The position numbers and the translations under genes were made by a program. Of a stretch of DNA of 64,000 bases, positions 1 to 64,000 are shown one piece after another. How positions within the stretch are numbered: position 1 is the stretch's first letter; every line of letters begins with the position of its first letter. Under the pieces are notes generated by a model, which worked only from the letters and a program-made list of their open reading frames with translations, was not told the origin of the DNA and ran no database searches. Source of the stretch: Bradyrhizobium guangdongense (GTDB taxonomy: Bacteria > Pseudomonadota > Alphaproteobacteria > Rhizobiales > Xanthobacteraceae). The DNA lies in NCBI RefSeq assembly GCF_004114975.1, contig NZ_CP030051.1:4278001-4342000 (forward strand). Direction: 5' to 3'.

Positions 1-13
1 TGAGATCGGTCAT
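1..13 (-). CDS. start of an unidentified gene running off the left edge
   Basis: An ATG on the minus strand at 13-11 is preceded by a purine-rich ribosome-binding-site-like stretch (AGGGGA, about 7 bases upstream). It opens a reading frame beginning Met-Thr-Asp-Leu that leaves the window at once. Only four codons are visible, so nothing can be said about function, and it may not be a gene. The 112 bases between it and the oxidoreductase stop at 126 show a short GCGG/CCGC hairpin and no other clear signal. Confidence 0.3.
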
Positions 14-125
14 GGAGAGGTCCCCTTCTGAGCGCGTTGCGGTTTTTCCGCTTTCGACGGCGGCGGAATAATCGGCCGCTTTGCTCAGAAGGCAAGACCT
101 GTTTTGGCTGACCTGCGCTAACTGA

Positions 126-1265
126 TCACGACAATTTATTTGGGTTGATGAGGAATTTTTCGCCGGTGGCACGTTTGGCGTACACCGCGATGTTGGCGGG
201 ATCGAGTGCCTCCTGGAGCGACACCACCTTGGTGTAGTGGCTGGCGAAAGTGGTCTTCAATTCGCTCACGACGCGCTGACGCAGCCGCCCGATATCGGCA
301 GGTCCGATCTTCTGCAGGAAGGGAGTGAGCAGCCAGCCGCCGACGCCCCAGGCCATGCCGAAGCCGCGTGGCAGTTCGATGGGACGGATATCGAGCGCGC
401 CGTAGACATAGACCTGCTTGTGCACGCTGGAGCCGTAGCGGCTGTATTCCTTCGCGGTCTTGTTGATCGCGATCTCCATGCAGTTGAGGATGTCGCCGGC
501 GAGCTTGCCGCCGCCGATGGCATCGAAGGCGATGGTGGCGCCGGTCTCGACCAGCGCATTGGTGAGATCGTCGAGGAAGCCAGGCGCGCTGGAATCGACG
601 ACGTATTTCGCGCCGATCTTCTTCAGGATCTCCGCCTGGTCCTTGCTGCGCACGATGTTGACGAGCGGGATGCCGTCCTTGATGCAGATCTTGTTGAGCA
701 TCTGGCCGAGATTGGACGCCGCGGCGGTGTGCACCAGCGCCTTGTGGCCTTCGCGCCGCATCGTCTCGGTCATGCCGAGCGCAGTGAGCGGATTGACGAA
801 CCAGGATGCGCCTTCGGCTGCCGTGGTGCCTTCGGGCAAGGGCTGGCAGTCCCGCGCCTTGAGCGTGCGGTACTGCGCGTACATGGCGCCGCCGATCATC
901 GCGACGGTCTTGCCCATCAGCGCCTTCGCCGCCTCGGACGAGCCGGTCCTGATGACGACGCCCGCGCCCTCGTTACCGACAGGCAGGGACTGGTCGAGCC
1001 GCGCCGCCATCGCGCGCATCGCCCCCTCGGGCACCTTCGCGGTGATGACGGGCGCTTCCTTGGTGCCGGATGCCTTGGCCGTGCTCATGTCGGCCGCGCC
1101 GACCAGCAGGCCGAGGTCGGACGGGTTGATCGGCGCCGCCTCGATGCGGACGACGACCTCGTCCTCCGCGGGCTCGGGGGTCGGCACGTCGACAAGCGAG
1201 ATCTCGAGCTCTCCGCTCGTCTTGATCAGCGAACGCAATTGCAGTCCGGTCTTGCCGTCGCTCAT
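126..1265 (-). CDS. zinc-binding-dehydrogenase-like MDR oxidoreductase
   Basis: A 379-residue protein of the medium-chain dehydrogenase/reductase superfamily, quinone-oxidoreductase-like. The N-terminal GroES-like domain carries a VVRIEAAPINPSDL segment and a GNEGAGVV segment near residues 97-104. The Rossmann domain follows, with a VHTAAASNLGQM nucleotide-binding loop near residue 183 and an AKYVVDSS strand. The structural zinc cysteine cluster of classical alcohol dehydrogenases is not apparent, so an NADPH-dependent quinone or enoyl reductase is more likely than an alcohol dehydrogenase. The substrate cannot be read from sequence. The gene starts 33 bases after the enolase stop on the same strand, so co-transcription is likely. 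Confidence 0.85.
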   Translation of the reverse strand: MSDGKTGLQLRSLIKTSGELEISLVDVPTPEPAEDEVVVRIEAAPINPSDLGLLVGAADMSTAKASGTKEAPVITAKVPEGAMRAMAARLDQSLPVGNEGAGVVIRTGSSEAAKALMGKTVAMIGGAMYAQYRTLKARDCQPLPEGTTAAEGASWFVNPLTALGMTETMRREGHKALVHTAAASNLGQMLNKICIKDGIPLVNIVRSKDQAEILKKIGAKYVVDSSAPGFLDDLTNALVETGATIAFDAIGGGKLAGDILNCMEIAINKTAKEYSRYGSSVHKQVYVYGALDIRPIELPRGFGMAWGVGGWLLTPFLQKIGPADIGRLRQRVVSELKTTFASHYTKVVSLQEALDPANIAVYAKRATGEKFLINPNKLS

Positions 1266-1298
1266 GTCGATCCTCCCCTGTGGTCGTGAGGCGCCGGC

Positions 1299-2708
<1,410 letters not shown>

Positions 2709-2710
2709 TC

Positions 2711-3199
2711 ATGTCGAAAAAGTCCAGCAAATCGAATAACTCACCTGCCAACCAGGCGTCCTTGCAGCTCGGCCGTGCCGTGGAATGGCCCGATGCGCCC
2801 GAGAAGGCGAAGCTCGACCGGGTGCCGAATCCGCAAGCGGGAACCTATTATCTGGTCCGTTTCACCGTGCCGGAATTCACCTCGCTCTGCCCGGTGACGG
2901 GACAACCCGATTTCGCCCATCTGATGATCGACTACGCGCCCGGAGAATGGCTTCTGGAGTCGAAATCGCTCAAGCTCTACATCGCGAGCTTCCGCAACCA
3001 CGGCGCCTTCCATGAGGACTGCACCGTGATGATCGGCAAGCGCATTGCAGGCGAGATCAAGCCGAAATGGTTGCGCATCGGCGGCTACTGGTATCCACGC
3101 GGCGGCATCCCGATCGACGTGTTCTGGCAGACCGGCCGCGTGCCGAAGGGTCTGTGGGTGCCCGAGCAAGGCGTCGCGCCGTATCGCGGCCGGGGCTGA
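2711..3199 (+). CDS. queF: NADPH-dependent 7-cyano-7-deazaguanine reductase (type I QueF)
   Basis: A 162-residue single-domain T-fold enzyme reducing preQ0 to preQ1 in queuosine biosynthesis for tRNA. It carries the catalytic cysteine in [13 protein letters not shown], the nearby substrate Asp, the QueF motif ESKSLKLY (about residues 79-86), and the NHGAFHED histidine/glutamate segment. Its length matches the short unimodular QueF class rather than the duplicated form of E. coli. It stands alone between divergent eno and the convergent MFS gene. No preQ1 riboswitch was recognised in the 128 bases upstream. A high-scoring frame also runs antisense but has no homologue-like features. Confidence 0.95.
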
Positions 3200-3233
3200 G
3201 GGACCGCAGTAAGGCAATGTTTCGGTTGCGCGG

Positions 3234-4445
3234 TTAAACCTGCGCGTCGGACGGTGCACGCGACTTGAGGAATTGCGCGCAAACAAGGCCCAGCACCGTC
3301 ATGATCGCCGCGCTCGCGAGCATCGTCGGCACCTTGCCGCCATGCTGGAGGCCAAGGCCATAGGCCAGTGGTCCCACCGTTTGCCCCATGAAGAAGAAGA
3401 ACGAGTGCAGCGACATCGCCGTCGCCCGCGCCCCGATCGACAGCTCGCTGGCAAACACCTGCAAGCAGCCATGGATCATGTAGAAGCCCCAGCCCATCGC
3501 CAGCAGGCTGAGGAATTGCAGCTTCCAGCCCGGACCGAAGGCCAACAGCGCGAGCTGCAGCGCCACGATGCCGCCGCCGGCGATCATCATCCCCTTGACG
3601 CCGAGCCGCGGCAGCATGCGCGACACGGTGAAGGTGTAGAGCAAGCCGCCGACCGCAAAGCCCGCGATCACGATGCCCGCGATCGACAGCGATTTCTCGC
3701 CGAGATCGAACAGAAACGCGGCAATGAATGGAAACAGGCCGAACACGCAGCAGCCCTCGACGAACACGGCCGAGTAGCAATAGCGCGTGTTGGGATTGGC
3801 GAAGATGGTGCGGTAGCCCTGCCGCAAGGTCTTCAGGTCCGTCTTCGGCGGCGGCGTCAGCGCGGCGCCGCGAAAGCCCGCAGCGACCGCGACGGCCGCA
3901 ATCAGGCCGAGCGCGCCAAGGATCACGAGCACGCCGCGCCAGCCGATGAAATCGCCGATGATGCCGCTCGCGGACGCGCCGAGCAGATTGCCGGTCATCG
4001 AGCCCGCCATGGTCCGCCCGATCGCGACCTGTCGCTTGGCCGGTGCAACGAGGTCGGCGGTGAGACCGAGCGCGACCGGAAACACGCCGCCGGAGGCAAT
4101 GCCGGCCAGGATGCGGGTCGCGAACAGCGCCGAGAACGTGCTCGCGAGCGCGCCGAGAATGCAGGCGACGCCGAGCAGCGCGAGGCACAGCGTCATCAAG
4201 CGGGCCTTGCCGAACAGATCGGCGGCGGCACCGATCGCCGGCTGCACGAGCGCATAGATCAGGGCAAAGCCGGCCGCTATGCTCGCAGCCGTGGCGATGC
4301 TGATCGAAAAATCCTCGGCGACATGCGGCAGCACGGGATCGAGCGCCCGCGTCGACAACGCCGCCGAGAATCCGGCGAGCGCGATGATGTTGATCGCCGG
4401 CGGAAACTTCTGCTCTTGGGACGGCCTGGTCACAGGCTGGTGCAT
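3234..4445 (-). CDS. MFS transporter
   Basis: A 403-residue major facilitator with about twelve hydrophobic segments. The MFS motif region FGKARLMTLCLALLG follows TM2, and the second half contains helices such as ILGALGLIAAVAVAAGF. It resembles drug/sugar-efflux members of the DHA family; the substrate is unknown. The ATG at 4445 overlaps the kdsA stop (TGATG, one base shared), which implies translational coupling to kdsA and fixes this start. The much longer open frame upstream is a kdsA shadow. The 3' end converges with queF, leaving 34 bases. Confidence 0.9.
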   Translation of the reverse strand: MHQPVTRPSQEQKFPPAINIIALAGFSAALSTRALDPVLPHVAEDFSISIATAASIAAGFALIYALVQPAIGAAADLFGKARLMTLCLALLGVACILGALASTFSALFATRILAGIASGGVFPVALGLTADLVAPAKRQVAIGRTMAGSMTGNLLGASASGIIGDFIGWRGVLVILGALGLIAAVAVAAGFRGAALTPPPKTDLKTLRQGYRTIFANPNTRYCYSAVFVEGCCVFGLFPFIAAFLFDLGEKSLSIAGIVIAGFAVGGLLYTFTVSRMLPRLGVKGMMIAGGGIVALQLALLAFGPGWKLQFLSLLAMGWGFYMIHGCLQVFASELSIGARATAMSLHSFFFFMGQTVGPLAYGLGLQHGGKVPTMLASAAIMTVLGLVCAQFLKSRAPSDAQV

Positions 4446-5326
4446 CAGCGCGTGATGCTTTTGGTCACTGTGTCGAACGCCATCAGCGTGCGGATCAGCT
4501 CTTCGAATTCGCGCAGCGGCACCATGTTGGGCCCGTCGGACGGCGCGCGATCCGGATCGGGGTGCGTCTCGATGAACACGCCGGCAACGCCGACGGCGAC
4601 GGCCGCGCGGGCCAGCACCGGGACGAATTCGCGCTCGCCACCGGAGGAAGCGCCCTGCCCGCCCGGCTGTTGCACCGAATGGGTGGCATCGAAGATCACG
4701 GGCGCGCGTGTCGTGCGCGCCATGATCGGCAGCGCGCGCATGTCGGAAACCAGCGTGTTGTAGCCGAACGAGACGCCGCGCTCGGTGACGAGCACGTTCG
4801 GATTGCCCGCGCTGGTGATCTTGGCGGCGACATTCGCCATGTCCCAGGGGGCGAGAAACTGGCCCTTCTTGACGTTGACGACCTTGCCGGTTGCGGCCGC
4901 GGCCAGCAGCAGATCGGTCTGCCGGCACAGGAAGGCCGGGATCTGCAGGACGTCGACGACTTGCGCCACCTCGGCGCATTGCGCGGCATCGTGTACGTCG
5001 GTCAGAACAGGCAGGCCCAGCGAGGATCGGATCTCGGCGAAGATCGGCAGCGACTGCGCGAGCCCGAGACCGCGCGCCGCCGACGCGCTGGTGCGGTTGG
5101 CCTTGTCGAACGAGGTCTTGTAGACGAGGCCGATCTTCAGCCGCGCGGCGATCTCCTTCAGCGCGGAGGCCACCTCCAGCGCGTGCTGACGGCTTTCGAG
5201 CTGGCATGGCCCGGCAATGATCGAGATCGGAAGATCATTGCCGAACTTGACCGAACCGACGGTGACGATTGGGGCTGCGGATGATGAAGAGCTCAAAGGC
5301 CAATTCCCTCGTTTCGCCGCGACCAT
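4445..5326 (-). CDS. kdsA: 3-deoxy-8-phosphooctulonate (KDO-8-P) synthase
   Basis: A 293-residue cytoplasmic enzyme condensing phosphoenolpyruvate with arabinose 5-phosphate to give KDO-8-P for the lipopolysaccharide inner core. The DAHP synthase I/KDSA fold is shown by [22 protein letters not shown] (PEP and phosphate binding), [25 protein letters not shown], a [14 protein letters not shown] segment, and the [17 protein letters not shown] metal-binding end. The first 20 or so residues (a serine-rich stretch) are longer than in most homologues, so an internal start is possible. It is upstream of, and coupled to, the MFS gene. Confidence 0.96.
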
Positions 5327-5423
5327 AGCGGTGATGAGGGGCCGATCAACCCTATTCGGCCTTGACGGCCAGAATATCAGGGTTGCGCGAGATGTCCCCG
5401 CCGCAACCCATACCGGAATGCTG

Positions 5424-5750
5424 CTACTTGACCGACGAGAAAGCCGTCGGAGCCAGAATCTGGCTGACGATGTTGGCGACGATCTGGCCGTCGGCCTCGC
5501 TCTCGGTGCGTGCTTTCGCCCAGTCCGGGTCGGTCACGAACTTGCCCCACTTCGCCTCGCGATCGGCAAGCGACTCCCAAGCCAGAAAATAGGTCAGCTC
5601 CTGGTTCGATTCACCGATCACAGTGGTGAAGAACCCGGCCTGCTTGATGCCGTGCTTCTCCCAGATCTTCAGCGTGGCGGTCTCGAAGCGCTTCAGCAGC
5701 GCCGGCAGACGGCCAGGCACGCAACGATACTGGCGCATTTCGTAGATCAT
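5424..5750 (-). CDS. NIPSNAP family protein
   Basis: A 108-residue protein with the NIPSNAP ferredoxin-like fold, typified by the start [15 protein letters not shown], the middle segment [16 protein letters not shown] and the [12 protein letters not shown] motif. These small proteins are common in rhizobia, often dimeric and of uncertain function. The gene is monocistronic, transcribed towards kdsA. An inverted repeat (CAACCCT at 5347-5353 with AGGGTTG at 5379-5385, enclosing a GGCC/GGCC stem) lies just downstream and could end transcription, but it has no T-tract. Confidence 0.85.
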
Positions 5751-5947
5751 TCTTGTTTCCTCCCTGAACAGGTTCGGCCGTTATAACTACTCCGCCATGA
5801 TGCTGTCTTGAGCCCTGCCGGCCGCCCCCGGTGGCGTTTCGCGCATGGCTGGAGGGCCCCGGGCAACGCGCCGCATCCAGGTTCCCGCAATGCTGCCACA
5901 ATGATCGGGCCGCTAGAAAGGTTCAGTTGCGGCTCAGGTGCTGGATC

Positions 5948-6622
5948 ATGCGGATTTTGCTCGTCGAGGATGAGGCGGAGATGGCCGGTGCACTGGCCTC
6001 GGCGCTCAAGCGCTACGACATGGTGGTGGATCACGCCCCCACGCTTGTCGACGCGGAAGAAGCAATCTCCGCCGACGTCCATTCCGCCGTCCTGCTCGAC
6101 CGTCAGCTTCCCGACGGCGACGGCCTCACGCTGATCCCGAAGTTGCGGGCCCGCGCCGACGGCGTGCCGATCATCGTCCTGACCGCGCGCGGCGAGCTCG
6201 CCGACCGCATTGCCGGACTCGATGGCGGCGCCGACGACTATCTGGCCAAGCCGTTCGCGGTCGAGGAGCTGCTGGCACGGCTGCGTGCGGTACTGCGGCG
6301 GCCCGCGGGCCTGTCCCCAGACATCGTCCGCGCCGGCCGCATTGCCTTCGACCTCAGTCACCGCGAGGCCAGCATCGATGGCCAGCCGTTCGAGCTGCCG
6401 CGTCGCGAACTGCTGGTGCTCGAAGCCCTGATCCGGCGCATGGGCCGTACGGTGCTGCGTTCGGCGCTGGAAGAGGCCGTCTACAATTTCGATGACGAGA
6501 TCCAGTCCAACGCACTGGACACGCACGTCTCGCGGCTGCGTCGCAAGCTCGCTGATGCCGATGCAGGCGTCGAGATCCACGGTATTCGCGGCGTCGGCTA
6601 TCTCCTGAAGAAGCTGACATGA
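5948..6622 (+). CDS. OmpR/PhoB-type response regulator
   Basis: A 224-residue two-component response regulator. The receiver domain (1-115) has acidic pocket residues in LVEDEAEM, phospho-acceptor Asp51 in LLDRQLPDGDG, the switch Thr in IIVLTARGE and the Lys of YLAKPF. The winged-helix DNA-binding domain (about 130-222) ends with HVSRLRRKLADADAGVEIHGIRGVGYLLKK. It belongs to the QseB/TctD-like group. The frame is open further upstream, but the ATG at 5948 begins exactly at the receiver domain. The stop overlaps the histidine kinase start by four bases (ATGA). Confidence 0.95.
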   Translation: MRILLVEDEAEMAGALASALKRYDMVVDHAPTLVDAEEAISADVHSAVLLDRQLPDGDGLTLIPKLRARADGVPIIVLTARGELADRIAGLDGGADDYLAKPFAVEELLARLRAVLRRPAGLSPDIVRAGRIAFDLSHREASIDGQPFELPRRELLVLEALIRRMGRTVLRSALEEAVYNFDDEIQSNALDTHVSRLRRKLADADAGVEIHGIRGVGYLLKKLT

Positions 6623-7995
6623 GCACGCACGACGATCCCTATTGCCTGCGCTCGCGATTGAGCTGGCGTCTGCTCGCGCTGCAGGCCGCGGTGCTGGTCG
6701 CGCTGGTCGTCGTGGTCGTCGGTGCACTCTGCGCCTCAGGCTTCGTGCTGGCGGAGCGCGACGAGGACCGCGTGATCGATGTCGTGCAGCACGCGCTTGC
6801 GCGCGACGCAAGAGGCGACCTGACCTTGCGGTCGACGCCCGACCTGAAGCAATTGCGTACCGAGACGCCGGACCTGTGGTTCCTGGTCCGGGATCGCCAA
6901 GGGCAGTCGCTCAAAGAGGGCGCCGTACCGGCCGAATTCGCTGCGATCGGCGGCGGCCTCGACCAGATCAGCCAGGCGCGGCTCGGCTGGCAAATGTTCG
7001 AGGACGACCCGCGCAAGCCGCCGGCGCGGCTGAAGCGCGTCGATACCGATGCCGGCAATGTGCAGATGATCACGGCGACGCAGGGACGGCTCACCGGCGG
7101 CAAGGCGCTGCTCATGACCTCGCTGGCGTTTCTCGGCATCGCCCTGCCCGGCCTGCTCGTGATGGCAACGGCGACCTTCATCGCGACGCCGATGATCGTG
7201 CAGCGTGCCTTCCGGGGGGTGGATGCGACCGCGGACCAGGCGCGCCGCATCGACATCCATCAGCGCGGCGCGCGGCTGTCGGTAGAGCAAGTTCCGCTGG
7301 AAGTCGTGCCGCTGGTCACCGCCGTCAACGACGCGCTGGCGCGGCTCGACCAGGGCTATCTCAGGCACAAGCGTTTCGTCGCGGATGCCGCGCACGAATT
7401 GCGCACGCCGATCGCGATCCTGAACACGCGGCTGGAATCACTCGCTCCGGGACCGGACAAGACCCGGCTGCTGGAGGATGCCGCACGACTGGCGACGCTC
7501 GCCGAGCAATTACTCGACATCCAGCGGCTCGACCGCTGCGGCTCTCCCTTTGCACGCGTCGACCTCGTCGCGATCGCTCAGAGCGCGGCCGCCGATCTCG
7601 CGCCGCTGGCGATTGCCGCCGGTTACGAGCTGGCGCTCGATGCGCCGGCAACGCCGGTCGAGACGAGCGGCGATGCAGCGGCGCTGGAACGCGCGCTGAC
7701 CAATCTCGTGCAGAACGCGATCCAGCATGGCCCTCGCCGCGGCACGATCGGAATTCGCGTGAGCAAGGCCGCCTGCATCGAGGTCACCGACGAAGGTGCC
7801 GGCATTCCCGCCGATCAACGCGAGCAGATCTTCGAGCCGTTCTATCGGCTGTCGCCACTCGATCGCGGCGCCGGCCTCGGTCTCAACATGGTGCGCGAGA
7901 TCGTGGTCCTGCATGGCGGCCAGGTTGCGGTCACCGACAGCGCCGACGGCGGCACCTGCTTCAGAATGACGCTGCCGGCAATTCGGCAGAATTGA
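6619..7995 (+). CDS. sensor histidine kinase, partner of the upstream regulator
   Basis: A 458-residue membrane kinase. TM1 spans about residues 14-40, a periplasmic domain of about 120 residues follows, and TM2 (LAFLGIALPGLLVMATATFIA) lies near 168-195. A linker with the HisKA box comes next, where His259 in DAAHELRTPIAIL is the phosphorylation site. The HATPase domain shows an N box (LTNLVQNAIQHG), a G1 box (VTDEGAGIP) and a G2 box (GAGLGLNMV). The periplasmic sensor resembles the 2CSK type but the ligand is unknown. Overlap with the regulator gene shows translational coupling. Confidence 0.94.
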   Translation: MSTHDDPYCLRSRLSWRLLALQAAVLVALVVVVVGALCASGFVLAERDEDRVIDVVQHALARDARGDLTLRSTPDLKQLRTETPDLWFLVRDRQGQSLKEGAVPAEFAAIGGGLDQISQARLGWQMFEDDPRKPPARLKRVDTDAGNVQMITATQGRLTGGKALLMTSLAFLGIALPGLLVMATATFIATPMIVQRAFRGVDATADQARRIDIHQRGARLSVEQVPLEVVPLVTAVNDALARLDQGYLRHKRFVADAAHELRTPIAILNTRLESLAPGPDKTRLLEDAARLATLAEQLLDIQRLDRCGSPFARVDLVAIAQSAAADLAPLAIAAGYELALDAPATPVETSGDAAALERALTNLVQNAIQHGPRRGTIGIRVSKAACIEVTDEGAGIPADQREQIFEPFYRLSPLDRGAGLGLNMVREIVVLHGGQVAVTDSADGGTCFRMTLPAIRQN

Positions 7996-8107
7996 TTCAA
8001 TCCGTTTTCGCCGCTCATTGCGCAATGCCGCCGCAATGCACTCCGGCGACAGTGCATCCGTATCACCTCTGATCCCCCAGAGGTGCAATCGAGATGCCGG
8101 AGTGCGC

Positions 8108-10383
<2,276 letters not shown>

Positions 10384-10497
10384 CTAATCCCCAAAACCCG
10401 ATTCGCCAAAGCGATTCGTATTCCGCCCCGAAGAATCTGCGGGCCTGTGGGTGAGCCAAAACAAAGAGTGGTGACAGTGCCTTGATGGGGATTGTTG

Positions 10498-10525
10498 ATG
10501 CAGGACGGTAGCCGCCGCCCTGCAT
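10498..10525 (-). terminator. hairpin downstream of secG, possible terminator
   Basis: An 11-bp stem with one mismatch (10498-10508 with 10515-10525, arms ATGCAGGACGG and CCGCCCTGCAT) and a six-base loop sits 13 bases after the secG stop. There is no clear T-tract on the minus strand, so termination is only suggested. Confidence 0.4.
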
Positions 10526-10537
10526 GGCCCCCCTGCT

Positions 10538-10927
10538 TTATTGCGAGCGAGGCACCTGCGGGCCGCTCGGCGCTGCCGGCGCCTGCTGCTGCTGTTCGTC
10601 CGCCTTCTTCAGCGTGTCCAGGATACCGCCCGAGGTCGGCGGCGCAATCGGCGCGCCGCCGGCCGGCTGGGTCTGCGACGCCGGCTGGATGATGGAGGAC
10701 GGCGCGCGGTTGTAGCCGGCGTACCAGGACAGGAACAGGCTGGTCAGGAAGAAACCGGCAGCGAGAACCGCGGTGGTCCGCGACAGAAGATTCGCAGTGC
10801 CGCGGCTCGACATGAAGCCGGCGCCTCCGCCCATGCCGAGGCCGCCACCTTCCGATTTCTGGAGCAGGACGGCACCGATCATGACGGCAACGATCATGAG
10901 GTGGATGACGATGACAACGGTCTGCAT
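10538..10927 (-). CDS. secG: preprotein translocase subunit SecG
   Basis: A 129-residue inner-membrane protein, the accessory subunit of SecYEG. TM1 is residues 2-22 (VVIVIHLMIVAVMIGAVLLQ), followed by the conserved glycine-rich loop SEGGGLGMGGGAGFMSSRGTANLLSRTT. TM2 is about 51-70. The C-terminal tail of about 55 residues is rich in Pro, Ala and Gln, an extension usual in Bradyrhizobium-type SecG. It lies between tpiA and pyrG on the same strand, the usual alphaproteobacterial order. Confidence 0.95.
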   Translation of the reverse strand: MQTVVIVIHLMIVAVMIGAVLLQKSEGGGLGMGGGAGFMSSRGTANLLSRTTAVLAAGFFLTSLFLSWYAGYNRAPSSIIQPASQTQPAGGAPIAPPTSGGILDTLKKADEQQQQAPAAPSGPQVPRSQ

Positions 10928-11083
10928 AGTATCCTTCCGTCACAAGCGGGCGGCGCCTGACGGCGGCCGATCGCGCTTCGCGGGTTTTCCTGAAGTTGCG
11001 CGGTGTTACACGATCGGAAGGGGCATTGCCACCCCCGATCGCCCGCGGTCCGCGCTTTACGCTTAGCCGGGGGCTGCCCCCTG

Positions 11084-11111
11084 GTTAGGACAGCCCTTAG
11101 TTAGGACAGCC
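11084..11111. repeat. short tandem duplication at the tpiA stop codon
   Basis: The 12-mer GTTAGGACAGCC occurs at 11084-11095 and again at 11100-11111, a 16-base period. The tpiA stop (11097-11099) falls between the copies, so the second-last codons of tpiA are echoed just after the stop. Confidence 0.7.
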
Positions 11112-11855
11112 TTGAGCAATGGCAAGGAAATCGGCCGCCTTCAGGCTGGCGCCGCCGACCAGCGCGCCGTTGACGTTCTTCACCGCCATCAGCTCGGCCG
11201 CATTCGACGGCTTGACTGAGCCGCCGTAGAGGATCCGCATCCTGGCTCCCTCCGCCTTGAACCTGGAGGTCAGGAGTTCCCGGATAAAGCCATGAATCTG
11301 CTCGACATCCTTGGCCGTGGGGGTGAGCCCCGTGCCGATCGCCCAGACCGGCTCATAGGCCACGACCAGATTGGCGGCCGTCGAGCCGTCCGGAAGAGAG
11401 CCGCTGAGCTGGCCGCGGACGATGTCCAGGGTCTGGCCGGCATCGCGCTGGGCTTGGGTCTCGCCGATGCAGACGATCGCGATCGCCCCCGCCCGCCAGG
11501 CGGCCTCCGCCTTCTGCCGGATCAGGGCATCGCCCTCGCCGTGGTCGGCGCGGCGCTCGGAATGGCCGACGATGATGGCGGTCGCGCCCGCGTCAACCAG
11601 CATTTCGGCCGCGATGTCACCGGTATGGGCGCCGGAGGCCTTGGGATGGCAATCCTGGGCCCCCACCGCGACCTTCTTGCCGCGCGCCTTATCGGCAAAA
11701 GCCGCGATCAGGGTCGCCGGCGGGCAGACCAGCAGATCGGCCTTGCCTGATACCCCTGCCGCACCATTGAGCATGGCGTCGAATTCGGCGGCCGCGGCCT
11801 TCAGGCCGTTCATTTTCCAGTTGCCGGCGATCAGCGGTCGGAGGGCATCGGTCAT
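11097..11855 (-). CDS. tpiA: triose-phosphate isomerase
   Basis: A 252-residue TIM-barrel glycolytic/gluconeogenic enzyme interconverting dihydroxyacetone phosphate and glyceraldehyde 3-phosphate. Active-site residues visible are Asn/Lys in IAGNWKMNG, His in VGHSERR, the catalytic Glu in [13 protein letters not shown], and the phosphate-binding [10 protein letters not shown]. The ATG at 11855 is chosen over an in-frame TTG at 11870 because it gives the typical N-terminus. The gene is divergent from ppiD across 221 bases, which must hold both promoters. Confidence 0.97.
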
Positions 11856-12076
11856 GTCAGTTTCCAGCAAATTGAGGTTTGTGCATGCGCTAGCAGAGGT
11901 ACAGCAGCAGTTCCAGAGACCCGGAGCCCATTAACGCAGCCTGGAGCAGCGGCCTGAGGCGAGGTTGCGGGGGGAAAGCCGCCACTTTATGATGGCATAT
12001 CAATTTGGTGACGCGCTTTTGCGGAATCTGCATTAAGACGCGCTCCCGTTCCCTCCTGCCAAACAAGTTGGACCAA

Positions 12077-13975
12077 ATGCTTCGAGGAATGCGCAAGGCC
12101 TCATCAAACTGGGTCGGCAAGACCATCATGGCCGTCGTGATGGGCGTGCTGATCATCAGCTTCGGCATTTGGGGCATCGCCGACATTTTCCGGGGCTTCG
12201 GGCAGTCCACACTGGCCAAGGTCGGCCACAGCGAGATTTCGCTGAACGAGTTCCGCCAGATCTACACCGACCGGCTCCAGCAGATCGGCCGCCAGTTCGG
12301 CCGCCCGCTCACCCCCGACCAGGCACGTGCGTTCGGCCTTGATCGCCAGGTGCTGCAGCAGACGATTGCGGAAGCTGCGCTGGACGAAAACGCGCGCCAG
12401 CTTGGGCTCGGTGAGTCCGACGACCAGATCCGCCAGCTCATCATGAACGACCCGAATTTTAGGGGTGTCGACGGCAAGTTCGATGCGAACCGTTTCCAGG
12501 GCCTGATCCGCAATTTCGGCTACACCGAGCAGCGTTACGTGGCCGAGCAGCGCAAGGTGGCGCTGCGCCGGCAGATCACCGGCACGATCGGTGCCGGCCT
12601 CGAGCCGCCGAAGGTCATGCTCGAGGTGGCGACGCGTTTCCAGAACGAGCAGCGCTCGATCGAGTTCGTCAGACTGGATGCCGCACAGGCAGGCCAGATC
12701 GAGGCCCCCTCGCCTGAGGCGCTCGCCGCCTATTTCGAGGACCACAAGGTCCAGTTCCGCGCGCCCGAATACCGCAAGATCGTGTTCGCAATGATCTCGC
12801 CGGAGGACATCGCGAAGTGGACCGACGTCTCCGACGAGGAGGCGAAAAAGCTGTTCGACCAGCGCAAGGACCAGCTCGGTACGCCGGAAAAGCGCCAGAT
12901 CGAGCAGATCGTGTTCCCGAACGTAGCCGAGGCGCAGGCGGCGCGGGAGCGCCTGGTCGGCGGGCTCTCCTTCGAGGACCTCGGCAAGGAACGGGGACTG
13001 AGCCCCTCGGACGTCAATCTTGGGCTCGTGACCAAATCTTCGCTCGAATCCGCGGTCGGCAATGCCGCCTTCGCGCTTCCCGTTGGCGAAATCAGCCAAC
13101 CGATCCAGGGCCCGATTGGCGTCTCGATCGTCAAGGTCGACAAGATCGAGCCGGGGACCGAAGCGAACTACGCGACGCTGGCCCCTGCCATCAAGCGCGA
13201 GATCGCCGCCGGGCGCGCGCGCACCAAGGTCGGCGAGCTCCGCGACAAGATGGAGGACGAGCGCGGCGCCGGCACGAGCGTCGCCGATGCCGCCCAGAAG
13301 CTCGGGATCACCGCCGTGACGATCGACGCCGTCGACCGCTCCGGGCGCGCACCGAACGGGCAGCCCGTCGACAACATTCCGCAGGGCCTCGACGTGGTCT
13401 CGCAGGCCTTCAACAGCGACGTCGGCGTCGACAACGACCCGATCTCTTACAAGGGCGGCTATGTGTGGTACGACGTGCTCGCCATCACGCCGTCGCGCGA
13501 CCGCACTCTCGACGAGGTCCGTGACCAGGTCGAGGCGCGCTGGCGCCAGGACCAGATCGCCGCCAAGCTCAAGACCAAGGCGACCGAGATGGTGCAGAAG
13601 CTGGAAGCCGGCGGCAAGCTCGCCGACGAAGCCGCTGCGATCAACGCGAAGGTCGAGACCGCGAGCAGCTTCAAGCGCGACGATACCCCGGCCGGCGTGC
13701 CCGCGAACATCGTGGCTGCCGCCTTCCGCACCGCCAAGGACGGCGTCGGACAGGCGCCCGTGACCGGCGGCACCGAGGTGATCGTCTACCGCGTCACCGA
13801 CATCGTCGATCCCACGGTCGATACCGCCTCCGACGCGGTCAAGAAGCTGAAGGAGGGCATCGACCGGTCGCTGATAGACGAGCAGGTCGCCTCCTACGTC
13901 AACAAGCTTGAAACCGAGATCGGGACCACCATTAATCAGGCCGCCTTCGCGCAAGTGACCGGCGCGAACCAGTAG
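12077..13975 (+). CDS. ppiD: peptidylprolyl isomerase D-like periplasmic chaperone
   Basis: A 632-residue inner-membrane-anchored chaperone of the PpiD/SurA family. A single N-terminal TM helix (about residues 12-36, VGKTIMAVVMGVLIISFGIWG) places the rest in the periplasm. A SurA_N-like helical domain (40-230) is followed by a parvulin-type PpiC domain (about 250-370, KRQIEQIVFPNVAEAQAARERL and GLVTKSSL) and a second helical region to the C-terminus. It assists folding of exported and outer-membrane proteins. The ATG at 12077 begins just before the TM helix; 24 extra upstream codons are unlikely. It heads the ppiD-trpD-trpC-moaC run, with 14 bases to trpD. Confidence 0.9.
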   Translation: MLRGMRKASSNWVGKTIMAVVMGVLIISFGIWGIADIFRGFGQSTLAKVGHSEISLNEFRQIYTDRLQQIGRQFGRPLTPDQARAFGLDRQVLQQTIAEAALDENARQLGLGESDDQIRQLIMNDPNFRGVDGKFDANRFQGLIRNFGYTEQRYVAEQRKVALRRQITGTIGAGLEPPKVMLEVATRFQNEQRSIEFVRLDAAQAGQIEAPSPEALAAYFEDHKVQFRAPEYRKIVFAMISPEDIAKWTDVSDEEAKKLFDQRKDQLGTPEKRQIEQIVFPNVAEAQAARERLVGGLSFEDLGKERGLSPSDVNLGLVTKSSLESAVGNAAFALPVGEISQPIQGPIGVSIVKVDKIEPGTEANYATLAPAIKREIAAGRARTKVGELRDKMEDERGAGTSVADAAQKLGITAVTIDAVDRSGRAPNGQPVDNIPQGLDVVSQAFNSDVGVDNDPISYKGGYVWYDVLAITPSRDRTLDEVRDQVEARWRQDQIAAKLKTKATEMVQKLEAGGKLADEAAAINAKVETASSFKRDDTPAGVPANIVAAAFRTAKDGVGQAPVTGGTEVIVYRVTDIVDPTVDTASDAVKKLKEGIDRSLIDEQVASYVNKLETEIGTTINQAAFAQVTGANQ

Positions 13976-13989
13976 GTTGAAAGCACGCG

Positions 13990-15003
13990 ATGGACGACCT
14001 GAAATCGATCATTGGAAAAGTCGCGACCGGCGCCAGCCTGTCGCGTGAGGAAGCCGCTTCCGCCTTCGACGCGGTGATGTCCGGCGAGGCCACGCCCTCG
14101 CAGATGGGCGGCCTGTTGATGGCGCTGCGCGTGCGCGGCGAGACGGTGGAAGAGATCACCGGCGCGGTGACGGCGATGCGCTCGAAGATGCTCACCGTCG
14201 ATGCGCCCGCCGATGCCGTCGACATCGTCGGCACCGGCGGCGACGGCTCCGGCTCGGTCAACGTCTCGACCTGCGCCTCGTTCATCGTCTCGGGCGCCGG
14301 CCTGCCGGTCGCCAAGCACGGCAACCGCGCGCTGTCATCGCGCTCGGGCGCCGCCGACGTGCTGGCCTCGCTCGGGGTGAAGATCGACCTCAGGCCTGAG
14401 CAGGTCGGGCGTTGCGTGCGCGAATGCGGCATCGGCTTCATGTTCGCGCCGGCTCATCATCCCGCGATGAAGAACGTCGGCCCGACCCGGGTCGAGCTCG
14501 CCACCCGCACGATCTTCAACCTGCTCGGCCCCCTGTCCAATCCGGCCGGCGTCAAGCGGCAGATGGTCGGCGTGTTCTCGCGGCAATGGGTGCAGCCGCT
14601 GGCGCAGGTGCTGAAGAATCTAGGCTCCGAATCCGCCTGGGTGGTGCACGGCTCCGATGGTCTCGACGAGATCACCCTCACCGGCCCGACCTTCGTCTCG
14701 GCACTCCACAATGGCGACATCAGGAGCTTCGAGGTGACGCCCGAGGACGCCGGCCTGTCGCGCTGCGAGCCAGGCGCCCTCAAGGGCGGCGATGCAGACG
14801 CCAATGCGATCGCCCTGCAAAACGTGCTCGACGGCAAGCCGAGCCCCTATCGCGACGTCGCGCTGCTCAACGCCGCCGCCGCGTTCATTGTCGCCGGCCG
14901 CGCCAGGGACCTCAAGGAGGGCGTCGCGATCGGCGCGAAATCGCTGGACAGCGGGGCGGCGAACGCGCGGTTGAAGCATCTGATCGCTGTCTCGAACAGC
15001 TGA
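13990..15003 (+). CDS. trpD: anthranilate phosphoribosyltransferase
   Basis: A 337-residue enzyme transferring phosphoribose from PRPP to anthranilate, the second step of the tryptophan branch. The PRPP-binding [14 protein letters not shown] loop (about 77-90), [17 protein letters not shown] segment, the anthranilate-site Arg in [24 protein letters not shown], and the late metal-binding [12 protein letters not shown] are all present. trpE and trpG are not in the window. It is separated from trpC by seven bases, so the two are surely co-transcribed. Confidence 0.98.
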
Positions 15004-15010
15004 GCCTGTC

Positions 15011-15832
15011 ATGTCGGATATCCTGAGCAAGATCGAAGCCTACAAGCGCGAGGAGATCGCGGCGGCCAAGCGCGCCCAGCCGCTCCCCGCCGTCGAAGCG
15101 ACAGCCAAGGCGCAAGGCGCGCCCCGGGGCTTCGTGCGCGCGATCAGGGCCAAGCACGCCAATGGCGACTACGCCCTGATTGCCGAGGTGAAGAAGGCTT
15201 CGCCCTCCAAGGGGCTGATCCGCGCCGATTTCGATCCGCCGCTGCTGGCCAAGGCCTACGAAGCCGGCGGAGCGGCCTGCCTGTCGGTGCTGACGGACAC
15301 GCCCTCGTTCCAGGGCCATCTCGACTTCATGGTGGCGGCGCGCGCGGCGACCTCGCTCCCCGTTCTGCGCAAGGATTTTCTGTTCGACACCTATCAGGTC
15401 GTCGAGGCGCGCGCCCATGGCGCCGACTGCATTCTCATCATCATGGCCGCGCTCGATGATGCGACCGCCAAGGACCTCGAAGACGCCGCGATCGCCTATG
15501 GCATGGACGTGCTGATCGAGATCCATGATCGCGCCGAGCTCGACCGGGCGCTGAAGCTGCGCTCGCCGATGATCGGGGTCAACAACCGCAATCTGCGTAC
15601 GTTCGAGACCACGCTTGCGACCAGCGAGATGCTGGCGCCGCTGATCCCGCGGGAACGGCTGATGGTCGGCGAGAGCGGCATCTTCACGCCTGGCGACCTC
15701 GCCCGGCTCGAGCGCGTTGGCATGTCGACCTTCCTGGTCGGCGAGAGCCTGATGCGGCAAGCCGACGTGACTGCCGCGACGCGCACGCTGCTCGCGCGCG
15801 AGACCAAGCCCCGCGCCACAGGCACGCGCTGA
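15011..15832 (+). CDS. trpC: indole-3-glycerol phosphate synthase
   Basis: A 273-residue TIM-barrel enzyme forming indole-3-glycerol phosphate from CdRP. Conserved blocks are [15 protein letters not shown] (catalytic Lys), [27 protein letters not shown] (catalytic Lys/Asp), [12 protein letters not shown] and [13 protein letters not shown]. It is monofunctional (no TrpF domain). moaC starts one base after its stop, so translation of the two genes is coupled. Confidence 0.98.
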
Positions 15833-15833
15833 C

Positions 15834-16349
15834 ATGGCGCGTAAACCCGCGAAGTCCAAGCCTTCGAAGAGGGCGAGCCCTGCCCTCACCCATATCGGCG
15901 CCTCCGGCGAGGCGCGGATGGTCGATGTCTCGGCCAAGGCCGCGACCGAGCGGCTCGCCATCGCCGAAGGGCGCGTGGTCATGGAACAGGCGACGCTCGA
16001 TCTGATCATCTCAGGCAATGCCAAGAAGGGCGACGTGCTCGGCACCGCGCGCATCGCCGGCATCATGGCGGCGAAACGTACCTCGGAGCTGATCCCGCTC
16101 TGCCATCCCCTGGCGCTGTCGAAGGTCACTGTCGACATCGCGCCAGATCCGAAGCTGCCGGGTTGCGTCGTCCGCGCCAGCGTCAAGGTGACCGGCCCCA
16201 CCGGGGTCGAGATGGAGGCACTGACGGCCGTCTCGGTCGCCTGCCTCACCATCTACGACATGATCAAGGCGGTGGAACGCGGCGTGCGCATCGAGGGCAT
16301 CCACCTCGTCGAGAAGCTCGGCGGCAAGTCCGGCCACTACCGCGCCTGA
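15834..16349 (+). CDS. moaC: cyclic pyranopterin monophosphate synthase
   Basis: A 171-residue molybdenum-cofactor enzyme that, with MoaA, turns GTP into cyclic pyranopterin monophosphate. Visible are the [18 protein letters not shown] start, [14 protein letters not shown], the [13 protein letters not shown] loop, [21 protein letters not shown] and the C-terminal [12 protein letters not shown]. The first 20 residues are Lys/Ser rich and variable in the family. In related genomes moeA follows directly; here about 7.4 kb of other genes intervene. Confidence 0.97.
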
Positions 16350-16501
16350 TCTCCCACTTCGACGTGCCGGTCGATTCCCTCACCGCGACCGCTTGCGGGG
16401 TCCGTGCGCCATGGGCGTCCAGCGCATTTGCGTGCCGGGGTTCAGGGCGCGTTAACCGTACTTCCTAACGTCACCTCCACATCATCCCCGTAAACCGACG
16501 G

Positions 16502-19273
16502 ATGTTACAGGGCTCGCTTGATGACCCTGACGTGTGCGCGGCAACGATTGACATGATGACGGGATACGGCAGTCGCCTGCTTGACCACGCCTTCGTGCGT
16601 AGCGGACCGATCCGCTGGCTCGTGGTGGGCGGCACACTCCTGATCGCGGCGATTGCCGTCGGCGCGGTGCTGATGGCGCAGAATTTCCGTGAACGCGCGC
16701 TGCGCAACTCCGGCCGCGAGCTGGAGAACACCGTGCTGCTGCTCGCCCATCATTTCGATCAGCAACTCCAGGACTTCGCCGTCATCCAGAGGGATTTCGT
16801 CGACCACGTGCGGGCCATCGGCGTCGCCGATGCAGACGACTATCGCAAACGCCTCGCCGGCCAGGACACCCACCGGATGCTGCGCTCGAAAATCGAAGCG
16901 CTGCCTGATATCGGCGGCGTCAACGTCATCGACGACGAAGGCAACGTGATCAATTCGTCCATGACATGGCCGTCACCGAAAGTGAACGTTGCCGATCGTG
17001 CCTATTTTCGTACGTTCAAATACGATCCTCAGGCGCCCGACGTCCTGATCGAGCCGCTTCACAGCCGAATCTCCGGCCAATGGACGATTCTCATCGTGCG
17101 CAAGATCGTCGGACCGAACGGCGAATTCCTCGGCGTCGTCGGACGCGGCATCGAGCCTGCCGGGTTCGAGAAGTTCTTCGCCTCCGTCGTGCTCGGCGAA
17201 GGCGCGACGATCTCGATGCTGCACCGGGACGGAACGCTGCTCGCCCGTTATCCCCATTCCAGCGAATTGATGGGGCGAAACTTCAAGACCGGCTCGTTCG
17301 AGCAGCAGAGGGTTTTCGGCCTCGATCACTTTGCCGGCCGATTTGTCAGTCCCGTCGACGGCGAAGACCGGCTGATCTCCGCGCGTGCCCTGCCCCATTT
17401 CCCGATCCTGATGATGGCCACGACGACGCGGGCGGCGGCCCTGACGGACTGGCGCGAGCAGATCGGAATCCTGATCTCCATCGCCGGCGCTTCCGCGCTC
17501 GCCATCGCCGGCGTGCTGATCGCGATCGTGCGCAAACTGCTGGAGCAGCACCGCATGTCACGGGAGCGGCTGACGCTGGAGAAGCAGCGCCTCGACCGCG
17601 CCGTCAACAACATGACCCAGGGCCTCCTGCTGTTCGACGCCTCGCAGCAGCTCGTGGTGTGCAACCAGCGCTATATCGAAATGTACGGTCTGGCGCCGGA
17701 GGTCGTGAAACCGGGCTGCAGCTTCCGCGACATCATCGCGCACCGCAAGCAAACCGGCTCGTTCACGGGCAACGTGGACCAGTATGTCGCCCTCGTGCTG
17801 CGCGACATCCATGTCCGCAACTCCATGGTTGTCGATACCGCCGACGGCCGCTCGATCCAGATCGTCAACGAGCCGCTCGCCGATGGCGGCTGGGTCGCGA
17901 CCCATGAGGATATCACCGAACGCCGCCGCATAGAGGAACGCATCACCCACCTCGCGCACTACGACGCGCTGACCGATTTGCCGAACCGCACCACGTTCCA
18001 CGAACATCTGCGCGCGGAGCTCGCCGCCATAGCGGACGGCGAAGAGCTCGCGGTGCACTACATCGATATCGACGAATTCAAGGGCGTCAACGACGCACTC
18101 GGCCATCTCGTCGGTGACGAGCTGTTGAAATCGGTAGCCGAGAGCCTCCGCCGCTGCGCAGGCCCGACCGACTTCGTGGCACGGCTCGGGGGCGACGAAT
18201 TCGCGATCGTGCAGAGCGCGGTGTCCTCGCAGGACGAGGTCAGCGAGCTCGTTGCACGGGTGTTCGCCTCGATCCGCGCGCCGTTCGACTGCATGGGCCA
18301 TCACCTCACCACCGATGCCAGCATCGGAATCGCGCTGGCCCCGGGACACGGCACCGCGCTGGACCAGCTCCTGAAGAATGCGGACATGGCGATGTACGCC
18401 GCCAAATCCGCCGGCCGCCGCACCTATCGCTTCTTCGAGCCGGAGATGGACGCCAAGGTGCGCCAGCGGCGCCAGCTGGAAATCGATCTTCGCCAGGCCA
18501 TCGCTGTCGGCGGGCTCGAAGTCTTTTACCAGCCCTGCCTGAGCCTCAAGGACGATCGCATCACCGGTTGCGAGGCGCTGGTGCGCTGGCGTCATCCCGA
18601 ACGCGGCATGGTCTCGCCGGCCGAGTTCATCCCGATCGCGGAGGACACCGGGCTGATCAACGAGATCGGCGAATGGGTGCTGGCGACCGCCTGCCGCGAC
18701 GCGGCCGGCTGGCCCGACGACATCCGTCTCGCTGTCAACGTCTCCCCGGTGCAGTTCAAGAGCGGCACCCTCGCGCTGAAGATCATGGCGGCGCTGGCCG
18801 CCTCCAACCTGCCGGCGAGCCGGCTCGAGCTCGAGATCACCGAGGCCGTGCTGATCCGCGACGACGACACCGCGCTTGCGATCCTGCACCAGCTTCGCGC
18901 CATCGGTGTCCGCATCGCGCTCGACGATTTCGGCACCGGCTACTCCTCCCTGAGCTATCTGCATCGCTTCCCGTTCGACAAGATCAAGATCGATCGCTGC
19001 TTCGTCAGCGACATCGCCGGCCCCGACGGCTCCGCCAGCATCGTGCAGGCCGTGGTGAATCTCGCCAGCGCTCGCCGCATGGCGACCACGGCCGAAGGCG
19101 TCGAGACCGAGGAGCAGCAGCGGCTGTTGCGCGCGCTCGGCTGCACCGAAATGCAGGGCTATCTGTTCAGCGCCGCAAAGCCGGCCGACAAGGTGCTGGA
19201 GCTGTTCGCGCTCCACCGCAGCCGCCTCGCGCAGCGTGGCGGCAGTGAAGGTAGGCGCCGCGAGGCGGGCTAG
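16502..19273 (+). CDS. membrane GGDEF-EAL cyclic-di-GMP protein with periplasmic Cache-like sensor
   Basis: A 923-residue bifunctional-type c-di-GMP protein. TM1 (about 35-60) and TM2 (about 318-344) flank a periplasmic region resembling a double Cache sensor. A cytoplasmic PAS domain (about 360-475, ending with the THEDITERR signature) precedes the GGDEF domain and the EAL domain. The GGDEF motif is intact at residues 563-567 (RLGGDEFAI). The EAL motif is intact at 691-693 (CEALVRW), and DDFGTGYSSL and KIDRCFV support an active phosphodiesterase. The inhibitory I-site RxxD five residues before GGDEF reads GPTD, so product inhibition is probably absent. The start could also be at 16553 or 16556. 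The net activity cannot be predicted. Confidence 0.92.
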   Translation: MLQGSLDDPDVCAATIDMMTGYGSRLLDHAFVRSGPIRWLVVGGTLLIAAIAVGAVLMAQNFRERALRNSGRELENTVLLLAHHFDQQLQDFAVIQRDFVDHVRAIGVADADDYRKRLAGQDTHRMLRSKIEALPDIGGVNVIDDEGNVINSSMTWPSPKVNVADRAYFRTFKYDPQAPDVLIEPLHSRISGQWTILIVRKIVGPNGEFLGVVGRGIEPAGFEKFFASVVLGEGATISMLHRDGTLLARYPHSSELMGRNFKTGSFEQQRVFGLDHFAGRFVSPVDGEDRLISARALPHFPILMMATTTRAAALTDWREQIGILISIAGASALAIAGVLIAIVRKLLEQHRMSRERLTLEKQRLDRAVNNMTQGLLLFDASQQLVVCNQRYIEMYGLAPEVVKPGCSFRDIIAHRKQTGSFTGNVDQYVALVLRDIHVRNSMVVDTADGRSIQIVNEPLADGGWVATHEDITERRRIEERITHLAHYDALTDLPNRTTFHEHLRAELAAIADGEELAVHYIDIDEFKGVNDALGHLVGDELLKSVAESLRRCAGPTDFVARLGGDEFAIVQSAVSSQDEVSELVARVFASIRAPFDCMGHHLTTDASIGIALAPGHGTALDQLLKNADMAMYAAKSAGRRTYRFFEPEMDAKVRQRRQLEIDLRQAIAVGGLEVFYQPCLSLKDDRITGCEALVRWRHPERGMVSPAEFIPIAEDTGLINEIGEWVLATACRDAAGWPDDIRLAVNVSPVQFKSGTLALKIMAALAASNLPASRLELEITEAVLIRDDDTALAILHQLRAIGVRIALDDFGTGYSSLSYLHRFPFDKIKIDRCFVSDIAGPDGSASIVQAVVNLASARRMATTAEGVETEEQQRLLRALGCTEMQGYLFSAAKPADKVLELFALHRSRLAQRGGSEGRRREAG

Positions 19274-19318
19274 ACTTCACAAGAGAGCACGCCCGGCGCA
19301 GCTCGGCTGAAACGAATT

Positions 19319-19348
19319 CGCCCGGGAGTGGACATCCACTCCCGGGCG
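19319..19348. terminator. bidirectional terminator between convergent genes
   Basis: A perfect inverted repeat has arms CGCCCGGGAGTGGA (19319-19332) and its complement (19335-19348), leaving a very short loop. It lies between the GGDEF-EAL stop (19273) and the S41 protease stop (19378). T-tracts are weak on either side, but position and stability suit termination in both directions. Confidence 0.75.
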
Positions 19349-19377
19349 ATCTCTTAAGCGCGCAAGGGCGACTAAGC

Positions 19378-20715
<1,338 letters not shown>

Positions 20716-21022
20716 GGAATGGGTGGCCTTTTCGCTTAGCGGTTCTTTTTGAGGCTTGGCAGCCGCCATGCAAATGGCGATCCAAGCCGGTTCTCACAAT
20801 ATCATTCTGGTTTCTTCAAGGCCGGCCTGCCACGCCGGCGGGTACGCGGTAAAAATCCCTTCGCCCTGAACCTAAACATTTGGCAACGTTCGGAAGACCG
20901 GCCCCGGGAGAGCGGGAATCGGCCGCCGAGCCACGCCTCGCAGCTATGCGATTTTAGGATGGTTTTGGAGGTCCGAACCGGATAGGCGATGGCATAAGGC
21001 TTCAAATTCTCGGGAGGAAACA
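20716..21022. other. 307-base divergent intergenic region
   Basis: This region separates the S41 protease start from the alpha-hydroxy-acid oxidase start and must hold both promoters. I see no convincing -35/-10 pair. It contains a small hairpin with a GCAA tetraloop (CGCCAT 20764-20769 with ATGGCG 20774-20779), which would fall in the protease leader, and a strong Shine-Dalgarno (GGGAGGAAACA) just before 21023. No conserved ORF was recognised. Confidence 0.6.
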
Positions 21023-22150
21023 ATGAACGAAGCGCTCCGGCCGGAACGGAACGTCGAACTCGGCGCCAGCAACGAGCCGTTCCAGAACCTGCACGAGTTC
21101 ATCCGAAAGGCCCGCGCCAATCTCAACCAGAATGCCTGGGACTACATCGTGGGCGCGGCCGAAACCGAAACCACGATGCGCCGCAACCGAATGGCACTGG
21201 ACGAGATCGCCTTCCGCCCCCGCGTGCTGCGTGACGTGCGGAAGGTCGACGGCTCGGTCGAGCAGTTCGGCCGCAGGATGCGCCTGCCCGTGGTGCTCGC
21301 GCCCGTCGGCGCGCTGGAGATCTTCGACCCGCACGGCGCGGCGAGCGTTGCACGCGCCGCCGGCAGCTTCGGGGCATCGCACATGCTCAGCTCCGTCTCC
21401 GAGCCCGGCCTGGAAAAGACCGCCGAAGCCGCTCCCGATGCGCTGCGCATGTATCAGCTCTATGTCCGCGGCGATGACGCGTTCGTTGCCGACGTCGTCA
21501 GCCGCGCCGAGAAGGCCAATTATGCGGCCTTCTGCCTGACCGTCGACACCGCCCATTACAGCCGACGCGAGCGCGACATTGCCAAGCGCTATGTACGCGA
21601 GAGCCGCCTGCGCGCCACCGGCGGCGATTTCCAGAAGGGACTGGAATGGCGGACCGTGAAGATGATCAAGGACAAGTTCAGGATTCCGCTGATCCTCAAG
21701 GGTATCGCCACCGCCGAGGACGCGCAGATCGCGGTCGATCACGGCGTCGAGTGGATCTACGTCTCCAACCACGGCGGACGCCAGCTCGACCATGGCCGCG
21801 GCGCCATGCATGTGCTGCCCGAGATCGTCGACGCCGTGAAGGGCCGCGCCCGGATCATGATCGACGGCGGCATCTGCCGCGGCACCGATATCGTCAAGGC
21901 GATCGCCGCCGGCGCCGCCCTCGTCGGCATCGGCCGGCTGCAATGCTGGGCGCTGGCCGCCGCCGGCGAAACTGGTGTGGCGCGCATGCTGGAACTACTG
22001 GAGGACGAGGTGCTGCGCTGCCTCGGTCTGCTGGGCGCCACCTCGTTCGCCGAGGTCAACAAATCCTGCCTGCACCCGGCCACGGCAACCAACGCGCCGA
22101 GCGTGTTCAGCGCGTTCCCGCTGTTCGACCACGAGCCTTACCGGTACTGA
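21023..22150 (+). CDS. FMN-dependent alpha-hydroxy acid oxidase/dehydrogenase
   Basis: A 375-residue TIM-barrel flavoenzyme of the LldD/glycolate oxidase family. It shows the N-terminal helix region (NLHEFIRKARANLNQNAWDYIVGAAETETT), the FMN-binding VVLAPVGALEIFDPHG, the YQLYVRGDD segment, the LILKGIATAEDA lysine strand, the catalytic His and Arg in VSNHGGRQLDHGRGA, and the late MIDGGICRGTDIVKAIAAGA phosphate-binding loop. It oxidises a 2-hydroxy acid; lactate, glycolate and mandelate are all possible. A strong ribosome-binding site supports the start. The HAD gene follows after four bases. Confidence 0.92.
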   Translation: MNEALRPERNVELGASNEPFQNLHEFIRKARANLNQNAWDYIVGAAETETTMRRNRMALDEIAFRPRVLRDVRKVDGSVEQFGRRMRLPVVLAPVGALEIFDPHGAASVARAAGSFGASHMLSSVSEPGLEKTAEAAPDALRMYQLYVRGDDAFVADVVSRAEKANYAAFCLTVDTAHYSRRERDIAKRYVRESRLRATGGDFQKGLEWRTVKMIKDKFRIPLILKGIATAEDAQIAVDHGVEWIYVSNHGGRQLDHGRGAMHVLPEIVDAVKGRARIMIDGGICRGTDIVKAIAAGAALVGIGRLQCWALAAAGETGVARMLELLEDEVLRCLGLLGATSFAEVNKSCLHPATATNAPSVFSAFPLFDHEPYRY

Positions 22151-22154
22151 CGCA

Positions 22155-22781
22155 ATGACTTCGCTTTCTCCCGGCGGCGCGGATGCGCTTCTGTTCGACC
22201 TCGGGCGCGTGGTGCTCGACATCGATTTCTCCAAGGCGATCGCCTGCTGGGCGCAACACGCGGGGTGCAAGCCCGAAGCCATCGTCGCGCGCTATGTGCG
22301 CGACAGCGAGGCCTACCGGCTGCACGAGGTCGGCAAGCTCAGCGACGAGGACTATTTCGCCTCGTTGCGCGCCTCGCTCGGCATCGGCATTTCGGATGCG
22401 CAATTCCTCGAGGGATGGAATGCGATCTTCGCCGGCGAGATGCCCGAGATCGCGGAGCTGCTGCCGCGCGCGGCGAAACGGATGCCGCTTTATGCGTTCT
22501 CGAACACCAATCGGCCCCATGTGGACCATTTCTCGAAGGAATATGCCGACTTGCTTGGCCATTTCCGCGAGATGTATCTGTCCTCCAGCATCGGCCTGCG
22601 CAAGCCGGACGCCGAAGCCTTCGACCATGTCGTCGCCGCAATGGGCATACCGGCAAACCGGATCGTGTTCTTCGATGACCTTGCCGAGAACATCGAAGGC
22701 GCGCGGGCCCGCGGATTGCAGGCCGTGCACGTGACGTCGCCCCTCGACGTCGGGCATGCGCTGAAGGCGCTGGGGATCTGA
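22155..22781 (+). CDS. YihX-like HAD family phosphatase
   Basis: A 208-residue haloacid-dehalogenase-superfamily hydrolase. Motif I is LLFDLGRVVLDIDF, with Gly where many HADs have the second Asp, as in the YihX subgroup (alpha-D-glucose-1-phosphate phosphatase). Motif II is YAFSNTNRPH, the motif III lysine lies in SIGLRKPDAEAF, and motif IV is VFFDDLAENIEGARARG. A small helical cap (about 15-90) follows motif I. The gene starts four bases after the oxidase stop, so the two form an operon. A detoxifying or sugar-phosphate role is inference. Confidence 0.88.
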   Translation: MTSLSPGGADALLFDLGRVVLDIDFSKAIACWAQHAGCKPEAIVARYVRDSEAYRLHEVGKLSDEDYFASLRASLGIGISDAQFLEGWNAIFAGEMPEIAELLPRAAKRMPLYAFSNTNRPHVDHFSKEYADLLGHFREMYLSSSIGLRKPDAEAFDHVVAAMGIPANRIVFFDDLAENIEGARARGLQAVHVTSPLDVGHALKALGI

Positions 22782-22837
22782 TCTGGCGGCTCCGATCTTT
22801 CAGGGCGGCGGCTGCAGGAACTATTTCGCCCAAAGAT

Positions 22838-23143
22838 GTGGAACCAACTCACTTTGTGCATTTTTATACAGAGTTCCGGGAACGAATGCCTGCTTCCGGG
22901 ACTCATGAGTCCGTTGGGAATTCTACATCGGACGGACGTATCGACGTGTTGGGCAAAACCTATCTCACCAGGCAGGCCTCCCTGCTGATGAAATTCGCCA
23001 GAACCACCTCGGATTCTGAGCTTTCCGCCAAGCTGATCAGCAAGGCTGCCGATCTGAAGGCCCAGGCCGATCCGATGCCCGACAGGGATCAAGGGCTCCA
23101 AGCACCGGACGTGACGTCGAACGTGGATCCGACGACGTCGTGA
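22838..23143 (+). CDS. small conserved hypothetical protein (Bradyrhizobium-type)
   Basis: An ORF of up to 101 residues from a GTG at 22838; an ATG at 22886 (85 residues) is an equally good start. The core YLTRQASLLMKFARTTSDSELSAKLISKAADLKAQADP is an amphipathic helical pair of a type seen in many small Bradyrhizobium proteins of unknown function. The flanks are low complexity. No signal peptide or membrane segment is visible. Function is unknown. Confidence 0.6.
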   Translation: MEPTHFVHFYTEFRERMPASGTHESVGNSTSDGRIDVLGKTYLTRQASLLMKFARTTSDSELSAKLISKAADLKAQADPMPDRDQGLQAPDVTSNVDPTTS

Positions 23144-23269
23144 TCCGCACGGGCCTGACCGCCAAAGTCTTGCGGCTCCGCGGCAACAACGCCTGATTGC
23201 CGCTTTTCTCTGCTTGTTCCCGCTCTGAAACTGCGCTCCTATGCTGCATTGCAACTCGTGGAGGTTGGA

Positions 23270-23617
23270 ATGCGCGCCGGCGTGCTTTCGAAGGACGCCG
23301 TATTGGACCTCGTGGGGGCGATCTACGACGCTGCGGTCGAACAGGGGCGCTGGTCGAGCGTGATGGAGCGCATCGATGACGCCGTAGGCGGTCGCGTGCT
23401 GTTTGGCATCTACGCCCCGGCAACGGTCTTTCGAGCCTGCTGTCGCCGCGCATCGATCCCGCCCGCGTGCACGATCTGCTTGGCTGGGCGCCGCGCAATC
23501 CTTTGTTGCCGCTCAGCGTCGGCAGGACGCCGGGCGCGCAGTCATCTGTCGAAGATTTTTGACAAGACCGGCGTCAGCCGGCAGGCCGAGCTGGTGCGGC
23601 TGTTGATGCAGAAGTAG
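23270..23617 (+). pseudogene. remnant of a LuxR-family transcriptional regulator
   Basis: A good ribosome-binding site (GGAGG, 23260-23264) and ATG at 23270 start a protein typical of rhizobial LuxR regulators (LSKDAVLDLVGAIYDAAVEQG...VMERIDDAVGG). Near 23417-23420 the reading frame breaks: the sensible continuation (NGLSSLLSPRIDPARVHDLLG) lies in the next frame. From about 23540 the original frame gives the end of a LuxR helix-turn-helix (HLSKIFDKTGVSRQAELVRLL). Most of the sensor and the first half of the HTH domain are missing. The gene therefore carries a one-base loss plus a large internal deletion and cannot make a working regulator. Confidence 0.82.
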
Positions 23618-23719
23618 CTCACGTCAGCGCCCGCTTACCATTTTGCCTCGCGGCGCGCTCTCGGCTAGAACGCTTGCCGCAACGTGATCATTGCCTCGCC
23701 CAAGCAGGAGCTTTCACCC

Positions 23720-24931
23720 GTGGCCCTCATGCCGGTTTCCGACGCGCTCGCCGCGGTGCTTGCCGGCGTGGAGCCGCTGCCGGAAGAAATGATTGCCCTC
23801 GATGAGGCCTTCCATCGCGTGCTTGCGCGCGATGTCGCGGCGCGGCGCACGCAACCGCCGCAAGCGATGTCAGCGATGGATGGCTATGCCGTCCGCGCGG
23901 CAGACGCGGCAAGGGTGGACGCGCAGCTCACCGTCATTGGAGAGGTCGCGGCCGGACGGCCCTTCGCAGGAGCTGTCGGCGCTGGTGAAGCGGTACGAAT
24001 CTTCACCGGCGGAGTCGTTCCCGATGGCGCGGACGCCGTCGTGATCCAGGAGGACACGGTCACAGACGGCAAGCGCGTCACGATCAAAGAGGCCGCGATT
24101 AGCGGCCGGCACATCCGCCCCGCAGGCATCGACTTTCACGAAGGCGACGTGCTGCTCCGTCAGGGGACCCGATTGACCGATCGCGGGCTCGCGCTCGCAG
24201 CGGGCATGAACCACCCGCAGCTTCCCGTTCGTCGTCGTCCGAAGGTCGCGATCCTCGCCACCGGCGACGAGCTGGTGATGCCGGGCACCACCCCCGGTCA
24301 TGGCCAGATCGTCTATTCCAACGGCTATGCCCTGCACGCGCTCGCCCGTAGCGAGGGCGCCGACACCATCGACTTTGGCGTCGCCGCCGACACGCTCGAA
24401 GCCACCACCGCGGGCATCCGCCGCGCGCGCCAGTCCGGCGCCGACATCCTGATCACGACCGGCGGCGCCTCGGTCGGCGACCACGATCTGGTGCAGCAGG
24501 CGCTTCGGGACGAAGGCACCTCGATGGCGTTCTGGAAGATCGCGATGCGGCCGGGAAAGCCGATGATGCACGGGCGTCTCGGGGCCATGCGCGTGATCGG
24601 CCTGCCCGGCAATCCCGTGTCATCCTACGTGTGCGGTTTCCTGTTCATGGTGCCGCTGATTCGCGCGCTCTCAGGCCATTCGGTGGTTCATCACTGCCGC
24701 GAGCGCGCGGTGCTCGGGCGCGATGTCCGCGCCAACGACCAGCGCGAGGATTACCTCCGCGCGCGTCTCGAAGTGCGTGACGATGGCACGCTCATCGCCG
24801 TTCCCGTCAATCACCAGGACTCCTCGCTGCTTGCGAATCTCGCTGCGGCACAGGCACTTCTCGTGCGCCCGCCGTTCGCCCCCAAGGCCGAAGCGGGAGC
24901 GCCTTGCGAGGTGCTGCGACTGCCTGTTTGA
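23720..24931 (+). CDS. moeA: molybdopterin molybdenumtransferase
   Basis: A 403-residue MoeA, which inserts molybdate into adenylylated molybdopterin. Domains visible are the N-terminal domain with MSAMDGYAVRAADAA, the beta-rich domain with RIFTGGVVPDGADAVV, the MoCF-binding domain with ILATGDELVMPG and ILITTGGASVGDHD, GLPGNPVSSYV, and a C-terminal beta-barrel. The GTG at 23720 is preferred because AGGAG at 23706-23710 is correctly spaced and the N-terminus then fits the family; a GTG at 23684 is also open. The usual partner moaC is 7.4 kb away; lexA follows, as in related genomes. Confidence 0.95.
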   Translation: MALMPVSDALAAVLAGVEPLPEEMIALDEAFHRVLARDVAARRTQPPQAMSAMDGYAVRAADAARVDAQLTVIGEVAAGRPFAGAVGAGEAVRIFTGGVVPDGADAVVIQEDTVTDGKRVTIKEAAISGRHIRPAGIDFHEGDVLLRQGTRLTDRGLALAAGMNHPQLPVRRRPKVAILATGDELVMPGTTPGHGQIVYSNGYALHALARSEGADTIDFGVAADTLEATTAGIRRARQSGADILITTGGASVGDHDLVQQALRDEGTSMAFWKIAMRPGKPMMHGRLGAMRVIGLPGNPVSSYVCGFLFMVPLIRALSGHSVVHHCRERAVLGRDVRANDQREDYLRARLEVRDDGTLIAVPVNHQDSSLLANLAAAQALLVRPPFAPKAEAGAPCEVLRLPV

Positions 24932-24987
24932 ACACAGCGTTCGCAACCGTTCCGCGAACTTTGTCGCGTTCACGGTAAATTAAGCAG

Positions 24988-25014
24988 TTGCGGAACATGT
25001 ATCGAACATATAGT
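24988..25014 (+). promoter_or_regulatory. lexA promoter with SOS box
   Basis: A perfect alphaproteobacterial LexA box, GAAC-N7-GAAC, lies at 24993-25007. It sits between a -35-like TTGCGG (24988-24993) and a -10-like TATAGT (25009-25014), a 15-base spacer. A second, imperfect copy GTTC-N7-GTTT lies at 25019-25033. LexA bound here would block its own gene. Confidence 0.88.
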
Positions 25015-25107
25015 GTCCGTTCATGATTTGTTTCGAGCATGTAACGGCTTATCGCTGACTTCAGCGTCTCGGAATCGAACGACATCGTCAGGGGGATTTT
25101 GGTCGAG

Positions 25108-25809
25108 ATGTTAACGCGCAAACAATACGAGCTCCTGCGGTTCATCAGCGAGCGGCTGAAGGAAAGCGGCGTGCCGCCCTCCTTCGACGAGATGAAGGAC
25201 GCGCTCGATCTGCGTTCGAAGTCGGGCATCCACCGCCTGATCACCGCGCTCGAGGAGCGTGGCTTCATCCGCCGCCTGCCGAACCGCGCCCGCGCGATCG
25301 AAGTGATCAAGCTGCCCGAGCTCCAGGCCGCCGCCGGTAACCGCCGCGGCTTCACCCCGAGCGTGATCGAGGGCAATCTCGGCAAGGTGCGCACGACATC
25401 GAGCCCGCCCGCCGACGAGGGCGAACGCCCCGTCGCAGTGCCGGTGATGGGCCGCATCGCGGCTGGTACGCCGATCGAGGCGCTGCAGACCCGCAGCCAC
25501 ACCATCAGCGTCCCGCCGGACATGCTCGGCGCAGGCGAGCACTACGCACTCGAAGTGCGCGGCGATTCGATGGTCGATGCCGGCATTCTCGACGGCGACA
25601 TGGCGCTGATCCAACGCAACGAGAGTTGCGACACCGGCGATATCGTGGTCGCGCTGATCGACGACGAGGAAGCCACCCTGAAACGTTTCCGCCGCCGCGG
25701 CGCCTCCATTGCGCTCGAGCCGGCGAATGCCGCCTATGAAGTCCGCATCCTGCCGCCCAACCGGGTGAAGATCCAGGGCAAGCTGATCGGGCTGTACCGG
25801 AAGTACTAA
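25108..25809 (+). CDS. lexA: LexA repressor
   Basis: A 233-residue SOS repressor. The N-terminal winged-helix domain (1-70) starts [12 protein letters not shown] and has the alphaproteobacterial recognition region [21 protein letters not shown]. The linker is followed by the S24 peptidase domain: self-cleavage bond Ala119-Gly120 in GRIAAGTPI, nucleophile Ser154 in [10 protein letters not shown], and Lys192 in EATLKRF. An in-frame TTG nine bases upstream is less likely than the ATG at 25108. The promoter carries its own LexA box. Confidence 0.98.
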
Positions 25810-25978
25810 GCGCTCTCGCGCGAGCAAACGATGGAGCGGACGATTGTCCGCTCCGGCTGGATAGTCTTTCTGGTTTTGCACAGATTATCCGGCCATCTCT
25901 CCAGCGCTAAATCCCCGGCAGGCTGCAACGAAGCGAAGCCTTCATTGCTTCAAAGGCCTCGAGACCGAGGAGACCACC

Positions 25979-26173
25979 ATGCGCAAGATCATCCTGAGCA
26001 CCGTCACGACGGCCCTGATCGCCGCGTCAGCGCCGAACGCCTTCGCCGCGCAACCGCAGCATCACGTCCGCAAGGCGCAGCAAGCGACAAGCCAGCAATC
26101 CCGCAATGCCCTCAACTCCGTCCAGCAGTCGGCCTGGCCATATTCGGGCTGGTCGGCACCGGCCGGACATTGA
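25979..26173 (+). CDS. small secreted protein
   Basis: A 64-residue ORF with a clear Sec signal peptide (MRKIILSTVTTALIAASAPNAFA, cleavage expected after the Ala at about 23) and a mature part of about 40 residues rich in Gln, His, Ser and Trp (QHHVRKAQQATSQQS...WPYSGWSAPAGH). A ribosome-binding site (GAGGAG) lies about eight bases upstream. No known domain; a short exported or envelope peptide is the only safe description. It lies between lexA and comEC. Confidence 0.7.
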   Translation: MRKIILSTVTTALIAASAPNAFAAQPQHHVRKAQQATSQQSRNALNSVQQSAWPYSGWSAPAGH

Positions 26174-26382
26174 TGCTCCGGATATTGATGCAGAAGGTCT
26201 GCCGAATGCGCCGGAGCAGGCTTTGTTCCTAGGCGTTCGGGAAAGATATTGTGATTATGGCCAGCGGACCCAAGCCGCAGATTTGCCTACAACCAAGCAG
26301 AGCCTCGCAGACTTACACTCTGATAGAGGCCTGTGCCTCCAGGACAGAGGCGCGGGTTGCTATCCTGATAGAGGAGCACCCG

Positions 26383-26817
26383 ATGTGTGACTATAGCCTG
26401 CATGCCGTCGCGACGCGTCCCGCAGAAGTCGGCGAGACGATCGTCACGACAACGTTCCGCGGCACCTCGACACGCGGCTTCGCCTCCGAAGCCGACATGT
26501 CCGTCGCGGTCTGCCTGCTGCCGGGAACGGAGCTCGCCTTCGCCGATAACGTCCGCTACGACAACAGGTGGATCTGGACGCGCACCGTCAACTCGCGCGT
26601 CGGCAAGTTCGGCAAGATCGATCCGCACGTTCCCGATCGTCATCACGATGCGATCGAATTCCCCGATGGCAAATATGTCTTGGTGACCCAGCTCGTCGAA
26701 GGCCAGCGCGCCACCGTGCTGCAACTGCCCGTGACCCAGCCGCTCGGCGAGCGCGAGCACAAGCCGCAGATCATCGCCGACAGTCGTCCGACACCGCCGC
26801 GTCTGCCGATCGGCTGA
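26383..26817 (+). CDS. conserved hypothetical protein (MCDYSLHAVATRPA type)
   Basis: A 144-residue cytoplasmic protein beginning MCDYSLHAVATRPAEVGE, a form I recognise as recurrent in Bradyrhizobium and relatives without assigned function. A GAGGAG ribosome-binding site directly precedes the ATG at 26383, which decides the start against the longer open frame. The middle is beta-rich (VAVCLLPGTELAFADNVRY) and the C-terminus is proline-rich. No catalytic motif is evident. Its stop is ten bases from the convergent comEC stop. The 209 bases upstream hold the decamer CTGATAGAGG twice (about 26319 and 26365). Confidence 0.75.
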   Translation: MCDYSLHAVATRPAEVGETIVTTTFRGTSTRGFASEADMSVAVCLLPGTELAFADNVRYDNRWIWTRTVNSRVGKFGKIDPHVPDRHHDAIEFPDGKYVLVTQLVEGQRATVLQLPVTQPLGEREHKPQIIADSRPTPPRLPIG

Positions 26818-26827
26818 AAGACCGGTT

Positions 26828-29107
26828 TTAGTCCTCGGCCTGGAAGTCGGCCTCCGACGGAGTTGCGTCCCGAGCGCGTGGCGCCGCCGACCGTGGCATG
26901 AGGGTCAGTTCGAAATCTCCTTCGCCGGCTGCCGCCGGCGACCAGGGGCGGTTTGCGCCCCTCGCCCTTACCGACTGGACCGCAAACCCGTCGCCGCGCT
27001 GCGTCAGCGCCAGCGCGCCTTGTCGCGCAAGACGCGGCCGATCGACCACCATCGCGGCGCAATCCGGCGGCGCCGGCCTTGATGTCACCACCAGCGCGGC
27101 CCGACTGCAATCATCGGCCGGCGCATCGCTGCGCAGCGCCAGCGCGATCATGCGACCATCGGCGAGTGGCGCCACGCAACCGGACTCGTCGCACGACACC
27201 CCGTCACCGAGCGCGGCACTGCCGGCATCGCGCGGGTCAGCGTCGGCCGCGAGCCACTCCTTGAGCAGGAAAGCGTCCTTGTTCGTCCTGATCAGATGCA
27301 ACTCCCCGTCCCTGCCCCGCACCGCGACGTTCTGGCCGTTACCGGCAATGAGAATGTCGGGCTGCCGAACCGACAGGGCCCAGATCGTTGCCGCCACGAG
27401 CACGAGCGCACCCGACCAGCGCAGCGGCGTGCGCAGCAGGCCCATCAGGACGAGGCCGAGGCTCGCTGCAATCAGCGGCGCAGTACCGAAGGCGGCAACA
27501 TGGCCGACCGCGCCTGGCAATGCCGCCACCCAGCGCGTGACCACAATCATCCAGTCGATGCCAATCCCCATCAGCCACCAGAACACACCGTCCAGTCCGA
27601 ACGGTGCGGCGAGCAATCCCAGGAGCCCGGCCGGCATCACCAGCGCGGAGACCACTGGCATCGCAGCGAGATTGGCGAGCACGCCGTAGGGCGTGACGCG
27701 ATGGAAGTGGAACGCGGCGTAAGGTGTGGTCGCGAGCCCCGCGATCATCGAGGCCATGAACAGCATCGCGATCTCGCGGCCGCCCCACAGCGCGATCCGC
27801 GCGGTCGTCGAATGATCGGGAGATGCGAACAGGTTCGGCATGCCGATCTGCACCAGCGCCACGAGCCCGAGCGTCGCGGCGAACGACATCTGGAAGCTCG
27901 GATGCACCAGCGCTTCCGGTGCGGCCGCGAGCACGATCAGCGCAGCCACGGCCAGCGTGCGGAACGTGATGGCGCGGCGATCCACCATCACCGCGATCAG
28001 CACCACCGCGGTCATGAAGAACGATCTCTGGGTTGCGACCTCCGCGCCCGAGAGCAGCAGATAGAATGCGGATGCGGCCAGCGCGGCTGCGGCCGACCAT
28101 TTCTTGATGGGAAAACCGGCCGCAAGGCCCGGGATCAGCGCCAGCAGCGCACGAACGGTGAAGAACACGACACCGGCGACGACGGCCATGTGGTAACCGG
28201 AAATCGAGAGGACGTGGCCCAGCCCGGAGATGAACATCGCGTCGTTGACGGGCGTGGTGATCGCATCGCGGCGACCGGTCAGGAGCGCGGTCGCGATCGC
28301 CCTGTTGTCGCCATCGAGCGTGGCGCGGATGCGTGCGTCGATCGAATCGCGCAGGCCCTGCATGAAAGCGGAATAACGCAAGCCCCAGCCGCCGGCATCG
28401 GGAGGAGCGGACACCGTGATTGCGCCCATCGCAAAGCCGGACGCGCCGATGCCCTGGAAGAACATGTCGCGCGAAAAGTCGTAGCTGCCGGGCCGCAGCG
28501 GCGCGAGCGGCGGCATCAGCCGCGCCTTCAACTGCACGAAGCTGCCGACATCGGGCGCCGTCCCCTTGCGCACGGAGAGGCGGACGCGATCGAGCGTCAC
28601 GTCGCTGCGCTGGGCCTTTATCGCGGTGACGCGCAGCACGAAGCGGTCGGTGCGTTCGCGGATGTCGCGGGTCTCGACGAAGCCCGACAGCGACACCGAA
28701 TAGAGCGGCTTTGCGAGCACGGTGTGGGCGATGCGTGCTGTCTTCCAGGTCGCCATGGCAAAGCCGGCCGCGACGGCTGCGATCAGAATCGTGGGTGCAA
28801 ACAGCCGGCTCCGCCGCAACAGGATCGCACCAAGCGTCAGCGCCAGAGCCGTGGTCGCGGCGACCCACAGCACCGGTTCGTGATCGGCGGCAAAGTAGAG
28901 CGCGATACCGCAGCCGAAAGCGATGGGCACCCACGGGAACAGCCGCCCGGCGCCGGCTTCCGCCTTAGCCCATTCCCGCAGCGTCCCGAAGATTGCGGGC
29001 CAGGCGCCAAAGCCCGCCGGCACGAAGCCGCCGGCCGATGCGATCCGGCCTGCCGGCCAGGTCCCGGCCAGACCCTGAGAGCGTACGGACCGGCCCTGCT
29101 CCGCCAT
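26828..29107 (-). CDS. comEC: ComEC/Rec2 family membrane protein without nuclease domain
   Basis: A 759-residue polytopic membrane protein of the ComEC/Rec2 DNA-uptake channel family. A DUF4131-type N-terminal region with an OB-like domain (about 60-230) is followed by the Competence domain with LTGRRDAITTPVNDAMFISGLGHVLSISGYHMAVVAG (about 295-325) and about eight further helices. The final 150 residues correspond in position to the metallo-beta-lactamase domain but contain no HxHxDH motif, so the nuclease is lost or degenerate. Position after lexA and before gltX is conserved in Rhizobiales. No other competence genes are in the window. Confidence 0.92.
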   Translation of the reverse strand: MAEQGRSVRSQGLAGTWPAGRIASAGGFVPAGFGAWPAIFGTLREWAKAEAGAGRLFPWVPIAFGCGIALYFAADHEPVLWVAATTALALTLGAILLRRSRLFAPTILIAAVAAGFAMATWKTARIAHTVLAKPLYSVSLSGFVETRDIRERTDRFVLRVTAIKAQRSDVTLDRVRLSVRKGTAPDVGSFVQLKARLMPPLAPLRPGSYDFSRDMFFQGIGASGFAMGAITVSAPPDAGGWGLRYSAFMQGLRDSIDARIRATLDGDNRAIATALLTGRRDAITTPVNDAMFISGLGHVLSISGYHMAVVAGVVFFTVRALLALIPGLAAGFPIKKWSAAAALAASAFYLLLSGAEVATQRSFFMTAVVLIAVMVDRRAITFRTLAVAALIVLAAAPEALVHPSFQMSFAATLGLVALVQIGMPNLFASPDHSTTARIALWGGREIAMLFMASMIAGLATTPYAAFHFHRVTPYGVLANLAAMPVVSALVMPAGLLGLLAAPFGLDGVFWWLMGIGIDWMIVVTRWVAALPGAVGHVAAFGTAPLIAASLGLVLMGLLRTPLRWSGALVLVAATIWALSVRQPDILIAGNGQNVAVRGRDGELHLIRTNKDAFLLKEWLAADADPRDAGSAALGDGVSCDESGCVAPLADGRMIALALRSDAPADDCSRAALVVTSRPAPPDCAAMVVDRPRLARQGALALTQRGDGFAVQSVRARGANRPWSPAAAGEGDFELTLMPRSAAPRARDATPSEADFQAED

Positions 29108-29204
29108 TCCCCGGCAACCCTGCGATATGAGATGGGCCCAGAGACTACCGGAACGTGCAGGCCGCCGAATAGCGGTACGGATCAGGAACGAAGGCGCTGG
29201 GTTT

Positions 29205-29438
29205 CTACTTTTCCTCTTCCATCGTCACGGCCACCTCGGCGTTGGCCGACAACCGAACCTTGTTGCCCTCGATCCCGGCGACGAGGCCCTTGTCGATGAA
29301 ATGGTGATGCCCCTTGTGGCTGCCCTCGCCGCTATCCTTCCTGGTCAGCTTGATGCGGTTGCCCTCGACGCGATCGACGGTGCCGACGTGAACGCCGTCG
29401 GCGCCGATGACGTCCATATGCTCTGCGATGTTTTGCAT
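29205..29438 (-). CDS. DUF2171 domain-containing protein
   Basis: A 77-residue protein matching the DUF2171 pattern: HMDVIGADGVHVGTVDRVEGNRIKLTR followed by a histidine-rich HKGHHHFIDKGLV segment and GNKVRLSANAE. The fold is probably a PRC-barrel-like small beta domain. Such proteins are frequent in rhizobia and their function is unknown. It lies between comEC and the SnoaL-like gene, same strand, with its own ribosome-binding region (AAGGACACC). Confidence 0.82.
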   Translation of the reverse strand: MQNIAEHMDVIGADGVHVGTVDRVEGNRIKLTRKDSGEGSHKGHHHFIDKGLVAGIEGNKVRLSANAEVAVTMEEEK

Positions 29439-29528
29439 GGGTGGTGTCCTTGTTGGGATCCACGCCCAACGCAGCGGAGGCAGGTTCGTTCGCTCACGGG
29501 AATGACGATACCGTGTGCCGCCCCCGCG

Positions 29529-29915
29529 TCAGATCAGCGGTTCCTTCGCCGAGGCGTGGTGATTGACGATCTTCCAGTCGCCATCCTCGCGCATGATGAC
29601 CCAGCTCATCTTGACGACGAGATCGGAACGCTCGCTGGCGAAGCCGAACGTGATGGTTGCGCCCATGTTGATGAGGTCCGGCCCGGCATGCGCCGCCTCC
29701 ACCTCGGAGAACGCCGCGCTCGGCTTGCGCCAGCGCGGCAGGCCGTTGAAATAGTCTGCGACGCCGTCCCTTCCCCGATAGAGTCTTGGATTGGAGCCGA
29801 AGAAGAATGCGTTCTTCGCATAAAGCGACGACAGTGCCGCCGCATCGAGCGTCGCGAAGCCGGCGCACCATTTCGCGATGATCGCGGAAACGATGGCGTC
29901 AGCCTCACTGCTCAT
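29529..29915 (-). CDS. SnoaL-like / DUF4440 family protein
   Basis: A 128-residue protein with the cone-shaped NTF2/SnoaL fold: an N-terminal helix (IVSAIIAKWCAGFATLDAAALSSLYA), FFFGSNPRLYRGRDGVADYF, and C-terminal strands ending VIMREDGDWKIVNHHASA. This fold is used by ketosteroid-isomerase-like enzymes and by ligand-binding proteins; substrate unknown. It starts nine bases after the glnS stop, so it is probably co-transcribed with glnS. Confidence 0.85.
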   Translation of the reverse strand: MSSEADAIVSAIIAKWCAGFATLDAAALSSLYAKNAFFFGSNPRLYRGRDGVADYFNGLPRWRKPSAAFSEVEAAHAGPDLINMGATITFGFASERSDLVVKMSWVIMREDGDWKIVNHHASAKEPLI

Positions 29916-29924
29916 GCTCGCCTC

Positions 29925-31604
29925 TCAACCCTTGGCGACTTCCTTGGCGAACGTATCGCGCAAGCCGATGGTGCGCGAGAACACCGGTCTGGCGGGCGTC
30001 GAGTCCTTGTCGCGCACGAAGTAGCCCTGGCGCTCGAACTGCATCGGCTCGGTCGAATTGCTCTCGGCCACCGAGGCCTCGATCCGCGCGTCGGAGAGGA
30101 TCTCCAGCGAGTTCGGATTGAGGTCGGCCGTGAAATTCGAGGCGTCCGGGCTCGGATTGGCGAACAGCTGGTTGTAGACGCGGATCTCGGCGGGCACGGA
30201 GGTTGCTGCCGGCAGCCAATGCATGGTCGCCTTGACCTTGCGGCCGTCAGGCGCGTTGCCGCCCTTGGTCGCGGGATCGTAGGTGCACCGTAGCTCCACC
30301 ACCTCGCCCTTGTCGTTCTTGATCACGCCGGTGCATTTGACGAAATAGGCGTAGCGCAGCCGCACCTCGTTGCCCGGCGACAGGCGGAAGAACTTCTTGG
30401 GCGGGTTCTCCATGAAGTCGTCCTGCTCGATATAGAGCTCGCGGCCGAAATTGATCTTGCGCGTGCCGGCGCTGGGATCGTCGGGATGATTGATCGCTTC
30501 GAGCTCCTCGCTCTGCCCTTCCGGATAGTTCTCGATCACGACCTTGAGCGGCTTCAAGACCGCCATGCGGCGCTGCGCCGTGCGGTTCAGCTCCTCGCGG
30601 ATGCAGAACTCCAGCATGCCGACATCGACCACGCTGTTCGCTTTGGCAACGCCGATGCGCTTGACGAATTCGCGCAAGGCCGCCGGCGGCACGCCGCGGC
30701 GGCGCATGCCCGCGATGGTCGGCATGCGCGGATCGTCCCAGCCCGCGACATGGCCGTCGCGAACGAGCTGGGTCAGCACGCGCTTGGACAGCAGCGTGTA
30801 AGTCAAATTGAGCCGCGCCATCTCGTACTGATGCGGCGTGGACGGCACCGGCAGCTTCTCGATGAACCAGTCGTAGAGCGGCCGGTGATCCTCGAACTCC
30901 AGCGTGCAAATCGAATGGGTGATGCCCTCGATCGCGTCCGACTGGCCGTGGGCGTAATCGTAGCTGGGATAGATGCTCCACTTGGTGCCGGTGCGCGGAT
31001 GGTGCGCATGCAGGATGCGATAGAGCACCGGATCACGCAGATTGATGTTGCCCGCGGACATGTCGATCTTGGCCCGCAGCACGCGCGCGCCGTTCGGGAA
31101 TTCGCCGGCCTTCATGCGCCGGAACAGGTCGAGATTCTCATCCACGCTGCGGTCGCGGAACGGCGAGTTCTTGCCGGGCTCGGTCAGCGTGCCGCGCGAG
31201 GCGCGGATCTCCTCCTGAGACTGGTCGTCGACATAAGCCAGCCCGTCGCGGATCAGCTTCTCGGCCCATTCATAAAGGCGATCGAAATAATCCGAGGCGT
31301 AGAACAGGTTCTTGCCCCAATCGTAACCGAGCCAGTGCACGTCGGCCTGGATGGAATCGATATATTCCTGCTCTTCCTTGACCGGGTTGGTGTCGTCGAA
31401 GCGCAGATGGCAGCGGCCGGGAAATTCCTGGGCGATGCCGAAATTGAGCGCGATCGACTTGGCATGGCCGATATGCAGGTAGCCGTTCGGCTCCGGCGGG
31501 AACCGGGTCACGATCTCCTTGTATTTGCCCTGATCGAGATCGGCCTGGATGATGTCACGAATGAAATCGCGCCCACCCTCAGTCGCCACCGGTTCTGTGC
31601 TCAT
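29925..31604 (-). CDS. glnS: glutaminyl-tRNA synthetase
   Basis: A 559-residue class I synthetase charging tRNA-Gln. The HIGH signature is in [15 protein letters not shown], the KMSKS equivalent in [11 protein letters not shown], with the catalytic [17 protein letters not shown] segment and the C-terminal anticodon-binding beta-barrels ([10 protein letters not shown] through the end). The ATG at 31604 gives the family length; 23 upstream in-frame codons are rejected. It is divergent from gltX over 154 bases. Many alphaproteobacteria lack glnS and use GatCAB, so its presence is informative. Confidence 0.97.
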
Positions 31605-31758
31605 CCTAAAATCCTGTAGGGAAATCAGCGGTCCTTCTGCCAAATTCGCGTGGCTCCGCCAAGGGCCAAGCAAGGCCTCAAGCCGTCCGCCGCCGGGCTT
31701 TAGTTATGTCCCGTACCTGCTATACACCACCGCTTCCAATGCATAGGCCCTGCCAAGA

Positions 31759-33186
31759 ATGACCGATTCCGTCGTCACGCGCTTTGCGCCCTCTCCGACC
31801 GGCTTCCTCCATATCGGGGGCGCCCGCACGGCGCTGTTCAACTGGCTCTATGCGAAGAAGCACGGCGGCAAGATGCTGCTGCGGATCGAGGACACCGACC
31901 GTGAGCGCTCCACCGAGGCCGCGATCGGCGCCATCCTCGACGGGCTGAAGTGGCTGGAGCTCGGCTGGGACGGCGAGGTCATCTACCAGTTCAGCCGCGC
32001 CGCCCGCCACCGGGAGGTGGCCGAGCAGCTGCTCGCCGACGGCAAGGCCTATCGCTGCTACGCCACCGCCGAGGAGCTCGCCGCCATGCGCGAGAAGGCG
32101 CGCGCGGAAGGCCGCACCCGCCTCTATGACGGGATGTGGCGCGACCGCGATCCGGCGACGGCTCCGTCCGACGTCAAGCCCACCATCCGCCTACGCGCAC
32201 CGCAGACCGGCGAGACCGTGATCGAGGACCAGGTCCAGGGTCGCGTCGTCTGGCAGAACGAGAACCTTGACGATCTCGTGCTGTTGCGTGGCGACGGCAA
32301 TCCGACCTACATGCTCGCGGTGGTCGTCGACGACCACGACATGGGCGTCACCCACGTGATCCGCGGCGACGACCATCTGATCAACGCCGCGCGCCAGAAG
32401 CAGATCTATGATGCCATGGGCTGGGCGTTGCCGAGCATGTCGCACATCCCCCTGATCCACGGACCTGACGGCTCCAAGCTCTCCAAGCGGCACGGCGCGC
32501 TCGGCGTCGATGCCTACCGTGCCATGGGATACCTCCCGGCTGCGCTGCGCAACTACCTGGTCCGGCTCGGCTGGAGCCATGGCGACCAGGAGATCTTCTC
32601 GACCGAGGAGATGATCGCCGCGTTCGATCTCGCCAGCGTCGGCCGCGCTGCTGCCCGGTTCGATTTCGCCAAGCTGGAAAACCTCAACGGCCACTACATC
32701 CGCCACGCCGACGATCAATCGCTCGTGAACATGTTCGAGGACGTGCTGGATCATGTCGTGCCCGCCCGCGACGAGATTAAGGCCAAGTTAAACGACAGGA
32801 CGCGGGCCCAGCTCCTCAAGGCCATGCCGGCCCTGAAAGAGCGGGCCAAGACGCTGCTCGAGCTGATCGACGGCGCCTATTTCATCTTCGCCGACCGTCC
32901 GCTGCAGCTCGACGCCAAGGCGGCGGCGCTGCTGACGCCTGAGAACCGCAAGCTGATCAGCCAGCTGCATTCCGCGCTGGAGAACGTCGAGACCTGGAGT
33001 GGCGCCTCGACGGAGGCCGCGCTCCGCACCTTTGCCGAGGAAAACAGTCTTAAGCTCGGCGCAGTTGCCCAGCCTTTGCGCGCGGCGCTGACCGGGCGCA
33101 CGACGTCGCCCGGTATATTTGAGGTTTTGGACGTGCTGGGACGCCAGGAAAGCCTTGCCCGGCTTAAGGACCAGGCTACGACGTAA
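31759..33186 (+). CDS. gltX: glutamyl-tRNA synthetase
   Basis: A 475-residue class I synthetase charging tRNA-Glu. HIGH motif in [34 protein letters not shown], the [29 protein letters not shown] block, and the KMSKS motif in [11 protein letters not shown]. The helical anticodon-binding domain occupies the last 160 residues. It is followed by 145 bases and then gltA, the usual Rhizobiales order. Confidence 0.98.
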
Positions 33187-33331
33187 GTAGGCTATGCAAG
33201 CGGCCATCTTGCAGCGCACACAGCAATAATATACCCATCTTGCCGCACATTCTGGAACATCCGGCCTGCCCCATAATCTCCCTTGGGGGACTCCGGCTCC
33301 GGCCCGTTTCACCATACATCGGGGACCTCTG

Positions 33332-34636
<1,305 letters not shown>

Positions 34637-34661
34637 GTCTTCAGCCGACACGGCTCTCGAG

Positions 34662-34690
34662 ACGGCGCCATCTCACGATGGCGCCGTTTT
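34662..34690 (+). terminator. rho-independent terminator of gltA
   Basis: A perfect 11-bp stem (ACGGCGCCATC 34662-34672 with GATGGCGCCGT 34677-34687), a TCAC loop and a TTTT tail starting 26 bases after the gltA stop. Confidence 0.92.
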
Positions 34691-34736
34691 CGTTTGGCAA
34701 GACCACAGGAAGATAAGCAAAGCACGGGGCGAGCGG

Positions 34737-35441
34737 ATGCGCATCACCAACCCGGTCGATGGATGGTTAGAGGTCGTGGCCTGCTCGCCCTTCCCTGATG
34801 CCGGCGGCGAGATCGTTCTGTACCCCCGGTGCGAGATGGACGGGGTCATCACCGCCGAACGTCTCGCGGCGACAGCCGTACATTACAGCGGCTATGACGT
34901 GCCCAAGCCGAAATGGCCGCGCCACGGGATGATGCTCCCCGTGACCGTGGATCTCGCCGATCCCACGCGTTTCAGGATCGAATGGGATTTGGTGCCGACC
35001 GGGCCCGAAGCCGCCGACAAGCTTGCGGCGCAATTGCGCGGCGAGCCAGAGGCGGCCGCCGGCGGCCGTCGCCCGTTCCCTCGCGTCTGGCGCGAGACGG
35101 TGCATGCCGCAGCATCGCCGTCGCTGGTCAACGGCCTCACGCCACAGCAGACGGAGATCGCGCTGGCAGGCGGTGCCGCAGCCCTCGGCCTGCTCCCCAC
35201 CATCGCAACGGTCTTGACCGCGTGTGAGGCTGGGCCGAGCAGTGCGCCCGGCGGGACGTGGGACATCACGGTCCGCGTGAGCGATCCCAACGGCGGACCA
35301 GGCTGGGAAGCGGTCACGCGCATATCATTCAGCAGCCCAGGCCGCCGCGAAAGCCGCACTGCTCCCGGACGCGAGTTGCCCGTCCTGGTCGACCCGGCCA
35401 ATCGCAAGCGTATCCTCGTCGACGTCGCGCGCCTCTCCTGA
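34737..35441 (+). CDS. hypothetical protein, 234 residues
   Basis: Not recognised. The first 100 residues look like a beta-rich domain (GWLEVVACSPFPDAGGEIVLYP, MLPVTVDLADPTRFRIEWDLVPTG). A linker of Gly/Arg/Pro follows, then one hydrophobic stretch near 137-160 (TEIALAGGAAALGLLPTIATVLTA), then a second beta-rich part with WDITVRVSDP and ELPVLVDPANRKRILVDVARL. The two halves echo each other loosely (each ends DPxxxRIxVD or similar), suggesting a duplicated beta domain, though this is inference. It is isolated: a terminator lies upstream, and the ROK promoter is downstream. Codon usage is GC-rich like its neighbours. Confidence 0.6.
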   Translation: MRITNPVDGWLEVVACSPFPDAGGEIVLYPRCEMDGVITAERLAATAVHYSGYDVPKPKWPRHGMMLPVTVDLADPTRFRIEWDLVPTGPEAADKLAAQLRGEPEAAAGGRRPFPRVWRETVHAAASPSLVNGLTPQQTEIALAGGAAALGLLPTIATVLTACEAGPSSAPGGTWDITVRVSDPNGGPGWEAVTRISFSSPGRRESRTAPGRELPVLVDPANRKRILVDVARLS

Positions 35442-35490
35442 CCTTGCTGCCACGCACAACAACAAGTCGACGCATTACACCCGCAAGCGC

Positions 35491-35538
35491 TTGACAGGCG
35501 AAAGGCTCCGCGCGCAAATTCTTACACTAAGTAAGAAT
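35491..35538 (+). promoter_or_regulatory. promoter and palindromic operator of the ROK regulator operon
   Basis: A perfect -35 TTGACA (35491-35496) is followed 18-20 bases later by an AT-rich -10-like CAAATT/AAATTC. A perfect 8-bp inverted repeat, ATTCTTAC at 35518-35525 and GTAAGAAT at 35531-35538 with a five-base spacer, overlaps the -10/start region. This is the expected layout of a self-repressing ROK regulator. No second copy was seen before the solute-binding-protein gene. Confidence 0.72.
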
Positions 35539-35554
35539 GACGACAGGGACGGAA

Positions 35555-36727
35555 ATGTCGGAGCAGCCGAGAAGTCGGCGGCAGACGCGCGCTGCCATTT
35601 TGACTCACCTGCTTCAGTCGGGCGGCTCGTTCCGGCCGCCGCTGGCCAAGGCCGTGCGCCTGTCGGAAGCGAGCCTGTCGCGCATCCTGTTTGACCTGAA
35701 AGCCGAAGGCCTGATCGAGGAAATCAGGCGCCCTGCCCCTTATGTCGGCGGCCCGACCGGCCTCGTCTCGCTGGATGGGACCGTCGCGCTCGCGGGCCTC
35801 GAGCTCACCAGCCAGCACCTCAGCGTCGGCGTCGGCGGCCTTGCGGGCGAGCTGCATTACAGCGAGCGCGTGCCGTTGCCGAAAAGAATGACATCCGAGT
35901 CCGTTGGCCGGGTGTTTCGCGAAGCGCTGACATTGCTGCGCGAGTGGACGCGGCGGCGGCGCATCAGCCTCGCACAGATCGGCGTCACCATTCCGGGCCT
36001 CGGCCGGCTGAGTGTATCGGGCAACCCGATCATTCCCTGTGACGTCGAACGCATCGGCCAGATGTTCGGCGAATTGTGCACGGACGTCCCGGTCGCCTTC
36101 ACCAATTCGGTGGTGGCGCACGCGACCTTTCATCGTTGTCGCACGCACAATTATCCATTCAGCGATGCGCATCTGTTCGTATTTGTCGGCCAGGGCGTCG
36201 CGGGGACGTGGATGGATGATCCGAACGAGGGCGATGCGCTCGAGCCGGTCGAGCTTGGCCACATGGTGTTCGAACCCGGCGGCCCGCGTTGCCGCTGCGG
36301 TCACCACGGCTGCGTCGAGGCCTATACGTCGCTGCCGGCCTTGGCCGCGCTTCTGGGGACCACCGAAGCCGAGCTGCTCCAGCTCGGCAGTGAATGGGTG
36401 ACCACAATCCCGCTCACATCGCGCACGCGTCGGCAATTGCGCCAGCGGCTGTTCAGGCTTGGCCTTGCCATCGGCAACACGCTGAACGTGAAGCCCTGCC
36501 GCGGCGTCGTCGTCAGCGGCTGGCCATCCCTTCTCGCAGAAGACGATCGAAAGGCCATCATCGACGGGATCGATGCCTGTCTTCTGGGTGGCCGGACACT
36601 GGCGCGGGTGTCGCTCGCCTTCGTGCCGCCCTCGAATGGCAACGATCCGCAGGCCGCGCTCGCCTTCGCCGCGTTCTGCCTGACCAGAAGCGGCGGCATG
36701 CCGGCCGCATCGACGGAGGCCGCCTGA
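35555..36727 (+). CDS. ROK family transcriptional regulator
   Basis: A 390-residue NagC/XylR-type regulator. The N-terminal winged helix (about 10-75) has RAAILTHLLQSGGSFRPPLAKAVRLSEASLSRILFDLKAEGLI. The ROK domain carries the ITIPGLG-type nucleotide loop (VTIPGLGRLS), FVGQGVAGTWM, ELGHMVFEPGGPRCRCGHHGCVEAY with the conserved zinc-binding CxCGxxGCxE cluster. An ATG at 35537 is also open, but it lies inside the operator palindrome; the ATG at 35555 has an AGGGA ribosome-binding site. It precedes a carbohydrate ABC system by 60 bases and should control it in response to the sugar. Confidence 0.88.
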   Translation: MSEQPRSRRQTRAAILTHLLQSGGSFRPPLAKAVRLSEASLSRILFDLKAEGLIEEIRRPAPYVGGPTGLVSLDGTVALAGLELTSQHLSVGVGGLAGELHYSERVPLPKRMTSESVGRVFREALTLLREWTRRRRISLAQIGVTIPGLGRLSVSGNPIIPCDVERIGQMFGELCTDVPVAFTNSVVAHATFHRCRTHNYPFSDAHLFVFVGQGVAGTWMDDPNEGDALEPVELGHMVFEPGGPRCRCGHHGCVEAYTSLPALAALLGTTEAELLQLGSEWVTTIPLTSRTRRQLRQRLFRLGLAIGNTLNVKPCRGVVVSGWPSLLAEDDRKAIIDGIDACLLGGRTLARVSLAFVPPSNGNDPQAALAFAAFCLTRSGGMPAASTEAA

Positions 36728-36787
36728 AATAATCCGAATGCTGCGCGGCTCTCGCGCCAGAACTTTCACACCCGGGAGGAACTTGCC

Positions 36788-38074
36788 ATGCCGATCACGA
36801 CAACAAGGCGCCGTCTGCTCGCTGGATCTGCTGCTGCGTTCGCGCTGCCGGCCTTCGTCCGCGCGCAAGGCGCGGTCAAGCCGCGCCTGACCGTGATCTC
36901 GCAATGGTCGGCGGGCAGCGATGGGGCGGCGATCACGGCGCTCGGCAAGAAGTTCGAGGAGAAGGGCGGCGTCTGGCAGCACTCGCCCGTCCCCGGCTTT
37001 ACCACCGAGATGATGAACAAGCTGCGGGCGCAGATCATCGCGGGCGATCCGCCGGCCTGCTCGCAGCTCAAGGGCCCCGAGATCGCGGCCTGGTCGAAGA
37101 TTGCCCCGACCGTCGATCTTGACGCCCTCGTCTCGGCGGCCGGTTACGAAAAGGTCGTCGCGCCGGACCTTGCGAAACTGCACAAGCCCGCGGGCAAGTG
37201 GATCGCGCTGCCGCTGCAGATCTACAGCACCAACATGCTGTTTCTCTCCAAACGCGCGATGGACAAGGCCAAGGCTGACAAGATCCCCGTCACCTGGGCC
37301 GACTTCAACGAGCTCGCCGAGAAGATGAAAGCGGGAGGCGTGCCATATCCGGTCGCCAACGGCGGAACGCGCCCCGATGACGGGCAGAAGTTCGAGGCTG
37401 CTTTGGCCGGCATCAGCCCCGCCGTCTACCGCGCGGCCATCATGAATCTCGACGAGAAGGCGCTGCAGGCTGCCGAGATCAAGGCTGCGTTCGCGCAGGT
37501 CCGCAAGATCGCCGATTGGATGGATCCCAATGTCGGCGCCCAGCACTTTTCGACCAACTTAAAGCGCTTCGTCGAGGCCGACATGGGCATGATGATCATG
37601 GGCGGCTGGGCGCAGGGCGTCTTGCGCAATGCCGGTTTCAAGTTCGAAGACTTCACCATCGTCCCGGGCCCCAGCGACAACGGCAAGCCGGTCTTTCTGC
37701 TGAATGCCGATGCCTTCATCTTCTGGCAGCGCAAGGAAGCGGACCTGCAAGCCGGGCAGACGTTGATGGCCCAGCTCGTCATGGATCCGGCGATCCAGAC
37801 GATGTATTCCCAGATCACCGGGTCGATCCCCGTGCGCACCGACGTCGATCTCTCGGGCGAAGGCTGGTCGGACGGTCAACGGACGACCGCAGCAGCCCTG
37901 AAAGACGCGATCGCCAGCAACCAGGCCGTCCTCAGTCTTGCGCACAACATGGCGCAGGAAAACGGCATGGCGGCAGCCATGATCGATGTGATCACGGAGT
38001 TTGTGAAGAACAAGACCATCAAGCCGGAGCAAGCGGCCACCCGCCTCGCCGAGGCCGTCGAGAGCGCACGTTGA
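36788..38074 (+). CDS. ABC carbohydrate transporter, solute-binding protein
   Basis: A 428-residue periplasmic binding protein of the CUT1 (extracellular solute-binding family 1) class. It has a twin-arginine-like signal (TTRRRLLAGSAAAFALPAFVRA, cleavage near residue 26). The mature protein begins with LTVISQWSAGSDGAAITALGKKFEEKGG and contains the typical TTEMMNKLRAQIIAGDPP and GVPYPVANGGTRPDDGQ segments. A GGGAGGA ribosome-binding site supports the start. The ligand is unknown; homologues bind mono- or oligosaccharides. First structural gene of the five-gene transport operon. Confidence 0.92.
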   Translation: MPITTTRRRLLAGSAAAFALPAFVRAQGAVKPRLTVISQWSAGSDGAAITALGKKFEEKGGVWQHSPVPGFTTEMMNKLRAQIIAGDPPACSQLKGPEIAAWSKIAPTVDLDALVSAAGYEKVVAPDLAKLHKPAGKWIALPLQIYSTNMLFLSKRAMDKAKADKIPVTWADFNELAEKMKAGGVPYPVANGGTRPDDGQKFEAALAGISPAVYRAAIMNLDEKALQAAEIKAAFAQVRKIADWMDPNVGAQHFSTNLKRFVEADMGMMIMGGWAQGVLRNAGFKFEDFTIVPGPSDNGKPVFLLNADAFIFWQRKEADLQAGQTLMAQLVMDPAIQTMYSQITGSIPVRTDVDLSGEGWSDGQRTTAAALKDAIASNQAVLSLAHNMAQENGMAAAMIDVITEFVKNKTIKPEQAATRLAEAVESAR

Positions 38075-38994
38075 GCTTCGGCGTCTCGACAAGACCCGGA
38101 CGGCCGGCGGCCAGTGACATGGTGCGCCGGCTGCCCGAAGTTCTGATGATCTGGGTGCCGCTGCTGCTTTCGGCAGCGCACCTGGTTGCGTTCTCGATCT
38201 GGACGATCTGGATTTCGTTCACACCCTCGACGCTTGTCCCCGTCACGGGCTGGGTGGGCTTGCGCAACTACAACGCCGTCCTGGCGTCGCGGAACTGGCA
38301 GATTGCGTTCGATAACCTGCTGCTATTCGGCGTCGCCTTCGTGCTGCTCAGCCTGATGACGGGCCTCCTGCTCGCGATCCTGCTCGATCAGCGCATTCGC
38401 GGCGAGAACGTACTGCGATCCATTTTCCTCTACCCTTTGGCGGTGTCCTTCGTGGTCACCGGCACGGTCTGGAGCTGGCTGCTCAATCCTGGCCTTGGAA
38501 TCCAGAAGTTGGTCCACGATCTCGGCTGGACCACGTTCCGGTTCGACTGGCTGATCGACCGCGACATGGCCATCTGGACCATCGTCATCGCAGCGATCTG
38601 GCAATCCTCCGGCTTTGCCATGGCGCTCTTCCTCGCCGGCCTACGCTCCGTCGACGCCGACTTGGTCAAGGCCGCGCAGATCGACGGCGCCGGACCTCTC
38701 AGGATTTACCGGCGCGTGATCCTGCCGACGCTTTGGCCGATCACCATTACCGTCATCGTGATTCAGCTGCAGTTCGCGATTTCGACGTTTGACCTCGTCC
38801 GCGCGCTCACCAATGGCGGTCCCGGCATAGCGACCCAGCTGCCGGCCCTCGTTGTCTATGACCTGATGTTCCAGCGCAGCCTGCTCGGACGGGGCGCCGC
38901 GGCCGCAGTGCTCATGCTGCTGATCCTTCTCGCGGTGTTGCTGCCCTATGCGGCGTGGCGCTACATCCAGCGGCGGCGGACGAACCATGCGTGA
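38071..38994 (+). CDS. ABC carbohydrate transporter, permease 1
   Basis: A 307-residue CUT1 permease of the MalF/UgpA type if started at the TTG at 38071, which overlaps the preceding stop (TTGA) and has a GAGAG upstream; an ATG at 38119 would give 291 residues. Six TM helices are predictable, the first at LIWVPLLLSAAHLVAFSIW-like region near residue 25. The EAA loop reads VDADLVKAAQIDGAGPLRIYRRVILPTLWP. It forms the channel together with the next gene. Confidence 0.9.
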   Translation: MSFGVSTRPGRPAASDMVRRLPEVLMIWVPLLLSAAHLVAFSIWTIWISFTPSTLVPVTGWVGLRNYNAVLASRNWQIAFDNLLLFGVAFVLLSLMTGLLLAILLDQRIRGENVLRSIFLYPLAVSFVVTGTVWSWLLNPGLGIQKLVHDLGWTTFRFDWLIDRDMAIWTIVIAAIWQSSGFAMALFLAGLRSVDADLVKAAQIDGAGPLRIYRRVILPTLWPITITVIVIQLQFAISTFDLVRALTNGGPGIATQLPALVVYDLMFQRSLLGRGAAAAVLMLLILLAVLLPYAAWRYIQRRRTNHA

Positions 38995-39844
38995 GCGAAC
39001 CTTCGCCCCGGGCCGACTTCTGATCTACGTCATCATTTCGCTGATCGCTGCAGCATGGCTCGCGCCACTGGCTGTTGTGGTTCTGAACTCGCTCCGCACC
39101 AACGAGGAGATCGCCCAAGGCTCGATGATCGGGTGGCCGCAGCATTTGGCCTGGAGCAATTACGCCGCCGCCTGGAGCGGATTCTGCGTCGCCGAGACCT
39201 GCGCCGGCATTCGGCCGTATATGCTGAACTCCGCGCTCGTGACCATCCCCGCGACGATCTTCTCCACCCTGCTTGGCGCCGTGGCAGGCTACGCGGTGTC
39301 ACTCTGGCGTTTTCGCGGCGACAGCTGGATCTACGGCATCGTCACGCTCGGCATCTTCCTTCCGCAGCAGATGCGTCTGCTGCCATGGACCATCGTGCTG
39401 CGCGACACGGGCCTGATGAATACGCTGACGGGGCTGGTCGTGATCCACACGATCCAGGGGCTCTCCTTCACGACGCTGTTCTGCCGAAACTACTATGTCG
39501 CCATTCCCCATGAATTGATCCGGGCCGCGCGCATCGATGGCGCGGGATTCTTTCGCATTTTCTGGCGCATCATCCTGCCGCTTTCGCCGCCGATCCTGGT
39601 CGTCACCGTGATCTGGCAGTTCACGCATATCTGGAACGAGTTTCTCTATGGCGTGACATTCACGACCGGTCAGCAACAGCCGGTCACCGCCGCGCTGATC
39701 GCGCTGTCCGCCGCAGTCGCCGATATCCCGCAGCATGGCGTGCAGAGCGCTGCGGTGATCATCGCAGCACTGCCTACGCTGCTGATCTATCTGTTCGGCG
39801 GCAGGTATTTCGTACGCGGCCTCACTGCCGGGGCCGTGAAATGA
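38987..39844 (+). CDS. ABC carbohydrate transporter, permease 2
   Basis: A 285-residue CUT1 permease of the MalG/UgpE type, overlapping the first permease by eight bases. Six TM helices; the EAA loop is IPHELIRAARIDGAGFFRIFWRIILPLSPP and the C-terminus ends GGRYFVRGLTAGAVK, as is usual in this subfamily. A 20-residue insertion with two cysteines (WSGFCVAETCAGIRPY) lies in the first periplasmic loop and is larger than usual. Confidence 0.92.
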   Translation: MRERTFAPGRLLIYVIISLIAAAWLAPLAVVVLNSLRTNEEIAQGSMIGWPQHLAWSNYAAAWSGFCVAETCAGIRPYMLNSALVTIPATIFSTLLGAVAGYAVSLWRFRGDSWIYGIVTLGIFLPQQMRLLPWTIVLRDTGLMNTLTGLVVIHTIQGLSFTTLFCRNYYVAIPHELIRAARIDGAGFFRIFWRIILPLSPPILVVTVIWQFTHIWNEFLYGVTFTTGQQQPVTAALIALSAAVADIPQHGVQSAAVIIAALPTLLIYLFGGRYFVRGLTAGAVK

Positions 39845-39854
39845 TGGATGTGTC

Positions 39855-40970
39855 ATGGCAGCTCTGAGCATTCGCGCCCTGTCCAAGCGCTACGCCAATC
39901 TGGAGGTGCTGAAAGGCATCGATCTCGACATCGAGAGCGGCGAATTCACCGTCCTGGTCGGGCCGTCCGGCTGCGGCAAGTCCACGTTGCTCAACATCGT
40001 CGCCGGGCTCGATCACCCCAGCGCAGGCAGCGTGGAAATCGGCGGACGTGTCGTCAACGACGTGCCGCCCAAGGACCGCGACATCGCCATGGTGTTCCAG
40101 TCCTATGCGCTCTATCCGTCGATGACGGTGCGCCAGAACATCACCTTCGGCATGGAATGCCGCCACGTCCCCAGGGCGGAGCAGGACAAGGCGGTGGCGA
40201 ATGTCGCCAAATTGCTGCAGATCGAGCCCCTGCTCGGCCGCAAGCCGGCGCAACTGTCCGGCGGTCAGCGCCAGCGCGTGGCGATGGGCCGGGCGCTGGT
40301 GCGTGATCCCCTGCTCTTCCTGTTCGACGAGCCGCTCTCCAATCTCGACGCCAAGCTGCGCGTCGAGATGCGCATGGAGATCAAGCGGCTGCACCAACGC
40401 ATCGGTGCCACCATCATCTACGTCACGCACGACCAGATCGAGGCGATGACGATGGCGACCCGTATCGCCGTGATGCACCGGGGCGTGGTGCAGCAATTCG
40501 CCGACCCTGACACGGTCTACCGCTATCCGGCCAATCTGTTCGTCGCCCGCTTCATGGGCTCGCCGCCCATGAACACGATGTCGGCTCGGCTCGAGGCAGA
40601 CAGCAGCGGCCCCGTGGCGGTGATCGGCGCAGGCCGGACGGACGAAGTGCGTCTGCGCCTGCAAGGCTATGAGGCGGCCGCGTCCTATGTCGGCCGCGAG
40701 GTGGTGCTCGGGATCAGGCCGGAATGCATTGCCGAGGGCGACCGTGTGTTCTCGGGTGCTGCGGAGGCGCCCGTCATCGTCACTGCGCCGGTCGAACTGG
40801 TCGAGCCCACCGGCGCCGAGACCATCGTCCTGCTGCGGCTTGGCGGCGAGCCCGCGCAGGCGCGCATCTCGCCGGACATCCGGCCCGCATCGGGCTCCAG
40901 CGCCGCCTTCGCGCTGGACACCCGACGCATCTGCCTGTTCGACCCCGAGACGGAGCGACTGATCGCATGA
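39855..40970 (+). CDS. ABC carbohydrate transporter, ATP-binding protein (UgpC/MalK type)
   Basis: A 371-residue ATPase energising the two permeases. Walker A VGPSGCGKST (about 36-45), Q-loop VFQSYALYPSMTV, signature LSGGQRQRVAMGRAL, Walker B LLFLFDEPLSNLDAKLR and the H-loop IYVTHDQIEAM are present. The C-terminal 130 residues form the TOBE/MOP-like regulatory domain with VVLGIRPECIAEGD. Its stop overlaps the SDR start (ATGA). Confidence 0.95.
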   Translation: MAALSIRALSKRYANLEVLKGIDLDIESGEFTVLVGPSGCGKSTLLNIVAGLDHPSAGSVEIGGRVVNDVPPKDRDIAMVFQSYALYPSMTVRQNITFGMECRHVPRAEQDKAVANVAKLLQIEPLLGRKPAQLSGGQRQRVAMGRALVRDPLLFLFDEPLSNLDAKLRVEMRMEIKRLHQRIGATIIYVTHDQIEAMTMATRIAVMHRGVVQQFADPDTVYRYPANLFVARFMGSPPMNTMSARLEADSSGPVAVIGAGRTDEVRLRLQGYEAAASYVGREVVLGIRPECIAEGDRVFSGAAEAPVIVTAPVELVEPTGAETIVLLRLGGEPAQARISPDIRPASGSSAAFALDTRRICLFDPETERLIA

Positions 40971-41734
40971 CCCAGACGAGCTATGCCGGCCTCAGAGATC
41001 GCGTCGTGGTGATCACTGGAGGCGCCAGCGGCATCGGCGCCGCTTTCGTGCGGGCATTCGCCGCTCAGGGCTCCCGCGTCGCTTTCCTCGACATCGATAC
41101 GGGGGCCGGCGAAGCGCTGGCGCAGGAGGTGACGAAAACCTCCGGCACGGCACCGCTGTTCGTGCGCTGCGACCTCCTGGACATCGACGCCTTGCGCGTC
41201 GCGCTGACCGAGGTGCGCGCATCGCTCGGCGATGCCGCGGTCCTCGTCAACAACGCCGCCAATGACCAGCGCCAGGTGCTTGCAGACGTGACGCCGGAGG
41301 ATTTCGACTGGATGATCGGCGTCAATCTCAAGCACGTTTTCTTTGCCGCACAAGCCGTGGTGCCGCAGATGCAGGCGCGCGGCGGCGGCTCGATCATCAA
41401 CATGTCCTCGGTGGCCTGGATGCGCGGTGCGCCGGCGCTGCCGATCTACGCCGCGGCGAAGGCGGCGATCGTCGGCTTCACCAACTCGCTGGGGCGCAAG
41501 TTCGGCGCCGACCGCATCCGCGTCAACGCAATCGCGCCGGGGATGGTGATCACCGAGCGGCAGCGAAAGCTGTGGTATCCGGACGAGCGGCAGATTGCCG
41601 AGATGCGCACCCGCCAGGCCATTCCCGATGCGGTGACGCCGGAGGACATCGCCGACATGGCGCTGTACCTCGCCTCAGATGCGAGCCGGCGCGTCACGTG
41701 CCAGTGCTTCAGGGTGGACGGCGGGTTGGCCTGA
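40967..41734 (+). CDS. SDR family oxidoreductase
   Basis: A 255-residue classical short-chain dehydrogenase. Cofactor loop ITGGASGIGAAF (TGxxxGxG), DIDTGAG after beta-2 (Asp suggests NAD preference), NNAAND, the catalytic Ser in INMSSVAW and YAAAK (Tyr/Lys), and a C-terminal CFRVDGGLA. As the last gene of the ROK-ABC operon, coupled by an ATGA overlap, it probably oxidises the imported sugar or its lactone/alcohol. The substrate is inferred only from context. Confidence 0.92.
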   Translation: MTQTSYAGLRDRVVVITGGASGIGAAFVRAFAAQGSRVAFLDIDTGAGEALAQEVTKTSGTAPLFVRCDLLDIDALRVALTEVRASLGDAAVLVNNAANDQRQVLADVTPEDFDWMIGVNLKHVFFAAQAVVPQMQARGGGSIINMSSVAWMRGAPALPIYAAAKAAIVGFTNSLGRKFGADRIRVNAIAPGMVITERQRKLWYPDERQIAEMRTRQAIPDAVTPEDIADMALYLASDASRRVTCQCFRVDGGLA

Positions 41735-41750
41735 CGGCACGGGAAGTGCC

Positions 41751-41843
41751 GTAGGGTGGCCAAAGGCGCCCTTGCGCCGTGCCCGCCATCTCTCTCGATC
41801 GCGAAAAAAATGCGTGGGCACGCTTTCGCTTTGCCCACCCTAC
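41751..41843. repeat. Bradyrhizobium-type palindromic intergenic repeat
   Basis: An imperfect palindrome with perfect 9-bp ends GTAGGGTGG (41751-41759) and CCACCCTAC (41835-41843), inner CAAAGGCGC / GCGCCGTGCCCGCC and GTGGGCACGCTTTCGCTTTG arms. I recognise the GTAGGGTGGGCAAAG...TTTGCCCACCCTAC pattern as frequent between Bradyrhizobium genes. It lies between the convergent SDR and lpxB genes, can fold into a long hairpin and may terminate both. The lpxB stop codon (41842-41840) lies inside its right end. Confidence 0.8.
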
Positions 41844-43021
41844 AGGACCGTCCCCTTCCGTATCGTCGCGAGCACGATGTCGGCGGCGAGCACGCTCGGC
41901 GATTTGTTGCCGGTCGACATGATGGTGTCGAGCTGCGCGAAGGCTTCGACCTGTCGTCGGCGCATCGGGGTGTCCGCCAACACCTCGGACAGGGCGCCGG
42001 CGAGCTTCTCCGGCGTGCAATCCTCCTGCAAAAATTCAGGGATCACGTCCTTGCCAATCACGAGATTGGCCAGGATCACCGAGGGCACCTGGATCGCGCG
42101 ACGCAGGATGAAGGCCTCCATCGCGCCGACGCGATAGGCCGTCACCATCGGGATGCCTGAGAGCGCGAGCTCCAGCGTCACGGTGCCGGACTTCGCCAGC
42201 GCGGCGCGCGCGATCCGGAAGGCGGCGCGCTTCTCGGCTTCGCCCACCACGATCTGCGGCTTGACTGGCCAGCTCGCCACGCCCTCGCGGACGGTGGCCT
42301 CCAGATGCGACATGGTCGGCAGCATCAATTCGAATGCGCAGCCCTCGGCTTGCAATCGCCCGAGCGCCGCGCCGAACAAGCCGAGATGATGCCGGATTTC
42401 GCTGCGACGGCTGCCCGGCAGCACCAAGAGAACCGGCGGCTCGCTGTCGCGGCGATTCTGCTCGTTCGCATCGGGCCGCAGCGAGGATAATTGCTCGATC
42501 AGGGGATGGCCGACATAGCTGCAAGGCGGCCCTTTCAGCTTGCGGTATTCCTCCGGCTCGAACGGCAGCAGACCGAGCACGTGATCGACATAGCCGAGCA
42601 TCGCGCGCGCCCGGCCCGGCCGCCAGGCCCAGACCGAGGGCGAGACGTAGTCGATGATGGGGATGTCAGGATTCTTCGCGCGCACACGGCGGGCGACGCG
42701 ATGGGTGAAATCGGGGCTGTCGATGATGACGAGCGCATCGGGCGCGGCGTCCGTCACGGCATCCGCGGTCTCGCGGATCAATCGCAGGATCTTCGGCAGC
42801 TGCTGCAGCACCGCGGCAAAGCCCACGATCGACAGCTCCTCGATCGGAAACAACGTCTCGAGCCCCTCGCGCGCCATGGTGCGGCCCCCGACGCCTTCGA
42901 ACTGCACGCCGTCGCCGAGGCGTTGGCGCAGCACCTTCATCAGCGCGGCGCCGAGCCGATCGCCGGATTCCTCCGTCGCGATCAGGAAGATCTTTCTGAT
43001 GGGATCGCGGGTCTGCATCAC
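41840..43021 (-). CDS. lpxB: lipid-A-disaccharide synthase
   Basis: A 393-residue GT19 glycosyltransferase joining UDP-2,3-diacylglucosamine and lipid X. Visible blocks are LIATEESGDRLGAALMKVL, FEGVGGRTMAREGLETLFPIEELSIVGFAAVL, LVIIDSPDFTHRVARRVR, YVSPSVWAWRPGRA, the nucleotide-site LVLPGSRRSEI, and GTVTLELALSGIPMVTAYR. It starts within the lpxI stop (ATGA). Its final codons run into the palindromic repeat, which supplies the TAG stop. Confidence 0.97.
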   Translation of the reverse strand: MMQTRDPIRKIFLIATEESGDRLGAALMKVLRQRLGDGVQFEGVGGRTMAREGLETLFPIEELSIVGFAAVLQQLPKILRLIRETADAVTDAAPDALVIIDSPDFTHRVARRVRAKNPDIPIIDYVSPSVWAWRPGRARAMLGYVDHVLGLLPFEPEEYRKLKGPPCSYVGHPLIEQLSSLRPDANEQNRRDSEPPVLLVLPGSRRSEIRHHLGLFGAALGRLQAEGCAFELMLPTMSHLEATVREGVASWPVKPQIVVGEAEKRAAFRIARAALAKSGTVTLELALSGIPMVTAYRVGAMEAFILRRAIQVPSVILANLVIGKDVIPEFLQEDCTPEKLAGALSEVLADTPMRRRQVEAFAQLDTIMSTGNKSPSVLAADIVLATIRKGTVL

Positions 43022-43887
43022 GCGGGCAAACCGACGACGAAGAGATATTTGGCGTCGGCCAGCGCGATCATCGCCTGCGGCTCGGCGGCAATGGTGTTGC
43101 CGGCGATCACGGCGACGCCGGCAAGACCGGCCCTGGCGACCCCCTCGATGGTGCGCGGGCCGATCGTCGGCAGGTCGAAGCGCAGATCCTGGCCGCTCTT
43201 CGGCGCCTTCACCAGCACGCCGCGTCCCGTGGCGGCGCGGATACGCCCTTCCTCGCGCAGCCGTGCGACCCGTGCCAGCAGCGCATCGGTGCCCTCGATG
43301 TCCTCGACCGCCACCACGTGGCCGTCGATCACCACCGCGGCCTGACCGATGTCGAACGGCCCGAGCGCGGCGAGCACCGCGCGCCCGCGTTCGATGTCGC
43401 CCTTGGCCTTGTCGGCGGGCCAGGCCCGGCTGATGCAGCCCTCCGGCATCAGCAGGTCGGGCGCGACGTCCTTGATGCCGACCATGCGAAAGCCGTCCTG
43501 CTCGAGGAGCCGCCCGACGCCGGACAACAGATGATCATCGCCGCCGCGAAAGGCGCGGATGACGTTGCCGAGCAGCCGCAGCGTCTTGATGTCGAAGCGG
43601 ATCTCGGTAAGCGAAGGCCGCACCAGGGTGCCGATGAAGATCAGGTCGCGGCAGCCCTCCTCGCGGAACAGCCGCATGGCGCGGCCGAGCTGGCCGACCG
43701 AGATCCAGCGGTGGCGGAATTTTTCGACCTGTAGGGGATCGCAGGCGCCGCGCAGCGGGAATAGCACCGGCGTGATGCCGCGCGCGGCGAGCGACTCGGC
43801 GACTGCGAACGGCATCGCGCCGCCGCCCGCGACCACGCCGACCGGTGATGAAATCGCAGGAGCCGCCGATGTCATGTCCGCGGCCAT
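43018..43887 (-). CDS. lpxI: UDP-2,3-diacylglucosamine pyrophosphatase LpxI
   Basis: A 289-residue LpxI (DUF1009) that hydrolyses UDP-2,3-diacylglucosamine to lipid X, replacing LpxH in alphaproteobacteria. It shows the N-terminal VGVVAGGGAMPFAVAESLAARG, a middle GDDHLLSGVGRLLEQDGFRMVG, and the C-terminal domain LVKAPKSGQDLRFDLPTIGPRTIEGVARAGLAG. The start could be 43887 or 43875. It lies seven bases after lpxA and overlaps lpxB by four. Confidence 0.95.
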   Translation of the reverse strand: MAADMTSAAPAISSPVGVVAGGGAMPFAVAESLAARGITPVLFPLRGACDPLQVEKFRHRWISVGQLGRAMRLFREEGCRDLIFIGTLVRPSLTEIRFDIKTLRLLGNVIRAFRGGDDHLLSGVGRLLEQDGFRMVGIKDVAPDLLMPEGCISRAWPADKAKGDIERGRAVLAALGPFDIGQAAVVIDGHVVAVEDIEGTDALLARVARLREEGRIRAATGRGVLVKAPKSGQDLRFDLPTIGPRTIEGVARAGLAGVAVIAGNTIAAEPQAMIALADAKYLFVVGLPA

Positions 43888-43894
43888 TGCAGCA

Positions 43895-44686
43895 TCACTT
43901 CTCGACGGTGGGAAGACACAGCGGGCGCTTGCCCTTGCCGATGAAGCCGAGGATTTCGGCGATCGCGGGATCTTCGCTCGCAAGCGGCCGCACCGCCTCC
44001 AGCCGTTCGGCGAACGTGCCGGGGCCGTGGAAGAGCTTCTGGTAGAAACCGCGCACGGTCGCGAGCCGCTGCTTGGTGAACTTGCGCCGCTTCATACCGA
44101 TCAGGTTGAGGCTCTCCAGCACGGCATACTGGCCGTTGGCGAGCCCGTACGGAATGATGTCGTCGCGCACGCCCGAGAGGCCGCCGACCATCACGTAGGA
44201 GCCGATCCGCGTGAACTGGTGCACCGCGGACAGCCCGCCGATGTAGACGGCATCGCCGATCTCGCAATGGCCGCCGAGCGTCGCCGAGGTGGCGAAGATC
44301 GCGTTGTTGCCGACCATGCAGTCGTGGCCGACATGGCTGTTGTTCATGAAATAGCCGTCGTTGCCGACGCGCGTCTTGCCGCCGCCCTTGACGGTGCCGA
44401 CATTCATGGTCGCGCCTTCGCGGATGACGTTGCCCGAACCGATCTCGAGCGTGGTCGGCTCGCCCTTGTAGCTGAGATCCTGCGGCGCGCCGCCGAGCAC
44501 CGCGAATGGCGAGATGACGCAGCCATCGCCGACCGTGGTGTGGCCGATGATTGTGACCTGTCCGATCAGCTTGCAATTGGCCCCGATCCGGGCGTTGCGA
44601 CCGATGATGCAGAAGGGCCCGATCTCGGTGCCCTCGCCGATCACGGCGCCGTCTTCCACCTGCGCGGTGGGGTCGATCTTACTCAT
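43895..44686 (-). CDS. lpxA: UDP-N-acetylglucosamine acyltransferase
   Basis: A 263-residue left-handed beta-helix acyltransferase for the first step of lipid A synthesis. Hexapeptide repeats fill residues 1-190 (IGEGTEIGPFCIIGRNARIG and following); the catalytic His is in NNSHVGHDCMVGNNA, and the helical C-terminal domain follows. Start at ATG 44686 (MSKIDPTAQ); its first bases belong to a 17-bp tandem duplication. Unlike its neighbours it is separated from the upstream gene by 195 bases. Bradyrhizobium lipid A is built on diaminoglucose, so the acceptor may be the 3-amino sugar; sequence alone does not show this. Confidence 0.97.
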   Translation of the reverse strand: MSKIDPTAQVEDGAVIGEGTEIGPFCIIGRNARIGANCKLIGQVTIIGHTTVGDGCVISPFAVLGGAPQDLSYKGEPTTLEIGSGNVIREGATMNVGTVKGGGKTRVGNDGYFMNNSHVGHDCMVGNNAIFATSATLGGHCEIGDAVYIGGLSAVHQFTRIGSYVMVGGLSGVRDDIIPYGLANGQYAVLESLNLIGMKRRKFTKQRLATVRGFYQKLFHGPGTFAERLEAVRPLASEDPAIAEILGFIGKGKRPLCLPTVEK

Positions 44687-44707
44687 CAAGCGATCTTACT
44701 TATCAAG
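44674..44707. repeat. 17-bp tandem duplication over the lpxA start codon
   Basis: CGATCTTACTCATCAAG (44674-44690) is followed directly by CGATCTTACTTATCAAG (44691-44707), 16 of 17 identical. The first copy holds the lpxA ATG (minus strand); in the second the ATG has become ATA. Confidence 0.85.
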
Positions 44708-44881
44708 AAGGTCTGACTAAATGTTGAACTTGCTCAGCTTTCCGCTGGTTAGCGCGACTGCGCCCGATCTGTCCAGTGACGTATGATCTCGGCGTATTTC
44801 AGAAGCCGCCTGAACCAGCCATGCCGCTGGATCAACCATCTCATCCAACGCTTGAACTGTGGCCGCGCTCGGCAAGCCGCC

Positions 44882-45343
44882 TCAGTCGGTCAGCATCGCC
44901 CCGACATCGGCTTCGGCGACGACCGTGCCGTTGACCTTGGCGTCGCCGTGAAACCACCACATCGTCTTGCGGCGGCCGAGCGAGCGCATGTGATACTCGA
45001 TGGTATCCCCGGGCAGCACGGGTTTGCGGAACTTGCACTTGTCGATGGTGAGGAAATACACCGCCCGCGGCTTCTCGGTGCCCTCGACCGACTTGATGCC
45101 GATCACGCCGGCGGTCTGCGCCATCGCCTCGATCATCATGACGCCGGGATAGACCGGACGCTCAGGGAAATGGCCCTGGAACGCCGGCTCGTTGAAGGTG
45201 ACATTCTTGATGCCGATGCCGCTGTAGTCGGCCCGGATGTTGATCACCCGGTCGATCAGCAACATCGGGAAACGGTGCGGCAGCGTCTGGAGGATCGCAT
45301 TGATGTCCACCAGCTCGAATTTCACAGGTGATTCCGCCGTCAT
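44882..45343 (-). CDS. fabZ: 3-hydroxyacyl-[ACP] dehydratase
   Basis: A 153-residue hot-dog-fold dehydratase of fatty acid synthesis. Catalytic His in [14 protein letters not shown] and Glu in [17 protein letters not shown] are present. It starts in the lpxD stop (ATGA). The 195 bases from its stop to lpxA have no recognised gene; one 40-codon minus-strand ORF (44839-44717) is open there but unsupported. Confidence 0.97.
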
Positions 45344-46407
45344 TCCCGTCCCTCGTCCTTCGGATCGGCCTTGCTGTCGCGTACCAGGCGCTCCACCGCG
45401 ATGATTTCCTTGAACCATTGTTTGGTCGGCTTGGCAAAAAAACCGCCCCAGCGTCCATTTGGCGGGATGTCGTCCTTGACGCCGCTCATCGCGGTGACCT
45501 GGGCCCCGTCGCCGATCTTGAGGTGATTGTTGATGCCAACCTTCGCTCCCAGCGCCACGTTGTCGCCGATGGTCAGGCTGCCCGCGAGCCCGATCTGGGC
45601 TGCCAACAGGCAGTTCCGGCCAATCGTCACATTGTGGCCGATCTGGACCTGATTGTCGATTTTGGTGCCCTCACCGATTACCGTGTCGCGCAGGGAGCCG
45701 CGGTCGATGGTGGTGCCGGCGCCGACCTCCACATTGTTCTGGATCAGCACGCGGCCGGTCTGGGGCACCTTCAGATGGCCCTCGGGGCCAAAGAAAATGA
45801 AGCCGTAGCCGTCCTGGCCGATCGAGCAACCGGGATGGATCAGCACATTGTTGCCGATCAGCGCGCACTGAATGGCGCTGCGGGCGCCGACATTGCAGTC
45901 CCGGCCGATCTTGACGCCGGGACCAAGCACCACGCCGGCCCCGATCACGGTGCCGCTGCCGATTTCGACCTCGGGACCGATGACGGCCAGCGGCTCGACG
46001 ATCACGTCGTCCTCCAGCCGCGCCGAGGGATCGATGATGGCCGACGGCGCGATGCCGTCGTTGCCGAACCAGGACTGCGGGCGCAGTGCATCGGCGTGCC
46101 ATTCCCGCGCAAGCCCGACGAAGGCACGGAACGGCTGCGCCGCCCGCAGCACCGTTACATGCGGCGGGACCTGGGCCTCGAAGCGGGGGCTGACCAGGCA
46201 GGCGCCGGCCTTGGTCGCTTTCAGCTCATCGACATATTTGAGATTGTCGAAGAACGCCAAATGCATCGGGCCGGCTTCGTCGAGTGAAGCGATGCCCGTG
46301 ATGACGTGGCTGCCCCTGCTGGGATCGACCAGTTGCGCCTTGGTCAGCGCAGCGATGTCAGCCAGCGTTGCGGCCGGCGGTTTCTTGAAGAAGGTCGGCT
46401 GCGCCAT
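45340..46407 (-). CDS. lpxD: UDP-3-O-(3-hydroxyacyl)glucosamine N-acyltransferase
   Basis: A 355-residue trimeric hexapeptide acyltransferase, third step of lipid A synthesis. An N-terminal uridine-binding domain (1-105) precedes the beta-helix ([24 protein letters not shown] on), with catalytic His in [17 protein letters not shown]. The ATG at 46407 has a GAGGTGGA ribosome-binding site; the longer open frame is rejected. The upstream gene is bamA, 136 bases away. Confidence 0.97.
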
Positions 46408-46543
46408 TCCACCTCGTCGCGGTCCGGCTTCGACATGAAGCGGCCAAGCCGCATCATGCCTTATCTCACGGATTGAGCACGATCTTTTTGGCGCCGGCCG
46501 CAAGGTTTTCCCAAAGCGGCCGGATCATGCCCTGCTGATCGAA

Positions 46544-49078
46544 TTAGAACGTCGTGCCGCCGCCGAAGCGGAATTCCTGCGTGCGGTCATACTTGCCCTT
46601 GGTCAGCGGCACCGCGTAGTCGAAGCGCAGCGGACCGAACGGCGAGGCCCAGATCAGGCCGACACCGACTGACGACCGGACGACCTTGCTGTCGTCGTAG
46701 ATCAGGCCGGTACAGGTGCCGGGCGTCGCCGGATTGACCGTCGACGGCGTGCAGGTCGAATTCTTGGGCGTGGTCATTTCGTTGGTCACCGACCACGTCG
46801 TCGGACCCTGGTAATCGTAGAGACCGCCGGCGTCGGCATAGACGGCGCCCTTCAGACCCACTTCCTTGGGCAGGAACCAGAACGGCATCTGCAGTTCGAG
46901 CGAAGCGCCCCAGTACTTCGTGCCGCCGATCGCGTCCTGCGTGCCATACGGGTTGAGGTCGCGCGGACCAATGCCGTTCGGGGCGAAGCCGCGGACGAGA
47001 TTCGGCCCCATCTGGAAGTGGTCGAGCATGCGCAGGTCGCTGCCCATCTTGGTCAGGACGCCGCCCTGGAGGTGGACGAGGCCGACGAGATCCGACACCA
47101 GCGACTGGTAGTACTTCGCATCGCCGGCGGTCTTCAGGTAGGTGACGTCGCCGCCGACGCCGGCGAAGTCCTGCTTGAAGTCGATGAGCAGGCCGTCGGT
47201 CGGGTTCTTGTTGTTGTCGAGCGTGTTGTAGGTCAGCGTGTAGCCCAGCGCCGAAGTCAGCGTCTTGCCGTTCGCCAGCTCCCTGCGGACCGGCAGCGAG
47301 GCTTCGCCGTCGCTGTAGCAGCCGAGGCCGTTGGTCGACGGATCCAGCGTCAGACCATTGGCATTGGCAAACGCCGGACTCGGATTGAAGGCAGCCGTAC
47401 CAATGTTGTTGTTGCAGTTCGCCAGGATGCTCGGCAGCGTGATTTCCTGCTGATAGACCGAGTAGCGCACCTGGAGCGCCAGATCCTCACGCAAGGAGAA
47501 GCCGAGGCGCGGCGAGAAGCCGAGCGTCTTGGTGCCGTAGGAGATGTAGCTGTTGGACAGCTGCTGGCGCTGATAGAGGTCGAGACCCAGCGCGACGCGG
47601 TAGTCGAGCAGATAGGGCTCGACGAACGACAGCGAATAGCCGCGCGCGTACTGGCCATAGGTGACCGACGCCTTGGCGAACAGGCCGCGGCCGAGCAGGT
47701 TGCGCTCGGAGATCGAGACTTCGGCAAGCGCACCGTCGGTGGTGGAGTAACCGCCCGAGATCGAGAAGTCGCCGGTCGACTTCTCCTCGAGATCGACGAT
47801 CAGCACCACGCGATCGCTGGAGGAGCCAGGCTCCGTCGTGATCTTCACGGTCTTGAAGTAATCGAGGTTCTTCAGCCGGCGCTCGGCGCGGTCGACCAGA
47901 GCGCGGTTGTAGGCATCGCCCTCGGAGATATCGAATTCGCGGCGGATCACGTAGTCACGCGTGCGGGTGTTGCCGCGGATGTTGATGCGCTCGATATAGG
48001 TGCGCGGACCCTCGTCGATGTTGAACACGACGGAGACGGTGTGCGCATCGAAGTTACGATCGCCGCCCGGACGCACCACCGCGAAGGCATAGCCGCGGCG
48101 CGAGGCTTCGATCTGCATCTCCTCGACCGACTTCTCGACCGATTCGACATTGTAGAGCGAGCCGACATTGACGCGCGAAAAGCTGCGCAGCGAACTCGCA
48201 TCGAAATTCGGGATGCTGGTGCGGAAATCGACGGTGCCGACGCGGTACTGCGCGCCCTCCTCGATCTTGAAGGTGACGTTGAAGCCCTTCTTCTCCGGAT
48301 CGTATTCGGTGAGCGCGGCCACGACCTGAACGTCGGCGAAGCCGTTCTTCAGGTAGAAGCGGCGAATCAGGTCGCGGTCGGCCTCGACGCGATCGGGATC
48401 GTAGATGTCACCGCTCGAGAGGAAGCTCAGCAGGTTCGATTCGTGCGTCTTGATGACGTCCCGGAGGCGGTAGGACGAGAACGCGTTGTTGCCGATAAAC
48501 TCGATCGACTTGACCGAGGTCTTGGCGCCTTCGTTGATCGTGAAGACGAGATCGACGCGGTTGTTCGGCTGCTCGATGATCTCAGGCGTGACGGTCACGT
48601 CATAGCGGCCGGAGCGGCGATAGATCTCTGCGATTCGCAGCGTGTCCGACTGCACCATGGCGCGGGAGAAGGTGCCACGGGCCTTGGACTGGACTTCGGC
48701 GGTGAGCTGCTCGTCCTTGATCTTCTTGTTGCCCTCGAAGGCAACGCGGCCGATCACCGGGTTTTCCACCACGGAGACGATGATCTGGCCGCCGGCACCG
48801 CGGTTGATCTTCACGTCCTGGAACAGGCCGGTCTCGATCAGCGCCTTGAGGCCGTCATCGATGGCGCCCTGATCGAGGCGACCACCGGGGCCGGGCTTGA
48901 AGTAGGAGCGGATCGTCTCCACCTCGACGCGGCGATTCCCTTCCACGGAAATCGACTGCACGGTCTGCGCGAGCGCAGGCGAAGACACCAAAACAGCCCC
49001 AACCGGGGCAACCACCGGCGCGCCGAACATGATCAGGGTTGCGAGCAAGCCCCCCCGGAGTCGCAGTCCAAACTTCAT
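46544..49078 (-). CDS. bamA: outer membrane protein assembly factor BamA
   Basis: An 844-residue Omp85 protein that inserts beta-barrel proteins into the outer membrane. A signal peptide (about 1-38, ending SSPALAQ) leads to five POTRA domains (about 40-430) and a 16-strand barrel with the VRGFAPNGIGPRD loop-6 motif. The C-terminus ends in Phe (EFRFGGGTTF), as needed for recognition. Cysteine pairs appear in extracellular loops (ILANCNNNIG, GLGCYSDGE, NSTCTPSTVNPATPGTCTG). The ATG at 49078 begins the signal sequence. Confidence 0.97.
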   Translation of the reverse strand: MKFGLRLRGGLLATLIMFGAPVVAPVGAVLVSSPALAQTVQSISVEGNRRVEVETIRSYFKPGPGGRLDQGAIDDGLKALIETGLFQDVKINRGAGGQIIVSVVENPVIGRVAFEGNKKIKDEQLTAEVQSKARGTFSRAMVQSDTLRIAEIYRRSGRYDVTVTPEIIEQPNNRVDLVFTINEGAKTSVKSIEFIGNNAFSSYRLRDVIKTHESNLLSFLSSGDIYDPDRVEADRDLIRRFYLKNGFADVQVVAALTEYDPEKKGFNVTFKIEEGAQYRVGTVDFRTSIPNFDASSLRSFSRVNVGSLYNVESVEKSVEEMQIEASRRGYAFAVVRPGGDRNFDAHTVSVVFNIDEGPRTYIERINIRGNTRTRDYVIRREFDISEGDAYNRALVDRAERRLKNLDYFKTVKITTEPGSSSDRVVLIVDLEEKSTGDFSISGGYSTTDGALAEVSISERNLLGRGLFAKASVTYGQYARGYSLSFVEPYLLDYRVALGLDLYQRQQLSNSYISYGTKTLGFSPRLGFSLREDLALQVRYSVYQQEITLPSILANCNNNIGTAAFNPSPAFANANGLTLDPSTNGLGCYSDGEASLPVRRELANGKTLTSALGYTLTYNTLDNNKNPTDGLLIDFKQDFAGVGGDVTYLKTAGDAKYYQSLVSDLVGLVHLQGGVLTKMGSDLRMLDHFQMGPNLVRGFAPNGIGPRDLNPYGTQDAIGGTKYWGASLELQMPFWFLPKEVGLKGAVYADAGGLYDYQGPTTWSVTNEMTTPKNSTCTPSTVNPATPGTCTGLIYDDSKVVRSSVGVGLIWASPFGPLRFDYAVPLTKGKYDRTQEFRFGGGTTF

Positions 49079-49252
49079 TGCGCAACGCGCCCTTATCAAC
49101 GTACCAGACCAACCCCGAAGCCGGTCTGGGAGATTCCCCAAGTTCTAGCCGCTTGTAGCCAATTTCCCCGACGCCGCAAACGGCCGAGCGCGCCGTAATT
49201 TCAATTTCAGTCCAAGACGTTGCCCAAGAGCAACGCCACAAAAAAGCCCCTA

Positions 49253-50404
49253 TCAGGACGCCGCCATTCGAAGGATGTCGTTGTAGGTGGCAAACACCAT
49301 CAGCATCAGCACCAGACCCAGTCCGATTCGGAACCCCATTTCCTGGGTCCGCTCCGACAGCGGACGGCCCCGGACCACCTCGGCCGTGTAGAACAAAAGG
49401 TGACCGCCATCGAGCAGCGGGATCGGGAACAGGTTCAACAGGCCGATCGAGACCGACAGCACGGCGCAGAGATTGATCACGAACTGGAACCCGGCGCTGG
49501 CCGCCTGCCCCGACATCTTGGCGATGCCGAGCACGCCGCTGACCTCGTTCGGATTGCCCTGCCCGACGAACAGCGAGCCCAGGAACTTGAAGGTGCTGGT
49601 GATGATGAACCAAACCTGCTCGACCCCGATCTTGAGCGCCTCGCCGACGCCGACCGGCGCAGTCGAAGCCTCACCGGCCTGGGACTTATGCTCGACGCCG
49701 AGCACGCCGACCTGGTGGCGGTTTCCGAACGGATCCTTGCGCTCGAGCAGCGCCGGTGTCGCGGTCAGCGACACGATCGCACCGTCCCGCTTCACCTGGA
49801 AAACAAGTGCTGAACCGGCGCTCGTCGCGACGATCCGCTGCATGTCGGCAAAGCTCTCGATCGGCTTGCCGTCGATCTGGACCACGACGTCACCGACCTT
49901 GAAGCCGGCGGCCGCCGCAGCGCCATCGGCGACGACGCCGTCGACACGGGCGATCGTGCTCGGCTTGCCGTAATACAGCGCCATGCCCGCGAAAATCAGG
50001 GCGCCGAGGATGAAATTGGCGACCGGACCGGCGGCGACGATGGCCGCGCGCGGGCCAACCTTCTTGTGATGAAAGCTGCCGGCGCGCTCCTCGGCCGTCA
50101 TGGCGGCGAGCGCCTCGGCCGACGGCGTGGAGGCCTCGCTCTCGTCGCCGAAGAATTTGACGTACCCTCCGAGCGGGATCGCCGAGATCTTCCAGCGGGT
50201 GCCATGGCGGTCGTTGAACCCAACCAGCTCAGGTCCGAAACCCAGCGAAAAGGTCAGCACCCGCACGCCAGCCCAGCGCGCGACCAGGAAATGGCCGAGT
50301 TCATGGAAGAACACGACAATGGTCAGGACGAAGAGGAAGGGAACGACGTAGCCGAGGAGCCCATGGCTCAACGTGTTGAAACTATGGGTAAAAAAGTCGA
50401 TCAT
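49253..50404 (-). CDS. rseP: RIP metalloprotease RseP
   Basis: A 383-residue site-2 intramembrane protease. TM1 carries the zinc motif HELGH (VVFFHELGHFLVARWAGV). One PDZ domain (about 125-200, DGAAAAAGFKVGDVVVQIDGKP) follows, and the late TM has LFPIPLLDGGHLLF with the third zinc ligand Asp. It cleaves anti-sigma or other membrane substrates. Located between dxr and bamA, a conserved order; 174 bases separate it from bamA. Confidence 0.95.
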   Translation of the reverse strand: MIDFFTHSFNTLSHGLLGYVVPFLFVLTIVVFFHELGHFLVARWAGVRVLTFSLGFGPELVGFNDRHGTRWKISAIPLGGYVKFFGDESEASTPSAEALAAMTAEERAGSFHHKKVGPRAAIVAAGPVANFILGALIFAGMALYYGKPSTIARVDGVVADGAAAAAGFKVGDVVVQIDGKPIESFADMQRIVATSAGSALVFQVKRDGAIVSLTATPALLERKDPFGNRHQVGVLGVEHKSQAGEASTAPVGVGEALKIGVEQVWFIITSTFKFLGSLFVGQGNPNEVSGVLGIAKMSGQAASAGFQFVINLCAVLSVSIGLLNLFPIPLLDGGHLLFYTAEVVRGRPLSERTQEMGFRIGLGLVLMLMVFATYNDILRMAAS

Positions 50405-50448
50405 CGAATTCCCTCATCCAGCGCCGCAAGGCCCTGGCCCCGAACCAT

Positions 50449-51672
50449 CTAGGATGCCTTTAAGGCAATTTGAGGCAATAGGGCGGCAGCTTTATTTCGC
50501 GAAACATGGTCAACAGAGATTGCATCATCCGCTGAGGTCATGGGGCCGTGGTTTCCGCCTCGGATCCAGTCCTCCAGCGTCGCCTCGACCAGCCGGGCAA
50601 TCGCGCCGAAGCGGATCTTGCCGGCGATGAAGGCCGCGACCGCGACCTCGTTGGCGGCGTTGTAGACGGTTGTCGCCCCCTTCCCGTGCCGGAGCGAATC
50701 GAAAGCGAGGCGAAGCCCGGGGAACCGTTCGAAATCAGGTGCCTCGAAGGTCAACTGCCCGATCTTGGCCAGATCGAGCTTCGCCGCCGGCCCCTTGATC
50801 CGGTCGGGCCAGCCGAGGCAATGGGCGATCGGCGTGCGCATGTCGGGCGATCCGAGCTGGGCCACCACGGAGCGGTCGGAGAACTCGACCATGCCATGGA
50901 TGATCGACTGCGGATGCACCAGCACGTCGATCTCATCGGGCGAGAGCGCGAACAGGTACGACGCCTCGATCACCTCGAGGCCCTTGTTCATCATCGAAGC
51001 GGAATCGATCGTGATCTTCTGACCCATGCTCCAGTTCGGATGCTTCAGGGCCTGTTCCAGGGTCGCCTGCTCGATGTCGACGGGCTTCCAGGTCCGGAAC
51101 GGACCGCCCGAGGCTGTAATGATGACGCGGACCAGCTCGTCGCGATTGCCCGATGCCAGCGCCTGAAACAGCGCGTTGTGCTCGGAATCGGCCGGCAGGA
51201 TGCAGGCGCCCGCTTTCGCCGCGCGCTGCATGAAGAAATCGCCGGCACAAACCAGGCATTCCTTGTTGGCCAGCGCAACATGGGCGCCGCGATCGACGGC
51301 GGCCAAAGCCGGCTTCAACCCGGCCGCACCGCTCACCGCGGCCATCACCCAATCGGCCGGACGCGCGCCCGCCTCGATGACAGCGCTTTCGCCGGCGCCG
51401 CATTCCGTGCTCGTGCCCGCAAGTGCGGACTTGAGCTCGCCGAGCTTGGTGCTGTCTGCGATCGCCACGAAGCGCGCGGAAAATTCCTTCGCCAGCTTCG
51501 CCAACGCCTCGACATTGCTGTTCGCCGTCAAGGCTTCGACGCGATAGCGCTCGCGCGAAGCCCGCAACAGATCCATCGTGCTGTCGCCGATCGAGCCGGT
51601 AGCACCGAGAACCGTGACGCTGCGAATGTCGGACGCAGCGAGCTTGTTGTTACGCAAAGGGACTGCGCTCAT
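50449..51672 (-). CDS. dxr: 1-deoxy-D-xylulose-5-phosphate reductoisomerase
   Basis: A 407-residue MEP-pathway enzyme making 2-C-methylerythritol 4-phosphate for isoprenoids. NADPH loop [22 protein letters not shown], metal and substrate residues in [14 protein letters not shown], the catalytic loop ASGGPFR, and [22 protein letters not shown]. The ATG at 51672 lies four bases after the cdsA stop. Gene order cdsA-dxr-rseP is standard. Confidence 0.97.
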
Positions 51673-51676
51673 ATCC

Positions 51677-52519
51677 TCACCAAACCATAAGACCGCTTCC
51701 GGCGCTATGCACACCATGGCGGAGAAAGCTGATCATCCATGCCACCAGAATGGCGGCGACAAAGCCGTCCAGGCGGTCCAGAAGCCCGCCATGGCCGGGA
51801 ATTAAGTGACTGGAATCCTTGACGCCGAAGTGCCTTTTCACGGCGGATTCGAACAGATCGCCCAGTTGCGATACCACCGAAAGGATGGCGCTGACGAGGA
51901 GCAGCGGGACGGCCCTCCCGATGCCGAATGCCGCAAAGCTGCTCGCAACCGCAAGACTCGCCGCAAAACCGCCGAATGCACCGGCCCAGGTCTTCTTCGG
52001 GCTGACACGCGGCCATAGCTTCGGTCCGCCGATGCTGCGGCCGGCGAAATAACCGCCGATATCGGTCGCCCACACCACCAGCAGCACGAACATCAGCGCC
52101 GAAAAGCCGTTGACGAGATCCTTCCGCAGCAGGATCGAGGCCAGCAGCGCCGCCGCTGCATACGCAAATCCCGTCGCAGCCCAAATGAACCTCCCGCGCG
52201 CGATCATCGTGATGATCGCCCCGCCGACGCAGCCGACGACGACGGCGGTCTTGAGCGCACCGGCGGCAACGCACAATCCCATCGCGGCGATGACGAACGT
52301 CCCTGCCCCGGTCAACGCGGTCGAGCCAGCCCCGACCACCATGAGCCATTCCGCGAACAGCCCGATCGACACCAGCGTCACGAGCAGCGCCCACAGCCAA
52401 CCGCCGGCGTAAGCGAGCGCAATCGTAAGCGGCGCCAGCACCAGCGCTGCGAGGACTCGCATCACCAGATTGCTCGGGGCGGGCTTGGCGCCCGCGGCTT
52501 CGGCGTCGGGTTCGCTCAC
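51677..52519 (-). CDS. cdsA: phosphatidate cytidylyltransferase
   Basis: A 280-residue membrane enzyme forming CDP-diacylglycerol. About eight TM helices and the CDS signature ending [25 protein letters not shown] (about 235-260). It starts with GTG at 52519, overlapping the uppS stop (GTGA). Confidence 0.96.
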
Positions 52520-53274
52520 GAGGCTGATTTCGCGACCAGGCCGCCGAAACGGCGCTCGCGCCTGGCAAATTCTGCGATCGCGCTTTCGAGCGCCGCCTTG
52601 TCGAAATCGGGCCAGTGGACTGGTACGAACACGAGTTCGCTATAGGCGGCCTGCCACATCAGGAAATTCGAGAGGCGCTGCTCGCCGCTGGTGCGGATGA
52701 TCAGATCGGGATCGGGAATGTCGGGCGCATCGAGATGGGCGCCGAGCGCATCGGCGTCGATCGTATCGGGATCGCGCTTGCCGTCCGCGACTTCGCGAGC
52801 GAGCTTCCGCGCCGCTTTCGCAATCTCCTGGCGCGAGCCGTAATTGAAGGCGACCACGAGGGTGAGGCGCGTGTTGTCGCGCGTCAATTCCTCGGCCTCG
52901 TTGAGCAGCGCACAGATGTCGCCCTCGAGCCCCTCCCGCTCACCGATGATGCGCACCTTGACGCCGTCGCGATGAAGGCTTGCGAGATCGTTGCGAATGA
53001 AGCGCCTGAGGAGGCCGAAAAGATCGCCGATCTCGCTCGCGGGACGCGACCAGTTCTCCGACGAGAACGAGAAGATGGTGAGGTAGCGGATGCCGAGTTC
53101 ATGCGAGGCGCGCACCACGCGCCGCAAGGCTTCGACGCCGCGACGATGCCCTTCCGCCCGCGGCAGACCGCGCGCGGCTGCCCAGCGCCCGTTGCCATCC
53201 ATGATGATGGCGACATGCGCAGGCGCCTCGGACCTATCGGGTCCTTCCGTTGCGGGCGCGGCGGCGTTGGGCAT
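52516..53274 (-). CDS. uppS: undecaprenyl diphosphate synthase
   Basis: A 252-residue cis-prenyltransferase making the C55 carrier lipid. Catalytic Asp in [42 protein letters not shown], and the substrate-binding [27 protein letters not shown] motif. It follows frr by 12 bases and is coupled to cdsA. Confidence 0.97.
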
Positions 53275-53286
53275 GGAAAAGAAGCC

Positions 53287-53850
53287 TTAAACCGTGAGGA
53301 TTTCTTTTTCCTTGGCAGCCAGCAGCTGGTCGATCTCGGTGATGGTGCTGTCGGTGGCCTTCTGCACCTCGTCGGCGTGACGCTTCTGATCGTCCTCCGA
53401 CATCTCGTGATTCTTCTCGAGCTTCTTCAGGACATCCAGGCCGTCACGGCGGACGTGACGCGCAGCGACCTTGGCGGCTTCGGCGTATTTGTGCGCGACC
53501 TTGACCAGCTCCTTGCGGCGTTCCTCGTTGAGTTCGGGAATGCGCAGGCGCAGCACCTGGCCTTCGGTCGCCGGCGACAGGCCGAGATTGGAATCGACGA
53601 TCGCCTTCTCCACCGCCTTGACCATCGACTTGTCCCACACCTGCACCGAGATCAGGCGCGGCTCCGGCACGCTGACGGTGGCGAGCTGATTCAGTGGCAT
53701 ATGACTGCCATAAGCATCGACCTGCACCGGATCCAGCATCGAGGCCGATGCGCGGCCCGTCCGCAGGCCGCCAAGCTCGTGCTTGAGCGATGCGACCGCG
53801 CCCTGCATGCGGCGCTTCACTTCGTTGAGGTCGAAATTACCCGTGGCCAT
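53287..53850 (-). CDS. frr: ribosome recycling factor
   Basis: A 187-residue RRF, which with EF-G splits post-termination ribosomes. It has the three-helix-bundle domain with a [19 protein letters not shown] beta-insert and the C-terminal [30 protein letters not shown] helix. ATG at 53850 preferred over the adjacent GTG; ribosome-binding site GGAGAAA. Confidence 0.97.
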
Positions 53851-53917
53851 CACGTTTCTCCTTCAATATCCCGGCGACCTCACCGCGCCCCCACTTCGGG
53901 GCGCACCAGATGAGCCG

Positions 53918-54634
53918 TCAGCCGGCGACGACAGTCCCGTGGCCGACGCCGCGCAGAATCGCGCCGATCGAACCGGGTTCCGCGATCGAAAATACGATGA
54001 TAGGCAGCGACGTCTCGCGGGCAAGTGCGAAGGCGGTCGCATCCATCACCTTGTAGCCGCCCTCAATCGCCTGCGAATGGGTCAGGCGGTCGAACCGGGT
54101 GGCGGATGGGTCCTTCTTCGGATCGGCCGAGTAGACACCGTCGACATTCGTCGCCTTCAGCACCGCCTGGGCACCGATCTCGGCGGCGCGCAGCACCGCG
54201 GTAGTGTCCGTGGTGAAGAACGGATTGCCGGTTCCGCCGCCGAGCAGCAGGATCCGGCCTTCGGCGAGATATTTGTGCGCCGCAGTGCGGGTGAACAGCT
54301 CGGAGACCTCGGGCATGACGAACGCCGAGAGCGCCCTCGCCGGCGCGCCCTTGCGCTCGATCGTGGCTTCGAGCGCGAGACAGTTCATCATGGTAGCGAG
54401 CATGCCCATGGTGTCGCCCGTGGGGCGTGACACGCCGCGCGAGGAGACCTCGACGCCGCGAAAGATGTTGCCGCCGCCGATCACGACGGCGACCTCGCAT
54501 CCGAGCTGGCGGGCGGCGATCAGATCGTCCGCCACCCGGTCCATGGTCGGCTGATCGATGCCAAAACCCTGCTGTCCCGCGAGATATTCGCCGGACAGCT
54601 TGATCACGACGCGACGATAGACCGGATCAGTCAT
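53918..54634 (-). CDS. pyrH: UMP kinase
   Basis: A 238-residue amino-acid-kinase-fold enzyme phosphorylating [64 protein letters not shown] and [21 protein letters not shown] are all present. The ATG at 54634 gives the normal N-terminus; the 49 upstream in-frame codons are rejected. Confidence 0.97.
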
Positions 54635-54695
54635 CAGCACTTTCCTTGTCCGGGCGCCGCTTCCGGCGGCACGCCGGAAGGAGGTGTTCCGGCGC

Positions 54696-55619
54696 TTACT
54701 TCTTGCCGCTGGCCGCCGCGACCTCGGCCGCGAAGTCGGATTCCTGCTTCTCGATTCCCTCACCGAGAGCATAGCGCACAAAGCCCGCGATCTTCACGGT
54801 GCCGCCGACCTTGCCTTCGGCTTCCTTCAGCGCCTGCGCGACCGACTTGCCTGTGTCGTGGATGAAGGCCTGCTCGAGCAGGCAGACTTCCTTGTAGTAG
54901 GTCTTCAGGCCGGACTCGACGATCTTCTCGATCACATTCTCCGGCTTGCCCTGCTGGCGATATTTGTCGGCGAGCACGTCCTTCTCGCGCTTCACGACCG
55001 CCGGATCGAGACCGGACGGATCGAGCGCAAGCGGGTTGGCAGCCGCGACGTGCATCGCGATCTGGCGACCGAGCGCTGCGAGCTCGTCGGTCTTGCCGGG
55101 CGATTCCAGCGCAACGATCACGCCCATCTTGCCGGCGCCGTCGACGACCGCACCGTGGACATAGCTCGACACCACGCCCTGGCTCACTTCGAGCGAAGCC
55201 GCTCGCCGCAGCGTCATGTTCTCGCCGATGGTGGCGATCGCGTCGCTGATCGCAGCTTCCACCGTGACGTCGCCGACCTTGGCGGCCTTGATCTTCTCGA
55301 CGTCCGCACCGACGTCGAAAGCGACCTGGGCGACCATCTTGACCAGGCCCTGGAACTGGCCGTTGCGCGCGACGAAGTCGGTCTCGGAGTTGACCTCGAC
55401 CACGACGCCCTTGTTCGCCTTGGTGAGCGCGCCGATGAGGCCCTCGGCCGCGACGCGGCCCGACTTCTTGGCGGCCTTCGACAGGCCCTTCTTGCGCAGC
55501 CAGTCCTGCGCCGCTTCCATGTTGCCGTCGTTCTCGGTCAGCGCGGCCTTGCAGTCCATCATGCCTGCGCCGGTGGACTCGCGCAGATCCTTGACCATCG
55601 CAGCAGTGATCGTTGCCAT
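54696..55619 (-). CDS. tsf: elongation factor Ts
   Basis: A 307-residue guanine-nucleotide exchange factor for EF-Tu. UBA-like N-terminus with [21 protein letters not shown] and the [11 protein letters not shown] motif contacting EF-Tu, then the two core subdomains and the coiled-coil segment near [29 protein letters not shown]. It lies 135 bases after rpsB, its usual partner. Confidence 0.97.
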
Positions 55620-55754
55620 CGTTGAAAATCCTTCTTGCCTGCCGGTTTGCCGCGGCGTGGCCCAACTGCCCCGCCGCGGTCCATCTCAGGAATTCGCGTC
55701 AACTGAATGAAATGGCGGCCGGATCCTATCCGGCCAACGCATCGCTCGTTCTGA

Positions 55755-56750
55755 CTATTCCGCTTCCGCGGTCAGCGCCTTGGCCTTGGCCACCCACGCA
55801 TCCGCGCGGCTCGGCAGACCGACTTCTTCGCCGATCGTGTGCGCGGTGTCGTGGTCGAGCTCGGCGAGCTGCCAGTAGTGGAAGATGCCGAGATCGTTGA
55901 ACTTCTTCTCGATCGCACCCGAAACGCCGGGGAGCTTCTTGAGATCGTCGGCGGTGCCGCGGGGACCGGCAAGGCCCTGGAAGCCGCTCGAGGACGGCGC
56001 CGGCAGCTCTTCGGCGAGCGGACGCGCCGAGGCGCCGACATCGATGCCCGAATCACCCTGGGCGCGCGAGATGCCGTCGATCGCCGCACGGGCGATCAGG
56101 TCGCAATAGAGCGAAATCGCGCGGCCGGCGTCGTCATTGCCGGGGACCACATAGGTGATGCCCTTCGGGTCCGAATTGGTGTCGACGATCGCTGCGACCG
56201 GGATGTTCAGCCGCTGGGCTTCCTGGATCGCGATGTCTTCCTTGTTGGTGTCGATCACGAAGATCATGTCCGGCAGACCGCCCATGTCCTTGATGCCACC
56301 GAGCGAGCGGTCGAGCTTGTCGCGCTCGCGCTGAAGCGTCAGGCGCTCCTTCTTGGTGTAGGAATTGGCCTCGCCGCCGGCCAGCACTTCGTCGAGATGA
56401 CGCAGGCGCTTGATCGAGGCCGAGATCGTCTTCCAGTTGGTCAGCGTGCCGCCGAGCCAGCGCGAATTGACGAAATATTGCGCGCAGCGCTTGGCCGCGT
56501 CGGCGACGCCGTCCTGCGCCTGGCGCTTGGTGCCGACGAACAGGATGCGGCCGCCCTTGGCCACCGTGTCGCTGACGGCCTGCAGGGCCTGGTGCAGCAT
56601 CGGCACGGTCTGGGCGAGATCGACGATGTGGATGTTGTTACGGGTGCCGAAAATGAACGGAGCCATTTTCGGATTCCAGCGGTGCGACTGGTGACCAAAG
56701 TGCACGCCAGCTTCGAGCAGCTGACGCATAGTGAAATCGGGAAGTGCCAT
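55755..56750 (-). CDS. rpsB: 30S ribosomal protein S2 with C-terminal extension
   Basis: A 331-residue S2. The core (1-230) has [47 protein letters not shown] and [12 protein letters not shown]. About 90 residues follow that E. coli S2 lacks. From about residue 266 they form a helix-hairpin-helix-like unit ([31 protein letters not shown]), a module also found at the end of some alphaproteobacterial L21 proteins. The start at 56750 removes 47 upstream codons. Confidence 0.96.
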
Positions 56751-56863
56751 CGTTTGAATTCTCCGGTTGGTTCCTCCGGAAGCGTGTGAGCAAAACGGAG
56801 CGATGTCGCCCCGGCTGCCACCGGACGGCCTTGAGAGCCATGCTTCCGTGTGAGATGGCGCGC

Positions 56864-56891
56864 TATATAGCGCCATTTCGGCCAGAAGCAA
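56864..56891 (-). promoter_or_regulatory. probable rpsB promoter
   Basis: On the minus strand TTGCTT (56891-56886), a 16-base spacer and TATATA (56869-56864) give a good sigma-70-like promoter about 115 bases before rpsB. The -10 lies inside a perfect 14-base palindrome GCGCTATATAGCGC (56860-56873). Confidence 0.6.
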
Positions 56892-56899
56892 GGAAATAA

Positions 56900-56934
56900 G
56901 GGCCTTTCGGGGCTTGACCGCTCCCGAAAGGCCC
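56900..56934 (-). terminator. rho-independent terminator of the caspase-like gene
   Basis: A perfect 12-bp stem (GGGCCTTTCGGG 56900-56911 with CCCGAAAGGCCC 56923-56934) and an 11-base loop, followed on the minus strand by TTATTT. It lies 26 bases past the stop at 56960 and separates that gene from rpsB. Confidence 0.85.
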
Positions 56935-56959
56935 GATCAGGCCATTCCGACCCTGTCCG

Positions 56960-59455
56960 CTAGCACCTGGGCTGGCCGGGCGGGCATTTTTTCGCCGCAG
57001 GCGGCGGCGCGGGCGGCCTCGGCGGCGGGGCGGCCGGTCGCGGCGGCGGCGGTGGCGCGACCGCCATCCGCGGCGGCGGTGGGGGCGCCGGCCGGGCCAC
57101 AGGCGGCGGCGGCGCGGGCCGAGCCATCGGCGGTGGCGGGGGCCGCACGGCGGCAACTGGCGGGCGCGGTGGCGGGGGCGGCGCAGCCATCCGCGGCGGC
57201 GGAGGCGCTACCCGCGGCGGAGGCGGTGCCACGTGCGGCGGAGGCGCAGCCGTCGGCCTTGCGAGCGCCTGCGGATGGGGCGGGGGTGGCGGCGGTGGCG
57301 TTCTTGTGACCTGCGCGGGCGTTGGCGTTGCAGGCCTCTGACCAGGCGGCTTGATCTGCTCCCGCGTGGTGACCGGCGGCGAAGGCTGCGTCGGCTTCCC
57401 ATTGGTCACGTTGGTCGTGGTCACGCCCGGTTTGCCTGCCGGGGTCGTGGTCGGCGTGACGGCCGGCTCATGCGCCAGAGGTTTGCCGTGTTCGGCTGCA
57501 CCGGCCGGCGGCGTTTGCGCAACGGGCGGCTTCGCGGCTTGGTTGGCGGCCGGGTTGGTCGCGGCGTTGGCCGGCGCGGTCGTGTTGCCGGGTGCGGTCA
57601 CCGTATTGGGATGAACCGGCGGCTGGCCGTTGGCGGGCGCGTTCGCCGTGGGCGCCGGCTTGCCATTGGGCGCCTGGACCGCACCGGCGGGCGGCGGTGG
57701 CGTGTTGTTGGTGCCCGGCACCGGCAGCGCGTGGCCTGGCGCCGGCGGTGGCGTCGACGTCGACGGAGTGGTCGTGGTCGGCGTGGCGTGGACCTGCATC
57801 ACCTTCATCGCCCCGGGCTTTGCCGTGGGGTTGCTGACGAGCGCCGCCTGGCTCGGCTTGAGGGCCTGATTCGGATTGGCCTGGATCTGCTGCGCCTGCT
57901 GCTTCACGACCGTCGGCACCTGCGTCATCGCGCTCGGGCGCCCAGGTCCGTTCGCCGCAATGGTCACGGCCGCAGTGGTATTGCCCGGCGGTGGCGGCGG
58001 CGGCGCCTGGTTGATCACGGTGTTGATGACCGTGGTGTTATGGATGTTGTTCACGATGATGTTGTTCGGCGGCGGCGCGACATAAACAGGCGGATTGTAG
58101 AAGGCCGGGATCGGCACGAACACCGGCTGCGGCAGCACGAACAGGCCGACCACGGGGAACGGCGGCGGCAGCACCACGAAGTCCGGGGGCGGCGGCGGGC
58201 AGAAATAGACCGGCGGCGGCGGCGGCGGCACGAAATCGAACACGGGATCGCTGAAATACAGCACCGGACGATCGACATAGACGATCTCCTCCGGCGGCGG
58301 CGGCGGCACGTCATAGTCCATCACCGTAAACGTCGGCGGCGGCTCGAGCGGCGCGGTCAGGATCGCGAGCCGGCGCCTTGCATCACCCGCATGCGGTCCG
58401 TGCGGATAACGCCGCAGATACGACCAATAGGCATCGGGTGTATCGGCGCGATAGGTCCGTCGCCAGGTGATCGCCTCGCGACGCGCCGCCACGATCGCCA
58501 TCACGCGCTTGGCCAGGGGATCGCCGGGATAGGCGGCGAGAAACTCTTCATAGGCCGGCAGCGTGTCGCGCTCGAGCGCGGCGGCATAGGCGTCCTGCAC
58601 GCCGAGATCGCGGATCGGCTTGTTGCGGATTGCGGCGACCTGGTCGGGCGCGGCCTGCGGCGGCGGCGCGTCGGGAGCGCGATCGAAGAAGCTGAATTGC
58701 GCCGTGATCTTCTGGTCCTCCCACGGCACCTGCGCGCCCTTGGAATTCTCGTTGACGCGCAAACGGACGCGGTCGAACACCTCCGGCAACGACAATCCGC
58801 CGGTGCGGATCATCTCGGCCAGCGATTGCGCGTAGATGCTGTACGGCCCCGGCTCTTCGGGTGCCACCGTGCCCGGCGCGGCGTTGAAGGCGATCAGCAT
58901 GTTCGGATCGGGCTCGACCAGCGCGAGCCCGCTCGCGATCGGCTGCTGGCCGCCCTCGATGAAGGGTTGGGCCCGTGCCGCATCGAGCACGATGATGTTG
59001 GCCTTGAGCGGAATGGCCGCGAGCTGGCGGGCATAGTCGCTGATGCGCAGCGCCTCGGTCGGAATGTCGGTGTCGCGCGCAATGCTCGAATCCACCGGGA
59101 TGAAATAGTTCTCGCCGGCAAGCTGCACGCCATAACCGGCAAGATAGACCATCGCGACGGTGCCGGGGCCCGAGGCCTGCGCCTTCTGGATGAAGTCGCG
59201 AAGGCTCTTGCGCAGCGTGTCGCCGTCGAGATCGCGCGCGCCGACCACGTCGAAGCCCGCCGCCTGCAGCGTCTGCGCGATCAGGCCGGCATCGTTGGCC
59301 GTGGTCGCCAGCGGCGACTTGGCATAAGCGCCGTTGCCGACCACGAGTGCAATGCGCTTCTCCTGCTGCTGTGCGCGCACCGGACCGGACACGCCCGCGG
59401 CCAGGACCGCGATCGGGAGGAGAAGGCAGATGAAGACTTTGAACGTCCCACGCAT
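56960..59455 (-). CDS. caspase-like (peptidase C14 fold) pseudo-enzyme with long proline-rich tail
   Basis: An 831-residue exported protein. A signal peptide (MRGTFKVFICLLLPIAVLAA, cleavage near 28) precedes a caspase-fold domain (about 33-260). The position of the catalytic His reads Tyr108 (YLAGYGVQLAGENYFIPVD), and that of the Cys reads Ala160 (IIVLDAARAQPF), so it should have no protease activity. A helical region (about 275-370) with TPR-like spacing follows (YEEFLAAYPGDPLAKRV, YWSYLRRYPHGPHAGDARRRL). The last 440 residues are rich in Pro, Ala and Thr, with FVPPPPPPVYF-type hydrophobic-proline stretches, an IIVNNIHNTTVINTVINQ patch and a Cys-containing end. The ATG at 59455 starts the signal. 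The tail could span the periplasm or bind the wall; this is inference. Confidence 0.85.
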   Translation of the reverse strand: MRGTFKVFICLLLPIAVLAAGVSGPVRAQQQEKRIALVVGNGAYAKSPLATTANDAGLIAQTLQAAGFDVVGARDLDGDTLRKSLRDFIQKAQASGPGTVAMVYLAGYGVQLAGENYFIPVDSSIARDTDIPTEALRISDYARQLAAIPLKANIIVLDAARAQPFIEGGQQPIASGLALVEPDPNMLIAFNAAPGTVAPEEPGPYSIYAQSLAEMIRTGGLSLPEVFDRVRLRVNENSKGAQVPWEDQKITAQFSFFDRAPDAPPPQAAPDQVAAIRNKPIRDLGVQDAYAAALERDTLPAYEEFLAAYPGDPLAKRVMAIVAARREAITWRRTYRADTPDAYWSYLRRYPHGPHAGDARRRLAILTAPLEPPPTFTVMDYDVPPPPPEEIVYVDRPVLYFSDPVFDFVPPPPPPVYFCPPPPPDFVVLPPPFPVVGLFVLPQPVFVPIPAFYNPPVYVAPPPNNIIVNNIHNTTVINTVINQAPPPPPPGNTTAAVTIAANGPGRPSAMTQVPTVVKQQAQQIQANPNQALKPSQAALVSNPTAKPGAMKVMQVHATPTTTTPSTSTPPPAPGHALPVPGTNNTPPPPAGAVQAPNGKPAPTANAPANGQPPVHPNTVTAPGNTTAPANAATNPAANQAAKPPVAQTPPAGAAEHGKPLAHEPAVTPTTTPAGKPGVTTTNVTNGKPTQPSPPVTTREQIKPPGQRPATPTPAQVTRTPPPPPPPHPQALARPTAAPPPHVAPPPPRVAPPPPRMAAPPPPPRPPVAAVRPPPPPMARPAPPPPVARPAPPPPPRMAVAPPPPPRPAAPPPRPPAPPPAAKKCPPGQPRC

Positions 59456-59625
59456 GGCTTGCTTGCCCGCTATTGTTGTTGAGGTGCCAACGCCCATCAA
59501 GCGCGTGGCGAGCTGAATGACACTTGAACGAAACACTTTGTCACGAAAGGCTCGGATTGAGGCGGCGGCATGGCACCGCCCGGGCCCTGCGCCTCGCGTC
59601 AGCTCCACGTCAGCTTCAGCCTCTT

Positions 59626-59646
59626 GCGGAAGCCTCAGGCTTCCGC
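59626..59646 (-). terminator. hairpin after dnaE, possible terminator
   Basis: A perfect 9-bp stem (GCGGAAGCC 59626-59634 with GGCTTCCGC 59638-59646) with a three-base loop, 26 bases past the dnaE stop. No T-tract follows on the minus strand, so termination is uncertain. The rest of the 216-base gap to the caspase-like gene shows nothing recognised. Confidence 0.4.
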
Positions 59647-59671
59647 GATCGGGTCCACCCTTCCCGTCGTT

Positions 59672-62600
59672 CTAGATCTGCTGCACGTCCACCACGCCGG
59701 CGACTGCCTTGATGGCGCCGGCGATCTGCGGCGAGACCTTGAAGCGGCCGGGCAGCTTCATCTCGACCTCGGTCTCGAGGTCGAGCATCATCACCAGCGA
59801 GACTTCCCCGTCGCCATTGGAGCGCGGCGCGATGCCGGGACTGCCGATTTTGGGCGCTGCGCCGTTCGAGGGCGCTGCCTCGGGCCCGGCGAGACGTTTG
59901 GCGATCGAGTCCAGCGGCTTGGTATCGCGCACGAAGATGCGCAGGCCTTTCTGGGTCTTGGCCGCAGCGTCGTCGAGCGGCTCGGCATGCAGCACGCGGG
60001 CGCGGACGTCCTCGCCCTGAAGCTCGGCCCCGAGCTGCAGCAGCACCGCGGCCCCCGGCTCCAGCACGTCGCGATATTGCGCGAGGCCTTCGGAGAATAG
60101 CACCGCCTCGAAATGGCCCGTGGGATCGGACAGCCCCATGATGCCCATCTTGTTGCCGGTCTTGGTGCGCCGCTCCATGCGCGACACCACGGTCGCGGCA
60201 ACCTTGCCGGCGGTGGCGCCGGTCTTCACCGCACGCGAGAATTCCGCCCAGCTCTGCACCCGCAGCCGCTTCAGCACGGTGGCGTAATCGTCGAGCGGAT
60301 GGCCCGACAGGAAGAAGCCGACGGCGTCGTATTCGCGGCGGAGTTTTTCCGCCGGCAGCCACGGCTCGATCTGCGGCAGCATGATGGTCGGCGCGTCCGC
60401 CGACATGCCGAACATGTCGTTCTGGCCGATGGTCGCGGCCTCGTGCGCGCGCTGGCAGGCGGCGAGGATCGAGTCCGCGCCGGCGAAGACGCGGGCACGG
60501 TTCGGCTCCAGCGTGTCGAAGGCGCCGGCGGCGGCGAGACTTTCGATGATGCGCTTGTTGATCGCGCGCGGATTGACCCGCGCGGCAAAGTCGGCGAGCG
60601 AGGTGAACAACCCGTTCTTGGTCCGCTCCTCGATGATCTGCTCGATCGCCTGGATGCCGACGCCCTTCAGCGCGGCGAGCGCGTAATAGATCGTCTTCTC
60701 GCCGACCTCGAACGTGGCGCCCGAGCGGTTGATGTTCGGCGGCTCGACCTTGATGCCGAGGCGCTGCGCCTCGGAGCGGAATTCTGAGAGCTTGTCGGTG
60801 TTGTTGAGATCGAGCGTCATCGACGCCGCGATGAACTCCACCGGATAATGCGCCTTCATGTAGGCGGTGTGGTAGGACACCAGCGCATAGGCCGCCGCGT
60901 GGCTCTTGTTGAAGCCGTAGTCGGCGAATTTCGCCAAGAGCTCGAAGATGGTCTCGGCCTGCCCCTTCGGCACGCCGTTCTTCACCGCGCCCGCAACGAA
61001 GATGTCGCGCTGCTTGTCCATCTCGGCGCGGATCTTCTTGCCCATGGCGCGACGCAACAGGTCGGCGTCGCCGAGCGAATAGCCCGACATCACCTGCGCG
61101 ATCTGCATCACCTGCTCCTGGTAGATGATGACGCCGAAGGTCTCCTTCAGGATCGGCTCGAGCACGGGATGCAGATATTCCGGCTCCTCGTCGCCATGCT
61201 TGCGCGCGCAATAGGTCGGGATGTTCGCCATCGGGCCCGGTCGATACAGCGCCACCAGCGCGATGATGTCCTCGAACCGGTCGGGGCGCATGTCGATCAG
61301 CGCGCGCCGCATGCCCTGGCTTTCAACCTGGAACACGCCGACGACGTCGCCCCGCGCCAGCATCTGATAGCTCTCGGCATCGTCGATCGGCAGCGTGGCG
61401 AGATCGACATCGATGCCGCGCGGCTTCAAGAGCTTCACCGCGACATCGAGCACGGTGAGCGTCTTCAGGCCGAGAAAGTCGAACTTGACGAGGCCCGCCG
61501 GCTCGACCCATTTCATGTTGAACTGGGTCACCGGCATGTCGGATTTGGGATCGCGATAGAGCGGCACGAGCTCGCTCAGGGGACGATCGCCGATCACGAT
61601 GCCGGCCGCATGGGTCGAGGCGTGCCGCGTCAGGCCCTCGAGACGCTGCGCGATGTCGAAGGCGCGCGCCACGATCGGGTCTTCGTCGCGGAATGCCTGC
61701 AGCTTCGGTTCGCTCTCGATCGCCGCGGCCAGCGTCACTGGCGCCGCCGGATTCTGCGGCACCAGCTTGGTCAGCTTGTCGACCTGGCCATAGGGCATCT
61801 GCAGCACGCGGCCGACGTCGCGCAGCACGCCGCGCGCCTGCAGCGTACCGAAGGTGATGATCTGCGCGACCTGGTCGCGGCCGTACCGCTCCTGGACGTA
61901 CCTGATCACCTCGCCGCGGCGGTCCTGGCAGAAGTCGATGTCGAAGTCCGGCATCGAGACGCGCTCGGGATTGAGGAAGCGCTCGAAGAGCAGGCCGAAC
62001 TTGATCGGATCGAGGTCGGTGATGGTCAGCGCCCAGGCGACTAGCGAGCCGGCGCCGGAGCCGCGGCCCGGTCCGACCGGAATGCCCTGGCTCTTCGCCC
62101 ATTTGATGAAGTCGGACACGATCAGGAAGTAGCCCGCGTACTTCATCCGCATGATGACGTCGAGCTCGAAGGCCAGGCGCTTGTTGTAGTCCTCTTCGCT
62201 CATGCCTTGCGACAGCCCGTGCACGCGCAGGCGATTGGCGAGCCCCTCCTCGGCCTGCCGTTTCAACTCGGCCGCCTCGACCGCGGCCGCATCGGAACTG
62301 CCGGCCGCACCGACCGTGAAGAACGGCAGGATCGGCTTGCGCGTCAGCGGGCGGAACGAGCAACGTTCGGCGATCTCGACCGTCGAGGCCAGCGCCTCCG
62401 GAATGTCGGCGAACAGCACCGCCATCTCGGCGCGGGTCTTGAAGCGGTGATCGGGCGTGAGCTGCTCGCGCTCGGTCTCGGCGATCAGCCGGCCGCCCGC
62501 GATGCAGAGCAGCGCGTCGTGGGCCTCGTAATCGTCGGTCGCGGCGAAATACGGCTCGTTGGTGGCGACCAGCGGCAGGCCCTTCGCATAGGCGAGGTCG

Positions 62601-63175
62601 ATCAGCCCGCTCTCGATCCGACGTTCCTTGTCGGTGTTGTGGCGCTGTAGCTCGACATAGAGGCGGTCGCCGAACAGGCCGGCGAGACGCTCGCAGCGCG
62701 CGGCCGCAACCTCGGCCTGCCCGCTCGCAAGCGCCAGCGAGACCGGCCCGTCGGGGCCGCCGGTCAGCGCTATCAGCCCTTCCGTCTCGCCGTCGAACCA
62801 GTCGAATTTGATGAACGGCGCATGGCTGTCAGGGGATTCGAGGAAGGCGCGGGAATTCAGTCGCATCAGGCTGCGATAGCCCCGCTCCTGGGCGGCCAGC
62901 AGCACCACGCGCGAGGGCGCCAGCGCGTTGCGCGCGTTGGGATCCTGGTCGCCGAAATCGACCGCGAGTTCCAGGCCCACGATCGGCTGGATGCCGGACC
63001 CCGCCATCTTGTCGGAGAATTCGAGTGCACCGAACAGATTGTCGGTGTCGGTCAGCGCCAGCGCCGGCTGGTGGTCCTTCTTGGCAAGCTCGGCGAGCTT
63101 GGCGATCTTGATGGAGCCCTTCAGCAGCGAATAGGCCGAATGAACGTGAAGGTGGACAAATCCGGCGCTCGGCAT
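59672..63175 (-). CDS. dnaE: DNA polymerase III alpha subunit
   Basis: A 1167-residue replicative polymerase of the DnaE1 type. PHP domain at the N-terminus ([18 protein letters not shown]), polymerase palm with [15 protein letters not shown] and the catalytic aspartates in [19 protein letters not shown], the fingers region, [30 protein letters not shown], a helix-hairpin-helix (about 830-900) and an OB domain (about 990-1080). It ends with a tau-binding region. The ATG at 63175 gives the usual start; 29 extra upstream codons are unlikely. The SOS-controlled micro-gene lies 208 bases upstream on the same strand. Confidence 0.96.
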   Translation of the reverse strand: [1167 protein letters not shown]

Positions 63176-63383
63176 GGTCGCGTGACGGCCTCTTGCAGAT
63201 GAATTGGAGCGGTCGCCGGCGTCCGGAGCGTCATTCTCTCGCCCAGCCGACTCGCCTGACAATGGTGGGGACTCGCCGCGCCAGAGTCCACGCCGGAGCG
63301 GCCGCTTCGCCGCCTCATCCTGCTTTTCCCCAAGGAGGTCTTGAGACTCAGGTCTCGAGGCTCACGCCTCGGGGCTCAGCTGG

Positions 63384-63482
63384 CTAGAGTTGCGGGATGA
63401 CCTGGGCCCAGATCGCGATCATTCCGACGAACAGCGCGATCGACGTCAGTGCAGCGGCTTCTTCCACGAAAATCCTGAACAT
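63384..63482 (-). CDS. SOS-controlled micro membrane protein, SidA-like candidate
   Basis: A 32-residue ORF beginning MFRIFVEEAAALTSIALF and ending IAIWAQVIPQL: a short cytoplasmic-type start, one TM helix of about 20 residues (AALTSIALFVGMIAIWAQVI) and a three-residue tail. GGAG lies six bases before the ATG at 63482, an ideal spacing that favours this start over an in-frame ATG at 63494 (36 residues). A promoter overlapped by two perfect LexA boxes lies 18 to 50 bases upstream. Caulobacter SidA is a 29-residue single-pass membrane inhibitor of cell division, directly under LexA; as I recall, it too lies by dnaE. Orthology is inferred from size, topology, regulation and place. The gene is well supported; its function is not proven. 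Confidence 0.82.
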   Translation of the reverse strand: MFRIFVEEAAALTSIALFVGMIAIWAQVIPQL

Positions 63483-63499
63483 GGCTTGCTCCATCACCA

Positions 63500-63543
63500 G
63501 AACGTATGAAGAACATTGTTCTCATTTCGTTCTCAGGAGTCAA
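63500..63543 (-). promoter_or_regulatory. promoter with two LexA (SOS) boxes
   Basis: On the minus strand, -35 TTGACT (63543-63538), a 17-base spacer and -10 AACAAT (63520-63515) form a good promoter. GAAC-N7-GAAC at 63532-63518 covers the spacer and the -10. A second perfect box (GTTC-N7-GTTC on this strand, 63514-63500) covers the likely start of transcription. LexA bound at both would repress tightly. Confidence 0.88.
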
Positions 63544-63593
63544 GCAATCCAGGTCCTTTCAAAAAGAAATGGTTAACCTGCTGAATTCACGCA

Positions 63594-63623
63594 ATAAAAA
63601 AGCCCCGGCGCAAGGCCGGGGCT
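63594..63623 (-). terminator. rho-independent terminator of the outer-membrane protein gene
   Basis: A perfect 9-bp stem (AGCCCCGGC 63601-63609 with GCCGGGGCT 63615-63623), a five-base loop, and a run of six T residues followed by ATT on the minus strand. It stands 33 bases past the stop at 63656. Confidence 0.95.
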
Positions 63624-63655
63624 TTCGACGATCGCTCGATCCCGAGCGACTGTTC

Positions 63656-64000
63656 TCAGTAGCGCGCGACGAGCGGGCCGCCGAACTTGTAGTTCAGGCG
63701 GACGAGGCCCATGTCGACGTCCTGACGGATGCGGTCGGTCTGGAAGCCGGCGAAGGTGACGTCCTTGTCCGACAGGAAGATGTGGTTGTACTCGACGCCA
63801 ACCGACCAGTTCGGAGCGAAGCCGAATTCGAGGCCCGCGCCGACCGTGCCGCCCCAACGGGTGTCGCTGTTGGACGCGAAGGTCACGCCGCCCGCACGGA
63901 GCTCGTTCTTGGTGCCGACCACAGCCGCACCGCCCTTCGCGTAGAGCAGGACGTTGTTCCAGGCGTAGCCGACCTGACCGGTGATCAGACCGAACGAATC
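63656..64000 (-). CDS. outer membrane beta-barrel protein (Omp25/31-like), C-terminal part
   Basis: The frame is open from the right edge to a stop at 63656, giving the last 114 residues of a protein whose start lies outside the window. Alternating beta strands (GQVGYAWNNVLLYAKGGAAVVG, WGGTVGAGLEFGFAPNWSVGVEYNHIFL) and the end GLVRLNYKFGGPLVARY are typical of the rhizobial small porin-like Omp25/Omp31 family (OmpW/OmpA-type barrel). The C-terminus ends in Tyr rather than Phe. A strong terminator follows. An abundant outer-membrane protein is the likely role. Confidence 0.88.
   Translation of the reverse strand, partial: DSFGLITGQVGYAWNNVLLYAKGGAAVVGTKNELRAGGVTFASNSDTRWGGTVGAGLEFGFAPNWSVGVEYNHIFLSDKDVTFAGFQTDRIRQDVDMGLVRLNYKFGGPLVARY

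Follow-up and report, generated by a model that had tools for sequence, protein, structure and literature searches.

SidA of Caulobacter crescentus is described as a 29-residue inner membrane protein that is induced in the SOS response and interacts with FtsW and FtsN, and its lethality is reported to be suppressed by mutations in ftsW or ftsI (PMC4211646). In Caulobacter its block of division acts through FtsW/FtsN and leaves the Z-ring undisturbed (PMC4211646; PMC13396833). The gene is given the locus tag CCNA_02004 in PMC10769358. It has also been stated that sidA causes the extreme filamentation of a Caulobacter lexA null strain, and that ~97% of the SOS promoters in Caulobacter carry one LexA box (PMC12700426). 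DidA, from the same organism, is likewise described as a small membrane division inhibitor acting on FtsW/I/N (PMC4211646). In other bacteria, SOS-induced membrane division inhibitors include YneA (Bacillus), ChiZ (Mycobacterium), SosA (Staphylococcus) and DivS (Corynebacterium). These are larger proteins with parts that lie outside the membrane, and we know of no sequence relation between them and the protein described here. The role of blocking division during the SOS response is shared by SulA, which is an inhibitor of FtsZ. In size, possession of a single helix and control by LexA, type I toxins of the TisB/DinQ kind are also comparable: TisB has 29 residues and is LexA-controlled. DinQ is described as an SOS-regulated toxic single-transmembrane peptide (PMC3567139).

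The locus described here lies in a 64-kb window (the whole stretch of DNA that was analysed) from Bradyrhizobium guangdongense, and its features are collected in Table 1. The original prediction had likened a short ORF in this window to SidA on the grounds of size, topology, LexA control and proximity to dnaE, and each of these was matched in the sequence: the two proteins have 29 and 32 residues, a single helix, a LexA-boxed promoter, a gene position upstream of dnaE and, as set out below, sequence kinship. They differ in that the window operator holds two exact boxes within a fixed 33 bp, whereas each of the four Caulobacter loci holds one exact box upstream of dnaE, and in that the window protein is a few residues longer, ends in PQL and has W rather than V at position 25, a residue that is invariant in the family alignment. 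The identity of the ORF as DidA was considered and rejected, since DidA, at 71 residues, is twice as long as the 32-residue protein and is DriD-controlled and SOS-independent, whilst the window ORF has two LexA boxes. The Pfam SulA model (PF03846) found no match in the genome from which the window is taken, in a search that detected the E. coli positive control, so that a SulA-independent checkpoint would be expected.

Table 1. Features of the SidA-like locus in the 64-kb Bradyrhizobium guangdongense window.
Feature	Position	Strand	Remarks
dnaE (DNA polymerase III alpha)	59672..63175	-	208 bp downstream of the ORF; conserved neighbour
SidA-like ORF	63384..63482	-	32 aa plus stop; single predicted transmembrane helix
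Shine-Dalgarno core GGAG	63489..63492	-	5' of the ATG of the ORF; GGAG or close variants in most of 30 loci
LexA box 2 (GAACGTATGAAGAAC)	63500..63514	+	exact predicted box, directly after the -10; covers the expected transcription start
Composite double operator GAACN7GAAC-N3-GTTCN7GTTC	63500..63532	.	33 bp; the two boxes face each other
-10 element AACAAT	63515..63520	-	17 bp from TTGACT
LexA box 1 (GAACGAAATGAGAAC, minus-strand letters)	63518..63532	-	exact predicted box; in the promoter spacer, overlaps the -10
-35 element TTGACT	63538..63543	-	from promoter-site scan
Terminator-like site	63601..63617	-	after the beta-barrel gene; 1 found vs shuffle mean of 0.5, weak alone
Outer-membrane beta-barrel gene (PF13505)	63656 to window end	-	upstream of the ORF

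The micro-ORF and its place upstream of dnaE

The claim that the window encodes a one-helix protein of 32 residues, too short for routine gene calling, proved correct in its coordinates and letters, and is borne out by both selection and structure prediction. Across the 30 best loci of the family (a set that includes the window's own copy and was also used for the box counts below), pN/pS of the ORF was 0.17 in frame versus 1.5 and 4.0 in shifted frames, the latter computed with stops left in, and mean DNA identity was 78% inside the ORF versus 29% across the 96 nt that lie 3' of it. Judged by these alignments, the ORF is a real gene on which purifying selection acts. Alternative starts are available at a GTG (63497, adding five residues) and an ATG (63494, adding four), and the start conserved among relatives is the ATG that gives 32 residues. 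The Shine-Dalgarno sequence, which had been called ideal, is better described as a good GGAG core placed 6 nt before this ATG. The residues M1, F5, E8, A9, L12, S14, L17, F18, A23, W25, A26, Q27, P30 and Q31 were invariant in 20 members, and amongst 33 members from across the order the invariant residues were F18 and W25 only. A single-sequence AlphaFold model predicts one helix that spans residues 2-31 (mean pLDDT 94), and the best 17-mer hydropathy of the protein is 2.13; the modelled helix is as would be expected for a transmembrane segment. No model in Pfam or NCBIfam fits the protein (the best NCBIfam match reached 14 bits, the cut-off being 60), and the ORF was also unmatched in a search of plasmids.

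Homologues upstream of dnaE were sought across relatives, as the original prediction had suggested, and a six-frame search of 149 family genomes, the window's own included, located the ORF in 107 at E<=0.01. An order-wide profile search matched 48 of 397 genomes, including 29 from other families. When 40 weaker matches from the family and order were fetched, some of them at E ~0.01, the ORF was followed by dnaE on the same strand in 36 and an exact LexA box was present in 33; the match at one further locus (L049) lies close to a contig end. For the 42 family genomes in which the ORF was not matched, 37 regions upstream of dnaE were read (331 bp only in the case of L274), the other five genomes having no dnaE start on a contig, and in 32 of the 37 there was neither an exact box nor a profile match of at least 6 bits on the dnaE strand. 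Whole genera of the family thus seem, from these regions, to carry no such ORF upstream of dnaE. Second SidA-like copies were seen at L051 (G022:C13), L057 (G140:C1) and L058 (G114:C34), with no dnaE nearby and no exact LexA box; these are possibly paralogues under other control.

In 104 of the 107 ORF-bearing family genomes, dnaE was located within 3 kb of the ORF (strand unscored), and where strand was read it lay downstream on the same strand in 29 of the 30 best loci, the exception being L029, which is without dnaE. This arrangement, along with the absence from the window of any terminator-like site between the ORF and dnaE, is what a leader peptide or upstream ORF would show if it regulated dnaE in cis and so tuned the supply of polymerase during the SOS response, a reading that is considered highly improbable here. 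In one genus, three genomes (G093, G072 and G129) carry the ORF with its composite operator on a contig that continues for >20 kb downstream of the ORF and that lacks dnaE, which is on another contig. At L029 (G093:C2) the SidA-like gene and its composite operator are flanked by a LolD-like and a NusG-like ORF, both named by eye. That ORF and operator are kept apart from dnaE argues against a cis role for dnaE. In addition, the distance from the ORF to the DnaE match ranges from 45 to 644 bp among the weaker-match loci, and selection at the amino acid level together with a conserved helix motif is atypical of leaders. On its other side, the promoter of the ORF would be separated from the beta-barrel gene by the terminator-like site. 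Downstream of dnaE, the minus strand of the window carries an 882-codon ORF (56960-59608) whose N-terminal region resembles a caspase when judged by eye and whose proline-rich tail is very long.

The promoter and its double LexA operator

The TTGACT-N17-AACAAT promoter of the original prediction is one of two promoter-like sites in the region 63160-63660, where shuffled sequences average 0.0, and the two LexA boxes that had been placed over its -10 element and start site are indeed both exact. Both boxes are kept in 27 of the 30 best loci, with one box in two loci and none in one. The window contains three exact GTTCN7GTTC boxes, and the third and last of these (24993-25007) sits upstream of lexA, in agreement with the claim that lexA alone in this window has a comparable box. 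The lexA gene itself (named by eye) runs from ~25105 to 25809 on the plus strand, with its one exact box ~100 bp upstream of its start (window 24993-25809). The number of boxes is on its own within chance, in that at least three were present in 13 of 100 shuffles, or 25 of 100 with the motif read the other way, and the whole genome has 187 exact copies of the LexA box versus 213 of a reversed control pattern. What is beyond chance is the pairing of the boxes and their coincidence with the ORF.

Conservation among related genomes, on which the original prediction had been staked, extends from the ORF to the operator. When searched for independently of the ORF, the composite operator was found in 93 of 149 family genomes, with a pattern that allowed a middle of 0-12 and that, the motif being its own reverse complement, matches on both strands; the reversed control pattern was found in 5 of 149 family genome rows. 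Each matching genome has it at a single place, with the exception of G004 and G081 (two places each). Amongst 75 listed places, drawn from 73 of the 93 matching genomes, 69 are at the ORF (<=250 bp), and of the six that lie away from ORF matches, five are at diverged copies of the ORF in genus g10. It was through the operator that these five additional family genomes were reached; their ORFs (for example MRAAASDLMRALTSASLLAGTLVVWAKLLAVL) begin 17-59 nt after the box, with the start chosen by script, and score 10.8 to 18.1 bits against the profile. The sixth place, G081:C333:6095-6130, is a composite operator away from dnaE and from any SidA-like ORF match, and may be due to chance. In the five g10 loci (L240, L249, L257, L263 and L270) the operator middle is 4 bp, which creates a GAAC-N4-GTTC centre. 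This is the form of Gram-positive LexA boxes, and the centre might thus serve LexA as a palindromic binding site.

Promoter and operator also appear to be built together. In a loosely oriented set of operators, used for these two measures only, TTGAC was found <=25 bp upstream of the composite operator in 40 of 42 cases, and in 36 operators of 33 bp the three middle positions were A in 31, A in 30 and T in 36. Since the conserved middle letters are part of the -10 element, and given the spacing of TTGAC, promoter and operator form one conserved object. The composite operator was absent from 23 fetched loci belonging to other families of the order, 19 of which have at least one exact box, and on this comparison the double operator looks to be a derived feature of the window's family. 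A different arrangement is seen in family f20, where four loci (L034-L037) have the reverse order of boxes, GTTCN7GTTC followed by GAACN7GAAC starting 31 bp on; as read from these loci, it is a second route to a doubled operator.

Kinship to SidA and distribution in the Alphaproteobacteria

Alignment to SidA, another check proposed at the outset, was made through four Caulobacter sp. genomes (two of them MAGs), which were located using a surface-layer protein sequence. In all four, an ORF encoding MIR[IV]ARESLALVSVA[SG]FVWMMCTVA[QN]LVA is found directly upstream of dnaE after the LexA box GAACATCTTGTGAAC, this being the one exact box upstream of dnaE at each locus. The dnaE neighbourhood named in the original prediction therefore holds for these genomes as it does for the window, and dnaE presumably adjoins sidA (CCNA_02004) in the Caulobacter type genome as well. 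The Caulobacter ORF encodes 40 residues from its first ATG and 29 from its second; the 29-residue start is our reading, based on the GGAGG that precedes it. The ORF is taken to be SidA by its length, box and place, as opposed to the published letters of SidA. Against a family profile (A3) that was built without any Caulobacter sequence, the 29-residue form scored 15.6 bits (12.6-16.1 over three variants), a score equalled by 1 of 5000 shuffles and by 6 of 5000 class-preserving shuffles, with an HMM match that spans profile positions 4-21 only. When aligned by eye, the Caulobacter ORF and the window protein have E8, A11, L12, S14, A16, F18, V19, M21, A26 and Q27 in common (10/29), which puts the identity of the window protein to the ORF taken as SidA at about a third over 29 residues.

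This kinship bears on whether the protein might instead be an SOS-induced, membrane-depolarizing peptide of the TisB/DinQ type, a type I toxin whose effect would be slower growth or the formation of persisters, with no action on the divisome. TisB and DinQ match the size, topology and regulation of the window protein equally well; the sequence kinship to the dnaE-linked Caulobacter ORF speaks against this reading. The window protein is moreover acidic at its N-terminus, with E8 conserved, E7 nearly so and a net charge of about -1, whereas pore-forming peptides are usually cationic. A search of 63100-63700 with Rfam at the gathering score gave no match and hence no known antisense RNA family, although an RNA of an unknown kind would escape such a search. 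The toxin reading is, on this evidence, unlikely.

A class-wide search with profile A2 matched 2 of 385 genomes, both in the window's genus, and profile A3 matched 25 of 385 at E<=0.1, of which 23 are outside the genus; among these 23, dnaE is near the match in three only (L075, L076 and L081). The remaining A3 matches were rejected as homologues, since by look they are fragments of longer frames or chance ORFs. A survey of the class was also anchored on dnaE. It covered 89 of 222 other genomes with DnaE, made up of 29 loci and 60 fetched ones; they were hand-picked among those with top DnaE scores, and certain genomes, for the most part small ones, were skipped. The survey found an exact box upstream of dnaE in 21 and none in 68; the reversed pattern was found in three. 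At 15 of the 21 boxed loci a hydrophobic ORF of 20-45 residues follows the box by 15-140 nt, compared with 121 of 1780 random positions. Two further boxed ORFs (L137 and L139) have 47 residues and the same motif, DIAALASV...W, as judged by eye; they exceed the 20-45 residue limit and were counted in by eye. With them included, 17 of the 89 class genomes, spread over 11 family groups, have a LexA-boxed hydrophobic micro-ORF ahead of dnaE. For several of these box-anchored candidates the profile score is near zero, and the kinship of these is read solely from place and regulation.

A putative SOS division checkpoint

The ORF is likely to be an orthologue of SidA that acts on FtsW/FtsI/FtsN to arrest septal wall synthesis in the SOS response, as judged from its sequence, operator and gene place. 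Intact LexA would occupy the adjacent boxes as two molecules (presumably dimers) and block RNA polymerase at the -10 element and start site. Upon DNA damage, RecA would promote self-cleavage of LexA and the promoter would open, after which the 32-residue protein would insert in the inner membrane and keep the FtsW/FtsI/FtsN septal wall synthase inactive, such that division would wait for repair. For SOS induction, membrane insertion and the divisome target, this proposal draws by analogy on the SidA literature. A double lock would fit a peptide for which leakage would be costly, in view of the extreme, sidA-dependent filamentation of the Caulobacter lexA null strain.

The targets of SidA are known for Caulobacter only, and a LexA-regulated membrane protein of the SidA family could have changed its target, for example to another envelope protein. 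The partial extent of the HMM match to SidA would be in keeping with such a change. So would the interfaces predicted on FtsW: YneA is reported to interact with FtsW, and a low-confidence model in the same source puts SidA on TM7 of FtsW, on a different side than YneA, ChiZ and SosA (PMC13396833), so that inhibitors of this type are predicted to differ in their interfaces. Gene place and regulation have, against this, been kept from Caulobacter to the window's genome, which suggests that function has been kept too, and a changed target is considered very unlikely. Arrest of septal wall synthesis by a SidA orthologue is the reading favoured here.

To our knowledge, no SOS division inhibitor has been described in the Alphaproteobacteria outside Caulobacter, and no Bradyrhizobium SidA was found in searches of open-licence literature. 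Systems of this kind are known from Caulobacter, and the new elements are this member, the breadth of its distribution and the composite operator. The findings suggest that the checkpoint is spread far wider than the single species in which it has been studied. On balance we lean towards the broader view that in much of the Alphaproteobacteria the ancestral SOS division checkpoint is SidA, a dnaE-linked, LexA-boxed and fast-diverging micro-ORF that has been mistaken for a Caulobacter oddity, and that the window's family has remade its switch into a double LexA operator of fixed 33-bp length, sited at a single place in each genome, by which two repressors would keep a lethal peptide tightly locked.

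The class includes root-nodule symbionts, for which the ORF now provides a testable gene. The operator locates copies where protein searches fail, five having been found in this manner, and the diverged SidA-like proteins are a natural set with which to map how a helix of ~30 residues brings the septal wall synthase to a halt. Should the double operator act as proposed, a single lethal gene would here be under naturally stacked repression by LexA.
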